DNA of 64,000 bases, from assembly GCA_017504945.1 (NCBI GenBank), contig JAFVQJ010000012.1, positions 1-64,000 of the forward strand, read 5' to 3'. The position numbers and the translations under genes are program-made. Shown here one piece after another: positions 1 to 64,000 of the stretch. Origin of the DNA: Clostridia bacterium. GTDB taxonomy: Bacteria > Bacillota > Clostridia > Oscillospirales > RGIG5299. The notes beneath the pieces were generated by a model. The model was not told the origin of the DNA. It saw only the letters and a program-made list of their open reading frames with translations, and did not search any database. Position 1 is the stretch's first letter; every line of letters begins with the position of its first letter.

Positions 1-102
1 ATGAAGAAAGCCGGTATCCGTCCGATGATCCACGGTTTTATCATCTCGGCGTTGGTCGTTGTCGTTGCGTTGTTGGTAGAAATGGCAATGGGAATCGTAT
101 AA
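1..102 (+). CDS. C-terminal end of a membrane protein, possibly YeiH-family (UPF0324) exporter; 5' part outside window
   Basis: An open frame runs from the first base of the window to TAA at 100-102, giving 33 residues. It begins with a basic/aromatic patch (KKAGIRPMIHG) and continues as one hydrophobic helix to the stop. A charged loop followed by a last helix is how YeiH/UPF0324 putative sulfate exporters end, and the KxAGxRP pattern is reminiscent of them, but the fragment is too short for certainty. The ATG at position 1 is probably an internal methionine, because no upstream sequence is available to show a ribosome site. No clear terminator follows within 150 bases. Confidence 0.4.
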   Translation: MKKAGIRPMIHGFIISALVVVVALLVEMAMGIV

Positions 103-187
103 AGAGAAATAACACTATAAGAGAGCAATGAATAAATTATCTGATGCGAGTTACACGGTATTATAAACTACAATTTATCGAATTGTT

Positions 188-244
188 TTGTGTCGGCATC
201 TAAATCGGTGCGACGAGCCAAAGGACACGCAGTCATCGACACAA
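188..244. repeat. Inverted repeat TTGTGTCG / CGACACAA
   Basis: Two perfect 8-bp arms (188-195 and 237-244), extended by AATT on the outside, enclose about 40 bases rich in GCGACGAGCC-like sequence. The repeat lies just upstream of the promoter at 251-279. It could be a structured leader or operator, or the trace of a lost element. There is no U-tract, so a terminator is unlikely. Confidence 0.35.
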
Positions 245-250
245 TTCAAG

Positions 251-279
251 TTGCAATACCGCTTCATTTGTGCTATAAT
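251..279 (+). promoter_or_regulatory. Promoter of the glycosidase-like gene at 312
   Basis: TTGCAA (251-256), a 17-base spacer and TATAAT (274-279) match the sigma-A consensus. Transcription should start near 286, leaving a short leader before the start codon at 303 or 312. Confidence 0.6.
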
Positions 280-311
280 TAACCCAATTCCGAACTGAAG
301 CGGTGATATTT

Positions 312-1487
312 ATGAAGCACTTTGCCAACGGTTTCTTTGATAAATTTCATATCGGCACCTACTGTCTGCAGGAAAACGCAAGAACCGAAGCCACCGTCAA
401 GGATATGCGCGATTGCGGCATCGACCTTTTGTTTGGCATCGACAACGACGAGGCGCTTCTTGACCTTCTCTACCGTCATGGCATAGGCGCCGTCGTTTCG
501 GGAATCGTTCCCCATTGGTTCGGCGGAAACGGCGATAACGCGGGCAAGATGGAGCTTCTTTGCACCGACGAGAGCTATATTAACGGAATAAGCGGCTTTG
601 CCGACCATCCCGCAACCGTCGGCATCGATATATGCGACGAGCCCTCGAGCATCGACCTTCACCGTTGCGGTCAGGCAGCCGAGCTTGTAAATAAGCTTTT
701 GCCCTCTAAATTTCCCTACATCAACCTTTATCCCTCTTACGGTATGACGGCGTCAAACGACTCTGCACAGCGTAAAAAGGAGCTCGGAGTCGCAAACTAT
801 AAGGATTATCTTGAGGAATACTGCAAAAATGTAGATCTCCCCTATCTCAGCCTCGACCATTACCCCTTTTCCTCAAGCACGCGGTTATTCTTCAGCGACC
901 TCGAAGCCGCCGCAGAGGTCTGCAAGAAAAACGGAAAGAGACTTTTAACGGTCTTGCAGGTAAACTCGCACGAAAAGGACGTTTATCTGTCCAAATCTCA
1001 GCTTTGCTTTCAGGCTTTTATCGCAATGGCATACGGCGCGTCGGCAATAACGTGGGCGTGTTACAGCGCGGGCTGGTGGTATAACAACGTCCTCGATGAA
1101 AACGGCGAAAAGACCGAGCAATATTTCAAGCTAAAGGATGTCAACCACGCGATACTGGCGCTCTCGAAGGAATACTGTAAATACAGTCAAAGCTCCACCT
1201 CAATAATAAAGGGCGGCACCTCTTGCAAGCGTGGCGATTTTACGAATATTGTCGCAACGAATGATATGATTTTGGGCGAATTTGAGAAAAAAAGCGGAAA
1301 TAAGGCAATTTTTATTTCTTTGGCAGACCCAAACGCCTCCGACTGCACCCTTTCCTTCAGGCTTGACGGCAAAGGGACGGCTCATCTTTTTATGCCAAAC
1401 GGCGAAAAAGTGCTCACCTGCGACGCCGACGGCGTTTACCGTATAACATTTTCAAACACCGAAGCCTGCTTCGTTACGGTTGAATAA
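312..1487 (+). CDS. TIM-barrel glycoside hydrolase-like protein, intracellular
   Basis: The product is about 391 residues with no signal peptide. The N-terminal two thirds read as a (beta/alpha)8 barrel: GIDLLFGIDND near the start, then VGIDICDEPS around residue 107-113, then LPYLSLDHYPF near 180, and a late segment YGASAITWACYSAGWWYNN. The DEP motif at a strand end fits the acid/base position of clan GH-A glycosidases, and the tail looks like a small beta domain. I cannot assign a family or a substrate. The frame is open from GTG at 303, but ATG at 312 is preferred because it gives a normal N-terminus (MKHFANG). No strong ribosome site separates the two. The gene stands alone, with its own promoter at 251-279 and a terminator at 1499-1533. 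Confidence 0.6.
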   Translation: MKHFANGFFDKFHIGTYCLQENARTEATVKDMRDCGIDLLFGIDNDEALLDLLYRHGIGAVVSGIVPHWFGGNGDNAGKMELLCTDESYINGISGFADHPATVGIDICDEPSSIDLHRCGQAAELVNKLLPSKFPYINLYPSYGMTASNDSAQRKKELGVANYKDYLEEYCKNVDLPYLSLDHYPFSSSTRLFFSDLEAAAEVCKKNGKRLLTVLQVNSHEKDVYLSKSQLCFQAFIAMAYGASAITWACYSAGWWYNNVLDENGEKTEQYFKLKDVNHAILALSKEYCKYSQSSTSIIKGGTSCKRGDFTNIVATNDMILGEFEKKSGNKAIFISLADPNASDCTLSFRLDGKGTAHLFMPNGEKVLTCDADGVYRITFSNTEACFVTVE

Positions 1488-1498
1488 TCTTATAGAAT

Positions 1499-1533
1499 AA
1501 AAAAACAGCGCTCATCCGAGTGCTGTTTTTTAT
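1499..1533. terminator. Bidirectional hairpin terminator
   Basis: AAAAACAGCGCT and AGTGCTGTTTTT pair across the loop CATCCG with A/T tracts on both sides. It ends the plus-strand gene at 312-1487 and probably once ended the minus-strand LuxR-type gene whose remnant follows. Confidence 0.8.
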
Positions 1534-1643
1534 TCTTGTTTTTCTCTGTTTATTGCTTTGTAGATCTCAACGAGCCGCTTTCTCGACGGCACTCCGAGCT
1601 TTCCGTGATTACTTATATAAAAGCACGTGCCGTTATACACCAT
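1530..1643 (-). pseudogene. Remnant of a LuxR-family regulator C-terminus
   Basis: On the minus strand a short frame of about 37 codons ends at TAA (1530-1532) right beside the terminator. It contains YISNHGKLGVPSRKRLVEIY, which resembles the end of LuxR-type helix-turn-helix domains (recognition helix IxNxxxKLGVxSR followed by a short helix). The rest of the regulator is absent and there is no convincing ribosome site. I read it as a decayed gene end. A TTGACA-17-TATAAC match overlaps its upstream edge, so a short transcript from here to the terminator is possible. Confidence 0.5.
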
Positions 1644-1813
1644 TTAAAAATTTTTGTCAAACCGTCTTGCATTCTGTTCCCAAATGTATAAAAGCTTTAA
1701 AAGTATCGCAAAAATCAAGCCGCACAATTTTCCTTGCACCAAATTCGGTTCGTAAACCTTGATATAATTTAAAGGTCTCAAAACAATAATCTTACAAAAA
1801 TGATGTAAATGCC

Positions 1814-1900
1814 ATGGTGAAAATTGCTGATATAATTAAATACGAGGGTGATAACAGCACGTTTGTGTGGAAGCATCCGCGCGAGGATTTTAACACTGCC
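1814..1900 (+). pseudogene. Remnant of an SPFH/virion-core-like protein N-terminus
   Basis: The first 28 or so codons from ATG 1814 read IIKYEGDNSTFVWKHPREDF. This is characteristic of the start of the bacterial SPFH-domain / virion core protein family (YdjI-like), where the phrase YEGDNSTxVWKxPxEDFNT is followed by an HESQEA segment. Here similarity stops abruptly after EDFNT and the frame continues into unrelated sequence before a terminator. Only the 5' end of the gene survives. Confidence 0.6.
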
Positions 1901-1933
1901 ACGATATTTCTACTGACCTTTTATGGCGCAAAT

Positions 1934-1965
1934 AAAAAGGTGCCCTGTTTGTGGCACCTTTTGGT
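1934..1965. terminator. Hairpin terminator
   Basis: AAAAAGGTGCC pairs with GGCACCTTTT across an 8-base loop, with A/T tracts on both sides. It lies between the SPFH remnant (plus) and the end of the hypothetical minus-strand gene, so it can serve both. Confidence 0.8.
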
Positions 1966-1981
1966 TTATAGTAATATATTT

Positions 1982-2584
1982 TTACGATTCCCACGCGTTG
2001 AGCTCGTAATCATATAAAGACATTCCCTTTTTCTCTGTTTTTTCTTTCACGGCTTGTATATATGATTTCAAATAATCAATATCATTGCACTGTGACCAGC
2101 TGCCGTTAAATGAAATATTGAATTCCTTTTTTATATGTTTAATCATTATTCCGTCAACGGGGAAAACCGGAATTCCTGTTATTAAGGAATTTTCCATATT
2201 AAAATGCTGCAACAAAACAGCGTAATACTTTATTGACATATTTACCCATTTTTGCGCATTGCCGTAAGTATAATCATCAATACCGTACTTTTTGTATACT
2301 TTATATATTTTATTCCATATATCATATACAACGTCAATTTCAAAAGGTGTTTTTTCATTTATTGCAGCGCAGAGGAACTCTTTTATTATTGTTTCTCCAT
2401 CTTTTCTTGCCAAAGCCGCTTCGCGCTTCTTGCCGTTAAATTTTACTGCACGCAATACAGATGCCCGATAAGAAAGCGTTGCTGCCAAACAAGCCAAATC
2501 AATATAATCGGGATTTGCTTCCAGTTTTTTAAATGCTTTACTGTTTGCGCAAAACCTATTAAACCACATTTCTGCCTTGTTCAT
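1982..2584 (-). CDS. Conserved hypothetical protein, about 200 residues
   Basis: The start is placed at the second methionine (2584), because GAAAGAGGA lies seven bases before it. An upstream in-frame ATG at 2602 has no ribosome site. The product is soluble, probably all-helical, and lysine/tyrosine-rich. It has no signal peptide, membrane segment or motif I can name. The phrase YTYGNAQKWVNMSIKYY near residue 110 looks like a conserved helical core, and SWSQCNDIDYL near the end could be a second one. Base composition is AT-rich compared with the metabolic genes further on, in keeping with the decayed surroundings. It converges on the terminator at 1934-1965. No function is claimed. Confidence 0.55.
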   Translation of the reverse strand: MNKAEMWFNRFCANSKAFKKLEANPDYIDLACLAATLSYRASVLRAVKFNGKKREAALARKDGETIIKEFLCAAINEKTPFEIDVVYDIWNKIYKVYKKYGIDDYTYGNAQKWVNMSIKYYAVLLQHFNMENSLITGIPVFPVDGIMIKHIKKEFNISFNGSWSQCNDIDYLKSYIQAVKEKTEKKGMSLYDYELNAWES

Positions 2585-2713
2585 ATAAACATCCTCTTTC
2601 ATAAAAAATTTCTATTATTATATTAGATTTACACAAAAAAATCAACTATAACGAATTCAAAACGTGAAAATTTAAACAAATTTATTTATTTTTCAAATTG
2701 CCCCCTTTAATAG

Positions 2714-2743
2714 TTGATTTTAGTATTTTTTGTGTGTTATAAT
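2714..2743 (+). promoter_or_regulatory. Promoter of the FtsH-like unit
   Basis: TTGATT (2714-2719), 18 bases, TATAAT (2738-2743). A leader of about 105 bases follows and includes AATAAAGGAGGTCCCCACCTTATT-like symmetry at about 2755-2778, which may fold. Confidence 0.6.
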
Positions 2744-2857
2744 AAGTGCCCTTAATAAAGGAGGTCCCCACCTTATTGCGTCTTAATCCCGGAAACGCAA
2801 CAAACTATTTTTCGCAATTATTTTATCCGAGTAAAAAACAAAGAAGGAGAAAACGTT

Positions 2858-4123
2858 ATGGATTTTGAATTGATCATTGGTTACGAGGACGTAAAGGCAG
2901 AGCTCAGGATGGCGCTTGACACAATCAAAAACCCCGAAAAATATAAGAAACTTGGGGCAAAACCTCCGCGTGGAATTTTGCTTCACGGTGATCCCGGTGT
3001 TGGTAAAACGGTATTGTCAAAAGCGTTTCTTGAGGCAAGCGGTAGAAAGTGTTTTATTTGCCGAAAGGACAAACCCAACGGGGATTTCGTGAATGAGATT
3101 ACAAAGACCTTTGAAAAAGCTAAGGCAAGCGAGCCTTGCATTATCCTTCTTGATGATATGGACAAATTTGCAAACGAAGATAAAGATCGTCCCGATGCCG
3201 AAGAGTACGTAACGATTCAGTCTTGCATTGATGATATCTCGGATAAAGATATTTTCGTTATGGCAACAGTAAATAATCTTAAAAAGCTCCCTGATTCTCT
3301 GATGAGAGCCGGACGCTTTGATAAAGTGATAGAGATGAAAATGCCAAAAGGAAAGGATGCGACGGAAATCGTTAAATATTACTTGTCTTCCAAAACAACG
3401 GTATCCGACGTTGACCCCGAGGAAATCGCGCGAATTCTTGAGGGAAAATCCTGTGCCGAGTTAGAGGCAGTTGTCAATGAAGCGGGAATCTATGCGGGAT
3501 TTGAAGGAAAGAGCCATATTGATCGAGACGATCTTCTTCGCGCAGCTATGCGCGTGATCTTCGACGCTCCCGAACGTCTTGATTTTAAGGATGAATACAC
3601 GTTGCACCGAGTTGCCGTGCACGAGGCGGGGCACGCCATAGTTGCTGAAATCCTCGAGCCGGGATGTGTAAATCTTGTTTCTATTAATCCTCACGGGGGC
3701 GATGTGGGAGGCTTTACTTCGTATAACAACAATGAACACTATTTTAATTCTATTTCGTATATGAAGGAACGAGTTATCGCACTTCTCGGAGGTAAGGCGG
3801 CATCAGAAATTGTGTTTGCGGAAGCCGACGTAGGTTGTAACCAAGATATACGCCGCGCATTTCTTATTGTTGAGCGATTTGTTGATAACTATTGTGAGTT
3901 TGGCTTTGACAAGTTTGAACGCCATAACTCGTCTAACACATTGTTCGAGAAAAAAGAGACCTTTATTCACGCCGAGCTTGACCGCTACTATATTCAAGCA
4001 AAGAAAATCATATTAGAAAATCGTGCATTCTTTGACGCGTTGGTTCGCGCTCTGATGGAAAAGAAAACGCTTACTGCTAAAGATATTGCAAAAATTAAAA
4101 GCTCGGTTAGCAGCTTAATATAG
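2858..4123 (+). CDS. Soluble FtsH-like AAA ATPase with M41 zinc peptidase domain
   Basis: This 421-residue protein carries the two core domains of FtsH in order but lacks the N-terminal membrane anchors, so it should be cytosolic. AAA domain: Walker A GDPGVGKT (44-51), Walker B IILLDDMD (95-102) and an Arg-finger region RAGRFDK (150-156). Peptidase domain: HEAGH (255-259), with a plausible third zinc ligand Asp in GCNQDI (about 330). Two oddities matter. The Walker B acidic pair is DD where FtsH has DE, and the substrate-gripping pore loop (FVG in FtsH) is replaced by a charged KDKPNGD stretch near 70-76. These suggest slow or altered ATP use and a special substrate. The ribosome site GAAGGAG sits just before ATG 2858. 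A small gene follows 16 bases downstream in the same unit. Confidence 0.8.
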   Translation: MDFELIIGYEDVKAELRMALDTIKNPEKYKKLGAKPPRGILLHGDPGVGKTVLSKAFLEASGRKCFICRKDKPNGDFVNEITKTFEKAKASEPCIILLDDMDKFANEDKDRPDAEEYVTIQSCIDDISDKDIFVMATVNNLKKLPDSLMRAGRFDKVIEMKMPKGKDATEIVKYYLSSKTTVSDVDPEEIARILEGKSCAELEAVVNEAGIYAGFEGKSHIDRDDLLRAAMRVIFDAPERLDFKDEYTLHRVAVHEAGHAIVAEILEPGCVNLVSINPHGGDVGGFTSYNNNEHYFNSISYMKERVIALLGGKAASEIVFAEADVGCNQDIRRAFLIVERFVDNYCEFGFDKFERHNSSNTLFEKKETFIHAELDRYYIQAKKIILENRAFFDALVRALMEKKTLTAKDIAKIKSSVSSLI

Positions 4124-4139
4124 AGTTATAGAGGTTTTT

Positions 4140-4496
4140 ATGTGGTATTTTGTTTGTAATAATCAAAGAACAGGAAATTGTTATTTGGAATTTTTCAAGG
4201 GGAAATGGGATGGAATTTCAGTTTGGAACGACGACTCAATATTTTTAGATCCCACGATTATGGCTGAGGGTTTTAAAAATGCAATTGCTGAAGTAATCCC
4301 GACGTATAATGCATTGGGAATAACTACAATTTCCCCTGCCGTTTGGGAAGAAATCGGAAAAAGAGTATTGCAAAAAGACAATGAATCACAGGACCAATAT
4401 AACGAAGCAGATGTTTGGGCAAAGAGAGTGTTTCAAAGCCACGATTGTTTTACGATATTTTTTCAGTGTGAAACGCAATATTTCTTTTTTAATTAA
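4140..4496 (+). CDS. Hypothetical 118-residue protein co-transcribed with the FtsH-like protease
   Basis: It begins 16 bases after the FtsH-like stop, with TAGAGG before the ATG, and the pair ends at the terminator 4541-4580. The product is small and soluble, starting MWYFVCNNQRTGNCYLEFF, with an acidic middle and an aromatic tail. It has no known domain that I recognise, no signal peptide and no cysteine motif. Its position suggests an adaptor, regulator or substrate of the protease, but that is inference from gene order only. The unusual C-terminal run of aromatic residues (TQYFFFN) may mean the original C-terminus was lost by a frameshift. Confidence 0.5.
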   Translation: MWYFVCNNQRTGNCYLEFFKGKWDGISVWNDDSIFLDPTIMAEGFKNAIAEVIPTYNALGITTISPAVWEEIGKRVLQKDNESQDQYNEADVWAKRVFQSHDCFTIFFQCETQYFFFN

Positions 4497-4540
4497 CAAT
4501 CAAGCAGCACCAATAGTTCTGGTGAATTTATTGAATAAAT

Positions 4541-4580
4541 AAAAAGTCGTAAACGTGATTGTTTACAACTTTTTGTTTTT
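4541..4580 (+). terminator. Terminator of the FtsH-like unit
   Basis: AAAAAGTCGTAAAC and GTTTACAACTTTTT pair with one mismatch around GTGATT, followed by TTGTTTTT. Confidence 0.8.
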
Positions 4581-4588
4581 GTGGTTAT

Positions 4589-4787
4589 TTATTCCGCCAC
4601 AAACGGAATGTTTTTTTCTTTTGCAAATTTTTCAGCATAACTTCCTGCAGGAACGTAAATGGTGAGATTTTCGCAACCCTTGAAGGAATAACGGTCGATC
4701 GAAGTTACACTTTTGGGTATATTAATGCTTTTTAGACTTTTGCAACCACTGAAGGCATAGCTGCCAATTGAGGTTAAATAACTTCAA
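4589..4787 (-). pseudogene. Remnant: C-terminus of a BspA-like leucine-rich-repeat protein
   Basis: Reading the minus strand towards TAA at 4589-4591 gives two LRR_5-type repeats: LTSIGSYAFSGCKSLKSINI, then VTSIDRYSFKGCENLTIYV. A typical BspA/LRR_5 protein end follows (VPAGSYAEKFAKEKNIPF). An in-frame stop lies just upstream of the first repeat, so only about 60 codons of a much longer surface protein remain. No start codon or ribosome site is present. Confidence 0.75.
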
Positions 4788-4801
4788 ACTTCTTTGATAA
4801 T

Positions 4802-4975
4802 TCACTTATCCGCCTTCCCCTTTATATATTTCGTATATTCAACGGGATAAGGCACCTCATTTTCAAAATATTCCTCCATCGAAACGATAACGCCGCGCCT
4901 CTTTTCATATTTGTATCCCACGGGAACGTAAACGGCGTCGCGGCACTGACGTTGTGTGTCTATGACAAAAAGAAG
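4802..4975 (-). pseudogene. Remnant of an unidentified protein C-terminus
   Basis: A minus-strand frame ending in TGA (4802-4804) reads SLLFVIDTQRQCRDAVYVPV followed by GYKYEKRRGVIVSMEEYF and a charged tail. Its codon use and residue balance look like a genuine coding end, but I cannot name the family and there is no start. It lies directly upstream of the LRR remnant on the same strand and may have belonged to the same or a fused gene. Confidence 0.4.
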
Positions 4976-5025
4976 AGAAGACAGAAAACTATGTGAAAGT
5001 GCTTCGCTGACATAACTCCATAATC

Positions 5026-5053
5026 AAAACCACCATTCAATGGTGGTTTTGAT
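5026..5053. terminator. Hairpin terminator
   Basis: AAAACCACC and GGTGGTTTT pair around ATTCAAT. It is symmetrical and can act on either strand. No intact gene is attached to it. Confidence 0.65.
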
Positions 5054-5130
5054 TGAATTAAGCCGATAGACAACTTTTTATTCTTTAATGGTAATTTTCT
5101 GTTACTTTTTTGTGTTTTTCGCTAAAACAA

Positions 5131-5159
5131 TTGAAAGAAACTGGATTTTGTGCTATAAT
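5131..5159 (+). promoter_or_regulatory. Promoter of the repeat lipoprotein at 5219
   Basis: TTGAAA (5131-5136), 17-base spacer, TATAAT (5154-5159). The ribosome site TTTAGGAGG lies just before ATG 5219. Confidence 0.7.
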
Positions 5160-5218
5160 AAATTATCTATATTTATTATTATTTATTATTTGATTCCGTT
5201 TAATTTAGGAGGTAATAT

Positions 5219-7369
5219 ATGTTCAAACGCTGTGTTCTGTTTATAACTGCTTTAATTATGGTAGTTAGTCTGGTTGCTTGCCAAAAAGCTCCGGTAACCA
5301 ATTCCACGCCAACGGATATTGGCGATGGGGTGGTTATCTACCAAGCTGATTCTGCATTTGAGGAAGGCACAAAGGTAACCGCCGAGGTCTTGACCGCAGG
5401 ATCGGTTTATGAACGTGCACAAAATGCGGTTCAAGAAGAGGCCGTTCAGTTTGCCGTGTTTGAGATTACCGCAGTGAAGAATAACGCTGCAGTTCAACCT
5501 AACGGCTCTGTGAAGGTTGAGTTTCCTATCCCGGACGGCTATAGCAACAATCTCGTCCTCTGCTATGTATCCGAAAGTGGAGATAAGGAATTGCTGCAAA
5601 CGACTGTAGATTCCGCTAAGAAAGTGGTTTCTGCAGAGCTTAGTCATTTTAGTACATATGTGTTGGTCGATTTGGGAGAGCAGGCAAATGCTCCCCATGA
5701 CCATTCGTTTGGTGAATGGAAGTATGACACTGATTCTCATTGGAAAGATTGTATCTGCGGCGAGAAGGACAGTGTCGGCTCCCATTCTTTCGGCGAGTGG
5801 ACTGTGACGCAGGAAGCAACTGCGACTACTGCGGGCAGCAAGTACCGCACATGCTCTGTGTGCGGATATGAAGAGTCTGGGATTATTCCTGAGACTACAC
5901 ACACTCACACTTTCGGGGAGTGGAAGAGTGATTCCGCTTCTCATTGGAAGGAGTGTGGCTGTGGCGAAAAAGAAAACACGGCAGCCCATAGCTTTGGCGA
6001 CTGGACAGTAACGAAAGCGGCTACGACCACTGCGGAAGGCAGCAAATCCCGCACTTGCGTTGAGTGCGGCTATCAGGAAACTGCCACGATTCCGATGGTT
6101 ACACCACACAACCATACCTTCGGCGGCTGGAAGATCAATGCCACATCTCATTGGAAGGAATGCAGCTGCGGCCAAAAGGACAGCAACGCTTCCCACAGCT
6201 TTGGGGATTGGACCGTGACGAAAGAGGCCTCCACCTCCGCAGAGGGCAGCAGATACCGCACCTGCTCTGTGTGCAGCTATAAGCAGACAGAGACTATACC
6301 CGTGGTTTCCCATACCCATACCTTCAGCAGAACCTCCGCAGGTCTGAAGAAGGGCAAATGCGATATTTGCGGAAAGGCTATGCCCATCTACAATTTAGGT
6401 GGTGAAATTTACGACAAACCCGGCGAGAACCTTTGGCTTGTTGTGAACGAAAACGGCTCTTATGATTGGTACTATGAGGCCGATGTAAATGCAACCGTTG
6501 AAGATTACTGCCATGCTGAATTTGCAAACAACTACTCCAGCTACCGCTATCCCTGCATGGATCTCCAGGTATTTGACGGAGTGGCCAATCACCGCTATGT
6601 GCTTATCTTCTACATTGAAAACGGCGAACTGAAGCATATCATTCCCTCCGATCCCAATTGGAACAAAGTGATTCCGGACAATGTTGTGGATCCCAAGGAA
6701 ATATTCTGCAGCGACGGTGAATTGCGCAGCACCTATGAGGAATCCGCGTGGTCCGGCTATGTCATCACCAAAGGTACGACCACCTTGGGCGGTAAGACGG
6801 AGGAGTATACCGTAACGCTTTCTATGCATACTCCCCGCTCCAAGAGCTTTTGGGAGACAAACCGGAGCGGCCCTACCTTCTACACATACTACACGACCAG
6901 TTATTCGGCTCCCTTCCAAAAACTGGAGAACAACTCCTCTGCTTTGCAAAACACCGTCAAATACAACGCAAACGGTGACTATTACACCGTTTCTGCTTAC
7001 ACGGAGAAATATTATCAGGCACCGGATGTTTACGATCTTTACTACTATCAGAACAGCGGTCTGTTATCCACGACTACAGCCGGTTATAGTCCGAAGTATT
7101 ACCTGTATTCGGATATGACCTGCGAAAAGATCAATTCCACAAGTGCGCCACTCTCGAAGGAAATCTATCAGGGCTTGCCCTATGGGCTCGAGTTTACCTT
7201 GATGTCCGACAATCCCAACGAGGTGGTGACCTACAAATTTGTGGTCGACCATCCCGAGTTCCGTAATGTTACCGAAATCTATAAAACGGTCTATACGAAG
7301 CATGAACTCTATCTGGTGAAGAGTGGTTCCTCCGGTGGATATGTTTTGACTGACGTTAAACCCTCTTAA
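5219..7369 (+). CDS. Large lipoprotein with ZU5-like domain and three cysteine-rich HxHxFGxW repeats
   Basis: The product is 716 residues with a lipoprotein signal peptide (lipobox LVAC, Cys21), so it should be anchored outside the membrane. Residues about 50-150 resemble the ZU5-like domain of clostridial surface proteins (KVEFPIPDGYSNN, ending HFSTYVLVD). Three tandem repeats of 68-69 residues follow, starting at 5696, 5900 and 6107, each with HxHxFGxW, SHWKxCxCG, HSFGxWTVT and a TCxxCxY pair. A fourth repeat is cut short at 6311-6379. The four cysteines per repeat look like a small metal- or disulfide-stabilised module. The last 320 residues are aromatic-rich with no domain I know. The gene stands alone. 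Function is unknown; adhesion or cell-surface binding is a guess. Confidence 0.7.
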   Translation: MFKRCVLFITALIMVVSLVACQKAPVTNSTPTDIGDGVVIYQADSAFEEGTKVTAEVLTAGSVYERAQNAVQEEAVQFAVFEITAVKNNAAVQPNGSVKVEFPIPDGYSNNLVLCYVSESGDKELLQTTVDSAKKVVSAELSHFSTYVLVDLGEQANAPHDHSFGEWKYDTDSHWKDCICGEKDSVGSHSFGEWTVTQEATATTAGSKYRTCSVCGYEESGIIPETTHTHTFGEWKSDSASHWKECGCGEKENTAAHSFGDWTVTKAATTTAEGSKSRTCVECGYQETATIPMVTPHNHTFGGWKINATSHWKECSCGQKDSNASHSFGDWTVTKEASTSAEGSRYRTCSVCSYKQTETIPVVSHTHTFSRTSAGLKKGKCDICGKAMPIYNLGGEIYDKPGENLWLVVNENGSYDWYYEADVNATVEDYCHAEFANNYSSYRYPCMDLQVFDGVANHRYVLIFYIENGELKHIIPSDPNWNKVIPDNVVDPKEIFCSDGELRSTYEESAWSGYVITKGTTTLGGKTEEYTVTLSMHTPRSKSFWETNRSGPTFYTYYTTSYSAPFQKLENNSSALQNTVKYNANGDYYTVSAYTEKYYQAPDVYDLYYYQNSGLLSTTTAGYSPKYYLYSDMTCEKINSTSAPLSKEIYQGLPYGLEFTLMSDNPNEVVTYKFVVDHPEFRNVTEIYKTVYTKHELYLVKSGSSGGYVLTDVKPS
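5696..6379 (+). repeat. Tandem 204-207 bp coding repeat, three full copies and one partial
   Basis: Units start at 5696, 5900 and 6107, with a partial unit at 6311. Each encodes HxHxFGxW, SHWKxCxCGxK, HSFGxWTVTxEA, then TCSVCxY. The unit lengths are whole codons (204, 207, 204), so copies can be gained or lost without breaking the frame. Confidence 0.85.
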
Positions 7370-7391
7370 GCAGATATGTAAAGTTCTGAAT

Positions 7392-7416
7392 GATCCTGCT
7401 TGTCTTTATGCAGGAT
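7392..7416 (+). terminator. Hairpin after the repeat lipoprotein, weak terminator
   Basis: GATCCTGC pairs with GCAGGATC around TTGTCTTTAT, but there is no U-run after it. It may be a 3' end stabiliser rather than an intrinsic terminator. Confidence 0.4.
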
Positions 7417-7580
7417 CGATAATCGTGAAATTGCTCACATAGAAAATGCACTTAATCTTTCCCACTTCCCCTTTTCTTAATTATATTAAACCATTTTTGC
7501 TGTACGATAATACGGACTCGTAAGCATAAAAACAAAGTCCTTTTGTATAAAATTCTCGACCTTTACTGTAAATACAGCCC

Positions 7581-7609
7581 TTGAAAAATACTGCATTTTG
7601 ATATATAAT
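7581..7609 (+). promoter_or_regulatory. Promoter of the lipoprotein at 7647
   Basis: TTGAAA (7581-7586), 17 bases, TATAAT (7604-7609). The ribosome site AGGAG lies eight bases before ATG 7647. Confidence 0.7.
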
Positions 7610-7646
7610 ATTTTCGTATTTTATCAATTTAAATCAGGAGAATAAA

Positions 7647-9632
7647 ATGAAAAGGTTATTCGCATTATTTATTGCGGCAGCGCTTTTGCTCTGCACGGTA
7701 GCTTGTGCGCCAAACGGTCCCGAAATGTTTTCAAAGGCTCTATCACTCACCGATTTTGGCGATAAGCTGGAGAATATGCAGGGCGCATCTGTCGGCACCG
7801 GTGTTTTCAAGGACTATTTGTACGTTCATTCAAATCCCACGAAGATCGCCGAGCTTCCTCTTGATATAACGGCGGAAAGCAAAAGGATCGCAAATAATTC
7901 CGACGGGTTATCGGAGTTCTTAATATCAGTTGCTAAAAAATACGGTTTTGCAAACGAATATCTTACCGACTGTAACGAAGCGACCGATATAGACGGCGCT
8001 TTGGATATTCTTTTTGCCGCCGCAAAGGATAACAGCGGTCTTGCTGAGGCAAAAGCAGCAGCAGCGAATATAAGCGACAAGTTAAAGCCCGCACTGACGA
8101 AATATCTTTGCAAAGCGGCAAAGGCATACGCTTTATATGCCGAGTGTGCCGCAAAGGTATCCGACACCGCATACGGTGATCTGCAGAGCTATCGCTTCTG
8201 CGCTCCCGCCACCTCAAATCCCTTCCCGTTGAAAAACGCCTACTCGGTCAGTTTGATTACAGGTGAAACAAAGCTTCTTGTTGCGGGAATGCTCATTACC
8301 GAGGCAGGCTCGGAGCTTGCAAAGGCATTGAAAGATATCTCAAAGCTTACCGTAAACGGCGAGGCGCTTTCATTTGCAACGCCTGCCGGAAATATAGTCT
8401 TAGGCTCGTCGGGTAACGACGTTTATACCTCTCCCGAGGCGTTTTTGCTGATCGATATTTCGGGAAACGACCGTTATAACGGAAGCATTGCGGCGTCTAT
8501 CTCAAAAACGAAGCCCGTTTCTGCGGTTTTCGACCTTAAAGGCGACGATATCTACGATTCAACAACCGAAAAGGTTCCCTCGCAGGGTGCCGGCATTCTC
8601 GGCGCAGGTCTTTTGTTTGATATGGACGGCAACGATAACTACAATGCAATAAGAGCCTCTCAGGGCTTTGCACTTTTGGGCGTTGGAATTCTTTTCGATG
8701 CAAACGGCGACGATAAATATCGCTCCGAGGTCTCCTCGCAGTCCTGCGGCTATTTCGGAATATCCGCATTGGCTGATATGGCGGGCAACGACAGCTATTA
8801 CGCCTACGGTTATGCGCAGGCAAGTGCGGGAAACAGAGCAATGTCTTTCCTTGTGGATAAAAAAGGAAACGATAAATATTTTGTTGAAACCTACGTTCAG
8901 CCCGGCTACAGCGATATGTATTACGGTCAGTTTCAGGCAAGGGTAAACGGAAATTGGTCGCAGGGCTGCGGAATGGGTAACCGAAGCGTTTCAACAAACG
9001 GAAACGGTCTTGCCGGCGGCATTGCGGGACTTATTGATCTTGGCGGCGACGACCGTTATACGGGTTGTCTTTGGGTGCAGGGCACGGGATATTGGAGCGG
9101 CTACGGATTCCTTTCCGATATCGGAGGAAACGATATCTACAATTCGCGCTACTATTCGCACGCAAGTGTTGCGCACTACGGCGCCGCGGCTCTTATAGAT
9201 ATCGGTGGCGACGATAAGCACCTTGTGCAATACAAGGAGGAGTCTATCGGTGAAGGAGCCTCCCTTGCCTTCGTTTGGGACAGAGGAGTTGCACTTCTTG
9301 CCGACGACGGCGGAAACGATAAATACGATTCTATGTATTATTCAATTGCCTCATCATGGTCGGAATATGACGACAGAGGCGAGGCCTTGCAGGATATGAG
9401 CTACGCCTTCTTTATTGAAACGGAAGGAAACGACGAATATCCCACCATGGCATCTCAATCCTTCGGTTGGGGCAGAGGCGGCTTCTTCTTCGATTTGAAG
9501 GGCGAGGACAAATACAGAGATAAATCTTATTACGACGGTCTTACAAGAACCGATACCGCGGGCGTTTTCATCGACAGTGAAAACGGTTACGTTTCCTTCT
9601 GGACGGAAGCAAGAAAAAAATTCGGCATATAA
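7647..9632 (+). CDS. Lipoprotein with tandem GND/GDD-Y repeats, probable beta-solenoid
   Basis: The product is 661 residues with signal peptide and lipobox TVAC (Cys20). Residues about 30-230 are helical and alanine-rich. From about residue 250 to 640 a repeat of roughly 25-40 residues recurs some twelve times. Each unit holds an acidic turn (GNDxY, GDDxY or GEDKY) followed by a small-residue stretch such as QGAGILGAGLLFDMDGNDNY. The regular spacing of Asp/Gly turns and short strands suggests a solenoid in which aspartates bind calcium, as in RTX-type turns, though the RTX nonapeptide itself is absent. No catalytic motif is seen. The gene has its own promoter and terminator and no functional partner nearby. 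Confidence 0.65.
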   Translation: MKRLFALFIAAALLLCTVACAPNGPEMFSKALSLTDFGDKLENMQGASVGTGVFKDYLYVHSNPTKIAELPLDITAESKRIANNSDGLSEFLISVAKKYGFANEYLTDCNEATDIDGALDILFAAAKDNSGLAEAKAAAANISDKLKPALTKYLCKAAKAYALYAECAAKVSDTAYGDLQSYRFCAPATSNPFPLKNAYSVSLITGETKLLVAGMLITEAGSELAKALKDISKLTVNGEALSFATPAGNIVLGSSGNDVYTSPEAFLLIDISGNDRYNGSIAASISKTKPVSAVFDLKGDDIYDSTTEKVPSQGAGILGAGLLFDMDGNDNYNAIRASQGFALLGVGILFDANGDDKYRSEVSSQSCGYFGISALADMAGNDSYYAYGYAQASAGNRAMSFLVDKKGNDKYFVETYVQPGYSDMYYGQFQARVNGNWSQGCGMGNRSVSTNGNGLAGGIAGLIDLGGDDRYTGCLWVQGTGYWSGYGFLSDIGGNDIYNSRYYSHASVAHYGAAALIDIGGDDKHLVQYKEESIGEGASLAFVWDRGVALLADDGGNDKYDSMYYSIASSWSEYDDRGEALQDMSYAFFIETEGNDEYPTMASQSFGWGRGGFFFDLKGEDKYRDKSYYDGLTRTDTAGVFIDSENGYVSFWTEARKKFGI

Positions 9633-9637
9633 AATTG

Positions 9638-9668
9638 AAGCCACCCTTAAAATCGGGTGGCTTTTTTG
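9638..9668 (+). terminator. Terminator after the GND-repeat lipoprotein
   Basis: AAGCCACCC pairs with GGGTGGCTT around TTAAAATC, followed by TTTTTG. Confidence 0.9.
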
Positions 9669-9697
9669 TTGAAAAACGCCGTTTTATGTTGTATAAT
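9669..9697 (+). promoter_or_regulatory. Promoter of the HD-domain gene
   Basis: TTGAAA (9669-9674), 17 bases, TATAAT (9692-9697), directly after the preceding terminator. Confidence 0.7.
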
Positions 9698-9738
9698 ATT
9701 TTTATATAAAGTAAAAAACGGTCAAAAGAGGCGTTTTC

Positions 9739-10329
9739 ATGAACGAAAGACTTAAAAAACAAATAGATTTCATTTTAGAGGCAGATAAAGAGAAGGAGAT
9801 ATTCCGTCAGACTCATATCACCGGCTTTTCAAGGTGTGAAAACGACGCCGAGCACGCCTGGCATATGGCGATGATGGTCTGGCTTTTGAAGGAATACGCA
9901 AACGAGGAGTTTGACGTAGCAAAGGCTATGATGATGGCGCTTATTCACGACGTAGTAGAGATAGACGCGGGCGACACCTACGCCTACGACAGCGAGGCGC
10001 TTTCAACCCAGAAGGAGCGCGAGGAAAAGGCGGCAAAGCGCATCTTCGGTCTTTTGCCCGACGATCAGCGCGACGAGCTTACCTCCCTTTTTCACGAGTT
10101 TGAGGAGGGCAAAACTCCCGAGGCAAAATTTGCTAGAGCGATGGATAACCTTCAGCCGCTCTTACTCAACGATTCAAACGACGGCGGCGACTGGAAATCT
10201 CACGGCGTTAAAAGCTCGCAGGTGTTTCGCCGTCAGGCTGCAACCGAAAAGGGCTCGAAGGAGCTTTGGGCACTTACCGAAGGCATTATTAACGACAATA
10301 TAAATAAAGGCAATCTCAAAAAGGATTAA
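9739..10329 (+). CDS. HD-domain hydrolase, YfbR/HDDC2-like 5'-deoxynucleotidase candidate
   Basis: This 196-residue soluble protein carries the HD-superfamily metal site. The first His is in TGFSRCENDAEHAWHMAMM (about 30-48), the HD pair is in ALIHDVVEIDAGDT (about 72-85), and the last Asp is in ARAMDNLQP (about 134). The motif order and length match the HD_3 group that includes YfbR and HDDC2, which remove phosphate from deoxynucleoside 5'-monophosphates. That places it in nucleotide turnover, next to the uracil salvage genes. It has its own promoter (9669-9697), the start follows AAGAGGCG, and it ends at a strong terminator. The exact substrate cannot be read from sequence. Confidence 0.75.
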   Translation: MNERLKKQIDFILEADKEKEIFRQTHITGFSRCENDAEHAWHMAMMVWLLKEYANEEFDVAKAMMMALIHDVVEIDAGDTYAYDSEALSTQKEREEKAAKRIFGLLPDDQRDELTSLFHEFEEGKTPEAKFARAMDNLQPLLLNDSNDGGDWKSHGVKSSQVFRRQAATEKGSKELWALTEGIINDNINKGNLKKD

Positions 10330-10331
10330 GA

Positions 10332-10367
10332 TAAAGGGACGGCGAAGCTCCGTCCCTTTACTTTTTT
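10332..10367 (+). terminator. Terminator after the HD-domain gene
   Basis: AAAGGGACGG pairs with CCGTCCCTTT around CGAAGCT, followed by ACTTTTTT. Confidence 0.9.
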
Positions 10368-10388
10368 ACAGTTTTTGTGAAATAATGA

Positions 10389-10417
10389 TTGAAATGATTT
10401 TCAATATATGTTACAAT
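10389..10417 (+). promoter_or_regulatory. Promoter of uraA-upp
   Basis: TTGAAA (10389-10394), 17 bases, TACAAT (10412-10417). The 57-base leader has no recognisable PyrR-type hairpin. Confidence 0.6.
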
Positions 10418-10474
10418 ATTTCTAATGGGTCGAAAAACAGCGTTTTTTGACGAAAAATTTTTTGGAGGTTAAAC

Positions 10475-11875
10475 ATGAATAAACTTGTCTATGACATCCA
10501 CGACAAACCCAAGTTCGGCAGTATGCTCATCTTCGCGCTCCAGCAGGTCCTTGCGATACTTGCAGCTACCATCGCCGTTCCCGCCATCATCGGTAACGGT
10601 ATGAGCCCGTCCGCCGCTCTCTTCGGCGCAGGTATCGGCACAATCGTTTACCAGCTCTTCACCAAATTCAGAAGCCCCGTTTTCCTCGGCTCCTCATTCG
10701 CATTCATCGGCTCGATGTTTGCGGCATTCGGCGGCGCAGCTTCCGCTTCGGCAGGCTACGCAGGTCTTATCATCGGCGCAGCGTTTGCAGGTCTTGTTTA
10801 CGTTGTTATCGCTCTCGTCGTTAAGTTTGCGGGCGTTGCATGGATAAACAAGCTTATGCCCACCGTAGTTATCGGTCCCACCGTTGCTCTTATCGGTCTT
10901 TCTCTCGCGGTAAACGCGGTTAACGACCTTTTTGCAGGCAAGGTAATGGTCGAAAAGGTTGAGCAGGTCATTCAGGACGGCGCTATCGTCGATAAGGTCT
11001 CCATGGTTTCGGGCTGCAACCCCTATATCGCTCTTATCTGCGGTATCGTTACCCTTCTCACCGTTTTCCTCTTCTCCGTTTACGGCAAGAAGATGGCAAA
11101 GCTCATCCCCTTCATTCTGGGCATCATCGCAGGCTATATCGTTGCATCTATCTTCACCGTTATCGGTATCGCTACCGACAACGTTGCACTTCAGATAATC
11201 AACTTCGCAGCATTCAAGGATATGACTATATTCGCTGTTCCCGATTTCACCTTCGTAGAGGCTATCAAGGGCGTTAAGGATATAGACGGCTCCTTCATCG
11301 CCACTATTGCGGTTGCTTACATTCCCGTTGCTTTCGTTGTTTTTGCAGAGCATATCGCAGACCATAAGAACCTCTCCACCATCATCAATAGGGATCTTCT
11401 CGAGGAGCCCGGCTTGCACCGCACCTTACTTGGCGACGGCGTAGGCTCTTTTGCGGGCGCATTCTTCGGCGGTTGCCCCAACACCACCTACGGCGAATCT
11501 GTCGGTTGTGTTGCTATCACCAGAAACGCTTCGGTAATCACCATAACCACCGCGGCAATCATGTGCATCATCATCTCCTTCTTCGGTCCCTTCGTAACCT
11601 TCCTCTCGTCTATTCCCAACTGCGTAATGGGCGGCGTTTGCATTGCGCTCTACGGCTTCATCGCAGTCTCCGGTCTTAAGATGATCCAGCAGGTAGACCT
11701 CGGCGAAAGCAAAAACCTCTTCGTCGTTTCCGCTATCCTTATCCCCGGCATCGGCGGCTTGAAGCTCGTATTCGGCGAGATCGAGATAACCACCATCGCT
11801 TGTGCACTTATCCTCGGCATAATCACCAACATCCTTCTCAACAAATTTCAGAAGAAGGACACAGCGGAGAAATAA
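10475..11875 (+). CDS. uraA: Uracil permease, NCS2 family
   Basis: The 466-residue protein has about 14 hydrophobic segments and typical NCS2 features. It opens with ALQQVLAILAATIAVPAIIG, and GFIAVSGLKMIQ lies near the end of the core. The conserved NTTYGESVGCVAITRNASV (about 340-358), with the Glu that contacts uracil in this family, lies between them. It imports uracil across the cytoplasmic membrane by proton symport. The ribosome site TTGGAGG precedes ATG 10475. The stop is one base before the upp start, so transport and phosphoribosylation of uracil are translationally linked. The assignment to uracil rather than xanthine rests on sequence type and on the upp partner. Confidence 0.93.
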   Translation: MNKLVYDIHDKPKFGSMLIFALQQVLAILAATIAVPAIIGNGMSPSAALFGAGIGTIVYQLFTKFRSPVFLGSSFAFIGSMFAAFGGAASASAGYAGLIIGAAFAGLVYVVIALVVKFAGVAWINKLMPTVVIGPTVALIGLSLAVNAVNDLFAGKVMVEKVEQVIQDGAIVDKVSMVSGCNPYIALICGIVTLLTVFLFSVYGKKMAKLIPFILGIIAGYIVASIFTVIGIATDNVALQIINFAAFKDMTIFAVPDFTFVEAIKGVKDIDGSFIATIAVAYIPVAFVVFAEHIADHKNLSTIINRDLLEEPGLHRTLLGDGVGSFAGAFFGGCPNTTYGESVGCVAITRNASVITITTAAIMCIIISFFGPFVTFLSSIPNCVMGGVCIALYGFIAVSGLKMIQQVDLGESKNLFVVSAILIPGIGGLKLVFGEIEITTIACALILGIITNILLNKFQKKDTAEK

Positions 11876-11876
11876 A

Positions 11877-12518
11877 ATGAAAAGCTTTGATAACGTAACT
11901 ATCTTCAACCATCCGCTCATAAACCATAAGATCGCCATTCTTCGCGATGAAAAGACCAGCATGAAGGAATTCCGCGAGCTTATTGAGGAGATAACCACTC
12001 TTATGACCTACGACTGCCTCAAGGAAGGCGTTCCGATGGTTGAAAAAGAGGTCAAAACTCCCCTCGAGGTCTGCACCCAGACCGTCGTTAAGGATAACTC
12101 CATCGCGATAGTTCCCATTTTGCGCGCAGGTCTCGGTATGGTAAACGGTATTCACGTTCTCTTCCCCTCTGCAAAGGTCGGTCATATCGGTCTTTACAGA
12201 AACGAGGAGACTCTCGAGCCCTGTGAATACTACTGCAAGCTTCCCGAGGGCATTGAGGACAAGCTCGTTTTGCTCGTCGACCCGATGCTCGCAACAGGCG
12301 GCAGCGCATGCGACGCTATTGCAATGCTCAAAAAGCGCGGCTGCAAAAACATTCGTTTTATGGCTATAATCGGCGCTCCCGAGGGCATTGAAAGAGTAGC
12401 AGAGGCTCATCCCGACGTAAAGATCTACGTTTCCACTCTCGACAGATGCTTAAACGAGCACGGCTATATTCTCCCCGGTCTCGGCGATGCGGGCGACAGA
12501 ATATTCGGAACGAAATAA
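11877..12518 (+). CDS. upp: Uracil phosphoribosyltransferase
   Basis: It converts uracil and PRPP to UMP and pyrophosphate, the salvage step after import by the adjacent permease. The 213-residue length is normal. The PRPP-binding loop VDPMLATGGSA (134-144), the ILRAGLGM segment (81-88) and the C-terminal uracil-binding GYILPGLGDAGDR are all present. It starts one base after the uraA stop, with GCGGAG inside the uraA end as ribosome site. It ends at a strong bidirectional terminator (12533-12568). Nothing unusual is seen. Confidence 0.97.
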   Translation: MKSFDNVTIFNHPLINHKIAILRDEKTSMKEFRELIEEITTLMTYDCLKEGVPMVEKEVKTPLEVCTQTVVKDNSIAIVPILRAGLGMVNGIHVLFPSAKVGHIGLYRNEETLEPCEYYCKLPEGIEDKLVLLVDPMLATGGSACDAIAMLKKRGCKNIRFMAIIGAPEGIERVAEAHPDVKIYVSTLDRCLNEHGYILPGLGDAGDRIFGTK

Positions 12519-12532
12519 CTTTAAATTACAAC

Positions 12533-12568
12533 AAAAAATCCGCGGTGAATTTCACCGCGGATTTTTTT
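12533..12568. terminator. Bidirectional terminator between upp and the zinc-ribbon membrane gene
   Basis: AAATCCGCGGTGA and TCACCGCGGATTT form a 13-bp perfect stem around ATT, with A and T tracts on both sides. It ends upp on the plus strand and the minus-strand gene at 12578. Confidence 0.92.
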
Positions 12569-12577
12569 ATTTGATTT

Positions 12578-13414
12578 TTATTTAAAGCTCTTTTTGACGA
12601 GTATTGAAGCGATTATCAGTGCTGCTGCCATTACGCCGGTTGTAAGGAAGGTAAGGATTATATCCTGACCTCCGATCGAGAATACTGCGGAAACTGCGTT
12701 TATCACGCCGAAAGCCATAAGCCAAGCATATGCGGCAGATGCCTTTTCGATTTTAAGCTCTCCCTTTTCTACGCTCTTATATACCGATTTAGTCATAGCG
12801 TGAATGTATCTCCAGCTGAAGAGGTTTAAAACTATTCCTACAACTCCCACAACCGCAAATACTATGAATACGATCACCATAACAAAGGCGAATCCGATAT
12901 TTGCCGCTTCAAGCATTGCAAGTATTTCTGCCAACGAGGGTTCGTTTTCCGACGCCTCCATTATGTAGCCGAGCAATTCACTGTTGACGGTTGCGAACGA
13001 AAACAAAATTGCAAATATTACGCCAACTGCCGCAAATATCGAACAAACTACCATGTTTACAATATAGTTTGCATAAGTAACGCCGCTTATCCATTTAAGC
13101 TGACCTGCCTCGACCTTGTTGCTGCAGCCCTTTGCAAAGATTATCCACAAAAACACCGTTGCAAGTATAGAAAGCACGGGGAACGAGCCAAAAACCACGC
13201 TCAAGCCGCTTGACACCGATACGAGAATACAAACGGTGAGAAAGAGCGGATCCTTAATAATTCCAAGTATCTTCTCCGCAGCCGCGTTTACCGTTCTCGT
13301 GGCTTCAACGGGAGCTTCACAGCTGACAGCATCTTCCGTCACTGCCACCGCGCCGCATTTGGGACAAAACTTGAAGACCTCAACGTCCTCATAGCCGCAA
13401 TTATTACATTTCAT
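12578..13414 (-). CDS. Zinc-ribbon membrane protein of unknown function
   Basis: The 278-residue protein begins with a treble-clef zinc ribbon (CxxC at 3-6 and CPKC at 17-20) on the cytosolic side, then a short linker and about six transmembrane helices. Such zinc_ribbon_2 plus multi-helix proteins are common in Clostridia and are mostly uncharacterised. The ribosome site AAGGAGG lies about 8 bases before ATG 13414. A TTGCAA-17-TAAAAT promoter lies further upstream, so it is transcribed alone. It converges with upp on the terminator at 12533-12568. No catalytic or transport motif is visible. Confidence 0.7.
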   Translation of the reverse strand: MKCNNCGYEDVEVFKFCPKCGAVAVTEDAVSCEAPVEATRTVNAAAEKILGIIKDPLFLTVCILVSVSSGLSVVFGSFPVLSILATVFLWIIFAKGCSNKVEAGQLKWISGVTYANYIVNMVVCSIFAAVGVIFAILFSFATVNSELLGYIMEASENEPSLAEILAMLEAANIGFAFVMVIVFIVFAVVGVVGIVLNLFSWRYIHAMTKSVYKSVEKGELKIEKASAAYAWLMAFGVINAVSAVFSIGGQDIILTFLTTGVMAAALIIASILVKKSFK

Positions 13415-13479
13415 TTTAAAGATTCCTCCTTTTTATTTTTATTTTATCATAATCTTTGCCGTATTGCAACAAATTTAAA

Positions 13480-13507
13480 AATTTTTCCGCGGCAAAGCTG
13501 CCGCGGA
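13480..13507 (-). terminator. Hairpin after the first AraC regulator
   Basis: TCCGCGGCA and TGCCGCGGA form a perfect stem around AAGC just beyond the AraC stop codon. An AAAAATTTTT run follows on the minus strand. Confidence 0.7.
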
Positions 13508-13511
13508 TCTT

Positions 13512-14291
13512 TTATTTTTTAACGGTCGGAATATCTTTTCGAGGGCTGTGTCCCGTAACCGAATGATACTGACGGTAGAAGGTGGAATAGTTTTCGTAGT
13601 TGCAGGAGTTGCTCACGTCTGCAACGGGAACGCCCATTTTTATAAGCGACTGCGCATAGAGAACTCGCTTTCGGTTAACGTATTGCTTCAAGCCGATGTT
13701 AAGCTTTTCCTGAAAGCTGTGCGTTATCCACGAGGGGCTCACGAAAAACAGCTCAGCAAGCTTAGCCGCCGTGAGATTTTCCTTTGGATGCTCGTCGATA
13801 TATTGCAATATCAAAACCAAGTTGACGTTTTTCTCTTTTATTACACCCGAGGTCTCCGCCTGCATATGCTTCAAAAACAGAAGTATGTTTTCAACTATGT
13901 TGCTTTCAAATATCTTAAGCTCCGTTTCCGTAAACTTTTTGATTGCCGTTCTCCAATTTTGGTAAATCATATCTATCGGGCTGTTTTCGGGAATGCTGTA
14001 TATAACGTTTGCATTTTTAAGAAAATCCTTTATCACGTCGGGAAGTTCGCTTTCATCGAAATTTATAACAAACCTCTCGTAGAGTGCGGTGCCGTACGCC
14101 TTGGCGTAATGGTAGGAGCGCGGACGTACTATAAACAGATCGTGCGGACGCATAGTGTAAACCACGCCCTCAATCGTTATCTCCATTTCGCCCTGAATAA
14201 AATAAAGTATCTCGTATCCGCTGTGCATATGCCTTGAAAAGAAATCAATTTCGGGTACGTTTATGGTATATCCGAACAGTGCCTTATCCAT
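13512..14291 (-). CDS. AraC-family transcriptional regulator (first of two paralogues)
   Basis: About 259 residues. The N-terminal cupin (HMHSGYEILYFIQGEMEITI, then RPHDLFIVRP) binds the effector, probably a sugar. The C-terminal 100 residues carry two helix-turn-helix units: LTAAKLAELFFVSPSWITH, then VADVSNSCNYENYSTFYRQY ending GHSPR. It is divergent from the isomerase-dehydrogenase operon across a 127-bp gap that contains the candidate operator at 14345-14372. It is closely related along its whole length to the regulator at 17483, including an identical FFVSPSWI. A GTG at 14300 is also in frame; ATG 14291 is preferred for its spacing from GGTGGA. It likely activates the divergent operon. 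Confidence 0.88.
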   Translation of the reverse strand: MDKALFGYTINVPEIDFFSRHMHSGYEILYFIQGEMEITIEGVVYTMRPHDLFIVRPRSYHYAKAYGTALYERFVINFDESELPDVIKDFLKNANVIYSIPENSPIDMIYQNWRTAIKKFTETELKIFESNIVENILLFLKHMQAETSGVIKEKNVNLVLILQYIDEHPKENLTAAKLAELFFVSPSWITHSFQEKLNIGLKQYVNRKRVLYAQSLIKMGVPVADVSNSCNYENYSTFYRQYHSVTGHSPRKDIPTVKK

Positions 14292-14344
14292 TATTTCCAC
14301 CGCCTTTTACTTTATTATACTATAATTTGCTGAAAATGCAAGAT

Positions 14345-14372
14345 TTTTTGCAAAAATTGCAATGTACTTTTC
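14345..14372. promoter_or_regulatory. Candidate AraC operator, copy 1
   Basis: A 28-bp sequence with core TTGCAAT and flanks TTTTTGC and TACTT matches 18331-18358 at 22 of 28 positions by eye. Each copy sits in the gap between an araC-type gene and a divergent sugar gene, just upstream of a TATAAT with a poor -35 box (TATAAT at 14386-14391). That is the normal setting for AraC activation. Confidence 0.55.
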
Positions 14373-14418
14373 ATTTGACTTATTTTATAATATAATAAAC
14401 AGGTCAGGAGGTTATAAA

Positions 14419-15267
14419 ATGATACGTTTATCAGCATTTGCAGACGAGGCATCTCCTCACATAGAGAATCAGATAGCCGCTTTAAAAAGAAACGGCATCT
14501 CTCTTATCGAATTTCGCGGACTTGAGGGTCAGATCACCTCAAATATGCCCTTTGAGACCGCCCGCGAAGCTTATTTAAAGCTTAAGGAAAACGGAATTTC
14601 CGTTTGGTCCATCGGTTCGGGACTCGGCAAGGCGGATATCACCGTTGATTTTTCCGAATACGAAAAGACAGTAAGACACGTTTGCGAGATAGCAAACATT
14701 ATGGAAACCGACCGAATAAGAATGTTCAGCTTCTGGAAGGCATATGAGGAAAAGGAAAAGGTTTTCGATTACCTTAACCGTATGGTAGAGATCGGTAAGG
14801 AATACGGCGTTTATATGTGCCACGAGAACGAGGGCTTTATCTACGGCGATAATTCGGTAAGAGTTTTGGAGCTTAAGGAAAACGTCCCCGGGCTTAAGTT
14901 CATCTACGACCCCGCCAACTTTGCCCACACGGCAGAGGGCGCCGACGTTACCTTGAACGCATTGGTAAGCTTTACCGACTATTATCACATCAAGGACGTA
15001 GACACCACCGAGCATATCATCGTTCCCGCAGGCTACGGCGACGGAAAGATAGACAAGCTCATAGATATGATAGAGGGCGACACTGTATTTTCAATAGAGC
15101 CCCATCTCCGCGTCTTCCCCGGTCTTTCGGAGTTTGACAAGCGCGACCTCAAAAACAGATTTGCCTACGCCACCAACGACGAGTCCTTCGACGCGGCGGC
15201 AGGTGCAATAAGAGAGCTGTTGATCAAAAAGGGCTACCGTGAGGAAAACGGTGCCTTCATTAAATAA
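14419..15267 (+). CDS. Sugar phosphate isomerase/epimerase, xylose-isomerase-like TIM barrel
   Basis: 282 residues from ATG 14419, which follows CAGGAGG at good spacing. An upstream in-frame ATG at 14362 lies before the promoter region and is rejected. The fold is the AP_endonuc_2 / IolE-type barrel: LSAFADEASPHIENQIAAL at the start, HENEGFIYG (about 135-143), KFIYDPANFAH (about 165-175), YYHIKDVD (about 193-200) and FSIEPHLR. The conserved Glu, Asp, His and Glu of the metal site are visible in those motifs. It probably isomerises or epimerises a keto- or inositol-type sugar with the two dehydrogenases downstream. It is the first gene of a three-gene operon under AraC control. Confidence 0.85.
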   Translation: MIRLSAFADEASPHIENQIAALKRNGISLIEFRGLEGQITSNMPFETAREAYLKLKENGISVWSIGSGLGKADITVDFSEYEKTVRHVCEIANIMETDRIRMFSFWKAYEEKEKVFDYLNRMVEIGKEYGVYMCHENEGFIYGDNSVRVLELKENVPGLKFIYDPANFAHTAEGADVTLNALVSFTDYYHIKDVDTTEHIIVPAGYGDGKIDKLIDMIEGDTVFSIEPHLRVFPGLSEFDKRDLKNRFAYATNDESFDAAAGAIRELLIKKGYREENGAFIK

Positions 15268-15284
15268 TTCCGGAGGAAGATAAA

Positions 15285-16460
15285 ATGGATAAGGTACGTT
15301 ACGGAGTTGTCGGCTGTGGCAGTATGGGCGGATTTTACATCAAAAACCGCTTGGAAAACGTTTTTTCCGATGACAGCGTTCTCACCGCCGCCTGCGACAT
15401 AAACCCCGACAGATTAAAGCAGTTTGAAGGAACCGACGTTGCGGTTTTCGAAAAATACGAGGATCTTTTAGACAGCGGTCTCGTTGACGCCGTCGTTATT
15501 GCAACGCCCCACTATCTTCATCCTCCCATCGCCAAGGCGGCGCTTGAGAGAAATATCCACGCCTTCTCCGAAAAGCCGGCAGGCGTTTATACCAAGCAGG
15601 TAAAAGAGGTAATTGAGGCGGCAAACAAGAGCAATGCTCATTACGGAATACAGTTCAATCAGCGCACCCACCACATTTACAGAAAAATGAAAGAAATGAT
15701 CGCCAACGGCGATATCGGTGAGCTCCAGAGAGTAAACTGGATAATCACCAACTGGTACCGAACCCAGAACTACTACAACAGCGGAAGCTGGAGAGCAACG
15801 TGGGAGGGCGAGGGCGGCGGCGTTCTCATCAATCAGTCGCCACACCAGATAGACCTTTTCTGGTGGATAGTCGGCGAAATGCCCATAGAGGTATCGGCTC
15901 GCTGCAGCTACGGCCGTTGGCACGATATTGAGGTCGAGGACGATGTTACCGCAACCTTCCGTTACAAAAACGGCGCCACCGGTGTATTTATAACCTCAAC
16001 GGGCGAATATCCGGGCACAAACCGTCTTGAAATAGTAGGCACCAAGGGCACTCTCCTTTGGGACGCCATTGATTACAACACCCTTATATTTTATAAGCTC
16101 GCAAGAGACAGCTACGAATTTTCAATGGACCTTGAAAGCCACGGTGCCGCGCCCGCATTAGAGCGCATCGTAGTTGAGACCGACGGTCTTTCCACCCAGC
16201 ACGTAGGAAACTTCAACAACTTCTGTGCCGGAATACTCGGAAAGGAGCCCTTCTTCGTTGACGGAAAAACGGGCATTCACGGCGTCGAGCTTATGAACGG
16301 CATGGAGCTTTCAGGCTGGAACGACGGCGAAACCGTTTCCTTCCCCATCGACGAGGAGCGCTATTTGAGAGAGCTCAACGAGCATATCAAAAACGGTAAG
16401 GAAAAGGCGGTAAAATCGGAAAAGGGCTTTAACGTCGAGGGCACCTTCGGAACAAAGTAA
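15285..16460 (+). CDS. Gfo/Idh/MocA-family oxidoreductase
   Basis: 391 residues. The N-terminal Rossmann fold has GVVGCGSMGG (7-16) for NAD(P). The conserved EKPAG segment (about 97-101) and the catalytic-type GGGVLINQSPHQIDLFWW (about 179-196, with the His/Asp pair) follow. It starts 17 bases after the isomerase stop, with GGAGGAAG as ribosome site. Members oxidise or reduce sugars and inositols at one carbon. Paired dehydrogenases with an isomerase are typical of pathways that pass through 3-keto sugars or inosose. The substrate is unknown. Confidence 0.9.
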   Translation: MDKVRYGVVGCGSMGGFYIKNRLENVFSDDSVLTAACDINPDRLKQFEGTDVAVFEKYEDLLDSGLVDAVVIATPHYLHPPIAKAALERNIHAFSEKPAGVYTKQVKEVIEAANKSNAHYGIQFNQRTHHIYRKMKEMIANGDIGELQRVNWIITNWYRTQNYYNSGSWRATWEGEGGGVLINQSPHQIDLFWWIVGEMPIEVSARCSYGRWHDIEVEDDVTATFRYKNGATGVFITSTGEYPGTNRLEIVGTKGTLLWDAIDYNTLIFYKLARDSYEFSMDLESHGAAPALERIVVETDGLSTQHVGNFNNFCAGILGKEPFFVDGKTGIHGVELMNGMELSGWNDGETVSFPIDEERYLRELNEHIKNGKEKAVKSEKGFNVEGTFGTK

Positions 16461-16481
16461 TTCAAATAGGAAGTGATAGCT

Positions 16482-17447
16482 GTGAAGGCAGCAATTATAG
16501 GATACGGCGGCATTGCAGTTACTCACGAGCAGGTCTTGAAAAGCCTCGGTCACGAGATAGTCGCCGTGTGTGATAACGACCCCAAAAAGCTTGAAAGAGC
16601 GGACGCTCCCCTCAAATTCCTCGATTACAGAGAAATGCTCGATAGCATAAGCGCCGACGTCGTTCATATCTGCACGCCCCATTATCTTCACGCCGATATG
16701 ATAATCTGCGCCCTCTCAAGAAATTTCAACGTGCTTTGCGAAAAGCCGCTTTGTATAAAGGAAGAGGACGTTGAAAGAATAGCCAAGGTCGAAAAAAATT
16801 CAAAGGGGCAGTTGGGCATCTGCTTTCAGAACCGCTACAACCCCATAAACGTTTACATAAAAAACTATCTTGAGGGCAAAACGCTGAAATGCGCAACCGC
16901 AAGCATGGTCTGGAACAGAGACGAGAAATACTACGCCACGGCAAAATGGCGCGGCAAATGGGCAACCGAGGGCGGCGGCGTGCTTATAAATCAGTCTATT
17001 CACACGCTCGACCTTCTTTTGTGGTTTGCGGGTATGCCGGAATACATAAGAGCCACCGTTGACAATATAAGAACCAAAGATTTTATCGAGGTCGAGGACA
17101 CCGCAGTCATCTCGGGCTACGGCAAAGCTCCCTTTACCTTCTTTGCAACCAATTCCTCCGCGGTAAACTACCCCGTTGAATTTACCCTGAACGTTGACGG
17201 CGTTTGGCTGAAATACTTCAATAACATCCTTTATATAGGCGATAAGGCAATTACCTTCGAGGAAGCAACTAAAGCTTATGGCAAATCCGAATACGGTTCG
17301 GGTCATACGGGGCTTATTGCCGATTTTTACGACTGTATCGGTACCGGAAGAAAATTCGAAATAGATGCTTTTGAAGCCGCAAAGGCAGTTAAGGTGGTTT
17401 TTGCGGCGTTCAAGAGCAGTAAGACCGAAAATAAAATCATATTATAA
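16482..17447 (+). CDS. Gfo/Idh/MocA-family oxidoreductase, shorter paralogue
   Basis: About 321 residues. The motifs match its neighbour: IIGYGGIAVTHEQ for the nucleotide, CEKPLC for the conserved Lys-Pro, and EGGGVLINQSIHTLDLLLWF for the catalytic helix. It lies 21 bases after the first dehydrogenase. GTG 16482 is chosen as start because AGGAAG lies eight bases before it, whereas the upstream GTG at 16473 overlaps that site. It ends at a strong terminator (17452-17481). The two enzymes may oxidise and then reduce the same sugar at different carbons around the isomerase step. Confidence 0.88.
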   Translation: MKAAIIGYGGIAVTHEQVLKSLGHEIVAVCDNDPKKLERADAPLKFLDYREMLDSISADVVHICTPHYLHADMIICALSRNFNVLCEKPLCIKEEDVERIAKVEKNSKGQLGICFQNRYNPINVYIKNYLEGKTLKCATASMVWNRDEKYYATAKWRGKWATEGGGVLINQSIHTLDLLLWFAGMPEYIRATVDNIRTKDFIEVEDTAVISGYGKAPFTFFATNSSAVNYPVEFTLNVDGVWLKYFNNILYIGDKAITFEEATKAYGKSEYGSGHTGLIADFYDCIGTGRKFEIDAFEAAKAVKVVFAAFKSSKTENKIIL

Positions 17448-17451
17448 ATTT

Positions 17452-17481
17452 AACTCCCGCCTCAAAAGAGGCGGGAGTTTC
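17452..17481. terminator. Bidirectional terminator between the dehydrogenase operon and the second AraC gene
   Basis: AACTCCCGCCTC pairs with GAGGCGGGAGTT around AAAA. Confidence 0.9.
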
Positions 17482-17482
17482 G

Positions 17483-18268
17483 TTATTTCTTTGTAGCATC
17501 GAATTTCGGGCTGTGGCCCAAAACGTTGCGATACTGGCGATAAAAGGTTGAATAATTTTCAAAATTGCAGGCGTATGCCACGTCGGCGGGACTCATTCCG
17601 CTTTGTAAAAGCGCCTGCGCGTAGAGGATTCGCTTTCGGGTTATATATTGCATAAGCCTTACGCCGAACTTGTTGCGGAAGGTATGTATTATCCACGAGG
17701 GACTTACGAAAAATATATCGGCAAGCATCTTTGCCGTTATACGTTCTCGCGGGTTTTTGTTGATATACCTAAGTATATCAACGATACAACTGTTTTTTTC
17801 CTCTACCTTTACGCCGGTCTCGACCTCGGTATATTTAAGAAAGAGAACAATATGCTCTATAAGAGAGGTAAGATATATTTCCATTTCTTCTTTTGTAAAG
17901 GTCTTTTCGGCAACCAAGATATTTGAAAATATGTTATCGACTATACAGTTTTCCGGGATATTATATATTCTTTCCGACTGACGCAGAAAATCCTTTATGG
18001 GCGGTCTTAAATCGGAATCGGTGAAGTTTATAACAAACCGCTCGTATTTTGCGGAGCTTAAAGGATAGCAATAGTGAAAAGCGCGTGGACGGATTATGAT
18101 AAGATCTCGAGGGCGAAGATGATACATAACACCCTCGATAGAGTAATCCATATCTCCCTGAATAAAATAAAGTATTTCATATTCGTTGTGCATATGGTTT
18201 TGAAAAACGTTTGCCTGCGGGTAGTTTGTTCCGTAGGTATAAATGTTTTGTTTTATCGGCAAAAACAT
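17483..18268 (-). CDS. AraC-family transcriptional regulator (second paralogue)
   Basis: 261 residues with the same architecture as the regulator at 13512. The cupin has HMHNEYEILYFIQGDMDYSI then RPRDLIIIRP. The double helix-turn-helix has MLADIFFVSPSWIIHTF then PADVAYACNFENYSTFYRQY ending GHSPK. The two proteins share long blocks, so a recent duplication is likely. AGGAAG precedes ATG 18268. It is divergent from the solute-binding lipoprotein at 18410 across 141 bp holding operator copy 2. The pair may answer to the same sugar, or split control of transport and catabolism. Confidence 0.88.
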   Translation of the reverse strand: MFLPIKQNIYTYGTNYPQANVFQNHMHNEYEILYFIQGDMDYSIEGVMYHLRPRDLIIIRPRAFHYCYPLSSAKYERFVINFTDSDLRPPIKDFLRQSERIYNIPENCIVDNIFSNILVAEKTFTKEEMEIYLTSLIEHIVLFLKYTEVETGVKVEEKNSCIVDILRYINKNPRERITAKMLADIFFVSPSWIIHTFRNKFGVRLMQYITRKRILYAQALLQSGMSPADVAYACNFENYSTFYRQYRNVLGHSPKFDATKK

Positions 18269-18330
18269 TGCGATCTTCCTTTTTAAGTCATTTTCTATAT
18301 TTTAAACGATTTCTGCAATATTTGCAATAG

Positions 18331-18358
18331 TTTTTGCCGAATTTGCAATTTACTTAAC
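18331..18358. promoter_or_regulatory. Candidate AraC operator, copy 2
   Basis: It matches 14345-14372 at 22 of 28 positions (TTTTTGC, then AA, TTGCAAT, TACTT, final C). A second TTGCAAT lies about 21 bases upstream (18322-18328). A TATAAT at about 18383-18388 without a good -35 follows. Confidence 0.55.
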
Positions 18359-18409
18359 TTTTTAAATAGTGTACAATTGTTATATAATTCCAAATAAGAA
18401 AGGGTTGTA

Positions 18410-20100
18410 ATGAAATTGAAACGATTTTTCACTCTATTGGTTACCGCTGTTATGCTTCTTGGCTTAATGGGAATTTTTGCCTCCTGCGGCAACGGCGGCA
18501 CCGTGAAGGCAGAGGTTATTGACGGAAATACGTGCCTTCCGTTACGGTAACCTGGGCTTGGCCCTGCATAGGCTCTTCAATGGCAGAGCTCGAAAGGCAT
18601 ACCGACAAGGACGGAAACTTTGACTGGACCCCCGGGGATACCTCCTGGACGAAATATGCTAAGGAAAACTACGGTATCAATTTAAAGCTTGAATGGGATA
18701 TATTCGATTACGGAGCTTTTATTGGCAAGCTTAATAACTCGATTTTGATCGGCGAAATCCCCGATTTTCTCAACGTGGGAATCGGTGATTATGCAATTGA
18801 CTTTATAGGAAAGCTTTATGAAACAGATCTTATTCAGCCGATCGGCGACGAAATTATGGAGTACGCCTGCAGCGAATATATGGACACCGTTGAGCACGTT
18901 GGAGAGCAGGTATTTTATTCCTCCACCTTCAACGGCGAGATCTACGCGCTTCCCCATATAGTTATTGACAACGGCAACAATATGTTTTGGTGGATACGCA
19001 AGGACTGGCTCGAAGCAGTTAACAAAACTACGCCTACAAGCTACGAGGAGCTGATCGACGTCTTTAAAGCATTTGCCTATCAGGACCCCGACGGAAACGG
19101 TCAGGACGACACCTACGGTCTTACAATGAATCTTGAAAATGCGGGTGCGGGCAGTTCGCTCTTCTTTAACCTCTTCGGTGCTTTCCCCAACTACTGGATA
19201 GAAAAAGACGGAAAGCTTGTGTACGGCTCGGTTCAGCCCGAAATGAAGACTGCTATATCTGAGCTTCGCGACCTTTATACCTCAGGAGTTATCTATTCCC
19301 TTGACGAAGAAGCCGGTGCACTTACGTCAGGCTATGGCCACGGCATAACAAACAATAAGGCAGGCGCCGTGGAACAAGGAAGAGGAACCTCACCTTTTAA
19401 TTCGGTGAAGCAGAAAAATCCCTCCTTTGATTTGATTCCCGTTGCGCTAACCTTTACCGCAACAGGCGACGAGCCCGTTTTGAGTGCTACCGCCGCTACC
19501 TTCCGTCAATACGTCGTGAGCAAGGAATGCAAATATCCCGCAGTTCCCGTGCTTCTTATGAATATGTTCTGCGAAATCGAGCTTGCGGGACTTGATAACC
19601 CCGAAATTCAGACAGAATATATGTACAGCGCTGACGCGACCTCACATTTTTACAACTTTGCTCCCTGCATCACTCAAACGATTGGAAATTCAAGGCTTGA
19701 AATGACAAAGCGAATTTGTGAGGCGCTTGAAACAGGCGACACCGCAGGCTTGGGACTCGGTCAGGATATGCAGGCATACAACTACGTTACCGATTATCTT
19801 GAAAACGGCGATATAAACGGTTGGAGCTATGAAAGGATCTATTCTCCCGAGGGCTCGATGAAACAATACATCGATAATCCCGTCAAGGAAATAAGAAATC
19901 TTTATCAAGGCGCAAAGACGGTCAATATGCTTGATCACGAGCCTGATTTGATAGCAAATCTCACCACGGCCATTATACTTATAGTTATCGGCGAAGCAGA
20001 CCTCAACACCTTCGACATTGCCGTCGAGGCATGGTATGACGGCGGCGGAACCGAGATAACCGCAGAGGTAAACGAGTGGTATAACGGCGTCAAAGGCTGA
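18410..20100 (+). CDS. Sugar ABC transporter substrate-binding lipoprotein, LplA-like, frameshifted
   Basis: The start ATG 18410 follows AAAGGG and encodes a clear lipoprotein signal (MKLKRFFTLLVTAVMLLGLM, then FASC at the cleavage site). That frame stops at TAA 18548-18550. The mature protein, 522 codons, continues in another frame that is open only after 18522. One base appears missing (or two extra) between about 18523 and 18547. The mature part opens VTVTWAWP and contains KDWLEAVNKTTPTSYEELID, DPDGNGQDDTYGLT and NNKAGAVEQ, as in large LplA-type binding proteins. No slippery sequence is evident, so a recent mutation or an assembly error is likely. No permease or ATPase gene is near. It lies divergent from an araC gene and behind operator copy 2. 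Confidence 0.8.
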
Positions 20101-20118
20101 TTTTATTTTTCTTTTAAT

Positions 20119-20158
20119 TAAAAGCTCCCTCGAGATAAACCGCGAGGGGCTTTTTTAT
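20119..20158 (+). terminator. Terminator after the solute-binding protein
   Basis: AAAAGCTCCCTCG pairs with CGAGGGGCTTTT with one G-U type mismatch, followed by TTT. Confidence 0.85.
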
Positions 20159-20187
20159 TGACACAGTATCTCATAATATGATATAAT
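20158..20187 (+). promoter_or_regulatory. Promoter of the membrane protein at 20239
   Basis: TTGACA (20158-20163), 18 bases, TATAAT (20182-20187), abutting the preceding terminator. Confidence 0.75.
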
Positions 20188-20238
20188 TTTTACAGTATTA
20201 AAATACATCGCCAAACCGTATTTTACAAGGAGAATTTT

Positions 20239-21102
20239 ATGAGAACACTGACTGTAACACGAAGCAAAAGATTTATCGGAATTGCAATGCCCGTTGCGAT
20301 TTACATTGAGGACGCCGCTTCAAACGACCACAATACCATTACTGTTGACGAAAAGAGCTGCTGTTTTCTCGGTTTTGTCAATTCGGGCGGAAGCCTTACC
20401 GTTTCAATTCCCGACGGCGAGCAGAAGATATACGCCGTCACTCCCCGTTCCATGCAGAAATCGAACATTTCGGAGGCTTACGTAATTCCCGCAGGTACAG
20501 AGGACGTTATGTTAAGCGGAAGTGTTTATTTCCTTTCCTCTTTTTTCAAGGCGGTAACCTTTGTTTTCGACGGTAGCATTTCAAATGAAGAAAAAAAGAA
20601 GATCAAGAAGAAAGAAAGTCTTTCGTTTTTGTCTTTTTGGGCACTTGGAACAGTAGTTTTAACCGCAATAACCCTTACTGTCCTCTTTTTCTCCAATTAC
20701 GAGCCCGATAAGACCTTCACAAACGACGGTGTTTCGATAACGCTGACAACGAAATTCATCGAGCAGAGCTATGATGGCTTTAACTTCGTTTACGCCTCGA
20801 ATGAGGTTGCCGTTTTGGGATCAAAGGAAAGCTTTTCGGATTTCCCCGACCTCGCAGACTACACCAACGAGGAATACGGTCTTTCGGTACTTAATGCAAA
20901 CGAATTTGATCCTACCGTAATGCTAAAGCCGTTCGGTGAAAGCTACTCCTTTAGCTATCAGGCAGAAGGTTATTACTATTTCTGCGTTATTTATAAGTCG
21001 AGCGATGCTTTTTGGCTGGTGCAATACGCCACCGACGTCGAACTCGCCGGTGACTACGCCGACGATTTTGAAAAGTGGGCAAATTCCGTTACCTTCTCAT
21101 AA
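20239..21102 (+). CDS. Single-pass membrane protein of unknown function
   Basis: 287 residues. The first 110 look like a cytosolic beta-rich domain (LTVTRSKRFIGIAMPVAIYI, later PDGEQKIYAVTPRS). A lysine-rich stretch (EEKKKIKKKESL) follows, then one transmembrane helix at about 130-152 (FWALGTVVLTAITLTVLFF). The outer domain of about 130 residues is acidic and aromatic. The lysines before the helix predict N-inside topology. AAGGAG precedes the ATG. The gene has its own promoter and is followed by another single gene. I do not recognise the family; the N-terminal part resembles small beta-sandwich domains used as ligand sensors, but that is a weak impression. Confidence 0.6.
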   Translation: MRTLTVTRSKRFIGIAMPVAIYIEDAASNDHNTITVDEKSCCFLGFVNSGGSLTVSIPDGEQKIYAVTPRSMQKSNISEAYVIPAGTEDVMLSGSVYFLSSFFKAVTFVFDGSISNEEKKKIKKKESLSFLSFWALGTVVLTAITLTVLFFSNYEPDKTFTNDGVSITLTTKFIEQSYDGFNFVYASNEVAVLGSKESFSDFPDLADYTNEEYGLSVLNANEFDPTVMLKPFGESYSFSYQAEGYYYFCVIYKSSDAFWLVQYATDVELAGDYADDFEKWANSVTFS

Positions 21103-21107
21103 AATTA

Positions 21108-21136
21108 TTGACACGGTTTTTTCGCTGTGATATAAT
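21108..21136 (+). promoter_or_regulatory. Promoter of the band-7 gene
   Basis: TTGACA (21108-21113), 17 bases, TATAAT (21131-21136). It is a near-perfect consensus, suggesting strong constitutive expression. Confidence 0.8.
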
Positions 21137-21166
21137 AGAATAAACAAATTAAAAGGTGGTATTTTT

Positions 21167-22120
21167 ATGGATCCGTTGATAGTATTGGCAATAATTGCGG
21201 GCATCGTTTTGCTCATAATTTTAGCAAACCTCAAGATCGTTCCGCAGGCAACCGAATACGTAATTGAACGACTCGGTAAATATAAGAGAACGTGGGAGGC
21301 GGGCCTTCACGTCCTCATTCCCATAATCGACCGCATTGCAAAAAAAGTAACCCTTAAGGAGCAGGTGCTCGATTCACCGCCCCAGCCCGTTATCACCAAG
21401 GATAACGTTACTATGCAGATAGATACCGTGGTTTATTTCAAGGTGTTTGATGCAAAGCTCTTTACCTACGGCGCGGTAAATCCCATAAGTGCTCTTTCAA
21501 ATCTTACCGCCACCACTCTCCGTAACATCGTAGGTGAGCTTGAGCTTGACGATACCCTCACCTCGCGCGATACCATTAACGGTAAAATGACCGAAATTCT
21601 CGATTCGGCAACCGACCAATGGGGCATTAAGGTAAACCGTGTTGAGCTTAAAAACATTATTCCTCCCGCAGAAATTCAGAATGCGATGGAAAAGCAGATG
21701 AAGGCAGAGCGTGACCGCCGCGAAACTCTTTTGGAGGCAGAGGGTCACAAGGCAGCCGTTATCACTCGCGCAGAGGGCGATAAGCAGGCTATGATACTCG
21801 CCGCAGAGGGTGAAAGAGATGCAAGAATAGCAAGAGCCGAGGGTGAGGCAAAGGCAATACTTCTTGCAAAGCAGGCAGAGGCAGACGGTCTTGCCGCACT
21901 TAAGGCCGCAGGAGTTGACGCCGCTGTTTTGGAGCTTAAGAAATACGAGGCTCTTATCAATATGTCAAACGGCACCGCCTCCAAGATAATCGTTCCCACC
22001 GACGCCGTAAATATGACAAAATCAAACGTAATCTTCTCCGAGACCACCGGTCTTGGCGACGTTACCAAAGAAGCCGCAAAGCCCAAGGCCGCCAAAAAGG
22101 CTGACGTTTGCTGCGATTAA
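21167..22120 (+). CDS. SPFH/band-7 (stomatin/QmcA-like) membrane protein
   Basis: 317 residues. One N-terminal membrane helix (LIVLAIIAGIVLLIILANL) anchors a band-7 domain (VPQATEYVIERLGKYKRTWE, then DRIAKKVTLKEQ, then WGIKVNRVELKNIIPP). A long Ala/Glu-rich helical segment (about 180-265) follows, of the type that assembles such proteins into rings. The tail ends DVCCD, with two cysteines three residues from the end, which is unusual and could be an oxidised or modified anchor. Family members scaffold membrane microdomains and often partner a NfeD protein, but no nfeD gene is next to it. The ribosome site AAAAGGTGG precedes the ATG. Confidence 0.88.
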   Translation: MDPLIVLAIIAGIVLLIILANLKIVPQATEYVIERLGKYKRTWEAGLHVLIPIIDRIAKKVTLKEQVLDSPPQPVITKDNVTMQIDTVVYFKVFDAKLFTYGAVNPISALSNLTATTLRNIVGELELDDTLTSRDTINGKMTEILDSATDQWGIKVNRVELKNIIPPAEIQNAMEKQMKAERDRRETLLEAEGHKAAVITRAEGDKQAMILAAEGERDARIARAEGEAKAILLAKQAEADGLAALKAAGVDAAVLELKKYEALINMSNGTASKIIVPTDAVNMTKSNVIFSETTGLGDVTKEAAKPKAAKKADVCCD

Positions 22121-22127
22121 CAAAAAA

Positions 22128-22160
22128 ATAAAGCTCTCCTCGGAGAGCTTTTATTTTTTT
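22128..22160 (+). terminator. Terminator after the band-7 gene
   Basis: AAAGCTCTCC pairs with GGAGAGCTTT around TC, followed by a T-rich run. Confidence 0.88.
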
Positions 22161-22214
22161 AATATTTTTCTCGCTTTTGGGCATACTAACCGAAAAAGAA
22201 AAAGGAGAAAAAAT

Positions 22215-22649
22215 ATGATAGAGCAGGATACGATACGTCTTTTAAGAGAGTGCGACGCAGGCGTTAAAATGGGAGTTTCGGCGATCGACGAGGTTCTCCC
22301 CTACGTTCATTCAGAGTCGCTAAAGGAATTTTTAACCGATAACAAGCACAAGCACGAGGAGCTTGACCGCGACCTCAATGCCCTTCTTTCCCGTTATCAC
22401 GACGACGGCAAGGAGCCCAACGCCATGGCAAAGGGAATGTCGTGGATAAAGACCAACGTCAAGCTTATGATGCACGAATCCGACGCCACGATAGCCGACA
22501 TTATAACCGACGGCTGCAATATGGGCGTCAAGTCGCTTAACAAATACCTCAACGAATTCGGCGCGGCTGACGAAAAATCGAAGGACATCACCAAGCGCCT
22601 TATCGACCTCGAGGAAAAGCTCGCAATAGATATAAGAAGATTTCTGTAA
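22215..22649 (+). CDS. DUF2383-like ferritin-type four-helix protein
   Basis: 144 residues from ATG 22215, which follows AAAGGAG. The longer open frame from 22053 runs back through the terminator and is rejected. The protein is all-helical with no signal peptide: LRECDAGVKMGVSAIDEVLP, KHKHEELDRDLNALLSRYHD, MAKGMSWIKTNVKLMMHESD and NMGVKSLNKYLNEF. The four-helix layout and the regular E/H/D residues facing inward recall DUF2383/PA2169 ferritin-like proteins, whose role (stress, possibly metal binding) is not settled. It is a single gene between terminator and promoter. Confidence 0.65.
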   Translation: MIEQDTIRLLRECDAGVKMGVSAIDEVLPYVHSESLKEFLTDNKHKHEELDRDLNALLSRYHDDGKEPNAMAKGMSWIKTNVKLMMHESDATIADIITDGCNMGVKSLNKYLNEFGAADEKSKDITKRLIDLEEKLAIDIRRFL

Positions 22650-22729
22650 CTGTTTTGATGCAAAATACTTGATTTTTCGCAATATTATGCTATAATTATA
22701 GTAACATCAATCTTGAAAGGACAATAATT

Positions 22730-23338
22730 ATGGCACTTTTTAATCAAACCAAAACAGTTGCACAGTCACCCGCCGCAAAATATGCAAGCGCGAGAAGCAA
22801 TCTGCTTATCGCAATAGCATTTACTCTTGCAAATATTATTCTTCTTGTAGTCGACGCCGATCTCTACTTCCTCTTCAGCGCCTACCTTCCCTATACCCTC
22901 GTGTTATATATGAAGGTCTTTTGCGGAATGATGCCCGACGAGTATTACGAAGGCGTCGAGATGGAATTCCTCCCCGAATCCGCCTTCTACGTTTCCCTCG
23001 CTATCGCGGCAGTAATTTTAATAGTCTACTTTATTTGCTGGATATTCTCAAACAAAAACAGATACGGCTTCCTCATTGCCGCACTCGTCCTTTTTGCTAT
23101 CGACACGGTAATAATGATACTCAATTTTGATCCCTCAAGCTTCGATATCTACACCGTAATCGACGTGGCATTTCACGCTTGGGTCATCTATATTCTCGTA
23201 GTCGGCGTTATGGCGGGCGTTTCAATATCGAAGGCTCCCGTAACCGAAGTAAAAGCGGAATTCATTCCCGAAGCAGCCGCACCCGAGGCACCCGAGGCAA
23301 AATTGAACGGTGAAAACGCCGATATTTCGGAAAAATAA
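22730..23338 (+). CDS. Five-helix membrane protein of unknown function
   Basis: 202 residues. About five hydrophobic segments (residues 23-40, 48-66, 88-109, 115-134, 144-166) are followed by a cytosolic Ala/Pro/Glu tail (EAAAPEAPEAKLNGEN). The ribosome site GAAAGGA precedes the ATG, and a TTGATT-16-TATAAT promoter lies upstream. No motif points to a function, and the tail is low-complexity. It is terminated by the hairpin at 23352-23388. Confidence 0.65.
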   Translation: MALFNQTKTVAQSPAAKYASARSNLLIAIAFTLANIILLVVDADLYFLFSAYLPYTLVLYMKVFCGMMPDEYYEGVEMEFLPESAFYVSLAIAAVILIVYFICWIFSNKNRYGFLIAALVLFAIDTVIMILNFDPSSFDIYTVIDVAFHAWVIYILVVGVMAGVSISKAPVTEVKAEFIPEAAAPEAPEAKLNGENADISEK

Positions 23339-23351
23339 TATAAAATCTCTC

Positions 23352-23388
23352 AAAAGTCCGCCTCTTTCGAGTCGCGGACTTTTATTTT
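23352..23388 (+). terminator. Terminator
   Basis: AAAAGTCCGC pairs with GCGGACTTTT around CTCTTTCGAGTC, followed by TATTTTG. Confidence 0.85.
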
Positions 23389-23391
23389 GTA

Positions 23392-23420
23392 TTGAAAAAC
23401 CTTTTTCGGTGTGTTATAAT
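23392..23420 (+). promoter_or_regulatory. Promoter of the cysteine synthase-like gene
   Basis: TTGAAA (23392-23397), 17 bases, TATAAT (23415-23420). There is no T-box or SAM riboswitch in the 40-base leader. Confidence 0.7.
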
Positions 23421-23459
23421 ATAATACAATAACGACTTTTTAAAAGGATAACGTCACAA

Positions 23460-24389
23460 ATGGTTTACAGCAATATTTTAGAGGCGCTCGGTAACACGCC
23501 CATTATAAGACTTAACAATATGACCTCCGAAAACGATGCAGAGATACTCGTCAAATTCGAGGGGCTTAACGTCGGCGGCTCAATAAAGACCCGCACCGCC
23601 TACAATATGATAGTCGACGCCGAAAGCAAGGGGCTTCTCAATAAAAACAGCATAATCGTCGAGCCCACAAGCGGCAATCAGGGCATCGGCCTTGCCCTTG
23701 TCGGCGCAGTAAAGGGCTATAAGGTAAAGATAATTATGCCCGACTCTGTAAGTGAGGAGAGAAGAAAGCTTGTCCGTCACTACGGCGCCGAGGTGATACT
23801 CGTTCACGATGCGGGAAATATCGGTCTTTGCATCGAGGAATGCCTTAAGCTTGCCCTCAAAATGAAGGCAGAGGATAAAAACGTTTTCGTTCCCCAACAG
23901 TTTGAAAATCCCGCAAACCCCGAAATTCAGCGCAAGGGCACCGCGGCGGAGATACTCTCGCAGGTAAACAAGCCGATTCACGGCTTCTGCTCGGGAATTG
24001 GCACGGGCGGCACCATCACCGGCATCGGCGAGGTTTTAAAAAAGGCAAACCCCGATATGACTATCTGGGCAGTTGAACCCGAAAACGCCGCAATACTCTC
24101 GGGCGGCTCAATAGGCACCCATCTTCAGATGGGCATCGGCGACGGCATAATTCCCGAAATATTAAACACCGAGATATTTGACGACGTCTGCATTATAAAA
24201 GACGAGGAAGCACTCAAGACCTCGAAGGAGCTTGCCTCCAAGGAGGGCATTATGTGCGGAATAAGCAGCGGCACAAACGTCGCGGCGGCGCTCCGTCTTG
24301 CAAAGAAGCTCGGCAAGGGCAAAACCGTTGTAACGGTACTGCCCGACACCGCAGAGCGCTACTTCTCCACTCCCCTTTTCGACGAATAA
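23460..24389 (+). CDS. cysK: Cysteine synthase family PLP enzyme (O-acetylserine sulfhydrylase-like)
   Basis: 309 residues, normal for the family. The PLP lysine lies in GGSIKTRTA (about residue 43). The substrate loop is PTSGNQGIGLA (about 68-78), the phosphate-binding glycines are in GTGGTITG (about 181-188), and GISSGTN is near the C-terminus. Two positions differ from classical CysK: KTR replaces KDR after the lysine, and Gln replaces Thr in the SGNTG loop. The family normally makes cysteine from O-acetylserine and sulfide. These changes mark a clostridial subgroup that could favour another nucleophile or the reverse, sulfide-releasing reaction. It is a single gene with a terminator. Confidence 0.85.
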   Translation: MVYSNILEALGNTPIIRLNNMTSENDAEILVKFEGLNVGGSIKTRTAYNMIVDAESKGLLNKNSIIVEPTSGNQGIGLALVGAVKGYKVKIIMPDSVSEERRKLVRHYGAEVILVHDAGNIGLCIEECLKLALKMKAEDKNVFVPQQFENPANPEIQRKGTAAEILSQVNKPIHGFCSGIGTGGTITGIGEVLKKANPDMTIWAVEPENAAILSGGSIGTHLQMGIGDGIIPEILNTEIFDDVCIIKDEEALKTSKELASKEGIMCGISSGTNVAAALRLAKKLGKGKTVVTVLPDTAERYFSTPLFDE

Positions 24390-24395
24390 AACAGA

Positions 24396-24435
24396 TCAAA
24401 ACACCCCTTCGGAAGCTCCGAAGGGGTGTTTTTTA
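24396..24435. terminator. Bidirectional terminator between cysK and the YgjP-like gene
   Basis: AACACCCCTTCGG pairs with CCGAAGGGGTGTT around AAGCT, with A/T tracts on both sides. Confidence 0.92.
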
Positions 24436-24975
24436 TCTCTCATTTAACTTTTTTCTCAATTTCTTGCAATCGGGCACCGCTTTTTCAAGCTGCTCCCAAA
24501 AGGCTTTCGAGTGGTTTTGCACCAAAAGATGACAAAGCTCGTGCGCCGCAACGTAGCGCCTGCACTCTTCCGACTTGAAATAAAGCTCGGTTGAATAGGT
24601 TATAATGTTTTTTGCGGCGTTACAGCTTCCCCAGCGCGACGTCATTTTCCGAAGCTTTATTTCGGGAAAGGGCGTTTTAATTTCGGGAAAAAGCGCCATA
24701 GTCTGCCTTGTGAGCAAAATAAGCGCGTTTTTAAACTCCTTCTTTTCCGTTGCCGTAAGCTCTCGCACGGCGTTTTTGCTTAACGCATCGCGCGCCCTCA
24801 CTATTTTGTCCTTGCATTTTATAACGAGGCTGTCCACCGCACCGAAGGACACGAAATACGGCGCCGAGGCAGACACCTTGCCGTCGGGAGATATCCTTAC
24901 GTTAATGTTCTTTACTCTTTTGCGAGTAAGCTCGTATTCAATCAAAGTGCCGTCGGCGGTAACTTTTCTCTTCAT
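24433..24975 (-). CDS. YgjP-like (DUF45/COG1451) metallopeptidase
   Basis: 180 residues. The C-terminal third has the zincin motif HELCHLLVQNHSKAFW (about 144-159), with HExxH and the third ligand in NHS. SRWGSCNAAKNIITYSTEL precedes it, as in the DUF45/COG1451 family related to M48 peptidases. The N-terminal half matches the family's beta-rich entry (KNINVRISPDGKVSASAP). It is cytosolic, with no signal peptide. In other bacteria members sit with HsdR/M or alone, and their substrate is unknown. The gene is convergent with cysK, and the stop codon lies within the shared terminator. Confidence 0.85.
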   Translation of the reverse strand: MKRKVTADGTLIEYELTRKRVKNINVRISPDGKVSASAPYFVSFGAVDSLVIKCKDKIVRARDALSKNAVRELTATEKKEFKNALILLTRQTMALFPEIKTPFPEIKLRKMTSRWGSCNAAKNIITYSTELYFKSEECRRYVAAHELCHLLVQNHSKAFWEQLEKAVPDCKKLRKKLNER

Positions 24976-25036
24976 ATTGCTTCTCTTTTGCGTTTTTTAT
25001 TTATTATACCGCAAAATAAGCAATTTGTCCACCCGT

Positions 25037-25960
25037 TTAATATTTTCGAAGCACCTTGAGCGCCTCGGTCATCTCCGAAAGCGATGCCTTTGCCGCCTCC
25101 GCCTCTGCCTTCAAGACCTCGTTTTGCTCCGCAAGCTCCTTGTTTTTCAAAAGCTCCTCGTTGTAAAGCTTCTCGTAGTCTATCGGCGCCTCAATGTAAG
25201 AAAGCCCGTTATAGACCGCCGCAAAGACCTCCTTCCCCTCAAGCTCGAAGCTTACCCACTCGTAGCCGCCGTTTTCCACGGTGTAGCTTGCCGCGTAGCC
25301 GCCTTCGGGCAAAAAGCCGAGCTTTGTTTCCGCCACCGTTTCGGGTGCGCTTCTGTAATAAAGAGCGTTTGAGCGCAAGCACACGAAGCGACTTCCCTTT
25401 TCAAGCGGCAATTTCTCATATTCATTTAAAAGCGTTCTCACCTGATTTTTCGGGTCGTATCCTATCTTCTGGTCGGGATAGAGAAAACAGTATTTAAGCG
25501 GATCGACGGCGTATTTATACACCTCCGCCGACTTGAACTTATAATCGGTGGGACAGACCAAAAACTCAAAATGCAGGTGCGGACCCGTTGCATTTCCCGT
25601 TCTGCCCTCAATTCCTATTATCTCACCTTTTTTTACCTCCTTGCCCACCGTCATACCCTTTGCTATCTCCGACATATGAAAATACCTCGTATGCACCGTC
25701 TTGCCGTCGATAAGCCCGTAATGCTCGATCCGAAGGGCGTTTGCCGCCGTACCTGTGGCGTCCTGACGCCACTTAATAACTCCGTCGTCTGCCGCGCGGA
25801 CGTATTTCGTACCACCCTGCCACCTGCTCGTATACGCCATATCAACGGCGTAATGATGCTCGCCGAATTGATTGAAGTATTCGTCCTCATCGTCAAAATA
25901 GGTGGTAATGCAAATAAGCTCCTCCGGAAGTCGCGGATAGCGGTTTAACTTGTAATCCAT
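25037..25960 (-). CDS. M23-type peptidase with SH3-like and coiled-coil tail, no signal peptide
   Basis: 307 residues. The zinc ligands of LytM/M23 endopeptidases are present: HHYAVD (about 35-40) and GPHLHFE (about 127-133), with a third His in RYFHMSE. After the catalytic domain come a beta-rich, SH3-like segment (about 175-260, YYRSAPETVAETKLGFLPEGG) and a C-terminal coiled coil (KLYNEELLKNKELAEQNEVL). M23 enzymes cut peptidoglycan cross-bridges, so they are normally exported, yet no signal peptide or membrane segment exists here. That arrangement resembles phage endolysins or autolysins released by lysis. AAGGAG before ATG 25960 supports the start. The dacF-like gene lies 57 bases upstream on the same strand. 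Confidence 0.85.
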   Translation of the reverse strand: MDYKLNRYPRLPEELICITTYFDDEDEYFNQFGEHHYAVDMAYTSRWQGGTKYVRAADDGVIKWRQDATGTAANALRIEHYGLIDGKTVHTRYFHMSEIAKGMTVGKEVKKGEIIGIEGRTGNATGPHLHFEFLVCPTDYKFKSAEVYKYAVDPLKYCFLYPDQKIGYDPKNQVRTLLNEYEKLPLEKGSRFVCLRSNALYYRSAPETVAETKLGFLPEGGYAASYTVENGGYEWVSFELEGKEVFAAVYNGLSYIEAPIDYEKLYNEELLKNKELAEQNEVLKAEAEAAKASLSEMTEALKVLRKY

Positions 25961-26016
25961 AGTATTTTCTCCTTTTTTATTTTATTCTACCGCCAAATAA
26001 CTGCAATTTACTGCAA

Positions 26017-27201
26017 TTATCCCGAAATAACTCTCCAAAGTGCAGCAAGATAGAAGAAAAATCCCGCCTTTTTTACCTCGTTTTTTGCCGTTATCGCAAC
26101 TCTTGCAATTATCTCTCCGTCGAGCTTGTAGATTATCTCACCCACCGTCTGCCCCTGCTCAACGGGCGCGTTAACGCTGTCGGAAACTATTATCTCGCGC
26201 GTTACCGATGATATCTTATCCTTTTCCAAAAGCACTGTTGGAGCCTTTCCCGCCTCCGCCTCACAGCTTTTCAAAACTCCTCTTTTTACCTCTACCGAAA
26301 GCGGATCGGTCGCAACGTCGAGCGTCGTGAGCTTGTAGTTTGCAAATCCGTAGCTTAAAAGCTTTTTTGCCTCCTCAAAGCGAATATCTCCTGTAGATGC
26401 GCCCAAAATTACCGCAATAAACTCTGTGCCGTCCCTTTTTGCCGAAGCCGTTATGCAAATTCCCGCAAGGTCGGTCGAGCCCGTCTTAAGACCGGTGGTG
26501 CCGTCGTAAAAGCGCACGAGGCGGTTAGTGTTTACAAGACTGTATTTGCCGTCGCGCAGACTGTCGGTCCAAATGGTCGTGTATTCGCGAATAAGCTCGT
26601 ATTTCAAAAGCTCCGCCGACATTATCGCAATATCGCGCGCGGTGGTAAGATGCCCGTCCTCGTCAAGACCGCAGCAGTTTACGAAGGTGGTGTTTTCCAT
26701 TCCGAGCTCACGCGCCTTTTTATTCATTCGCTCAACGAACGCCTCCTCGCTCCCCGAAATATGCTCTGCCATCGCAACCGAAGCATCGTTTGCCGAAACT
26801 ACCGTTATCGCCTTCAAAAGCTCGTGAACCGTCATCTGCTCGTGCTCGCGCAGATATATCTGCGAGCCTCCCATCTGCGACGCCTTGGTGGAGGCTGTAA
26901 CGGTATCGGAAAGCTTTAAATTGCCGCTTGCAAGCTCCTCCATTATGATAATAAGCGTCATCACCTTGGTAATGCTTGCGGGATGTCTTAGCTCGTCGGC
27001 GTTTTGCTCGTAAAGCGAAGCACCCGTCGACGCCTCAATGAGAATTGCGGCGGCGCAGTCAAGCTCAGAAATACCTCCCACGGTGGGGACCGACTCCTCC
27101 GTGCCTGTCTCCCCTTCCCACTCCGATCCTCCGCCGCCCGCAAGGGCGCTAAAGGAAAAAAGCATAACTAACGCGGTAACAAACAGCATAAATCTTTTCA
27201 T
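26017..27201 (-). CDS. D-alanyl-D-alanine carboxypeptidase, S11 family
   Basis: 394 residues with an N-terminal signal peptide. The penicillin-binding active site is complete: SITK (SxxK, about 80-83), SAN (about 138-140) and KTG in GLKTGST (about 244-250). After the catalytic domain comes the beta-rich PBP5_C segment. A C-terminal amphipathic/hydrophobic helix (AGFFFYLAALWRVISG) should hold it on the outer face of the membrane. It trims the terminal D-Ala from stem peptides and so limits cross-linking; DacF and DacB proteins of Clostridia have this layout. A glycine/glutamate-rich linker follows the signal peptide. AAAGGA lies before the ATG. Confidence 0.92.
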   Translation of the reverse strand: MKRFMLFVTALVMLFSFSALAGGGGSEWEGETGTEESVPTVGGISELDCAAAILIEASTGASLYEQNADELRHPASITKVMTLIIIMEELASGNLKLSDTVTASTKASQMGGSQIYLREHEQMTVHELLKAITVVSANDASVAMAEHISGSEEAFVERMNKKARELGMENTTFVNCCGLDEDGHLTTARDIAIMSAELLKYELIREYTTIWTDSLRDGKYSLVNTNRLVRFYDGTTGLKTGSTDLAGICITASAKRDGTEFIAVILGASTGDIRFEEAKKLLSYGFANYKLTTLDVATDPLSVEVKRGVLKSCEAEAGKAPTVLLEKDKISSVTREIIVSDSVNAPVEQGQTVGEIIYKLDGEIIARVAITAKNEVKKAGFFFYLAALWRVISG

Positions 27202-27368
27202 AAGAAAAATTCCTTTCTTTTCTTTTTAAAAAGTTTATGATATTGCCTCCGCATTTTATTACAGTTATTTTTTCATTTAATGCATATTTTTTATTAAATA
27301 ATTATTGATTTTTTTAGTAATTTTATATTATAATAAAACTAACAACAAATAGAAAGAGGGGGACGATT

Positions 27369-28058
27369 ATGACCACTTATCGTAAAAGGGTAACTTCCGT
27401 ATTTCTGATTATCATCGCTATATTCTGCTTTTCCACGGTTGTATTTGGAGCATATCGCACCGGTACTTCCGAAGAGATTTTAAAAAGTGCGGAACGCCTT
27501 TCTTCGTATTATGAAAAATTGGCGCTTAAAATATTTCTTTTCCCGATATATCAATTTTCAGATGAAAAAGCTCTTACCTTTGACGAAATTAAGAACGCCG
27601 GTGAGATAGTGGTCGTATTTGCCATTGATACAAATAAACTTAAGAATTTTTACTATTTTACCGTTGATATTGATTATTCTGATGAAAACAACGAAACTCT
27701 TGCTTTACCGCAAATAACTTCATCAAATCCGTATTTCATTATTCCGAACGAGCTTATTGGCACCGAGCTGAATTTTACCGTCAAATTCCGCAACGGAAGC
27801 GAAGAAATGAAATATCAGAAATTCAAAGGGGTAGTTACAAACAGTTCAACCTACAACGGAAACGGAGAGGAGATATATTATCCCCATTTTGAAATAAAAA
27901 ACCAATTTATTTCCGCTCCCTTAAGTTATTATTACAACCCCGAAACCGACGACTGGCAAACTTCCCCATACAAACCGCAATCCCCCTTCGAAGATCCGAG
28001 CAGTACAACAGCTTCAAAGCCTTCACCCGTAATTAAAAATTGCGGAAACCGAGGTTAA
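27369..28058 (+). CDS. Exported protein of unknown function ending in a CGN motif
   Basis: 229 residues. One N-terminal hydrophobic helix (VFLIIIAIFCFSTVVFG) acts as signal peptide or anchor. The rest is beta-rich with no known domain, then a Ser/Thr/Pro linker and the last residues KNCGNRG. A very similar end (KGGCGNKA after a Pro/Ser linker) occurs in the secreted protein at 51958. The ribosome site GAAAGAGGGGG precedes the ATG. The gene ends at the terminator 28064-28097, whose second arm is the start of the 75-bp direct repeat. Confidence 0.55.
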   Translation: MTTYRKRVTSVFLIIIAIFCFSTVVFGAYRTGTSEEILKSAERLSSYYEKLALKIFLFPIYQFSDEKALTFDEIKNAGEIVVVFAIDTNKLKNFYYFTVDIDYSDENNETLALPQITSSNPYFIIPNELIGTELNFTVKFRNGSEEMKYQKFKGVVTNSSTYNGNGEEIYYPHFEIKNQFISAPLSYYYNPETDDWQTSPYKPQSPFEDPSSTTASKPSPVIKNCGNRG

Positions 28059-28063
28059 TACGA

Positions 28064-28097
28064 AAAAGCTCCTTCGTTACGAAGGAGCTTTTATTTA
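28064..28097 (+). terminator. Terminator at the left edge of the direct repeat
   Basis: AAAAGCTCCTTCG (28064-28076) pairs with CGAAGGAGCTTTT (28080-28092), followed by ATTTATT. The second arm lies in the direct repeat; the copy at 32384 lacks the first arm. Confidence 0.9.
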
Positions 28098-28156
28098 TTC
28101 TTTATAAGGCGTTGATTTTTTCATCAGATCTCTGAAGTAGTTGATATCCTCAAGCG
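28082..28156. repeat. 75-bp perfect direct repeat, left copy
   Basis: It is identical base for base to 32384-32458 (4,302 bp apart). Minus-strand bases 28156-28095 repeat the last 20 or so codons of the membrane-protein gene at 32397-33077, including its stop. Bases 28082-28094 repeat what lies just beyond that stop. The rest of the gene is missing here, so this copy is a stranded 3' end. Confidence 0.95.
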
Positions 28157-28163
28157 TTTTTTC

Positions 28164-28193
28164 TTGACAGCGATTTTCGTTTTCGTGTATAAT
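28164..28193 (+). promoter_or_regulatory. Promoter of the fucosidase operon
   Basis: TTGACA (28164-28169), 18 bases, TATAAT (28188-28193). It begins eight bases inside the left repeat boundary, so the cassette carries its own strong promoter. Confidence 0.8.
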
Positions 28194-28243
28194 AAAAGAA
28201 AACAACCGTTTTTTACATTTCTATAAATCAGGAGATATGCATT

Positions 28244-29482
28244 ATGGCAATTCCCGCACCCAAGCCGTATATTGCGGCGTTTGAAAAGCTCGGTTTCGGA
28301 ATGTTTGTCCATTGGGGACTTTACTCACAGCTTGCAAGAGGCGAATGGACCTATCTGCTTCACAAAATGGATATGAAGGAATACGAAAAGCTGAAGGACA
28401 GCTTCACCGCAGAGGATTTCAACGCAGATGAGCTCGTTCTCACCGCAAAAAACGCAGGCTGCAAATATATAACCCTTACCACCCGTCATCACGAGGGCTT
28501 TTCTCTTTACGATACGAAGGGTCTTTCCGATTTCGACGTAATGCACTCCCCCTGCGGCAGAGATCTTGTTCGCGAATACGTTGACGCCTGCAACCGCCAC
28601 GGCATTTTGCCCTTCTTTTACCACACCACTCTTGATTGGCATCATCCCGACTTCGAAAACGATTTCGATAAATATCTCGAGTATCTCCGCAAAAGCGTAG
28701 AAATACTCTGCACCGAATACGGAAAAATAGGCGGTCTCTGGTTTGACGGAAACTGGTCAAGAAAGGGCGCCGACTGGAAGGAAAACGAGCTTTACGCCAC
28801 GATTCGCCGCCATCAGCCCGAGGCTATGATAATTAACAACACGGGGCTTAACGCAAGAGGAGAGGCGGGCAATCCCGAAATAGACTCGGTAACATTTGAG
28901 CAGGACCGTCCCACCCCTTTAAACCGCGAGGGAATGAAAAAGTATCTTGCGGCTGAAATGTGCGAAACGATAAACGACCATTGGGGAACGGGAAGCCTCG
29001 ACTTCAACAGCAAATCACCCGCAACGTTAATTGAAAACCTCTGCCTTTGCAGAAAGGTAGGCGCAAATTATCTTCTGAATATCGGTCCTCTTGCGCAGGG
29101 TGCGATCGACCCCTATCAGAAGGAGCTTCTGGCAGTCGTCGGCAAATGGCTTAATATCTTCGGCGAGGCAATATACGAGGGCAAGCCCTACGGCGCCGGC
29201 TCTGTAAACAGAAATTTCATATTAAAGGGTGAAGGCAAGCTTTATATCTTCTTTTTTAATCCCGGCAGAGAGGGCAGCGAAAACGTCACCGCAGGAAACA
29301 GCTACTTAGGTGCCTTTGCCTTCGGCAACGTGACCGACAAGGTAAAAAGGCTTTACTGGATGGATAACGGCGAAGAGCTTTCGTTTGCGCAAAAGGAAAA
29401 TATGCTTATGGCAAACTTTACGGGGCAGCCCTACGGCAAATCGTTTTGCGTGCGCATTGCAACAGCGGAGATAGAAAAATGA
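28244..29482 (+). CDS. Alpha-L-fucosidase, GH29, intracellular
   Basis: 412 residues with no signal peptide. The GH29 barrel signatures are present: FGMFVHWGLYS (18-28), YITLTTRHHEGFSLYD (75-90), the nucleophile Asp168 in GGLWFDGNW, and NYLLNIGPLAQG near 280. It releases terminal L-fucose with retention. The lack of a signal means it acts on oligosaccharides already imported. The length is close to the family minimum, with a short C-terminal beta domain. TCAGGAG lies before the ATG. Its stop codon overlaps the start of the next glycosidase (ATGA), so the two are translationally coupled, and both sit inside the direct-repeat cassette. Confidence 0.92.
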   Translation: MAIPAPKPYIAAFEKLGFGMFVHWGLYSQLARGEWTYLLHKMDMKEYEKLKDSFTAEDFNADELVLTAKNAGCKYITLTTRHHEGFSLYDTKGLSDFDVMHSPCGRDLVREYVDACNRHGILPFFYHTTLDWHHPDFENDFDKYLEYLRKSVEILCTEYGKIGGLWFDGNWSRKGADWKENELYATIRRHQPEAMIINNTGLNARGEAGNPEIDSVTFEQDRPTPLNREGMKKYLAAEMCETINDHWGTGSLDFNSKSPATLIENLCLCRKVGANYLLNIGPLAQGAIDPYQKELLAVVGKWLNIFGEAIYEGKPYGAGSVNRNFILKGEGKLYIFFFNPGREGSENVTAGNSYLGAFAFGNVTDKVKRLYWMDNGEELSFAQKENMLMANFTGQPYGKSFCVRIATAEIEK

Positions 29483-32310
29483 GTAAAACAATCGAAAAAT
29501 GGAAGCAAGTTATTTCAAATGATCTCAACGATTACCGTTCCATTCCCTTCTGGAGCTGGAACAACGAGCTTGACGAAGCAGAGCTTATAAAGCAGATAGA
29601 CGAAATGAAGTCCGTGGGCATTGGCGGCTTTATTATGCACGCCCGAATAGGTCTTAAGACCGAATATCTCGGCGAAAAATGGTTTTCCTGTATAAAAGCC
29701 TGCCTTGACCACGCAAAAAAGCTTAATATGAACGCCTGGATCTACGACGAGAACGGTTGGCCCTCGGGCTTCGTTGGCGGAAAGCTTCTTGAAAACGAAG
29801 ATTTTCGCGCCCGTTTTCTTGAATATGAGGTAATGGATTTCTTTGACGAGGGTGCCTTTGCCGTCTATAAAGAAACGGCAGAGGGATTTATTCGCATCAA
29901 AGCTCCCGAGGAAGGAGTTATTTCTTATCACACGGTTTATCTCAAAATAAGCCCCGCAAACACCGATATTTTAAATCCCGCAGTAGTTGACGCCTTTATT
30001 TCGGAGACCCACGAAAAGTATTACGAAAGATTTGCAGATTCATTCGGTAAGGAGCTTGTGGGCTTTTTTACCGACGAGCCGCAGTATTACCGTTGGGGTA
30101 CACCATATACTCCCATACTCGAAGCGGAATTCAAGAAAGACGGAAAAGACGTCCGCGACGGGCTGGTTTACCTCTTTTTAAAAGATGAGCGCGGCTACCC
30201 CTTCAGAGAAAAATATTTCCGCACCTTAAACGAGCTCTACACCGTCAACTTCTACAAAAGACTTTACGATTGGTGCGAGGAACACAACTGCAAGCTCACC
30301 GGTCATTCGGTTGACGAAATGCAGGTCTTCAGCCAGATGTGGGGCGGTGCAGCCTGTATGCCCACCTATGAATACGAGCACATTCCCGGCGTTGACTTTT
30401 TGGGAAGAAACTGCGCCTCGGAGCTTGCCCCAAGGCAACTCGGAAGCGTTGCAAGTCAGCTTGGCTTCCATCAGACCCTCACCGAGACCTTCGCCTGCTC
30501 CGGAAACGACGTGACCCTCAAGGAGCTAAAGAGCATCGGTGAATATCAGTTCTTCCACGGTGTTACACTTATGTGTCAGCACCTTTACCCCTATTCCATT
30601 TCCGCGCAGGGAAAAAGCGACCATCCTCCCGTTTTTTCAAGCCACAACAACTGGGGTGATGGCTTTAGCGTTTTCAACGAGCATTTCACCCGTTTGGGTT
30701 ACCTTATCTCAAACACCGAGGAAAGCTACGATGCCCTTATAATCCACCCCATGAGAAGCGTTTACCTTGATTATATAAGAAGCCTTGACCACAAAAGCGT
30801 TTGGGATCTTGAGGAAGAGTTCCAAAAGCTTCTTGAAGGCTACCGCCGCGTTGGCATAAGATACCATTTTGCCGACGAGCGCATTTTGGAGCGCCACGGA
30901 CGTGCAGAAGGGGATAAAATCGTTATAGGCAACTGCAGCTACGATACCGTAATCGTGCCAAAAATGAAAAATATCTCACGCAAAACCCTCGATATTCTCA
31001 ACGCCTACACAGGCAAGCTTCTTTGCTACGGCATACCCGAATACGTAAACGGCAAAAAGGAAGAGGTTATGCTTTCTTCAAGCATAACCGAAAGTGAGCT
31101 TTTTGAAAATCGCGGCGTTAAATTCACTTCACTTTCGGGCAACTGCGGCATTGCCACCCGAAAGGGCGAGCTCGGAAGCTATATTTTCGTTAAAAACTAT
31201 TCCCGCACAGAGCCCGCAACCTTTAACATTCCCGATATTTCAAAAAAATATCAGGCGCTTGACCTCACCTCTCTTACCCTCTCTCCCGTTTCCGATACCG
31301 TTACTCTCGGCAGCTCCGAAAGCTTAATTCTCGTTAATGAGCCCTCCGACAAAAAGGCACCCGAAAGCGAAACGGCAGTAGAAGTTACCGACAGCTTTAA
31401 GGTGACGGATATTTCCGATAACTATCTCGTCCTCGACTACGCAAGCTACAGCACCGACGGAATAAGCTTTTCGGAATATCTTCCTATGCCGTATCTTTTT
31501 GAAAATCTGCTTCGCGCCGATTATAAGGGCGACGTCTTTATAAAGCAGCGCTTTACAATTACCGAAAAGTTACCAATCACTCTTATTATGGAAAAAAGCC
31601 GTTACCGCTTTGTGCGCTTAAACGGCAAGGAGCTTGATTTCAATGATAGTGATTACGATATTTTCTTCACCGAGGCAGAGCTTGAAAATGCCTTGAAGAA
31701 AGGCGAAAACGAGCTTTATTACGCGGTGGATTATTTTCAGCACGAGGGCGTGCATTTTGCCCTTTTTGACCCTCTTGCCACAGAAAGCCTGCGAAACTGC
31801 CTGTATTACGATACCCACATCGAGCCCGTCTATTTAAAAGGGCGCTTTGCGGTAGATAAAAATCACACGCTTTCTCCCCTTACCGTCTTGCCTCCCATCA
31901 CCGACAGAATGTGCGATTTCGGTTTTCCCTTCTTCAAGGGCTATGTTGATATTGAGGGAACGGTGAACTACGACGGAAACGGCAGAATGGTCCTCAAGCT
32001 TGATGGACGCTTCCTCGTTTCAGAGGTCGCTGTTAACGGAAAACGAGCCGACCTGTATCTGGACGTTAAAAGGGATATCACCGACCTTCTTGCCGTCGGC
32101 GAAAACCGCATTAAAATAAGAGCTCGCTCAAGCCTTCGAAATCTGTTCGGGCCTCTTCATTTCGCACCCGAGGCAGAGCCTATGGCAGTAGGTCCATTCA
32201 ATTTCAATATGCGCGGCAGCTGGGAAAACGGCGTAAGCAGCGCCTACACCCACGATTACCAAAGCGTACCCTTTGGAGTTTCTGCTATTATACTGATAAC
32301 AAAAATATAA
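29479..32310 (+). CDS. Large GH106-like (alpha-L-rhamnosidase-type) glycoside hydrolase
   Basis: 943 residues from ATG 29479, which overlaps the fucosidase stop; an upstream in-frame ATG (29446) lies inside that gene and is rejected. The N-terminal barrel starts RSIPFWSWNNELDEAELIKQ, then GIGGFIMHAR and NAWIYDENGWPSGFVGGKLL (the YDExxxPSG signature of this group), then GFFTDEP with a likely catalytic acid. A glutaminase-like middle (SYDALIIHPMRSVYL) and a C-terminal jelly-roll sugar-binding domain of GH2 type follow. The order matches GH106-like enzymes, most of which are untested. There is no signal peptide. The paralogue at 60355 has the same plan. The substrate is probably a fucose-containing plant or host glycan, given its partner. 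Confidence 0.7.
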   Translation: MSKTIEKWKQVISNDLNDYRSIPFWSWNNELDEAELIKQIDEMKSVGIGGFIMHARIGLKTEYLGEKWFSCIKACLDHAKKLNMNAWIYDENGWPSGFVGGKLLENEDFRARFLEYEVMDFFDEGAFAVYKETAEGFIRIKAPEEGVISYHTVYLKISPANTDILNPAVVDAFISETHEKYYERFADSFGKELVGFFTDEPQYYRWGTPYTPILEAEFKKDGKDVRDGLVYLFLKDERGYPFREKYFRTLNELYTVNFYKRLYDWCEEHNCKLTGHSVDEMQVFSQMWGGAACMPTYEYEHIPGVDFLGRNCASELAPRQLGSVASQLGFHQTLTETFACSGNDVTLKELKSIGEYQFFHGVTLMCQHLYPYSISAQGKSDHPPVFSSHNNWGDGFSVFNEHFTRLGYLISNTEESYDALIIHPMRSVYLDYIRSLDHKSVWDLEEEFQKLLEGYRRVGIRYHFADERILERHGRAEGDKIVIGNCSYDTVIVPKMKNISRKTLDILNAYTGKLLCYGIPEYVNGKKEEVMLSSSITESELFENRGVKFTSLSGNCGIATRKGELGSYIFVKNYSRTEPATFNIPDISKKYQALDLTSLTLSPVSDTVTLGSSESLILVNEPSDKKAPESETAVEVTDSFKVTDISDNYLVLDYASYSTDGISFSEYLPMPYLFENLLRADYKGDVFIKQRFTITEKLPITLIMEKSRYRFVRLNGKELDFNDSDYDIFFTEAELENALKKGENELYYAVDYFQHEGVHFALFDPLATESLRNCLYYDTHIEPVYLKGRFAVDKNHTLSPLTVLPPITDRMCDFGFPFFKGYVDIEGTVNYDGNGRMVLKLDGRFLVSEVAVNGKRADLYLDVKRDITDLLAVGENRIKIRARSSLRNLFGPLHFAPEAEPMAVGPFNFNMRGSWENGVSSAYTHDYQSVPFGVSAIILITKI

Positions 32311-32313
32311 TTA

Positions 32314-32350
32314 AAATCCCGAAATTCGCAATGAATTTCGGGATTTTTTT
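32314..32350 (+). terminator. Terminator of the fucosidase operon
   Basis: AAATCCCGAAATTC pairs with GAATTTCGGGATTT around GCAAT, followed by TTTT. It lies inside the cassette, 34 bases before the right repeat. Confidence 0.9.
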
Positions 32351-32383
32351 ACTCAACTTGTATCACAAGGCATATTGTTTCAC

Positions 32384-32458
32384 AAGGAGCTTTTATTTAT
32401 TCTTTATAAGGCGTTGATTTTTTCATCAGATCTCTGAAGTAGTTGATATCCTCAAGCG
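32384..32458. repeat. 75-bp perfect direct repeat, right copy
   Basis: Identical to 28082-28156. This copy is the natural 3' end of the minus-strand gene at 32397-33077. The terminator hairpin present at the left copy is cut here at its midpoint (only AAGGAGCTTTT remains). Confidence 0.95.
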
Positions 32459-33077
32459 CCATATCTGCGCGAAGCCTTGCAATGAAGGCAAAAAGTATGA
32501 AAAATACGCCGTCAACAAAGCAGGAAACGGCAAGCAGCCAGAGGTTTTCAAGTCCCTCTCCCGCAGTAAGACAGAAGATGAGGGTGAGCAAAAACCAGAG
32601 CGCGAAAAACGCCGCAAAGACTATGCCGCCGATAAAGGTCACCCTTTTGTAGATATTCAAGAACCTTTCACCCTCGAAAAGCGACATAAACAGCGTTATA
32701 ATAAGAAACGCAGCCGATGCGGTAAAGACCGCATACATCACCGTGTTAAAGCCGCCCTCGAGTATCTTTCCTATCTCGCTCTCGTTAAAAACGCCGATAT
32801 AGCAGATAAAGCGGAATATTGCAAGCACGATGGATGCAAGCAGCACCGGCACCTTGAATCTCGACTTATTCGACCACACCGCAGCGGTAAGCAGAAATGC
32901 GGCGGCAGGCATCAAAAGAAGCTGAAGCAAAACGCCGTCGCTGTCCGACACGCCGAGATATCCTATTCGGTACATCTCCATTATCGGCTCCTTGAAATAG
33001 GCAAGCGCCACGGCACCCACCGAAATCAAAAGATATGCGGCTGAGGCTATTAATAAAATCAGGCTTTTCTTTTTCAT
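32397..33077 (-). CDS. Six-helix membrane protein downstream of pfkA
   Basis: 226 residues with six predicted transmembrane helices (about 5-27, 52-70, 75-96, 107-131, 149-170, 177-200) and a cytosolic tail LEDINYFRDLMKKSTPYKE. It begins two bases after the pfkA stop and so is expressed with it. No motif or family is recognised. Its last 62 bases are duplicated at 28095-28156, on the far side of the glycosidase cassette, so its 3' end was the site of an insertion or recombination. It has no proper terminator of its own now, because the hairpin stayed with the left copy. Confidence 0.75.
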   Translation of the reverse strand: MKKKSLILLIASAAYLLISVGAVALAYFKEPIMEMYRIGYLGVSDSDGVLLQLLLMPAAAFLLTAAVWSNKSRFKVPVLLASIVLAIFRFICYIGVFNESEIGKILEGGFNTVMYAVFTASAAFLIITLFMSLFEGERFLNIYKRVTFIGGIVFAAFFALWFLLTLIFCLTAGEGLENLWLLAVSCFVDGVFFILFAFIARLRADMALEDINYFRDLMKKSTPYKE

Positions 33078-33079
33078 AA

Positions 33080-34051
33080 TTATATATTTACTTCTTTGGC
33101 AATGTTGTAGCTCTCTACGTCGAAGGGCTTCTTCATCGAAAGAGCCTCGAAGATATCGAGATCGGTAATGGCGTTATCACGCATTACAACAACTCTCTTG
33201 CCAATTCCTTTTTCAAGCAGATTTACCGCGTAATGACCCATTTTAGTGGCAATAATGCGGTCCTTTGCAGTGGGAGAGCCGCCGCGCTGAACGTGACCGA
33301 GAATGGTTGCACGGCTTTCAACGCCGGTTGCCGCCTCGATCTTCTTTGCAAGCTCTGCGCTTCCTCCAACGCCCTCTGCAACGATAACTATAAAGCTGTG
33401 TCTGCCAGTTTCAATATGCTTTTTAAAGGGCTTTACTATATCCTCTTCAAAATTGAAGGGAACCTCCGAAACGATGATCGCCGAAGCGCCCACGGCAATG
33501 CCGCTTTCAAGGGCAAGCCAACCTGCGTGACGGCCCATAACCTCGATTACCGAGCAACGAAGATGAGATGACGAGGTATCTCTTATTCTGTCAGCCATTT
33601 CCATAACGGTGTCGATAGCGGTATCGAAGCCTATGGAGTATTCGCTTGCGCTTATATCGTTATCGATCGTTGCGGGAATTCCTACTGCGGGAAGACCTCT
33701 TTCGGAAAGATCCTTTGCGCCGCGGAAGGAGCCGTCGCCTCCGATTACAACAAGTCCGCAAATATTTCTCTTTTTGCAGTTTTCAATGCCTTTTTGCATT
33801 GCCCACTCCTCTTTGAATTCAAGGCAACGGGCGGAGCGAAGCACAGTACCTCCGCGATTTATAATATCCGATACCGAGCGAAGAGTAAGCTCCTCGAACA
33901 TATCGTTTACAAGACCGTAATATCCTTCCTTGATTCCGTAAACGGTAAAGCCCTTTGCTATTGCGGTGCGAACTACCGATCTTACCGCCGCGTTCATACC
34001 GGGGGCGTCACCGCCGCTTGTGAGTACTGCTATTGCTTTTTTGTCTGCCAT
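33080..34051 (-). CDS. pfkA: ATP-dependent 6-phosphofructokinase
   Basis: 323 residues from ATG 34051, which follows AAAGGATG; the upstream methionines at 34072 and 34060 lack a site. It commits fructose 6-phosphate to glycolysis with ATP. Motifs: GGDAPGMN (13-20), GGDGS (104-108, with the glycine typical of ATP rather than pyrophosphate users), the catalytic TIDNDI (about 129-133), MGRHAGWLAL, and GHVQRGGSPTAKDR. The usual GTD after TIDNDI is replaced by SASEYS, a mild variant. It follows dnaE, as in many Clostridia, from its own promoter. Confidence 0.95.
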   Translation of the reverse strand: MADKKAIAVLTSGGDAPGMNAAVRSVVRTAIAKGFTVYGIKEGYYGLVNDMFEELTLRSVSDIINRGGTVLRSARCLEFKEEWAMQKGIENCKKRNICGLVVIGGDGSFRGAKDLSERGLPAVGIPATIDNDISASEYSIGFDTAIDTVMEMADRIRDTSSSHLRCSVIEVMGRHAGWLALESGIAVGASAIIVSEVPFNFEEDIVKPFKKHIETGRHSFIVIVAEGVGGSAELAKKIEAATGVESRATILGHVQRGGSPTAKDRIIATKMGHYAVNLLEKGIGKRVVVMRDNAITDLDIFEALSMKKPFDVESYNIAKEVNI

Positions 34052-34090
34052 TATTATCATCCTTTTGATCATGCATTAAATCTATATATA

Positions 34091-34120
34091 ATTATACATC
34101 ATTTATTATAGTTTTTACAA
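34091..34120 (-). promoter_or_regulatory. Promoter of pfkA
   Basis: On the minus strand: TTGTAA (34120-34115), 18 bases, TATAAT (34096-34091). It lies in the 114-bp gap after dnaE. Confidence 0.6.
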
Positions 34121-34165
34121 TAAAAAATCGTTAAAAATAAGACTTATTTTTTATTTTTTCTTCCT

Positions 34166-37100
34166 TTATTGCAAAACCACGGCGTCATCGCCCAAAATTT
34201 GCTTAAGCGCTTGCAAAAGCGAGTCGGTCACCGCTATCTTAAACGGAAGCCTTCCCACCTTCCTCTGCGGCTCGGTAACCACCAAAACCGCCTCGGTATC
34301 ACCCGTGCTCTTGCAAAGAAGCTCTGTCACCGCGCGATATTCGGGGCTCTCCTTGCTCCTTATTTTAAGGTAAAGGCTCTTTTTCCGTTCACTCTCCGCG
34401 ACCTCGTCGTTTTTAATAAGACGCTCTATTTCGTTTATCATAATTTTCGGCGGCTCGTTTTCTCTTACCGAAAGCTCACCGCGCGCCATTATCGCAATGC
34501 CCTGCCGCATTATCGCGCTGAACCTCTCAAGAGTTTTCGGGAAAATTATTCCCTCAATTCCGCCAGAAAGGTCCTCAAGCCGCACGATAGCCATCTTTCC
34601 GCCCGATTTGGTAAGCTTTATATTTAACGAGGTTATAAAGCCGCAAACGTTTATGCGTTCTCTGTCCTTAAAATCGGAAACGCCCTCCGCTTCCTCCTCG
34701 TCGGCTGAAAACGCCGCAACTATTTCACCTATCTCTGTCGGACGGTAATGCTTTGCATCCTTCGTGAAATCCGACATCGGATGTCCCGTAAGATAAAGTC
34801 CCGTAAGCTCCTTCTCCATAGTAAGCTTTTCAATAAGCTCAAATTCAGGCTTTTCGGGGTAATCAACTCCCGAAAAGAGCATTGCATCCTCTCCGCCGAA
34901 AAGGTCAAGCTGACCGTCGGCGCTTTCTCTGCTTGAGCGTGAAATGTCGGAAAGTATCTTAAGATACGTCTCGCAAAGCTGACGTCTGTTTTGCGGAAGC
35001 GAGTCAAAGGCGCCGCATTTAATTAAGCACTCTACCGCCTTGCTGTTTATCTCACTTCCCGAAAGGCGCCTGCAGAAATCGTAAAAGTCCTTAAAGCTGC
35101 CGTTTTCCTTTCTTTCGCTCATTATCGACTCAACAAAGCCCTCACCCACGTTTTTAATTGCGGCAAGACCGAAGCGGATATTTCCGCCAAACACCGCAAA
35201 CACCTTTTCCGATTCGTTTACGTCGGGCGGCAAAAGCTTAATGCCAAACGACCTGCACTCCTCGGCGTAGAGCATAATTTTATCGGGGTTATCAAGCACG
35301 CTCGTCATAAGCGCGGCGTAATACTCCTTCATAAAATGGCGCTTCAAATATGCCGTCTGATAAGAAATGTATGCGTAAGCCGCCGCGTGCGATTTGTTAA
35401 AGGCGTATTCCGCAAACGACACCATCTCGTCGAAGATGCTGTTTGCAACGTCGTCGGGAATTCCGTTTCGACGCGTACCCATAACGGTAACGTTGCCGTT
35501 TTCGTCAACTATGCCCTCAATGAAGTTTTTGCGCTCGGCGAGCATTACGTCCGCCTTCTTTTTCGACATGGCACGGCGCACGAGATCGGCTCTGCCGTAG
35601 CTGTATCCCGCAAGGCGCTGAACTATCTGCATTACCTGCTCCTGATAGACGATACAGCCGTAGGTAACCTCAAGTATATCCTTCAAAAGCGGATGCTTGT
35701 AAACTATCTCGTCGGGATTTTCGCGGTTTTTAAGGTATCTCGGAATAGAGTCCATCGGTCCGGGACGGTAAAGCGCAATTACCGCGATTATATCCTCAAG
35801 CGTTTTGGGCTGAAAGCTGACTACCGTTTTGGTCATTCCTCCCTGCTCGAGCTGAAAAACGCCCTTTGTAAGACCCTGCGAAAGCATTTCGAAGGTAGCC
35901 TTATCGTCAAAGGGTATCTTCGCAATATCGAAATCGGGAACGGTCTTTCTTATCTCCTTCACGGCGTTGTCTATAACAGTGAGATTTCGAAGCCCCAAAA
36001 AGTCCATTTTCAAAAGACCGAGCTTTTCAAGCGTACCCATTGCAAACTGGGTAACGGTGGCGTCCTTCGAAAGCATAAGGGGGACGTATTCGTAAACGGG
36101 CTTATCCGCCATAACCACTCCCGCCGCGTGAGTAGAGATATTGCGCGGCATTCCCTCAAGCGCCATGGCATCGGAAATAAGGGCGTTTACGTCAAGACTC
36201 TCCTCGGTGGCTTTCTTAAGGTCGGAATTGGGCATCTTAAGAGCTTTTTCAATGGTCATACCGAGCTCGTTGGGTATCATCTTTGCAACGACGTCAACGT
36301 CCTGATAGGGCATACCGAGCACCCTGCCTACGTCGCGCACGGCACTTCGCGCCTTCATCGTGCCAAAGGTGGCTATCTGCACCACGTGATCGTGGCCGTA
36401 TTTTTCCGAAACGTATTTAAGCACCTCTTCGCGACGGCTTTCACAAAAGTCAACGTCGATATCGGGCATCGAAATACGCTCGGGATTTAAAAATCGCTCA
36501 AAAAGAAGATTGTATTTAATGGGGTCGATATCGGTTATCCTCATGCAGTAGGAAACGATGCTTCCCGCCGCAGAGCCTCTTCCGGGGCCAACCGGTATTC
36601 CCTTCGATTTCGCGTAATTTATATAGTCGGCAACTATAAGAAAATAGTCAACGTAGCCCATCTTCTCAATTACCGATATCTCGTAGTCAAGGCGTGCCTT
36701 ATGAAGAGGCGCGTCCTTCCCGTAGCGCTCATCAAGCCCCTTAAAGCAAAGCTCCTTGAAATGCTCGTTCTTATCAACGCCCTTTTCAAGCGGAAATTCG
36801 GGAAGATAAACCTTTTTAAAATCAAGCTCAAGCTCGATCTCGTCGGCAATTTTGGCGGTGTTCTCTATCGCCTCGGGGGTAGCGGCAAAAAGCTCGCTCA
36901 TCTCCTCGGTGGATTTCAAATAGAACTCGTCGGTCATAAAGCCCATACCCGAGCCTTCCTCAACCGTTTTGCCCGTTTGAACGCAAAGCAGTATATTCTG
37001 AAGGCGCGCATCCGACTTGTTTATATAGTGGGCGTCGTTTGTGGCGATAAGCGGAAGCGAAAGGTCGGAGGCAAGACGAATAAGCCCCGCGTTTACCTCC

Positions 37101-37648
37101 TTTTGTTCGGGATAATCGTGATCCTGAAGCTCGAGGTAAAAGCCCTCCTTGAACATTTCGGCATAGCGTTCTGCCTGCGCACGCGCCGCATCGTAGTTAT
37201 TTGAAAGCAGGTGCTGCGGAATAGCGCCCGCAAGGCAGGCGGACGAGCAAATTATTCCGTTTGAATATTTGTAAAGCAGCTCCTCGTCAACTCTCGGCTT
37301 GTAATAGTAGCCCTCGGTAAATCCGAGCGATACGAGCCTTATCAGGTTTTTGTAGCCCTCCATATTTTTTGCAAGGAGTATCAAATGGTTATAGTCGCCC
37401 GTACGGCTCATTTTTCTGTCGAAGCGACTTCCGTGAGTAACGTAGACCTCACAGCCGATAATAGGCTTTATTCCCTCTTTTTTCGCAAGGTTGTAAAACT
37501 CTATCGCGCCGTTCATAACGCCGTGGTCGGTAACCGCAACCGCTCTTTGTCCAAGCTCTTTAACACGGGAAATAAGCCTGTCTGTCTTACAGGCGCCGTC
37601 AAGAAGCGAAAATTCGCTGTGAACGTGAAGATGAACGAAATCTTTCAT
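34166..37648 (-). CDS. dnaE: DNA polymerase III subunit alpha
   Basis: 1160 residues, the standard DnaE length. The N-terminal PHP domain opens FVHLHVHSEFSLLDGACK. The catalytic palm has GPGRGSAAGSIVSYCM (about 353-368) and the Asp pair in PDIDVDFCESRR (about 393-404). The helix-hairpin-helix region is followed by an OB-fold segment near residue 1000 (INVCGFITSLNIKLTKSGGK). There is no built-in 3'-5' exonuclease, so this is DnaE and not PolC. It follows whiA by 11 bases, the last gene of the long minus-strand run. The ribosome site is AAGGGAAAAG. Confidence 0.97.
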   Translation of the reverse strand: MKDFVHLHVHSEFSLLDGACKTDRLISRVKELGQRAVAVTDHGVMNGAIEFYNLAKKEGIKPIIGCEVYVTHGSRFDRKMSRTGDYNHLILLAKNMEGYKNLIRLVSLGFTEGYYYKPRVDEELLYKYSNGIICSSACLAGAIPQHLLSNNYDAARAQAERYAEMFKEGFYLELQDHDYPEQKEVNAGLIRLASDLSLPLIATNDAHYINKSDARLQNILLCVQTGKTVEEGSGMGFMTDEFYLKSTEEMSELFAATPEAIENTAKIADEIELELDFKKVYLPEFPLEKGVDKNEHFKELCFKGLDERYGKDAPLHKARLDYEISVIEKMGYVDYFLIVADYINYAKSKGIPVGPGRGSAAGSIVSYCMRITDIDPIKYNLLFERFLNPERISMPDIDVDFCESRREEVLKYVSEKYGHDHVVQIATFGTMKARSAVRDVGRVLGMPYQDVDVVAKMIPNELGMTIEKALKMPNSDLKKATEESLDVNALISDAMALEGMPRNISTHAAGVVMADKPVYEYVPLMLSKDATVTQFAMGTLEKLGLLKMDFLGLRNLTVIDNAVKEIRKTVPDFDIAKIPFDDKATFEMLSQGLTKGVFQLEQGGMTKTVVSFQPKTLEDIIAVIALYRPGPMDSIPRYLKNRENPDEIVYKHPLLKDILEVTYGCIVYQEQVMQIVQRLAGYSYGRADLVRRAMSKKKADVMLAERKNFIEGIVDENGNVTVMGTRRNGIPDDVANSIFDEMVSFAEYAFNKSHAAAYAYISYQTAYLKRHFMKEYYAALMTSVLDNPDKIMLYAEECRSFGIKLLPPDVNESEKVFAVFGGNIRFGLAAIKNVGEGFVESIMSERKENGSFKDFYDFCRRLSGSEINSKAVECLIKCGAFDSLPQNRRQLCETYLKILSDISRSSRESADGQLDLFGGEDAMLFSGVDYPEKPEFELIEKLTMEKELTGLYLTGHPMSDFTKDAKHYRPTEIGEIVAAFSADEEEAEGVSDFKDRERINVCGFITSLNIKLTKSGGKMAIVRLEDLSGGIEGIIFPKTLERFSAIMRQGIAIMARGELSVRENEPPKIMINEIERLIKNDEVAESERKKSLYLKIRSKESPEYRAVTELLCKSTGDTEAVLVVTEPQRKVGRLPFKIAVTDSLLQALKQILGDDAVVLQ

Positions 37649-37659
37649 AGCTTTTCCCT

Positions 37660-38562
37660 TTACTGTGATATCTTTGAGGCTATTTCAACAAGGCGGCAGA
37701 GCCTCGTATATACCGCCGTTTTCGAGAGCCTCGGCTCGCAGAGCTTGCCAAGCTCGGTAAGACTCATATCGTCGTTTTCAAGACGAAGCAACGCGAGCGT
37801 CTTAAGGTCGTCGCTAAGACCGTCAAGACGGTCTGTCGATTTAAGCAGCTCTATCGCCTCTATCTGCTTTTTGGAGGCGTCGCGCGTTTTTTGCGCGTTT
37901 GCGCTGTCGCAATTCATCGTGCGGTTCAAATCGTTTTGCATTTCCTTTTCTATTCTGATATTAACGAATTCAAAATAGCTTTGAAACGCACCGAGCGTTT
38001 GAAGAACCGCCTCAATATTTTCGCCGCCCTTAAAATAAATAACCCTCACGCCGCGGCGAAGAAGCGTTTTCGGCGAAAGCTCATACTCGGAAAGTAAGGT
38101 AAAAAGCTCCTCCGAGAGCTTCAAACTCGAGGTGGTAAAATCGAAATAATAGCTTTTCTTTTCGGGATCCGTAACCGTGCCCGCAGTCAAAAAAGCACCT
38201 CTTAAAAAGGCAAGCTTATCGCACTCGCTCTGAAGCATCATATGGTTTATACCGCTTCTTTGAATATCGCGCGGATAAAACTTTTTCATAATTGCATCGA
38301 GCTTTGCCGTGTCCTTAAGAGTGAGTATATAAAAATCTCCGTCTTTTCTTTTCGAAACCTTAACGTCGGGCGCAAAGCCGAAAAGCGACCTCATATCGTC
38401 GCACATTCTCTTGCATACCGCCTTCGAGCCCGTTACGGTGCGAAGCTGCTTTTCGGAAAATTCCGCAGAGAAAAGGAGCATGCCGAACAGACCTGCCGCC
38501 TTACAGCAGGTCTTTTGATGCGCTTTAGCCAATTCTTCCTTCAAACGTCCGCAGAATGTCAT
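37660..38562 (-). CDS. whiA: Sporulation/cell-division regulator WhiA
   Basis: 300 residues with the WhiA layout: an N-terminal LAGLIDADG-homing-like half (KTCCKAAGLFGMLLFSAEFS, then LRGAFLTAGTVTDPEKKSY) and a C-terminal helix-turn-helix (ENDMSLTELGKLCEPRLSKT). It binds DNA, influences cell division and chromosome segregation in Gram-positive bacteria, and has no endonuclease activity. It is placed between rapZ (12-base gap) and dnaE (11-base gap), the conserved neighbourhood for Clostridia and Bacilli (rapZ-yvcK-whiA), although yvcK is absent here. Confidence 0.95.
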   Translation of the reverse strand: MTFCGRLKEELAKAHQKTCCKAAGLFGMLLFSAEFSEKQLRTVTGSKAVCKRMCDDMRSLFGFAPDVKVSKRKDGDFYILTLKDTAKLDAIMKKFYPRDIQRSGINHMMLQSECDKLAFLRGAFLTAGTVTDPEKKSYYFDFTTSSLKLSEELFTLLSEYELSPKTLLRRGVRVIYFKGGENIEAVLQTLGAFQSYFEFVNIRIEKEMQNDLNRTMNCDSANAQKTRDASKKQIEAIELLKSTDRLDGLSDDLKTLALLRLENDDMSLTELGKLCEPRLSKTAVYTRLCRLVEIASKISQ

Positions 38563-38574
38563 TTTAAAAATTCC

Positions 38575-39432
38575 TTATTTTGCAATATCTCTGTGTATCT
38601 CGTTCACGGCGTTGCCCTTTTCGGTGAGGTAATCGCAAAGAAGTCTTGCAAAGGTAACCGAGCGGTGTCTGCCGCCGGTACAGCCTATCGCAATGTTTAT
38701 CACCGATTTACCCTCTTCCTTGAAAAGCGGCTTCAAAAAGGTAACCATATCGCATATCTTGTCGAAATACCTCTTCGAGCAGCTGTATCCCATAACGAAA
38801 TCTCTTACTTCCTTTTCAAGACCGGTCTTGTATTTAAGATTGTAATCGTAATAGGGATTAGGCAGACATCTCACGTCAAAGACCATATCCGCCTCGGCGG
38901 GTATGCCGTATTTATATCCAAACGACGATACGTTGATAACTATCTTGTTTTCCCCGTCGGAGTAGATGTTAAGTATCTCCTCCTTAAGTCTTGCCGGGGT
39001 GTAATATGAGGTGTCGAGTATCTTATCGGCGTGATCGTAAAGAGGCATAAGGAATTTTCTCTCGTTTGCAATAAGCTCTCTTATGCTGCCCTTATGACCG
39101 TCTATCTCAAGGGGATGACGGCGTCGCGTTTCCTTATAGCGCTTCACTATCGTCTCGTCGTCGGCGTCGATGTAAAGCAAATTGTAATCAACGCCCATTT
39201 TTCTTATCTCCGAAAGATCGCCAATAAACTTATCGAACTCATAGCCCGAGCGAATATCTGTAACGAGTGCGACCTTCGAGAATTTGTCCTGCGAGCCAAG
39301 ACAGATCTCGGTAAATTTAAGTAAAAAGTCAAGCGGCATATTGTCAACGCAATAGAAGTCCATATCCTCCATTGCTTCAACGGCGCGGCTCTTTCCTGCG
39401 CCCGACATTCCCGTAATGATAACAAGCTTCAT
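38575..39432 (-). CDS. rapZ: RNase adapter / nucleotide-binding protein RapZ (YvcJ)
   Basis: 285 residues from ATG 39432, preceded by AAAAAGGA; a TTG nine bases upstream is also in frame but less likely. The Walker A motif is GMSGAGKS (about 7-14), then ATP-site residues in YCVDNMP. The conserved C-terminal signature GCTGGRHRSV (about 248-257) binds a small metabolite in the E. coli protein. RapZ/YvcJ senses GlcN6P or nucleotides and tunes cell-wall precursor supply. It sits after murB in the operon, consistent with a link to peptidoglycan synthesis. Confidence 0.95.
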   Translation of the reverse strand: MKLVIITGMSGAGKSRAVEAMEDMDFYCVDNMPLDFLLKFTEICLGSQDKFSKVALVTDIRSGYEFDKFIGDLSEIRKMGVDYNLLYIDADDETIVKRYKETRRRHPLEIDGHKGSIRELIANERKFLMPLYDHADKILDTSYYTPARLKEEILNIYSDGENKIVINVSSFGYKYGIPAEADMVFDVRCLPNPYYDYNLKYKTGLEKEVRDFVMGYSCSKRYFDKICDMVTFLKPLFKEEGKSVINIAIGCTGGRHRSVTFARLLCDYLTEKGNAVNEIHRDIAK

Positions 39433-39460
39433 ATTTATCAATCCTTTTTATTGTTTGCCT

Positions 39461-40348
39461 TTATCTTATTATTCTTATTTCGGGCTCAAGCGTTACCCCG
39501 AATTTATCGCAGACCTTCTCCGTTATCTGCCTTATTATCTCTTCAAGCTCGGCTTCGGTACCGCCGCCGAGATTAACAATAAATCCCGCGTGCTTTTCCG
39601 AAACCTGCATTTTCCCCACGGTAAAGCCCTTTAAGCCGGCGTCCTCGATAAGCTTTCCCGCAAAATGTCCCTCGGGACGCTTAAACGCCGACCCGCAGGA
39701 CGGAAGCTCAAGCGGCTGCTTTTCACGTCTTTTTGCCGCAAGCTCCCTCATTTTTCCTCTTATCTCGCCTTCTTCTCCCTTTTTTAGCGAGAATGTAGCC
39801 GAAAGCACTATCCAACCCTTTTTTGAAAAATCGCTTTCGCGATATCCGAAAAAGAGCTTGTCTGCCGAAAGCGTTTTAACGTTGCTTCCGTCGAAAAAGG
39901 TAACCGACTTCAAAACGTCCTTCATCTCGCCGCCGTAGGCACCCGCGTTCATAAAAACGGCGCCGCCCACCGAGCCGGGAATTCCGTGTGCAAACTCAAG
40001 ACCTGTAAGCGATGCGTCTGCCGCCGCCGATGCCACTCTCGAAAGAAGGGCGCCGCAGTCTGCCGTTATCTCGTTTCCGTCAACCGTTATCTCCTTAAGC
40101 TCCTTGGTCGATATAACGGCTCCGTCAAAGCCGCTGTCGGCAAAAACGGTGTTGGTGCCGTTACCGAGTATCATCGCCCTAACCGCGACCAGCCTTGCAC
40201 CCGAAAAGGCGTGAACTGCCTCTCTCGCGCTTTTGGGAATAACGAAATACCGAATAATTCCGCCCGCCTTCATCGAAACGTGCGCCGCAGAGGGCTCGTT
40301 TTCCAGAAATTCTATTCCGTTTACTTGTAATATTGTGGTATACGACAC
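39461..40348 (-). CDS. murB: UDP-N-acetylenolpyruvoylglucosamine reductase
   Basis: 295 residues. It reduces UDP-GlcNAc-enolpyruvate to UDP-MurNAc with NADPH and FAD, an early step of peptidoglycan synthesis. The FAD segments ILGNGTNTVFAD (about 60-71) and GIPGSVGGAVFMNAGAYGG (about 121-139) are clear. The proton-donor Ser is in PSCGSAFKRPEG (about 218), and the final Glu is in LEPEIRIIR. The start is GTG 40348, with GGGTGA as ribosome site. An in-frame TGA lies nine bases upstream, and no ATG occurs earlier than about codon 27. Confidence 0.95.
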   Translation of the reverse strand: MSYTTILQVNGIEFLENEPSAAHVSMKAGGIIRYFVIPKSAREAVHAFSGARLVAVRAMILGNGTNTVFADSGFDGAVISTKELKEITVDGNEITADCGALLSRVASAAADASLTGLEFAHGIPGSVGGAVFMNAGAYGGEMKDVLKSVTFFDGSNVKTLSADKLFFGYRESDFSKKGWIVLSATFSLKKGEEGEIRGKMRELAAKRREKQPLELPSCGSAFKRPEGHFAGKLIEDAGLKGFTVGKMQVSEKHAGFIVNLGGGTEAELEEIIRQITEKVCDKFGVTLEPEIRIIR

Positions 40349-40366
40349 TTGCAGTCACCCGTTTTA

Positions 40367-41305
40367 TCAGAGATTTGATTCATACTCCGCCATAAGTCTT
40401 TTGTTAAGCTCCTGAGCCGAGTTATAGCCCATCTTCTTAAGACGGTTGTTCATAGCGGCGACCTCGATTATCATGGCGAGGTTACGTCCGGGACGGACGG
40501 GTATCTTAAGGCTCGGAATGTTAAGACCGAGTATCTCGGTGTATTGCTCCTCAAGACCGAAACGGTCGTAATGAGCGTTTTCGTCCCATATTTCAAGATT
40601 TATTATAAGGTCGAGCTTTTCGCTGTCCTTAACCGCGCCCATACCGAAAAGACGGCGCACGTCAACAATTCCTATTCCGCGAAGCTCTATAAGATGCTTT
40701 ATTATGTCGGGCGAAGAGCCTACGAGGGTCTTGTTTGAAACCTTCTTTATCTCTACCGCATCGTCGGCGATAAGACGGTGACCGCGCTTTAAAAGCTCCA
40801 TTGCCGTCTCGCTCTTACCAACGCCGCTCTCGCCGAGCAAAAGTATTCCCTCGCCGTATACCTCGACCAAAACGCCGTGACGGGTTATTCTCTCCGCAAG
40901 CTTAACGCGCAGACTTGAAATTATATTCGCCATAAGCTCACTTGCGGTGGTATTAACCGAAAACAAGGGAGTGTTGGTCTGCTTTGCCGCCTCTATCATT
41001 TCGGCAAAGGGCTCACGTCCGCTCGTTATTATAAGAGCGGGAAAGCCTCTCCTAAAAAGCTCAAGACAGCTCTGATAGCGCTTTTCGGCGCCAAGCTCCT
41101 TTAAATAATAATGCTCAACGCTGCCGACTATCTGAAGACGCAAATTGTCAAAGTGGGTAAGATATCCGTCAAACTCAAGACCGGGACGGTTTATCTCACT
41201 CGTGGTGACCTTTATCTCCTCCCAACCCTCGGGAAGATAGATGCCGTTTAATGCAAACTCCTTTGCAACCTCTTCAAGCTTTACAAAAAGTGTGGGAAGC
41301 TCCAT
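40367..41305 (-). CDS. hprK: HPr kinase/phosphorylase
   Basis: 312 residues. It phosphorylates Ser46 of HPr, the switch for carbon catabolite repression in Firmicutes. The C-terminal kinase half has Walker A GESGVGKS (about 156-163), the following LIADDAVEIKK and the family signature IELRGIGIVDVRRLFG (about 203-218). The N-terminal domain contains ITSGREPFAEM. AGGAGAGG lies before ATG 41305. It follows a PfkB kinase by 13 bases and precedes murB by 18, which joins sugar signalling and wall synthesis in one transcript. Confidence 0.97.
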   Translation of the reverse strand: MELPTLFVKLEEVAKEFALNGIYLPEGWEEIKVTTSEINRPGLEFDGYLTHFDNLRLQIVGSVEHYYLKELGAEKRYQSCLELFRRGFPALIITSGREPFAEMIEAAKQTNTPLFSVNTTASELMANIISSLRVKLAERITRHGVLVEVYGEGILLLGESGVGKSETAMELLKRGHRLIADDAVEIKKVSNKTLVGSSPDIIKHLIELRGIGIVDVRRLFGMGAVKDSEKLDLIINLEIWDENAHYDRFGLEEQYTEILGLNIPSLKIPVRPGRNLAMIIEVAAMNNRLKKMGYNSAQELNKRLMAEYESNL

Positions 41306-41318
41306 AATTACCTCTCCT

Positions 41319-42245
41319 TTATCTTATTTTCGTTACCGTTACGTTATTCATAAATTTTCTTACCGATTCTATCTCGGGAGGCTTCGTGCCCTCGCACTCG
41401 ACCTTTGCCGAAGCGGTGGCAAGCGCCCATTTTATGCTTTCGGCATAGCTTTTGCCGCTCGTTGCGCCGTATAAAAAGCCCGAAAGAAGCGCGTCGCCCG
41501 CTCCCGTTGTGGAACGGCATCTCACGCCCTTTACCCTCGCGTAATACGCCTCGGTGCGAGAAGCGAAAACAGCTCCGTCGCCACCCAAAGAAACAATAAC
41601 GTTCGCTATCCTCTCCGCCTTTGAAACGGCGGCAACCGCTATCTCTCTCACCGTTGTCGGCCTGCTGCCGATAAAGTCGCAAAATTCCTCGTAATTCGGC
41701 TTTATTGCAAATGCGCCGTACTTTTCGGCAAGCTTAAGTCCCGTTTTTTCGGTGTCGACTATAACTCTTACTCCGTGCATTCTCAAATATGAGATGAGCG
41801 CCTCCAGATCTCTCGGGGTATATCCGTGGGGAGCCGAGCCGGAGATAACTGCGGTATCGCCGTTTGATATTCCGTAGGCAAGCTCATTCAAACGCTTTAT
41901 ATCGTTTTCGGTAACTCCTACCCCCGACTCGTTTACGTCGGTCTGCAGACCGCTTACCGTGTCGATTATCTTGCAGTTTACCCTTACCTCGCCCGCAATC
42001 GGAACGAAGGCAAAATGTGCGCCGTAGCTTTCAATATGCTGCTTGTATCGCACAAGGTCGGCATCGCCCATAAATCCCGTTGCAACGCTTTTAACGCCGA
42101 GCACCGCAAGATCCAACGATACGTTAACGCCCTTTCCGCTCAAGTCAACGCGTGAGGAAACGGCTCTTGTAAATCCGCCCTCTTTTAAATTTTCCACCGT
42201 GTAGGTCTTATCTATACACGGATTCAATGTGAAGGTATATATCAT
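41319..42245 (-). CDS. PfkB-family hexose kinase, 1-phosphofructokinase-like
   Basis: 308 residues. It starts YTFTLNPCIDKTYTVENL, has the ribokinase glycine turn SGKGVNVSLDLAVLG (about 36-50) and the catalytic-base motif STTGAGDALLSGFLYG (about 249-264). It therefore phosphorylates a sugar phosphate with ATP. The opening and the KGVNVS motif are those of FruK/LacC types. It lies between pyrD (8 bases) and hprK (13 bases), with no PTS fructose transporter nearby, so the substrate (fructose 1-phosphate or tagatose 6-phosphate) is open. Confidence 0.88.
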   Translation of the reverse strand: MIYTFTLNPCIDKTYTVENLKEGGFTRAVSSRVDLSGKGVNVSLDLAVLGVKSVATGFMGDADLVRYKQHIESYGAHFAFVPIAGEVRVNCKIIDTVSGLQTDVNESGVGVTENDIKRLNELAYGISNGDTAVISGSAPHGYTPRDLEALISYLRMHGVRVIVDTEKTGLKLAEKYGAFAIKPNYEEFCDFIGSRPTTVREIAVAAVSKAERIANVIVSLGGDGAVFASRTEAYYARVKGVRCRSTTGAGDALLSGFLYGATSGKSYAESIKWALATASAKVECEGTKPPEIESVRKFMNNVTVTKIR

Positions 42246-42253
42246 TTTATTCC

Positions 42254-43162
42254 TCAGTATTCAATAAGACTGCCCGTAATATCCGAGGGCTTCAAATTGT
42301 TTTTCTCAAAATATTCGGCAAGCTCGTTTACTATCGAGTAGGCGGCGTAGGGATCTGCAAGATTTGCGCTTCCCACCGACACAGCCGTCGCACCGGCTAT
42401 CATCATCTCAACAGCGTCCTCGGCAGTCGTAATTCCGCCCATTCCTATAATGGGAAGCTTTACCGCCTTGTAAACGTCCCTTACCATTCTCACCGCAACG
42501 GGAAAAACGGCAGGTCCCGAAAGACCGCCCGTGTTGTTTTTCAAAATCGGACGCCGCGTATTTATATTTATTCTCATACCCAGAAGAGTGTTTATAAGCG
42601 AAATGCAATCCGCTCCCGCGCTCTCTGCCGCTCTTGCGATATCGGCAACCGAGGTCACGTTAGGCGAAAGCTTAACGATAACGGGCTTTTTGGTGCTTTT
42701 TCTCACAAGCGAGGTTATCTCCGAAACGGCGTCGCAGCTCACGCCGAACGCCATACCTCCCGAAGCAACGTTGGGGCAGGAAACGTTAAGCTCTATCATA
42801 TCGACTTCCGTTTCGTCAAGTATCTCCGCCATTTTTGCAAATTCCGAAACGGTCTTACCCGCAATATTTGCAATAACGGTAGCTCCAACCTCCTTCATAA
42901 AGGGAAGCTCGTATTTCACGAAATCCTCAATGCCGGGGTTTTGAAGTCCCACCGAGTTAAGAAGTCCCATAGGGGTTTCGGTTATTCTCGGTGCGTCGTT
43001 TCCGAGCCTCTTCTGATAGGTAAGACCCTTCGAGGAAACTGCGCCGAGCTCCGAAATGGGATAAAACTCGTTATATTCTCTTCCGAAGGCAAAGCAACCC
43101 GAGGCAACGGTTACGGGATTTTTAAGGGTTACTCCCGCAATATTTACCGACATATCGACCAT
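42254..43162 (-). CDS. pyrD: Dihydroorotate dehydrogenase B, catalytic subunit
   Basis: 302 residues. It oxidises dihydroorotate to orotate with FMN. The active-site Cys of class 1 enzymes is in ELNVSCPNVASGGMAFG (about 123-139). FMN-binding phrases include VASGCFAFGREY near the start and IIGMGGITTAEDA (about 236-248). It abuts pyrK directly, so the two subunits form the NAD-dependent class 1B enzyme. GGAGG inside the pyrK end serves as its ribosome site. Confidence 0.95.
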   Translation of the reverse strand: MVDMSVNIAGVTLKNPVTVASGCFAFGREYNEFYPISELGAVSSKGLTYQKRLGNDAPRITETPMGLLNSVGLQNPGIEDFVKYELPFMKEVGATVIANIAGKTVSEFAKMAEILDETEVDMIELNVSCPNVASGGMAFGVSCDAVSEITSLVRKSTKKPVIVKLSPNVTSVADIARAAESAGADCISLINTLLGMRININTRRPILKNNTGGLSGPAVFPVAVRMVRDVYKAVKLPIIGMGGITTAEDAVEMMIAGATAVSVGSANLADPYAAYSIVNELAEYFEKNNLKPSDITGSLIEY

Positions 43163-43930
43163 TTAAAAAACCTCCTTGCCCTTAAAAACGGGGCCGTGCT
43201 TGCAGACCGTCAGATTTTCGGTGGTATCCGCCACCTTAACGGGCGTTACGCAACAGAGGCAGGCGCCGAGTCCGCAGCCCATTCTCTCCTCAAGAGATAC
43301 CTCGCAGTCGATTCCGTTTTCCTTGCATATTTCATAAACGCCCTTAAGCATCGCCATAGGTCCGCAGGCAAAAACCGCGTCGGGCTTATCCCCTTCCAAA
43401 AGCTCCTTGAATTTATCGGTAACAAATCCCTTTGAGCCGTAGCTTCCGTCGTCTGTAACGACGTGAGTTTCCGCTCCCGTAAAGGCAAAATCCTTATCCG
43501 CCGCAACGAAAGCCCTGCTCTTAAAGCCGAGTATTACCTTTGAATTGCCCTTATATTCCCTTGCCGCCATATAAAGCGGGAAAATTCCTATACCGCCGCC
43601 GATCAGCCAGACCTTTTTTCCGCTGTATTCCGAAAGCGAATACCCTATTCCCAAGGGGCCGAGCACGTTAAGCAGCGTTCCCGCCGACATTTCCGAAAGC
43701 GCCTTGGTGCCCTTTCCGCGCACCTCGAAAATAACCGTTACAACGGCGCCCTCAACGTTATATATGCTGATGGGACGTCTTAAGAAAAGCGCCTCCGAGC
43801 ATTTAATATGAACGAACTGACCGCATTTTGCATTTTTCGCAATGCTTTCGCTTTCAAAGGAAAGCAAGAAAAGACCGTCGCGAAGCTCGCGGATCTCAAC
43901 TATCGGAGCAATATCAACAAATTTATCCAT
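43163..43930 (-). CDS. pyrK: Dihydroorotate dehydrogenase B, electron-transfer subunit
   Basis: 255 residues. It passes electrons from PyrD to NAD through FAD and a [2Fe-2S] cluster. The FAD site has LRRPISIYNVEG (about 50-61), and the NAD domain has WLIGGGIGIFPLYMAA. The cluster ligands are in the C-terminal MGCGLGACLCC (about 217-227) plus the later Cys of TVCKHGPVF. It follows pyrF by 10 bases and is contiguous with pyrD. Confidence 0.95.
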   Translation of the reverse strand: MDKFVDIAPIVEIRELRDGLFLLSFESESIAKNAKCGQFVHIKCSEALFLRRPISIYNVEGAVVTVIFEVRGKGTKALSEMSAGTLLNVLGPLGIGYSLSEYSGKKVWLIGGGIGIFPLYMAAREYKGNSKVILGFKSRAFVAADKDFAFTGAETHVVTDDGSYGSKGFVTDKFKELLEGDKPDAVFACGPMAMLKGVYEICKENGIDCEVSLEERMGCGLGACLCCVTPVKVADTTENLTVCKHGPVFKGKEVF

Positions 43931-43940
43931 AGCGCACCTC

Positions 43941-44798
43941 TTATCTTACGGTATTGAGCTCATCTCTCATGCGAACAACTTCTTTTCTTGCCGCCTCGGC
44001 GTACTTTTTCTCGTCGCCCTCTTTTTTGTAGGCAAGCATTACCGCACGCGAGGAGTTTACAACAGAGCCGAAGCCGTTTTTATCAAATCCGCCTCTCACG
44101 CCCTCTGCGCCGCCGCCCTGGAAGCCGTAGCCGGGAACGAGGAAGAATATCTCACCGTAATTTTTTCTCATCGAGGCAAGCTGCTCGGGATAGGTCGCGC
44201 CCACCACGGCGCCGATTCTCGAGTAGCCGTATTTGCCAACCGTTTCGCTTCCCCATTTGGTAAGAAGCTCCATCATCTTTTCGCATATCATCTCGCCGCT
44301 CTCAAGCTTCAGATCCTGAAGCTCACCGGAGGAGGGGTTAGAGGTCTTTGCCAAAACGAAAATATCCTTATCATAGGCTACCGCTTTGTCAAGGAAGGGC
44401 TTTACGCCGTCAATTCCGAGATATCCGTTTACGGTAAGAGCGTCGGCGCTTCCCTTTTCGCCCAGATACGCCTCCGCGTAGGCACCCGCGGTAGAGCCTA
44501 TATCGTTTCTCTTGCCGTCGGCAATTATATAAAGACCCTTTTCCTTTGCATACGCCGCAGTTTTTTCATAAACCTCAATGCCCTTGCTTCCGAATATCTC
44601 GTAATATGCAAGCTGGGGCTTTATTGCGGCAACTACGTCTGCAAAGCTGTCGATAAGATTTAAGTTAAACTCAAGGATAGCGTCGGTCACAAGCTCGTGC
44701 TTCTCCTTTAAAAACGCGGGAATATAATCCACAACGGGATCAAGTCCTATAACCGAGGGATTGTTTTTCTTTTCGATAAGTGATATAAGTCTGTCCAT
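43941..44798 (-). CDS. pyrF: Orotidine 5'-phosphate decarboxylase, type 2
   Basis: 285 residues, longer than the E. coli form and typical of the type 2 subfamily. Motifs: SVIGLDPVVDYIP near the N-terminus, the catalytic Lys/Asp cluster in IADGKRNDIGSTAGAYAEA (about 93-111), and the phosphate loop in FLVPGYGFQGGGAEGV (about 218-233). It converts OMP to UMP. It lies 11 bases after pyrC and 10 before pyrK. pyrB and pyrE are not in this window. Confidence 0.95.
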   Translation of the reverse strand: MDRLISLIEKKNNPSVIGLDPVVDYIPAFLKEKHELVTDAILEFNLNLIDSFADVVAAIKPQLAYYEIFGSKGIEVYEKTAAYAKEKGLYIIADGKRNDIGSTAGAYAEAYLGEKGSADALTVNGYLGIDGVKPFLDKAVAYDKDIFVLAKTSNPSSGELQDLKLESGEMICEKMMELLTKWGSETVGKYGYSRIGAVVGATYPEQLASMRKNYGEIFFLVPGYGFQGGGAEGVRGGFDKNGFGSVVNSSRAVMLAYKKEGDEKKYAEAARKEVVRMRDELNTVR

Positions 44799-44809
44799 TT
44801 CGCTTCTCC

Positions 44810-46003
44810 TTAGTTAATTTCAGAATAAATTATCTTTCCGTTTACTGCCGTCAATACCACTCTGCCAAGCAGCTTCTTTTCCACAAAGGGCGAGTTTTTC
44901 GATCTCGACCTTATCTCGTCCTCCGTGTAGATAAACTCTTTATCAAGATCTAAAAGCACTATATCGGCGGGATATCCGGCTTCAAGCCTTCCGCCCCTTG
45001 CTCCCACTATCTCGTAGGGACGCACCGCCATTTTGTAAATAAGCTCCGAAAGAGTGAGCCTTCCTTCTTTTACGAGGTAGGTATAACCTGCCGAAAAAGC
45101 AGTTTCAAAGCCCAAAATACCGTTCGGCGCTGCGGCAAACTCTCTTGCCTTTTCCTCCTTGGCGTGAGGAGCGTGGTCGGTGGATATAACGTCGAGCGTT
45201 CCGTCCTTAAGACCTTCAATTATCGCCTCTCTGTCCTTTTCCGAGCGAAGAGGCGGATTCATTTTGAAGTTGGTATTGCCGTTTACAGCATCCTCGTTAA
45301 AGCAAAAGTAATGAGGACAGGTCTCTGCGGTAACGTGCGCGCCCTTTTTCTTCGCCTCTCTTATTATTTGTACACCCTTCTCGGTGCTGACGTGTGCAAT
45401 ATGAAGCCTTGCGCCCGTTTTGAGTGAGGTCTCGCAGTCGCGCGCTATCATTGCCTCCTCCGATTCGGGCGTGACCTTGCCGTTTATGTTAAGCGAGGGC
45501 GTTTCGCAGTGAGAGATGAAAAAGCTGCCCTCTTTATCTGCATTTACTATCGCCTCTCTTGCAATACCGTCGTTTACAACGGGATATCCGTCGTCCGAAA
45601 AGGCGGCGGCACCCGCCTTGATAAGAGCGGCGCAATCGGTAAGCTCGCTTCCCTTCTGACCAACCGTTGCCGCGGCAACGGGAAGCACCTTAACTCCAAG
45701 CCCCTCTGCCTTTTCCAAAACGTATTTCAGAGTTTTTTCGTTATCTGTAACGGGGCTTGTGTTAGGCATCGGCATAACTGCGGTAAAGCCGCCCTTTGCC
45801 GCCGCGGCAAGACCGGTTACAATATCCTCCTTGTGAGTATATCCCGGATCGCGCAAATGACAGTGCATATCGAGAAATCCGTACGAGGCGGTAAGACCGC
45901 CGCAGTCAATTATCCCGCCGTCGTATTCGCCGTCGGTTATAACGCCGTTTTTAACGGCTATGTCGGTCAATTTTCCGTTTACAGTGCAGTTTTTAAAAAG
46001 CAT
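44810..46003 (-). CDS. pyrC: Dihydroorotase
   Basis: 397 residues, class I. Zinc ligands: DMHCHLRDPGYTHKED (about 47-62, HxH plus the family signature RDPG), a later His in ISHCETPS and HIAHVST, and the catalytic Asp in STDHAPHAKEEK (about 275-286). It cyclises carbamoyl aspartate to dihydroorotate in pyrimidine synthesis. It is the first gene of the long minus-strand run, behind the promoter at 46044-46073. The leader is short and shows no PyrR attenuator, so pyrimidine control may act elsewhere. Confidence 0.95.
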   Translation of the reverse strand: MLFKNCTVNGKLTDIAVKNGVITDGEYDGGIIDCGGLTASYGFLDMHCHLRDPGYTHKEDIVTGLAAAAKGGFTAVMPMPNTSPVTDNEKTLKYVLEKAEGLGVKVLPVAAATVGQKGSELTDCAALIKAGAAAFSDDGYPVVNDGIAREAIVNADKEGSFFISHCETPSLNINGKVTPESEEAMIARDCETSLKTGARLHIAHVSTEKGVQIIREAKKKGAHVTAETCPHYFCFNEDAVNGNTNFKMNPPLRSEKDREAIIEGLKDGTLDVISTDHAPHAKEEKAREFAAAPNGILGFETAFSAGYTYLVKEGRLTLSELIYKMAVRPYEIVGARGGRLEAGYPADIVLLDLDKEFIYTEDEIRSRSKNSPFVEKKLLGRVVLTAVNGKIIYSEIN

Positions 46004-46043
46004 AGTTACACCTTTATATAATAAATTATAATAAGCTTATTAT

Positions 46044-46073
46044 ATTATATCAAATATTCCATTGCTGTGTCTA
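46044..46073 (-). promoter_or_regulatory. Promoter of the pyr-hprK-dnaE operon
   Basis: On the minus strand: TAGACA (46073-46068), 18 bases, TATAAT (46049-46044). It is the only good promoter seen upstream of the ten-gene run to 34166. Confidence 0.6.
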
Positions 46074-46098
46074 TATTTAATTATAAAAAATAAAAGAA

Positions 46099-46126
46099 AA
46101 ACAGTCGCGTTTTTAAGCGCGACTGC
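46099..46126 (-). terminator. Terminator of maf
   Basis: On the minus strand AGTCGCG pairs with CGCGACT around CTTAAAAA, followed by GTTTTTCTTTT. It separates maf from the pyr operon. Confidence 0.85.
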
Positions 46127-46128
46127 TC

Positions 46129-46698
46129 TCAAAGCGTTTTAATCTCGTTATAAACTCTCGAAACGGGAAATCCCACCACGTTGTTGAAATCGCCGTTTAC
46201 CGACTCAACGTAGGCGGAAAACACTCCTTGAATCGCATAGCTTCCCGCCTTATCGGCATATTCTCCGAGGTCAAGATAGCCGTTTATCTCCCTTTCCGAA
46301 AGACTTTTAAAGGTAACCTCTGTCTTTTCAAAAAAGCCTTTTATCTCTTTTTTGCCGTTTTTAAGATATATAAGCGTTACTCCCGTCAGCACGCGGTGCG
46401 TTTTTCCCGAAAGCGAGGCAAGAGTTGCAAAGGCGTCGGCTCTGTCACGCGGCTTTCCGAGGATCTTCTCTCCCAATACCACGACGGTATCGGAGCCGAT
46501 AACCACCTCATCCTCAAAAACGCCCCTTTTTGCCGCCGCAGCCTCCGCCTTTTTTCGCGAGATCTCGCAAACGGCAAGCTCGGGCGAGCTTACCGAAACG
46601 TTCTCGTCGGTATCTGCCGAAATACACTCAAAGGGAATATTCAAAAGCTTTATAAGTTCTCTCCTTCTCGGAGATCTCGATGCAAGTATCAGCTTCAC
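46129..46698 (-). CDS. maf: Maf family nucleoside triphosphate pyrophosphatase
   Basis: About 189 residues. Start GTG 46698 is chosen because AAAGGAG lies eight bases before it; the GTG at 46707 overlaps that site. Motifs: LILASRSPRRREL (3-15), the catalytic GSDTVVVLG region (about 69-77), KPRDRADAF, and YADKAGSYAIQG near residue 150. Maf/YhdE enzymes hydrolyse dTTP, UTP or modified nucleotides and are linked to septum control. It is a single gene, terminated at 46099-46126. Confidence 0.92.
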   Translation of the reverse strand: MKLILASRSPRRRELIKLLNIPFECISADTDENVSVSSPELAVCEISRKKAEAAAAKRGVFEDEVVIGSDTVVVLGEKILGKPRDRADAFATLASLSGKTHRVLTGVTLIYLKNGKKEIKGFFEKTEVTFKSLSEREINGYLDLGEYADKAGSYAIQGVFSAYVESVNGDFNNVVGFPVSRVYNEIKTL

Positions 46699-46801
46699 GC
46701 CGCTCACTCCTTTTTAAATATTATAATACCTTTGCTTTTTATTTGCAAGTGATTGTTTTGCTTTGCATTTTGTGTTATACTTTATAAAGGTGATGGTTTA
46801 A

Positions 46802-48454
46802 ATGAAAAAAATATTGCTTATTGCCGTAAATTCGCAGTTTATCCACTCAAATCCCGCGGTTTACAGCTTAAAAAGCTTTTTCGAAAGCAATTTTGATAAG
46901 GGCGACGTTGATATCGTAATAAAGGAATTTACCGTAAACGACGTTTACGGAAATACCGTTTACGAAATTGCAAAAGAAAGACCCGACGCCGTCGCCTTTT
47001 CTCTCTATATCTGGAACACCGACGTCGTAAAGAAGCTCGTTGCCGATATAAAAAGAATATTGCCAAACGCCGTCACCGTTATGGGCGGGCCGGAGGTGCT
47101 TCACGAGCTTTCCCCGTTAAGCGACTTTGCAAGGCAGCTTGACTATATCCTCGAGGGAGAGGGTGAGCTTTCCTTTTCAGAGCTTATAAACAGCGGAAAA
47201 ATATTTGAAAAGCAAGCCGCCACGGCAGTTATTTGCCCCGAAAGAGCGCTTTCTCCAAAGGAGATACCCTTTATCTATACCGACGAAAATATCTCCCTTT
47301 TCAAAAACAGAATAGTCTATTACGAAAGCTCTCGCGGCTGTCCCTTCTCCTGCGCCTACTGCCTCTCGGGAGGCGACCGTTTACCCGTAAGATTTATTCC
47401 TCTTGAAAAGGTCTATGACCATATCGACTTTTTCGTTTCGCACGGCGTTTCGCTCGTCAAATTCGTAGACCGCACCTTCAACTGCAACCCCGAAAGAGCG
47501 AAGAGCATAATCAAAAAAATAGCCTCACTTCCCGAATCCGCCGCCACCTGCTTTCATTTCGAGGTGGGTGCCGACCTTTTCGACAGCGAGCTCATCTCTC
47601 TTATAAAAAGTCTTAAAAGGGGCAGAATTCAGATCGAGGCGGGAATTCAGTCGCTAAACGAAAAAACGCTCGAATGCTCTGCAAGAAAATGTAATAATAA
47701 GCGGCTTTTTGAAAATTTGCGTCAGCTTTCGGAGAGCGGCAACGTAAATATCCACACCGATCTTATAGCGGGACTGCCTTTGGAAGACCTTTCCTCCTTC
47801 AAGAACTCCTTTAACGGCGTCTACTCCCTCAATTCCCATCAGCTTCAGCTCGGCTTTTTAAAGCGGCTTGCGGGCGCTCCTCTTTGCGAAAGCGAGGAAA
47901 AATACGGCATCGTTTACTCCGAAAACGCGCCCTATGAGGTAATTTCCACCTCATCGCTTTGCTACACCGACGTCATTGAGCTGAAGCGCGTTGAGGCAAT
48001 GCTCGAGCGCTATTACAACTCGGGCGGTTTCAAGACCTCCCTTGAAATGCTTATAAAGTGCTTCCCCTCTCCCTACGACCTCTACCTCTCTCTCGCAGAC
48101 TTTTGCGAGCAAAGGGGCGCCCTTTTCACCTCTGTTTCAAGACGCAAGGCATACGACCTTATATTTGAGTTTTCCGCCTGTTATTTTGATGAAAAAGAGC
48201 GAAATTCCTTTGCCGTTTCCTTGCTTTTTGACTATTTTTCAGCTGATAAGTCGGAAATTGCGCCCGAGAGCCTGCGCTTTATTTTAAAGGAGGCAAAGCC
48301 CTTCAAAAACAGCGACTGCGACCTTTTTGCAATTCCTTTGCCGCATGGCTACACCGGCTACGGCATAAGGGAATTCGGCAACGTGCGCTATCTGTTCGAC
48401 TACTCGAAAAGAGACAGCGTAACCGGTCTTTTCAACGTAATTGCCCGCTCTTAA
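46802..48454 (+). CDS. B12-binding-domain radical SAM protein with DUF4080 tail
   Basis: 550 residues. The N-terminal cobalamin-type Rossmann domain (about 1-130, ILLIAVNSQFIHSNPAVYSL, then VTVMGGPEVLHE) is followed by the radical SAM core with its cluster motif CPFSCAYC (about 181-188, CxxxCxxC) and FVDRTFNCN. The C-terminal DUF4080-type region lies beyond about residue 370. Such proteins are predicted anaerobic tRNA- or metabolite-modifying enzymes of unknown substrate. It has its own TTGTTT-17-TATACT promoter and ends at a bidirectional terminator. No partner gene gives a clue. Confidence 0.88.
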   Translation: MKKILLIAVNSQFIHSNPAVYSLKSFFESNFDKGDVDIVIKEFTVNDVYGNTVYEIAKERPDAVAFSLYIWNTDVVKKLVADIKRILPNAVTVMGGPEVLHELSPLSDFARQLDYILEGEGELSFSELINSGKIFEKQAATAVICPERALSPKEIPFIYTDENISLFKNRIVYYESSRGCPFSCAYCLSGGDRLPVRFIPLEKVYDHIDFFVSHGVSLVKFVDRTFNCNPERAKSIIKKIASLPESAATCFHFEVGADLFDSELISLIKSLKRGRIQIEAGIQSLNEKTLECSARKCNNKRLFENLRQLSESGNVNIHTDLIAGLPLEDLSSFKNSFNGVYSLNSHQLQLGFLKRLAGAPLCESEEKYGIVYSENAPYEVISTSSLCYTDVIELKRVEAMLERYYNSGGFKTSLEMLIKCFPSPYDLYLSLADFCEQRGALFTSVSRRKAYDLIFEFSACYFDEKERNSFAVSLLFDYFSADKSEIAPESLRFILKEAKPFKNSDCDLFAIPLPHGYTGYGIREFGNVRYLFDYSKRDSVTGLFNVIARS

Positions 48455-48462
48455 ATAAAAAT

Positions 48463-48491
48463 AAAAAACCGCCGATATCGGCGGTTTTATT
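48463..48491. terminator. Bidirectional terminator
   Basis: AAAACCGCCGAT and ATCGGCGGTTTT form a perfect palindrome between the radical SAM gene and the convergent Na/Pi cotransporter. Confidence 0.92.
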
Positions 48492-48492
48492 T

Positions 48493-50247
48493 TTATTCTC
48501 CCTTTATGAGATGGTACTTTTCTTTGTATTCCTCAAAATTCTTCCGGAAGGTAGGCTCAAGACCCTGCTTGATCTCGTTAAGATATCCGTGGGTGTCGAA
48601 AGCCGAATCCTTTATCTGAATTATAGCAACCGCAATGTTTGAGCAATGGTCGGAAACACGCGAGAAATTGGTAAGAAGGTCGGAAAGAATAAATCCGAGC
48701 TCTATCGTGCAGCTTCCGTTGGTAAGCCTTATGATATGGCGGTTTTTCGATTCCGAAATAAGTCCGTCTATAACCTGCTCAAGCGGCTCGACCTTCATTG
48801 CAAGCTCGCTGTCGTTTTTATTAAACGCCTCCATGGTTATTTCAACTATTTCGTTTACCGCCTTAACGACCACGTCAAGATCAGCCATAGCGCTTTCCGA
48901 GAAGGATATCTGCTTATCGTGCATCTCGGTTGCGAGCTTCTGAATATTAACTGCATGGTCGCCTATTCTTTCGAAATCGCCTATCGTGTGGAGCAGCTCC
49001 GAAACGTCGTTGCTCTCTGTTTCCGAAAGCTCGTAACTGCTTAATTTTACGAGATATGTGCCGAGCTTATCCTCATACTGATCTATCTTTTCCTCGATCT
49101 CGGTAATTTCATCTGAAAGCTTGGGATTATACTCTTTAAAAAGATCGATAGCTCTTGTGAGATTTCCCTTTGCAAGCTCTGCCATCTTTTTGGTAACGTT
49201 TCGGCTTTCCGCAATGGCAAATGCGGGCGAGCGCATAAGACGCTCATCGAGCACCTCATAGCTCTCCTCCGTCTTTTTATTCTTAATAACGACGTTTGCA
49301 AACTTAACGAGATATTTCGAGAAGGGCAGCAAAACAATAGTGGTAAATACGTTAAATACCGTGTGAACGATCGCAACACCGACCTCGTCGATGGTTCCCG
49401 AAAGGAATCCGAGCGGATAAAATGCGTTGATTCCGTAAAGAAGGATAAGACAAATTACCGAGCCGATAACGTTAAACACAATATGTATTACCGCAACGCG
49501 ACGGGCGTTTTTGTTAACGCCGATAGACGAGAGAAGTGCAGTCACACAGGTGCCGATATTGGAGCCCAAAATTATCGGAATAGCCATTCCGAAGGTAATA
49601 TCTCCCGTGCCCGCAAAGGCAAGAACGATACCGACCGTTGCCGCCGAGCTCTGAATTATACCGGTGAACACCGCGCCGACCAAAAGGCCGAGTATGGGGT
49701 TTGTAAAGGCGACCAAAATGTTTTGGAATTCGGGAAGCTCTGCAAGACCCGCTACCGAATCTGACATAAAGCTCATACCGTACATAAGCACCGCAAAGCC
49801 AACGAAAACGCTTCCTATATCAGCCTTTTTGCCCTTGCCGGTCATCATAAGAATAACGCCCAAAATAGCAATAAGCGGCGAGAAGGAGGTGGGCTTGAGC
49901 ATCTTAATAAAGATGTTGTCGCCGTCAATACCGCTCAAGCTGAGAAGCCACGCGGTAAGAGTAGTGCCGATATTCGAGCCCATAATAACGCCCACGGTCT
50001 GTTCAAGAGCCATAATGCCCGAGTTTACCAGACCGACAAGCATAACGGTCATAGCCGAGGAGGACTGTATCGCAACCGTTATTCCCATACCGAGACCGAT
50101 ACTCTTTAAGGGATTTGAGGTCATTTTGCGAAGAGTGCGCTCAAGCTTACCGCCCGCAACCTTTTCAAGACCGCCCGACATTACCGTCATTCCGTAAAGG
50201 AAAAAGGCAAGACCGCCGAGCAACATAAAGAATTGAAAAATATCCAT
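48493..50247 (-). CDS. Na/Pi cotransporter family protein with PhoU domain (first copy)
   Basis: 584 residues. Two inverted-repeat transport halves each carry a QSS motif (VAIQSSSAMTVMLVGLVNSG, then IQSSAATVGIVLAFAGTGD) and a GSNIGT motif (MGSNIGTTLTAW, then LGSNIGTCVTALL), as in NptA/SLC34 sodium-phosphate carriers. After about eight helices a PhoU-like helical domain fills residues about 340-560. In bacteria these proteins move phosphate across the membrane; some export it. It is a single minus-strand gene without a riboswitch, unlike its paralogue at 57309. The two share motifs and length. Confidence 0.9.
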   Translation of the reverse strand: MDIFQFFMLLGGLAFFLYGMTVMSGGLEKVAGGKLERTLRKMTSNPLKSIGLGMGITVAIQSSSAMTVMLVGLVNSGIMALEQTVGVIMGSNIGTTLTAWLLSLSGIDGDNIFIKMLKPTSFSPLIAILGVILMMTGKGKKADIGSVFVGFAVLMYGMSFMSDSVAGLAELPEFQNILVAFTNPILGLLVGAVFTGIIQSSAATVGIVLAFAGTGDITFGMAIPIILGSNIGTCVTALLSSIGVNKNARRVAVIHIVFNVIGSVICLILLYGINAFYPLGFLSGTIDEVGVAIVHTVFNVFTTIVLLPFSKYLVKFANVVIKNKKTEESYEVLDERLMRSPAFAIAESRNVTKKMAELAKGNLTRAIDLFKEYNPKLSDEITEIEEKIDQYEDKLGTYLVKLSSYELSETESNDVSELLHTIGDFERIGDHAVNIQKLATEMHDKQISFSESAMADLDVVVKAVNEIVEITMEAFNKNDSELAMKVEPLEQVIDGLISESKNRHIIRLTNGSCTIELGFILSDLLTNFSRVSDHCSNIAVAIIQIKDSAFDTHGYLNEIKQGLEPTFRKNFEEYKEKYHLIKGE

Positions 50248-50387
50248 ATAATCACTGCTCCGTCGTTTTTCTGAAGTCGCCTAATTTATTATATAATAAA
50301 TTTCGAGCAATTTCAAGTACAGATATTATTTTTCGGCGTTTTTTGCCAAATTTAGCACCTTTTATTTTCTTTTGTCCTTTTTGGCTA

Positions 50388-50416
50388 TTGACCGAATCGG
50401 CATTTAATGGTATATT
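50388..50416 (+). promoter_or_regulatory. Promoter of queT-galU
   Basis: TTGACC (50388-50393), 17 bases, TATATT (50411-50416). Transcription would start near 50423, just before the aptamer. Confidence 0.7.
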
Positions 50417-50432
50417 ATTTACAGGCATTTTA

Positions 50433-50482
50433 CCGGTCGGTTCGCAAAATCCCGACCCTAATAAAAACTACGAACAGGAAGA
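50433..50482 (+). promoter_or_regulatory. preQ1-I riboswitch covering the queT ribosome site
   Basis: Stem GGTCG (50435-50439) pairs with CGACC (50453-50457), the loop is GTTCGCAAAATCC, and the A-rich tail TAATAAAAACTA ends in CGAAC (50471-50475). The tail CGAAC can pair with loop GTTCG (50440-50444) to make the class I pseudoknot. AGGAAG (50476-50481), the ribosome site, directly follows, so ligand binding should block translation of queT. This fits the known role of preQ1-I in controlling queuosine precursor uptake. Confidence 0.85.
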
Positions 50483-50488
50483 ATCAAA

Positions 50489-51052
50489 ATGAAAAGGATC
50501 CGTACCGTCACACTCTGCGGCGTAATTGCCGCGCTCTACGTTGCTCTCACTTGGGCAACGCTTCCGATAGCCTTCTCCCCCGTTCAGCTTCGCATATCCG
50601 AGGCGCTTACCGTCTTGCCCTTTTTCTTTCCCGAGTCGGCGCTCGCTCTCACGGTGGGCTGCTTTATCTCGAATCTCCTCTCGGGCTACGGGGCGCTCGA
50701 CCTTGTTTTCGGTCCCATAGCCACTCTTTTGGGCGGAGTCTTCACCGCGCTTTTCGGCATTTCTTACAGAAAGCGCTTTTCTCACGGCATAAGGAAGGTA
50801 AGATTTTACGAATATCTTCTCGCCTCGTTTCCGCCCGTGCTTTTCAACAGCGCAATAATTCCCGCGGTAATCGCATTTTCCGCCACAGAGGGAAACGGCT
50901 TTTTTGCCGCATATACAGCGGCTCTCCTTCCCTTTTTTGCGTCCGAGGCGGCGTCCTGCTTTATCCTCGGAATACCGCTTTGCTTTATTCTCAACAAATA
51001 TTCGTTTATAGATTTCATAAAAGGTAAACAACCGAAAGGAAGACAGCTATGA
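50489..51052 (+). CDS. queT: QueT-family queuosine precursor transporter
   Basis: 187 residues with about five transmembrane helices and the QueT start (TLCGVIAALYVALTWATLPI, then VQLRISEALTVLPFFFPE). It is the substrate-binding (S) component of an ECF importer for a queuosine precursor such as preQ1. The upstream preQ1-I riboswitch independently supports the assignment. The ECF A and T subunits are not nearby, so it probably shares a general energising module. Its stop overlaps galU by four bases (ATGA). Confidence 0.93.
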   Translation: MKRIRTVTLCGVIAALYVALTWATLPIAFSPVQLRISEALTVLPFFFPESALALTVGCFISNLLSGYGALDLVFGPIATLLGGVFTALFGISYRKRFSHGIRKVRFYEYLLASFPPVLFNSAIIPAVIAFSATEGNGFFAAYTAALLPFFASEAASCFILGIPLCFILNKYSFIDFIKGKQPKGRQL

Positions 51053-51921
51053 AAGTAAGAAAGGCAGTTATCCCCGCCGCAGGCTTCGGCACCAGAATGC
51101 TTCCCGCCACCAAGGCTATACCGAAGGAGCTTTTGCCCATCGTCGATAAGCCCGCAATTCAGTATATCGTCGAGGAGGCGGCAGCCTCCGGCATTGAGGA
51201 GATACTCATTATAACCTCAAGAGGAAAAAGCGCTATCGAGGACCATTTTGACCGTCACGCCGAGCTTGAGGAGCGCCTTATCGCAGGCAAAAAAGAAAAG
51301 GAGCTTAAGGCTTACCTTGACCCCTGCAATCTTGCAAAGATAACCTTTGTTCGTCAGCAGGAGGTAAAGGGGCTCGGTCACGCCATAAGCTACGCAAGAG
51401 GCTTTGCCGCAGGCGAGCCTATCGCGGTGCTTTACGGCGACGACGTTATTATGGGCGACGTCCCCGCCACCAAGGAGCTTTGCGAGGCGTATGAGAAATA
51501 CGGCAAGGGCGTGTGCGGACTTAAAGAGGTCCCCACCGAGCAGCTTTCGAGGTATTGCTCTATGAAGGCAGAAAAGCTCGAGGAAGGGCTTTACTCCGTT
51601 ACCGATATGATAGAAAAGCCCAAAAAGGGTGAGGAATTTACCAATCTTTCAATTTTGGGAAGAGTGGTGCTTCCTCCCGAGATATTCGATATTCTCGACG
51701 TAACTCCTCCCGGTGCGGGCGGCGAGATACAGCTTACCGACGCGATGAAGGTGCTTGCAAACACCGTCGGTATGACGGGCGTCATCTTCTCCGGCACACG
51801 TTACGATATGGGCAATAAGCTCGGCGTAATGCAGGCAGCAGTTGAAACGGCGGTAAACCACGGTGAGATAGGCAATGAATTCAAGGCATACCTGAAGGAA
51901 TTTGTAAAAAATTTAGACTGA
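51049..51921 (+). CDS. galU: UTP-glucose-1-phosphate uridylyltransferase
   Basis: 290 residues. It makes UDP-glucose for cell-surface polysaccharide and glycolipid. The nucleotide signature PAAGFGTRMLPATKAIPKEL (9-28) is complete. VDKPAIQYIVEEA, the YGDD segment (about 124-127) and the Lys in DMIEKPKKGE (about 185-194) follow. The start overlaps the queT stop, so it is translationally coupled to a gene under a preQ1 riboswitch, an unusual partner. AGGAAG lies nine bases before the ATG. Confidence 0.96.
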   Translation: MKVRKAVIPAAGFGTRMLPATKAIPKELLPIVDKPAIQYIVEEAAASGIEEILIITSRGKSAIEDHFDRHAELEERLIAGKKEKELKAYLDPCNLAKITFVRQQEVKGLGHAISYARGFAAGEPIAVLYGDDVIMGDVPATKELCEAYEKYGKGVCGLKEVPTEQLSRYCSMKAEKLEEGLYSVTDMIEKPKKGEEFTNLSILGRVVLPPEIFDILDVTPPGAGGEIQLTDAMKVLANTVGMTGVIFSGTRYDMGNKLGVMQAAVETAVNHGEIGNEFKAYLKEFVKNLD

Positions 51922-51957
51922 TTTATCAGTTTGAATAATTTTGAAAGGACATTCAAT

Positions 51958-52884
51958 ATGAAAAAGAAAATCATAGCATGCACTCTTGCTTTGGCTCTTC
52001 TCATCTCCTCCTTTTCCTTTTTGAACGTTTCCGCCGCAAAGGCAACTCTTCAGAATTGGAAGATCTACTGCTCGGAGATAGACGGCGACAACTACACCTA
52101 TTTTGACGACGAGGAATTCGATATCTCCGTTGATGCAAACGGCAGGATCGACGTCGATGCTCCTCAGGGCTGGTGGCCCGCTATGCTTGCCGTCAAAAAC
52201 GATAAGGTCGCCATCGACGGCATTGAGGTAAAATACGGCTCCACTATCAAGGACGCAGGCTGGGGCGGTCACGGCTTCAACGTGGGACTTTTGAGCGCAA
52301 AAATAACCGATCTCCCCGAATACAGGCTGTTTGACGGTCTTGCAGGTGCCATCGAGGATCAGGATATCGACAACGGAATAAAGGGCGTTGAGATTCAGGC
52401 TCACGGCGAAAACGACGGTGCCTCAACCAAGCTCGGAAGATTTCTCATCTGGGTCTACGGTGTTGGCAGGACCGACGAGAACGGTAACGCATTAAGCGGC
52501 ATAAACGACAGAAAGGGCTATTATTTCACCTCTCTTGAGCTTCCCGCCGCTTCGGAATACACCTTCACTCTCGTTCCCGACGACACCTACGGCTACGTAA
52601 TAAACATAAACGGCGTTGAATTCAGAACCGACGACGACGGCGATACCGTTGATCTTAACGTTCTTAAGGAGCTTACCGACGGCGCATATCTCTCGATCGG
52701 CGCGTTTACCCCCGGCGACAACAATACCGGCGGTATGTCGATAACCTCGGTAAACGGCGTAAGCGCAGAGGCACCCAACGAGAACGCTCCGACCTCAAGC
52801 GAGCCCGCTCCCTCCAAGCCCGAGTCCTCTATCACCATCAATCCTCCCGCCGAAAATAAAGGCGGCTGCGGAAATAAAGCGTAA
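51958..52884 (+). CDS. Secreted protein of unknown function ending in a CGN motif
   Basis: 308 residues from ATG 51958, which follows GAAAGGA; an in-frame ATG at 51931 has no site. A clear signal peptide (IIACTLALALLISSFSFLNV, cut near VSAA) leads to a beta-rich body of about 230 residues (YFDDEEFDISVDANGRIDVD, YGYVINI). This resembles laminin-G/concanavalin-like binding domains, but I cannot name it. A Pro/Ser/Glu linker follows, and the end is ENKGGCGNKA. It could be a surface carbohydrate-binding protein. There is no membrane anchor after the Cys-Gly motif. Confidence 0.6.
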   Translation: MKKKIIACTLALALLISSFSFLNVSAAKATLQNWKIYCSEIDGDNYTYFDDEEFDISVDANGRIDVDAPQGWWPAMLAVKNDKVAIDGIEVKYGSTIKDAGWGGHGFNVGLLSAKITDLPEYRLFDGLAGAIEDQDIDNGIKGVEIQAHGENDGASTKLGRFLIWVYGVGRTDENGNALSGINDRKGYYFTSLELPAASEYTFTLVPDDTYGYVININGVEFRTDDDGDTVDLNVLKELTDGAYLSIGAFTPGDNNTGGMSITSVNGVSAEAPNENAPTSSEPAPSKPESSITINPPAENKGGCGNKA

Positions 52885-52897
52885 TTTGATTTAAAAT

Positions 52898-52928
52898 AAA
52901 TATCCACCCACACGGGTGGATATTTTGT
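52898..52928 (+). terminator. Terminator after the secreted protein
   Basis: AAATATCCACCC pairs with GGGTGGATATTT around ACAC, followed by TGTTTTTT. Confidence 0.9.
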
Positions 52929-53063
52929 TTTTTCTGAAGTTGCGAAGGATTAACCTCAAAGGACTACCGCCCTTTTGAAGCCCTGCTTTTCTGTTATTGG
53001 GCGCAACAAAAGAGGGGTAGGTGCGAGCGCGCATCCACTTTCGCGAAAAAAGGATTTTCTTTC

Positions 53064-53093
53064 CCCCTTTCTTGTATCCTTACAAGAAAGGGG
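53064..53093. repeat. 13-bp perfect hairpin in non-coding sequence
   Basis: CCCCTTTCTTGTA (53064-53076), loop TCCT, TACAAGAAAGGGG (53081-53093). It lies in a 190-base block (52930-53120) whose composition, rich in GGGG/CCCC and GCGCGCAT, differs from ordinary intergenic sequence here. It may be an interspersed non-coding repeat or MITE-like remnant. Confidence 0.6.
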
Positions 53094-53122
53094 AGCATAA
53101 GCGGCGTAAGCGGGAAAAAATC

Positions 53123-53156
53123 AAAGGACTGCGTAAAGCTCCGCAGTCCTTTTTGT
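53123..53156. terminator. Bidirectional terminator, end of the P-type ATPase transcript
   Basis: AAAGGACTGCG pairs with CGCAGTCCTTT around TAAAGCTC, with A and T tracts on the two sides. Confidence 0.88.
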
Positions 53157-53162
53157 TTTTTA

Positions 53163-55778
53163 TTATTTGTGATTATGCGCCTTTATAAATCCCAAAAGCT
53201 TGGAAAGCTCCATTACAACGAGCGGAACGAGAACGAGTCCGAGGATTATGAGGTAATAATACCACGGTAAGATAACAAGTCCGAATGCGATGCCGACGGG
53301 AGTGAACAAAACGAGCAACATAAGTGCAAGCGAAACGAGCACCGCCTTGTTAAGAGTCGAGTTCGAGAAGGGACCTATCTTAAAGAGCGAATGATCGGAG
53401 CGCATATTGTAGGCCTGAACTATCTGGGAAAGAGCAAGCACGGCAAACGCCATCGTCTGACCTGCCGCCTCGGAGATGCCCGAGCCTATCATATATCCCA
53501 CGAGGGTGAGCACCGCGAACATACAGCCCTGAAGCACCACTCTGACGCCAAGTCCGTGAGCGAATATGCCCTCGTTTTTGGGCTTGGGCTTTTTATCCAT
53601 AACGTCGCTCTCAACCGGCTCCATTCCGAGCGCTATTGCGGGAAGCGAGTCGGTAACGAGGTTTATCCAAAGAAGCTGCATCGAAAGCAACGGCGTCTTC
53701 TGCCACAAAAGCATTGCGACGAAAACGGTTATTACCTCGCCGATGTTGGTACCGAGCAAAAAGCCCACTACCTTTTTAATGTTTGCATAAATGCCTCTGC
53801 CCTCTTTTACCGCGTCGACTATCGTCGCGAAGTTATCGTCGGTAAGAGTCATATCGGAGGCACCCTTTGCAACGTCGGTGCCGGTTATACCCATTGCGCA
53901 GCCGATGTCAGCCGCCTTCAGTGCGGGAGCGTCGTTTACGCCGTCACCCGTCATCGAAACTACCTGACCCTTTCTCTGCCACGCCTTAACTATCCTTATC
54001 TTGTTTTCGGGCGAAACGCGTGCGTAGACCGAAATATTTTCAATAACCGCATCGAATTCGCTGTCGGTCATAAGGTCAAGCTCTGCACCCGTTATCGCCC
54101 TGTCGCCGTCTGTGAAAATACCAAGCTCCTTTGCAATGGCAGACGCCGTTACAACGTGGTCGCCCGTTATCATAACGGGCTTTATTCCCGCTCTTCTGCA
54201 GGTGGCAACGGCAACCTTTGCCTCGGGTCTGGGAGGATCTATCATACCTACAAGTCCCATAAAGGTAAGACCGCTCTCAAGGCTTTCGGAGGTAAGAGAA
54301 GCGGGAAGCTCGTCTATCTCCTTATATGCTACCGCGAGAACGCGAAGAGCGTTTTCGCTCATTTTTTCGGTAAATTCCTTTGCCCTTTCAATATCACCGC
54401 TTACACAGCGCTCTGCCATCATATCGAAGGCACCCTTAACGATTACCGTCTTTTTGCCGTCGATAACGTTAACGGTCGACATTAGCTTTCTGTCGGAATC
54501 GAAGGGAATGCCTGCAATTCTGGGGTATTTTGCATTTATTTCCTCCTTGGGAAGCCCGTTTCTGTGAGCGGCAAAGACTATTGCGGTCTCGGTGGGATCA
54601 CCGATATGCTGCTCCTTTCCGTCCTCAAAAACCACCGAGCCGTCGCAGCAAAGCGCGCCGTAGCAAAGAAGCTTCTTTACGGCGTCGGAGTTGCCGTCGG
54701 TTATATCCTCCGTGTCGGCGCCGCCGTCAAGATAAGCCTTAACGAGCGTCATTCTGTTTTGGGTAAGCGTTCCCGTCTTATCGGAGCAGATTATCGAAGC
54801 GCTTCCGAGCGTTTCAACTGCGGGAAGACGGCGAATAAGGGCGTTTTTCTTAACCATTCGCTGAACGCCTATCGAAAGAACGATGGTAACGATTACGGGA
54901 AGTCCCTCGGGAATAGCCGAAACGGCAAGAGATACCGCGATCATAAATATCTCCATGGGATGAGTTCCGCTTACCAAGCCCACCACGAAAATTATGGCGC
55001 AGGCAACGAGCGCAACTATTCCGAGATATTTGCCGAGCTGTGCAAGCTTTTTCTGCAATGGAGTCTGGCTTTCGCCCTCGTCGTCAAGCAGATTGGCTAT
55101 TTTGCCCATTTCGGTATCCATTCCCGTTGCGGTAACCACCGCCAAGGCGGTACCGTAGGTAATGCTGCAGCCCGAGAATACCATATTCGTTCTGTCGCCC
55201 AAGGGAGCGTCGTCCTTTACCTCGGCGTCGTACTCCTTCTCGGAGGGAACGGATTCACCCGTTAGCGCCGACTCCTCGCTCTTTAAGCTCACGCTGTGGA
55301 TAAGGCGCGCGTCTGCGGGCACGAAGTCGCCCGCCTCAAGCTTGATTATATCACCGGGGACAAGCTCTGCCGCCTCGATTATCTTCTCCTCGCCGTTTCT
55401 CACAACTCTCGCGTGAGGAGCCGACATATTTTTAAGCGCGTCAAGTGCCTTTTCCGCCTTACCCTCCTGATAAACGCCCATAACGGCGTTGACCACTACT
55501 ATAAGCAAAATGAGAGCAGGCTCAAAAAACTCCTTGGGATTCTGCTCAACGCAGGCAACCACGAAGGAAACTATCGCCGCCGCGATAAGAATAAGGATCA
55601 TCACGTCCTTAAACTGATCGAGAAAACGAAGCATAAAACTCTTCTTTTTCTTTTCCTTAAGCTTGTTAAAGCCGTATTTCTCACGCTTTGCAACAACCTC
55701 TGCCGAGGTAAGACCCTTTTCCGAATCCGTTTCGAGCTCTGAAAGGACCTCGTTTATCGGCTTGTTGTGAAATGCCAT
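53163..55778 (-). CDS. Type II cation-transporting P-type ATPase, probable Ca2+/Mn2+ exporter
   Basis: 871 residues from ATG 55778, which follows AGAGGGA; the open frame to 55829 runs into the riboswitch terminator and is rejected. Motifs: TGES in the actuator (about 170), PEGLP in helix 4 (about 290), the phosphorylated Asp in DKTGTLTQN (about 335-343), the hinge MTGDGVNDAPALK (about 602-614), and helix 5-6 GTNIGEVITVF with WINLVTDSLPAIALGMEP. These are features of SERCA/PMR1-type pumps. The yybP-ykoY-like riboswitch upstream points to manganese. It exports divalent metal across the cytoplasmic membrane. It is a single gene with a shared terminator. Confidence 0.93.
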   Translation of the reverse strand: MAFHNKPINEVLSELETDSEKGLTSAEVVAKREKYGFNKLKEKKKKSFMLRFLDQFKDVMILILIAAAIVSFVVACVEQNPKEFFEPALILLIVVVNAVMGVYQEGKAEKALDALKNMSAPHARVVRNGEEKIIEAAELVPGDIIKLEAGDFVPADARLIHSVSLKSEESALTGESVPSEKEYDAEVKDDAPLGDRTNMVFSGCSITYGTALAVVTATGMDTEMGKIANLLDDEGESQTPLQKKLAQLGKYLGIVALVACAIIFVVGLVSGTHPMEIFMIAVSLAVSAIPEGLPVIVTIVLSIGVQRMVKKNALIRRLPAVETLGSASIICSDKTGTLTQNRMTLVKAYLDGGADTEDITDGNSDAVKKLLCYGALCCDGSVVFEDGKEQHIGDPTETAIVFAAHRNGLPKEEINAKYPRIAGIPFDSDRKLMSTVNVIDGKKTVIVKGAFDMMAERCVSGDIERAKEFTEKMSENALRVLAVAYKEIDELPASLTSESLESGLTFMGLVGMIDPPRPEAKVAVATCRRAGIKPVMITGDHVVTASAIAKELGIFTDGDRAITGAELDLMTDSEFDAVIENISVYARVSPENKIRIVKAWQRKGQVVSMTGDGVNDAPALKAADIGCAMGITGTDVAKGASDMTLTDDNFATIVDAVKEGRGIYANIKKVVGFLLGTNIGEVITVFVAMLLWQKTPLLSMQLLWINLVTDSLPAIALGMEPVESDVMDKKPKPKNEGIFAHGLGVRVVLQGCMFAVLTLVGYMIGSGISEAAGQTMAFAVLALSQIVQAYNMRSDHSLFKIGPFSNSTLNKAVLVSLALMLLVLFTPVGIAFGLVILPWYYYLIILGLVLVPLVVMELSKLLGFIKAHNHK

Positions 55779-55796
55779 TTTTATTCCCTCTCTTTT

Positions 55797-55836
55797 AAAA
55801 AAGATTCCCGTGTGTAGTATATGCTGCACACGGGAT
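55797..55836 (-). terminator. Riboswitch-controlled terminator before the P-type ATPase
   Basis: On the minus strand CCCGTGTG (55834-55827) pairs with CACACGGG (55814-55807), followed by AATCTTTTTT. It lies between aptamer and start codon, so it is the expression platform. Confidence 0.85.
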
Positions 55837-55873
55837 TTTTTTCGTTAATTTACAATTTTCCCATGTGTAACAC

Positions 55874-55960
55874 ATGAGTCTTGCAATTTAAAACAAGGCC
55901 GGACCGTTTAAGGTCGATTGACGGCTTGCTACGAAGGGCTTCGCTTGCTACTCCCTCATA
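55874..55960 (-). promoter_or_regulatory. yybP-ykoY-type (manganese) riboswitch aptamer, copy 1
   Basis: Minus-strand RNA: the 5' strand ATGAGGGAGTAGC pairs with the 3' strand GCAAGACTCAT. Between them are a short stem-loop, GCCGTCAATCG (the conserved CGUCAAU loop) and a CCGG segment. The GGGAGUAGC and GCAAGACU ends and the CGUCAAU loop are the hallmarks of yybP-ykoY. Promoter TTGACT-17-TAAAAT (56001-55973) lies upstream. The family activates efflux genes when Mn2+ is high. Confidence 0.85.
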
Positions 55961-55972
55961 TTCGGTAAGATA

Positions 55973-56001
55973 ATTTTATCACACCGATTTTTGAAAGTCA
56001 A
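55973..56001 (-). promoter_or_regulatory. Promoter of the P-type ATPase unit
   Basis: Minus strand: TTGACT (56001-55996), 17 bases, TAAAAT (55978-55973). Transcription starts close to the aptamer's 5' end. Confidence 0.7.
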
Positions 56002-56018
56002 TAAATATTATGTTAATT

Positions 56019-57293
56019 TTATGCAAAGAAAAACCAAATGTAGATATACGCGGGTATTATCGCGGCGAGAGTAAAGGGAATGCCTATCTTGAAGAAGTCG
56101 CTTGACTTTACCTCGTAGCCCGATTTGCGAAGAATGCCTATACCGGTAATGTTTGCCGAAGCGCCTATGGGTGTGCAGTTTCCGCCGAGCGTTGCACCCG
56201 AAAGAAGACCGAAATAGAGAAGCGTGGGATCTATCTCAAGTGCCGCGGCAAGACCCGTTATAACTGGGAGCATCGTCGCAACGTAGGGAATGTTATCAAT
56301 AAACGCCGAAATAACAACTGAACCCCAAACGATTATGGTGTATAGCAAAAATACGTTTCCGCCGCCAAAGCCCTTTAACAGATTTGCTATCTCGTCGATA
56401 ACACCCATGTGGGTAATACCGCCTATAACGAGGAAAAGACCGAATAAAAGACCTATCGTTTCAAAATCTATTGCCTTAACGGTATCAATAACGGTCGCCT
56501 TACCCTCTTTAACGTTTTTCAAAACCGCATAGACAAGTCCTATCACGAAAAGAGCCATGCAGATTATACCGTTGGTAATTGCGGGCTTATTGGGTATAAA
56601 CGACGCCAATATAAGAAGCAAAACGGTGCCGCAAAGAAGCACGGTTGGAACATAATCGGTAACCTTTGTGCGAACGCCCGTTTTTTCAACCTTTCCCTTT
56701 TCCTTTCTGAAAAGGAATGCAAGAATAACAGCCGCCGCGACGGCGCCTATCTCGACCGCAAAGAAGATACTGGGCTTGCCTTGATACCAGAAGAAATCAA
56801 GGAAGCTCATATCGGCATACGAGCCGAGCATTATTGCGGTGGTGTCGCCAACGAGAGTTGCCGCGCCCTGAAGGTTTGAGGAAACGGCTATGCCGATTAT
56901 AAAGGGAACGGGGTTGGTCTTAAGCTTCTTGCATATTTCAAGGGCAACGGGAGCTACCATCAAAACAGTCGCAACGTTGTCAACGAAGGCCGAAATAACG
57001 CCGGCAAAAAGCGAGAGCGCAACCGCCGCCACCTGAACGTTGGGCACCTTTTCCATAACGAGATCGGCAAGAAGCGCCGGCATCTTGCTCACGATAAAGA
57101 GCTGAACAAGGCCCATCGTTCCCGCTATCATCATAAGAACGTTAAAGTCTATCGAGGTGAATATCTCGTTTAAGGGAAGCATTCCCGTAACGATGAAGAT
57201 AAGTGCCGAGCCGATAGCTATATAAGGACGGTATTTGCTGAAAACGAGCATTGCCACGTAGGTCACGGCAAAAAGAATAAGAGCGTATATCAT
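56019..57293 (-). CDS. ArsB/NhaD (ion transporter superfamily) permease
   Basis: 424 residues with about eleven transmembrane helices. It shows the two-fold repeat of the ion-transporter superfamily: FAGVISAFVDNVATVLMVAP (about 97-116), then the related VVISAFIDNIPYVATMLPV (about 325-343), and LSGATLGGNCTPIGASANI (about 363-381). DN in both hairpins is typical of ArsB/NhaD-type permeases, which move anions or sodium against protons. It is 15 bases downstream of the Na/Pi cotransporter and in the same riboswitch-controlled unit, so its role probably concerns metal or oxyanion balance. The substrate is not readable. Confidence 0.88.
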   Translation of the reverse strand: MIYALILFAVTYVAMLVFSKYRPYIAIGSALIFIVTGMLPLNEIFTSIDFNVLMMIAGTMGLVQLFIVSKMPALLADLVMEKVPNVQVAAVALSLFAGVISAFVDNVATVLMVAPVALEICKKLKTNPVPFIIGIAVSSNLQGAATLVGDTTAIMLGSYADMSFLDFFWYQGKPSIFFAVEIGAVAAAVILAFLFRKEKGKVEKTGVRTKVTDYVPTVLLCGTVLLLILASFIPNKPAITNGIICMALFVIGLVYAVLKNVKEGKATVIDTVKAIDFETIGLLFGLFLVIGGITHMGVIDEIANLLKGFGGGNVFLLYTIIVWGSVVISAFIDNIPYVATMLPVITGLAAALEIDPTLLYFGLLSGATLGGNCTPIGASANITGIGILRKSGYEVKSSDFFKIGIPFTLAAIIPAYIYIWFFFA

Positions 57294-57308
57294 CTTTATT
57301 TCCTTTCA

Positions 57309-59057
57309 TCACCTTTGCACGCTGTATTTTTCGGCAAAGGATTTATACTGTTCTTTAAAATAACCGCTTTCCGCCTTCATTGCGCGGATAGATAAATGTA
57401 TGTTCAGGTTGCTCTGCTCTGCATCGATCACACAGCCCGCAATATTCGAGCAGTGGTCGGCGATCCTTTCGAGGTTTGTAAGTATATCGGACCATACGAA
57501 GCCGGTATCTATCGTGCAGGTGCCGTTCTGAAGTCTTTCGATATGACCGCTTCTCAGGCTGTCCTTAAGCTCGTCGATAACCTGCTCGAGAGGCTCAACT
57601 GTCTTTGCGGCTTCGATATCGCCGTCAATAAACGCCTTTGAGGCAAGCGATACTATCTCGGTAACAGCGTTTGAAAGCACCTTAAGCTCTGCCGCCGCGT
57701 TCTCGGAAAAGACTATTTCCTTTTTCATCATTTCCTCTGCCGACTCGGCAAGGTTTACGGCGTGGTCGGATATTCTTTCAAGGTCGCCTATCACCTTTAA
57801 GAGCTTTGCCGCCTCGGCGCTGTCGCGAGAGTCTATCTTATTTGCCGAAAGCTTTACGAGATAGCTTCCTATAATATCCTCGTAGTGATCCGCCTTATCC
57901 TCGGCGTCCTTTATCTCGTCCATAAGCTCTGCGGAGAATCCGTCAAGACAGCTTATCGATTTTCCGAGGGCGTCAGCCGCTCCTACGCACATCTCGTTTG
58001 CAAGAGAGTGGCATCTTTCAAGTGCGGCCGCGGGAGTTGCGAGAAGTATCTCGTCAAGCTCAACTACCTTCTCGGGCTTTTTGCTTTCGGGCACGAGCTT
58101 GTATGCAAGCTTTTCAAGAAGCCCCGCTGCGGGGAGAAGAATTATCGTACACAGTATATTGAATGCGGAGTGTGCCACCGCTATGCCCGACATCGTTGCC
58201 GATTCATCAAAAAGTGCGGGCGAAAATACAGCCGAAACGATAGAGAATACCGTAAGGCATATTGCCGTTCCTATAGTGTTAAAGGAGAGGTGAACGAGAG
58301 CCGCTCTCTTTGCATTTCTGTTTGTGCCGAAGGATGCGAGAATAGCCGTAATGCAGGTACCGATATTCTGACCCATTATTATCGGAATAGCGGCTCCGTA
58401 TGAAACCGCGCCCGTCATTGCCAGAGCCTGCAAAATGCCTACCGACGCCGAGCTCGACTGTATCACTGCCGTAAGCACCGCGCCGACCAGAACGCCGAGA
58501 ACGGGGTTTTTGAACATCAAAAATATCTGCTGAAATTCGGGAATATCTGCAAGGCCCGAAACAGAGTCCGTCATAGCGTCCATACCGAACATCAAAACGG
58601 CAAAGCCGAGCAGTATAACGCCTATATCCTTTTTCTTATCGCTCTTAAAGAACATATAGAGTATTATGCCAATAAGTGCAAGCACGGGAGTAAACGAGGT
58701 GGGTTTTAAGATCTTTACAAAAACGTTATCGTCGGAAAGGCCCGCAAGACTGAGTATCCACGCTGTAACGGTGGTACCGATATTGGCGCCCATAATTACG
58801 TTTATCGCCTGCTTCAGGGTCATAAGCCTTGAGTTTACGAAGCCCACGACCATAACGGTGGTAGCCGACGAGCTTTGAATTACAGAGGTAACTCCGAGGC
58901 CGGTAAAAAGTCCTGCCATTTTGTTGGTTGTTATCTTGCTTAAGATCGACTGAAGCTTTCCGCCCGCGCGGCGCTCAAGGGCATCGCCCATAAGGCTCAT
59001 ACCGAACAGAAAAAGACAAAGTCCGCCGATCATCGTAAGTAGATCAAAAATTGTCAT
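57309..59057 (-). CDS. Na/Pi cotransporter family protein with PhoU domain, under a manganese-type riboswitch
   Basis: 582 residues with the same plan as the protein at 48493. Transport motifs: VIQSSSATTVMVVGFVNSR, MGANIGTTVTAWILSL, VIQSSSASVGILQALAMTGA and MGQNIGTCITAILAS. A C-terminal PhoU-like helical domain (about 345-560) follows. AGAAGGAAAAA precedes ATG 59057. A yybP-ykoY-like aptamer (59176-59265) and terminator (59096-59133) lie in its leader. The permease at 56019 is co-transcribed. Known manganese-riboswitch genes encode metal exporters, so a phosphate carrier here suggests phosphate movement tied to metal detoxification. That is inference. Confidence 0.9.
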   Translation of the reverse strand: MTIFDLLTMIGGLCLFLFGMSLMGDALERRAGGKLQSILSKITTNKMAGLFTGLGVTSVIQSSSATTVMVVGFVNSRLMTLKQAINVIMGANIGTTVTAWILSLAGLSDDNVFVKILKPTSFTPVLALIGIILYMFFKSDKKKDIGVILLGFAVLMFGMDAMTDSVSGLADIPEFQQIFLMFKNPVLGVLVGAVLTAVIQSSSASVGILQALAMTGAVSYGAAIPIIMGQNIGTCITAILASFGTNRNAKRAALVHLSFNTIGTAICLTVFSIVSAVFSPALFDESATMSGIAVAHSAFNILCTIILLPAAGLLEKLAYKLVPESKKPEKVVELDEILLATPAAALERCHSLANEMCVGAADALGKSISCLDGFSAELMDEIKDAEDKADHYEDIIGSYLVKLSANKIDSRDSAEAAKLLKVIGDLERISDHAVNLAESAEEMMKKEIVFSENAAAELKVLSNAVTEIVSLASKAFIDGDIEAAKTVEPLEQVIDELKDSLRSGHIERLQNGTCTIDTGFVWSDILTNLERIADHCSNIAGCVIDAEQSNLNIHLSIRAMKAESGYFKEQYKSFAEKYSVQR

Positions 59058-59095
59058 ATTTTTTCCTTCTTCTAATTTTTTCCTTTCGGGTGGCT

Positions 59096-59133
59096 ATAAA
59101 AAATCCCAAGAACAGCTTTGCTATTCTTGGGAC
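59096..59133 (-). terminator. Riboswitch-controlled terminator before the second Na/Pi gene
   Basis: Minus strand: TCCCAAGAA pairs with TTCTTGGGA around TAGCAAAGCTG, followed by TTTTTTATAG. Confidence 0.88.
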
Positions 59134-59175
59134 ATTGTCGTTTTTGTAAAAGGAAGCAGTCCCATGCAAAAGCAC

Positions 59176-59265
59176 ATGAGTCTTGCAATTTAAAGCAGGT
59201 CCAGACTCTCTTAAGAGCAGTGGTGTTGGACGTGCTACGACGCTCTCGTTTGCTACTCCCTCATA
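59176..59265 (-). promoter_or_regulatory. yybP-ykoY-type (manganese) riboswitch aptamer, copy 2
   Basis: Minus-strand RNA with the same ends as copy 1: ATGAGGGAGTAGC at the 5' side and GCAAGACTCAT at the 3' side, plus the phrase TTTAAATTGCAAGACTCATG shared almost exactly. The inner loop reads ACGTCCAACACC where copy 1 has CCGTCAATCG, a variant of the conserved CGUCAAU. The inner stems differ in sequence but not in layout, so the RNA structure is conserved. Confidence 0.75.
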
Positions 59266-59277
59266 TTTACCTCAAAT

Positions 59278-59306
59278 ATTTTAACATAAGGTTAAAAAAA
59301 TGTCAA
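59278..59306 (-). promoter_or_regulatory. Promoter of the Na/Pi-permease unit
   Basis: Minus strand: TTGACA (59306-59301), 17 bases, TAAAAT (59283-59278), just after the DUF368 stop codon. Confidence 0.75.
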
Positions 59307-59313
59307 TAAATAT

Positions 59314-60147
59314 TTATTCCGCCTTTTTCTTAAGGAAATTGCACAGCGCCGTAAAGCCGAGCGCCGCAGCTATGCCGCCTATAATGCAAACTGAATTTAC
59401 CGCCCACGAATCGAGGAAATTCTCAAAGGGAATTACCATTATAGTTGTAGCTATAACGAAGCCGAGAATACAGTGCGACGCAACCGAGTGGAATTTCTCA
59501 AAAATCATCTTCATCACCTTTGAAAGAAGGAGGAAGCAGATGATCATTGCAATTCCGATGGGAATAAGCACCGAGAGATCAAGCTTTGAAATACCCTCCG
59601 ACATCGGCTCGTAAATACCGAAGAAAAGCAAAAGCGTGGAGGAGGAAAATCCGGGAACTATAAAGCTGAGTCCCCAAACTATGCCGCAGATAAGATAACC
59701 GATAAAGGTAGGCGCAATGGTGAGATGCCAAACGTTCTTGAATATGTAAAACACCGCCGATATTGCAAGAAAGCTTATTATCATAGCCGCAATAGCGCCC
59801 TTGCTTCTGCCGTGCTCGCCCGCTTCCTTCCAGAGATCGGGAACGGTACCGATAATAAGACCCACGAATGCACACAGCACCGCGCTCTCAAAGGTGTTTA
59901 ACAGCCAGTTTGTAACGCCGGCAAACAGCACGAAGCCGATTCCCGCACCGATCACGAAAAACACGAGCATAAACCAATACTTTTTAATATTCTTGAAGGG
60001 ACTCGAAAGCACCTCCAATATGGGATTATACATACCGAAGGCATAGCAGAGCGTGCCGCCGCTCACACCGGGGAGAATTGCGCCCACGCCGACGATTATA
60101 CCCTCAAGTATCCATACTATCCAAAGAAAGATATTTTTCTTATTCAT
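59314..60147 (-). CDS. popT: DUF368 family polyprenyl-phosphate transporter (PopT-type)
   Basis: 277 residues with about eight to nine helices and two internal related segments: LPGVSGGTLCYAFGMYNPIL (about 25-44) and VPGFSSSTLLLFFGIYEPMS (about 164-183). This PGxSxxT re-entrant repeat is the DUF368 signature. DUF368 proteins (PopT) recycle undecaprenyl phosphate across the membrane for cell-wall synthesis. The gene ends 8 bases before the promoter of the riboswitch-controlled unit and is separate from it. AAGGAAGG lies before the ATG. The gene symbol follows the published name for the family. Confidence 0.88.
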   Translation of the reverse strand: MNKKNIFLWIVWILEGIIVGVGAILPGVSGGTLCYAFGMYNPILEVLSSPFKNIKKYWFMLVFFVIGAGIGFVLFAGVTNWLLNTFESAVLCAFVGLIIGTVPDLWKEAGEHGRSKGAIAAMIISFLAISAVFYIFKNVWHLTIAPTFIGYLICGIVWGLSFIVPGFSSSTLLLFFGIYEPMSEGISKLDLSVLIPIGIAMIICFLLLSKVMKMIFEKFHSVASHCILGFVIATTIMVIPFENFLDSWAVNSVCIIGGIAAALGFTALCNFLKKKAE

Positions 60148-60354
60148 AAAAAGCCTTCCTTCCGTTTTTTAATACTAATAGATTATACCATCTTTTATTC
60201 CTTTTGCCAACACTTTTTTCATAAATGTTCCGTTTTTAAAGAGCAATAAAAAGACAGCAATTTTTTGACATTGTTTTTTTCTTTTTGCTCTTGCATTTCG
60301 CAAGTAAATAATATATAATTATAAAAAATTCATACGTTAAAGGCGGATGATAAA

Positions 60355-63300
60355 ATGAATAACAACGTTGTTTACGATTTCAAGCTTATGGGCGACGAGT
60401 ACAATCCCGTCGTTATGTGGTATTGGATGGATATCACTACCAAAAAGGAGATCGAATTCCAGCTCGGCGAATTCAAAAAAATGGGTATTTACGAATACTT
60501 TATCCATCCCATGTTCGGTCTGCGCGACGATTATCTTGAAGACGACTTTATGGAGCTTATCGCATTTGCGATAGAGGTCACCAAAAAGCTCGGAATGAAA
60601 TTCTGGATATACGACGAATATAACTGGCCCTCGGGCACCGCAGGCGGCAAGCTTCTTGAAAAATATCCTTGGACAAAGGGCAAGATATTAAGACGCTATC
60701 AGCTCGCAGTAGGCTCCTGCCAGCCTCTTTCTCACGTTGCAAACGGCGTTTTCTATAAGGCTTTTGTCGAAAATATCGATAACGGCTCGGTCAATTTCGT
60801 CGACGTTACCAAGGAGATAAAGGTAGAGTCAAACGGCGTTACCACCAAGGTGACCTATCTCAACAAATCAATAAACGTCACCGTGCTTGACTTCTATTTC
60901 ATCGAATATCAGGATACCCTTCTCGCATCGGCTCACTGGGCAAACGGTCTTCACGAGGTTCCCGGTTATATCGACACCTTCAACCCCAAGGCAGTAAGAA
61001 AATATATCGAGCTTACCCACGAGCGCTATAAGAAATATATCGGCAAGGAATTCGGCACCACCGTAAGAGGCGTATTTACCGACGAGACCACAATGTGCGC
61101 CGTCGGCGATATCATCAAGTCGGGCGCGGTAGTATTCAACGACTGCACCGAAAAGGAATTCAAAAAGAGATACGGCTACGATCTCGGTTCACAGATAAAC
61201 TGGCTCTATTTCCCGCCCGTTACCGAGGAACACAGAAAGGTAAGAAACGATTTCTGGAATCTCGTTACCGACCTTTACCTCGAAAATTTCATCAAGCAGA
61301 TGAGCGACTGGTGCGTTGAAAACAACCTTATGTTCACCGGTCACTTCGGCGGCGAGGAGCATCTTCAGTGGTCACTTATGGAAACGGGCGATATGCAGAA
61401 GGCGCTTACCCTTTTGCACCGTCCCGGCATGGACTCGATAGCCTCCTCTGTCAAAATAAACGACACAAACTTCAACAACGCGGGCAAAATGGTCTCCTCC
61501 GTTGCAAAGCTCTGCGAGCGCGACAGAATTCTCTGCGAGGCATACACCTGCAGCGGCTGGGATACCCATTTTGACCTTCTCAAGAGAATTGCAAACAGAA
61601 TTCTCACCATGGGCGGCAACTTCATTCAGTATATGGGCGCCTACTACTCGCTAAACGGCAACCGCAAGGAGCAGCCGATGGGATATCCGCCCTCACACAG
61701 CTACAATAACCCCCTTGCAAAATACTATAAGATATTCTCCGACTATATCGGAGCGGTACAGTATATCTCGGCACAGACCCGTCCCGCAGGTAAGGTAGCC
61801 GTCATCGCTCCCCTTACCCACATCAAGCAGGGCATCGACCTCGCTCACTACCCCACCAGCGCCGACACCGAGGCAAACCGCACCGATATTCTCTACGAAA
61901 ACCTCGTAAACGCTCTTTTGCAGCTCCATGTTGAGTTCGATATCATCTCCGAGTTTATGTTAAACGACTTCAAGAATGTCGGCGGCAAGGCTGTTATCGG
62001 CAAATACGAATACGATACCGTCATCTTCCCCGCAGTTAAGAACTACGACGAAAAGATAGCCGACTTTGTAAATATGCTCTTTGACACCGACGTGCTGCAG
62101 ATATTCATAAACGGCTTCCTCGAGAATAAAATTGACTGCAAAAAGGCGCTTCCCGACGCCGCAATGCTTGCAAGGAGCGCCTCAAAGGCAGAGGGCGCAG
62201 AGCTTTATAAATACGACGGCAAGAATATTTACGAGATAGTTAAGGAGGGCGCAACCGTTGCCGACCTTAAGGCAGATCTCGGATCACTCGTAGGCGATCA
62301 TAACCTTCTTAACTTCAAGGCAGAGGACGGTATGGTCTACACCGCTCTCCGTGAGAACTGCGACACCACCGTTTTGTTTATCGACAACGACGACGATAAG
62401 TCGGTCAAGGTCTCCTTCGATCTTTTACCCGATATGAAGATCATCTCGCCTCTCACCAGAGAGGACCGTCCCTATTCGGTAAACGGCGGCCGCGCCGAGC
62501 TTGTCCTTAACAACTTCGAGCTCGTTATGGTCGTTTCCAACAAAAACGGCAGCGTAAATGCCGAGGGCACCGCAAACGGCGTCGACCTTTGGAACGTATG
62601 CGACGCAAAGGCAGACGGCGAGATAACTCTTGACAAATTCGGCTTCAAAATGGCAAATAACGTCTTAATCTGCCCCTTCGAGTATAAATTCAAGAAAAAC
62701 GATTTCGGCTACAAAAAGGCTGTAAACTTCACAATGTTCGAGGGAAGAGATTTCATCTGCTGCAAGGATAAATACACCGCAAGATCGACCTTCACCTTAA
62801 ACGGCTACAAGGGCAGAATAGAGTTATTTACCGAGCTTGAATGCATCAAGAAGGCAACCCTTAACGGCAAAAAGCTCAAGCTCAAAGAGAATTACAGGCT
62901 CTGGGGCCCCGAAAACTGCCTGCTTGACATCTCCGATTACGTCAAGGAGGGAGAAAACGAGCTTATTCTCGAGTGCGTTATCCCCGATTACAACGCCTTC
63001 CACACTATCCCCAACACTATGGTATTCGGCGATTTTGCTCTTAGCGAAAACGACAAGCTTATTCCCTTTGATGCAGAGAAGATCACCTACGGCGACTTCT
63101 CCGTTCAGGGTCTCAAATACTGCACCGGCGACGCCCGTTACAGCTACACCTTCGATGCAAAGCCCTGCAAAAAGGCATTCGTTTCGGTAGATACCGACGA
63201 CGCCTTCACCGTTTACTTAAACGGCAAGGAAATTGCAAAAAGGCTTTGGAGGCCCGGCGTTGCAGAGCTTGAGGGTCTTAAGGAGGGCGTAAACGAGCTC

Positions 63301-63393
63301 GTTATAGAAACCACCTCACCCTACGGCAACCTTATGCGTCAAAAGACGGTAAACGGAATCCTCTCACCCGTAAAGGTCAAATTCTTTAACTGA
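60355..63393 (+). CDS. Large GH106-like glycoside hydrolase, paralogue of 29479
   Basis: 1012 residues with no signal peptide. The barrel opens NPVVMWYWMDITTKKEIEFQ and has FWIYDEYNWPSGTAGGKLLE (the YDExxxPSG signature, about 84-103) and GVFTDET with a likely catalytic acid (about 240). A His-rich TGHFGGEEHLQW segment, a glutaminase-like middle (KVAVIAPLTHIKQG) and a C-terminal jelly-roll pair of GH2 type follow. The order and motifs match the enzyme at 29479 although overall identity looks low. A promoter TTGCAT-17-TATAAT lies upstream (about 60291-60319), and AAGGCGGATG precedes the ATG. It probably acts on an imported oligosaccharide. Confidence 0.7.
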   Translation: MNNNVVYDFKLMGDEYNPVVMWYWMDITTKKEIEFQLGEFKKMGIYEYFIHPMFGLRDDYLEDDFMELIAFAIEVTKKLGMKFWIYDEYNWPSGTAGGKLLEKYPWTKGKILRRYQLAVGSCQPLSHVANGVFYKAFVENIDNGSVNFVDVTKEIKVESNGVTTKVTYLNKSINVTVLDFYFIEYQDTLLASAHWANGLHEVPGYIDTFNPKAVRKYIELTHERYKKYIGKEFGTTVRGVFTDETTMCAVGDIIKSGAVVFNDCTEKEFKKRYGYDLGSQINWLYFPPVTEEHRKVRNDFWNLVTDLYLENFIKQMSDWCVENNLMFTGHFGGEEHLQWSLMETGDMQKALTLLHRPGMDSIASSVKINDTNFNNAGKMVSSVAKLCERDRILCEAYTCSGWDTHFDLLKRIANRILTMGGNFIQYMGAYYSLNGNRKEQPMGYPPSHSYNNPLAKYYKIFSDYIGAVQYISAQTRPAGKVAVIAPLTHIKQGIDLAHYPTSADTEANRTDILYENLVNALLQLHVEFDIISEFMLNDFKNVGGKAVIGKYEYDTVIFPAVKNYDEKIADFVNMLFDTDVLQIFINGFLENKIDCKKALPDAAMLARSASKAEGAELYKYDGKNIYEIVKEGATVADLKADLGSLVGDHNLLNFKAEDGMVYTALRENCDTTVLFIDNDDDKSVKVSFDLLPDMKIISPLTREDRPYSVNGGRAELVLNNFELVMVVSNKNGSVNAEGTANGVDLWNVCDAKADGEITLDKFGFKMANNVLICPFEYKFKKNDFGYKKAVNFTMFEGRDFICCKDKYTARSTFTLNGYKGRIELFTELECIKKATLNGKKLKLKENYRLWGPENCLLDISDYVKEGENELILECVIPDYNAFHTIPNTMVFGDFALSENDKLIPFDAEKITYGDFSVQGLKYCTGDARYSYTFDAKPCKKAFVSVDTDDAFTVYLNGKEIAKRLWRPGVAELEGLKEGVNELVIETTSPYGNLMRQKTVNGILSPVKVKFFN

Positions 63394-63401
63394 ATTTAAA
63401 T

Positions 63402-63432
63402 TAAAAGCGGCGGAATATCCGCCGCTTTTTCA
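63402..63432 (+). terminator. Terminator after the GH106-like gene
   Basis: AAAAGCGGCGGA pairs with TCCGCCGCTTTT around ATA, followed by TCATTTTT. Confidence 0.9.
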
Positions 63433-63512
63433 TTTTTAAAAAAGTGTGAAAAAATTCGAATAAGTGAGATTTTAAGAGATTTTGGGAGCTATTTCAAAAT
63501 CTCTTATTGTTT

Positions 63513-63529
63513 TTTGACCTTCTTTGACC
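63513..63529 (-). promoter_or_regulatory. CtsR operator, upstream copy (inverted)
   Basis: TTTGACC, TTC, TTTGACC; on the other strand GGTCAAA-GAA-GGTCAAA, a perfect CtsR heptad repeat. It touches the -35 box of the ctsR promoter. Confidence 0.88.
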
Positions 63530-63558
63530 TTGATATTTTTCTCACCGCGGCGTATAAT
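63530..63558 (+). promoter_or_regulatory. ctsR promoter
   Basis: TTGATA (63530-63535), 17 bases, TATAAT (63553-63558), placed between the two CtsR operators. Confidence 0.8.
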
Positions 63559-63569
63559 ATCATTGTAAA

Positions 63570-63592
63570 GGTCAAAGATAGTCAAAGTCAAA
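63570..63592 (+). promoter_or_regulatory. CtsR operator, downstream copy
   Basis: GGTCAAA (63570-63576), GAT, AGTCAAA (63580-63586), then a further GTCAAA half. It covers the expected transcription start and early leader, so bound CtsR would block the operon. Confidence 0.88.
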
Positions 63593-63614
63593 TAAAACCA
63601 AGCGAGGTAACACA

Positions 63615-64000
63615 ATGCGTTCAAGCGATATAATCTACGAATTCTTAAAAGAGCTTGCCGACGAGGAGGAAGGCGTCAAATTCCGAAGAAACGAGCTTGC
63701 GGGCCGCTTCGGAGTCGTGCCGAGCCAGATAAACTACGTCGTTTCCTCCCGCTTCACCCCCGAGCAGGGCTACGTTGTGGAGAGCGTAAGAGGCGGCGGA
63801 GGTTATATTCTCATAAGGCGCGTTTCAATGTCTAAGGGGCAGACCCTTATGCATATCATAAACTCGGTAGGCTCCTCGATAGACGGCAACACCGTGAGGA
63901 TCTTCCTCTCGAATATGCTCTCGTCGGGATATATAACCGAATCGGAGTCGGCAATAATCGCCTCGGCTCTTTCGGAAAGCTCCCTTTCGGGAATAGTCAA
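63615..64000 (+). CDS. ctsR: CtsR heat-shock repressor, 3' end beyond the window
   Basis: The first 128 codons are present and open to the window edge; the family is about 150 residues. The N-terminal winged helix-turn-helix matches CtsR: SSDIIYEFLKELADEE, RNELAGRFGVVPSQINYVVS, FTPEQGYVVESVRGGGGYI with the glycine-rich wing. The C-terminal dimer/McsB-binding part has begun. CtsR represses clpC, clpP and its own operon until heat or McsB arginine phosphorylation releases it. Two operators flank its promoter, showing autoregulation. mcsA, mcsB and clpC are expected downstream. AGGT lies before ATG 63615. Confidence 0.96.
   Translation, partial: MRSSDIIYEFLKELADEEEGVKFRRNELAGRFGVVPSQINYVVSSRFTPEQGYVVESVRGGGGYILIRRVSMSKGQTLMHIINSVGSSIDGNTVRIFLSNMLSSGYITESESAIIASALSESSLSGIV

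Follow-up and report, generated by a model that had tools for sequence, protein, structure and literature searches.

How does an operon that carries no recombinase enter a chromosome at the end of a gene and leave that gene intact? The question is raised by a locus of the uncultured, gut-type Clostridia bacterium GCA_017504945.1, a genome of metagenome-assembled appearance (33 contigs, 86% complete), from which a stretch of 64,000 nt was analyzed (contig JAFVQJ010000012.1, positions 1 to 64,000; the window). The answer that we consider probable is insertion with long target duplication, in which incoming or ectopic DNA would have been joined illegitimately, without a dedicated recombinase.

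The direct repeat and the cassette it brackets

The segments 28082-28156 and 32384-32458 were identical over 75 bp, as the initial annotation had claimed, and constituted the sole direct repeat of at least 35 nt within the 64-kb window. Exactly two copies of the sequence were present in the genome assembly, which is 86% complete. The right copy (32384-32458) contains the true 3' end of an intact gene for a 226-aa membrane protein (ORF at 32397-33077, reverse strand) and 13 bp beyond it. The left copy (28082-28156) consists of the final 62 bp of the same gene and the 13 bp past its stop, and it matched residues 204-226 of the membrane protein and nothing further, in agreement with its earlier description as a stranded duplicate. 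Both repeat ends were abrupt and the adjoining terminator was one-sided. This bidirectional intrinsic terminator (28064-28092), located between convergent genes by pattern scan and folding, forms a hairpin of 12-13 pairs (-17.7 kcal/mol, z -4.9), of which the right arm alone falls within the repeat. No terminator fold was obtained for the 51 nt that lead out of the right copy (-1.8 kcal/mol, z 0.4). The presence of both arms at the left copy and of a single arm at the right copy, which the initial annotation had also noticed, suggests that the ancestral order was probably gene 27369, terminator and membrane gene, as proposed there. Gene 27369 (27369-28058, forward strand) encodes a 229-aa protein with a hydrophobic, signal-like start and has a GC content of 38%.

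The inserted segment without the two repeat copies occupies 28157-32383 (4,227 bp; repeat unit 4,302 bp) and is a complete transcription unit comprising a promoter, two genes and a terminator. The consensus promoter TTGACA-18-TATAAT (28164-28193, forward strand), with 12/12 sigma-70-type matches and an 18-bp spacer, begins 8 bp inside the left boundary. The first gene (28244-29482, forward strand) encodes a GH29 alpha-L-fucosidase family protein of 412 aa, with a PF01120 score of 218 bits against a cut-off of 25.2 (E 3.1e-64); its best relatives were up to 70-75% identical and belonged to other families. It overlaps the second gene (29479-32310, forward strand) by ATGA at 29479-29482. The 943-aa product of the latter is referred to as GH106-related (alpha-L-rhamnosidase-like) and not as a member of GH106, because its PF17132 score of 17.6 bits (E 0.0015) is under the gathering cut-off of 29; its match to the NCBIfam alpha-L-rhamnosidase model (E 7e-7) was below cut-off as well. 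Relatives of this protein were 42-43% identical, and no match was found among solved structures. The unit is closed by a terminator with a 15-pair stem at 32313-32347 (-19.6 kcal/mol, z -7.2). The cassette as first described stands with respect to its own promoter, coupled genes and terminator; Pfam places its fucosidase in GH29, and its second gene is to be called GH106-related. Only the two enzyme-like genes lie inside and, as noted before, no recombinase does.

Several other origins were considered for the cassette. A foreign composition was rejected, as its codon usage was native-like and resembled that of the neighboring genes; in the same comparison it was gene 27369 that was the compositional outlier. 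The insert begins upstream of the -35 box, which makes it DNA-based and excludes a retrocopy of an mRNA. A mobile cassette borne by a plasmid or phage was likewise rejected, since there was no match to plasmids or viral contigs. No exact repeat brackets the gene at any of 36 GH29 homologue loci in public genomes, or in any of the 20 stretches from the order's genomes that surround GH29 or GH106-like relatives.

These data also bear on the main rival to an illegitimate insertion, in which a circle holding the operon and the 75 bp, for example one that had left this very site in a different cell, recombined homologously with a single chromosomal copy. Such an event gives exactly the observed structure, 75 bp is in principle enough homology for RecA, and the native-like codon usage is compatible with a donor from this species or a close one. 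However, the segment was found in no plasmid or viral record, and the circle only shifts the question to how the 75 bp came to accompany the operon in the first place. We consider this route unlikely.

The locus in a congener

The gene order pfkA, membrane gene, dacF is shared by the only genome of the same genus that was compared (G001), which has no cassette between the last two; the membrane-protein orthologue, which is followed by dacF, was 38% identical. No orthologue of this protein was found in the genome_contigs collection. Together with the repeat, the cassette-free interval between the membrane gene and dacF supports the initial proposal that an operon was inserted at the 3' end of the gene and left it intact. 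Gene 27369 was absent anywhere in G001, and the locus is therefore not a strict single-copy empty-site control. Of the empty site expected by the initial annotation around pfkA, the membrane gene and gene 27369, the comparison thus provided the absence of the cassette, but not a clean single-copy site.

An adjacent GH29/GH106-like pair is present on another contig of G001, with identities of 47% and 43%. As the best relatives of the GH29 protein (70-75%) occur in other families, these identities are read as indicating a horizontal or paralogous history.

The congener also weighs on homology-facilitated illegitimate recombination, by which transforming DNA of a relative would have paired through homology at one end only, while illegitimate joining of its other end left part of the homologous gene end behind as a copy. 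This process is documented in competent bacteria (PMC3240628, PMC2884548) and has been proposed for displaced effector genes (PMC5361080), and ComEC is present in the genome. It is close to insertion with long target duplication and differs from it mainly in the donor, which must already have the operon after the membrane gene; this is not so in the congener, and we regard this variant as very improbable.

Candidate scars elsewhere in the genome

Stretches of this genome, designated by L-numbers and totalling 1.13 Mb, were compared with control stretches of other genomes, totalling 1.52 Mb. We scored isolated exact repeats of at least 32 nt that lie 0.6-8 kb apart and have abrupt ends and no flanking similarity. 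The rule returned 11 repeats in this genome against 1 in the controls. The window had been selected for its repeat before this comparison, and the controls are other assemblies. Because the window had prompted the search, it was omitted from the contrast; without it the excess over the controls persists but is modest. Inspection by hand assigned several of the 11 to paralogues or dispersed repeats and left about four good gene-end cases, the convincing ones being the window, L070, L112 and L116. Their repeats (35, 37, 39 and 75 bp) have unrelated sequences and no ends in common; varying lengths without shared ends are what a long target duplication implies. In L070, a 39-bp repeat at the start of a spoVT-like gene brackets a 3.5-kb insert, whose genes were recognized by sequence inspection as signal-peptidase-like and TasA-like.

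Independent evidence came from two of these loci, L116 and L112. In L116, a 37-bp repeat surrounds a one-gene insert of 0.7 kb (repeat unit 703 bp). The 140-aa gene lies beside a purine-nucleoside-phosphorylase-like gene (PNP) and has a paralogue in L084, in which the segment 12785-12883 is contiguous; in L116 the same segment is split. The right copy, which is attached to the gene, aligns with L084 12785-12872 and the left, stranded copy with 12836-12883; the two alignments share precisely the 37 bp of the repeat. The target was thus duplicated and did not pre-exist as two copies. Read through the paralogue, this demonstrates a target duplication around the insert, with the repeat single in the uninserted state, as a long target duplication demands. 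The PNP gene was not found in the congener, so that no empty site is readable there for L116.

In L112, a two-gene insert of 3.26 kb is bracketed by 35 bp that represent the terminator after an M18-aminopeptidase-like gene. In the congener the M18 gene and a convergent small gene are adjacent, about 25 bp apart, and judged from this adjacency the site is the empty site of the L112 insert. The terminator and the promoter-like module of 200 bp that follows it recur before other genes in L084 and L131; the repeat may therefore be part of a dispersed terminator or element family and need not be a target duplication. Copies of the ~200-bp module were observed before different genes in L112 (11497-11738), L084 (12168-12409), L131 (10480-10720), L116 (14112-13927) and L135 (17104-17221), and the same CCCCGCCTC...GAGGCGGGG terminator precedes it at three of the five loci. 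It is possible that the modules form a family of terminator-promoter cassettes.

The remaining repeats were set aside as tandem paralogues (L126, L136, L144, L145, L128 and L114), as dispersed repeats (L077, L084 and L142) or as weak cases (L119, with a shared protein tail, and L112 16628/18945, within a coding region). The neighboring genes of L119 have an identical 46-bp 3' end (12428-12473 and 13362-13407) encoding the tail AAFIFIKKKKA, and the tail sequence upstream is common to other loci, suggesting tail exchange. A tRNA case in L076 was set aside for its short spacing: a tRNA-like 3' end with its terminator is duplicated exactly over 60 bp (10740-10799 and 10922-10981), 182 bp away, with another tRNA-like fragment between the copies. 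A dispersed hairpin repeat of GTGATAT type, 130-370 bp long, was observed in L084 (8347-8712 and 12870-13238) and in L071, L073, L078, L080, L083, L086, L114, L132 and L136; in at least one case it apparently splits a terminator.

Two further explanations were weighed. The initial annotation had recognized in the locus the geometry of an integrase-type insertion. Gene 3' ends are classic attachment sites, and integrative elements at such ends likewise leave a restored gene end and a flanking direct repeat. The 75 bp would then be an attachment site, either for a tyrosine or serine integrase that acts in trans or for an island that is now without its integrase. The cassette differs from such elements in having neither an integrase nor a shared attachment site: the 75-bp sequence was found nowhere else in this genome, and its core in no viral contig. 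A search of the 86% complete genome for the Phage_integrase domain gave a single match, in a 307-aa open frame of Xer-like size, and the other scars have unrelated repeats within the 35-75 bp range, one of them at the 5' end of a gene. The variable repeat length, the unrelated sequences, the recombinase-free insert and the single match of Xer size together argue against site-specific integration, which we hold to be improbable, and the integrase interpretation was not supported.

An assembly or strain-mixture artefact, in which two strains were fused at the repeat within the contig or the repeat was wrongly doubled, is conceivable for a source that looks metagenome-assembled. However, the repeats vary in length between loci (35-75 bp), which a fixed assembly word would not do, the two junctions differ in sequence from each other and from those elsewhere, and an independent paralogue accounts for the duplication at the PNP locus. 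We consider an artefact quite improbable.

Probable origin and meaning of the insertion

In the favored insertion with long target duplication, the GH29/GH106-related operon would have entered where two convergent genes meet at their terminator, with a duplication of 75 bp of the target: the final 62 bp of the membrane gene and the 13 bp past its stop. This duplication would have left both neighbors intact, and the insertion appears recent because the repeats are perfect. We infer the source of the DNA and the joining chemistry from this structure: a replication fork may have switched template and returned upstream of its departure point, or a staggered break may have been filled in. Both would yield the same structure and are indistinguishable here. 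End joining by Ku was rejected, as no Ku was found in the genome (86% complete); this, the presence of ComEC and the native-like codon usage of the cassette were counted in favor of the illegitimate insertion. Recombination between the repeats would be expected to remove 4,302 bp precisely, without damage to the remaining sequence, and this excision, foreseen in the initial annotation, is a prediction from the repeat layout.

The name insertion with long target duplication goes back to work on Helicobacter pylori (Nobusato et al., 2000, Gene 259:99-108), to which PMC1643837, PMC3031569 and PMC4978471 refer. The pattern is described as often associated with restriction-modification genes (PMC1643837) and the duplications as long and variable (PMC3031569). 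As in the insertions of Nobusato et al., a gene unit is present in one genome, the direct repeat is long, variable and derived from the target, and no known recombinase is involved. In contrast to the restriction-modification cargo of H. pylori, the insert described here is a sugar-degradation operon, and several candidate scars, mostly at terminators, occur in one uncultured Clostridia genome. Variable segments flanked by repeats are widespread among bacteria: repeats flank 10-18% of small variable loci in three species, which was attributed to illegitimate recombination (PMC2884548); those repeats are mostly <30 bp, whereas here 35-75 bp surround inserts of one to several genes. As both types of insertion are already known, the new aspects are the unusual cargo and the fact that such scars apparently recur in a single genome. 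Minimal mobile elements of Neisseria are similar in being gene cassettes without mobility genes between conserved neighbors; they are exchanged by homologous recombination in the flanking genes, for which no repeat is needed.

It has long been asked how operons free of mobility genes reach new sites in a chromosome. Several fresh insertions with readable boundaries and duplicated targets offer natural junctions at which template switching, staggered-break fill-in and one-sided homology can be weighed. The data suggest that insertions are tolerated at terminators between convergent genes. A further reading, which seems rather unlikely, is that an undescribed process is at work in this lineage: it would place self-contained transcription units at gene ends or intrinsic terminators, each time with a target duplication of variable length (35-75 bp), and would spread metabolic and secreted-protein genes that have no recombinase of their own.

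A separate observation concerns the product of gene 27369. It is one of ten predicted proteins with a conserved C-terminal GGCGN(K/N)(A/G) or NCGNRG, in most cases after a Pro/Ser-rich stretch and in several combined with a signal-peptide-like start. They are encoded in the window (27369-28058 and 51931-52884), L070 (9363-10214 and 15958-16704), L084 (7421-8347), L127 (14353-15234), L144 (1701-2501, 12831-13736 and 14139-15035) and L147 (13513-15021). The motif is possibly an undescribed sorting or anchoring signal, and a protein of the congener has a similar C-terminal end, SSCGNNG.
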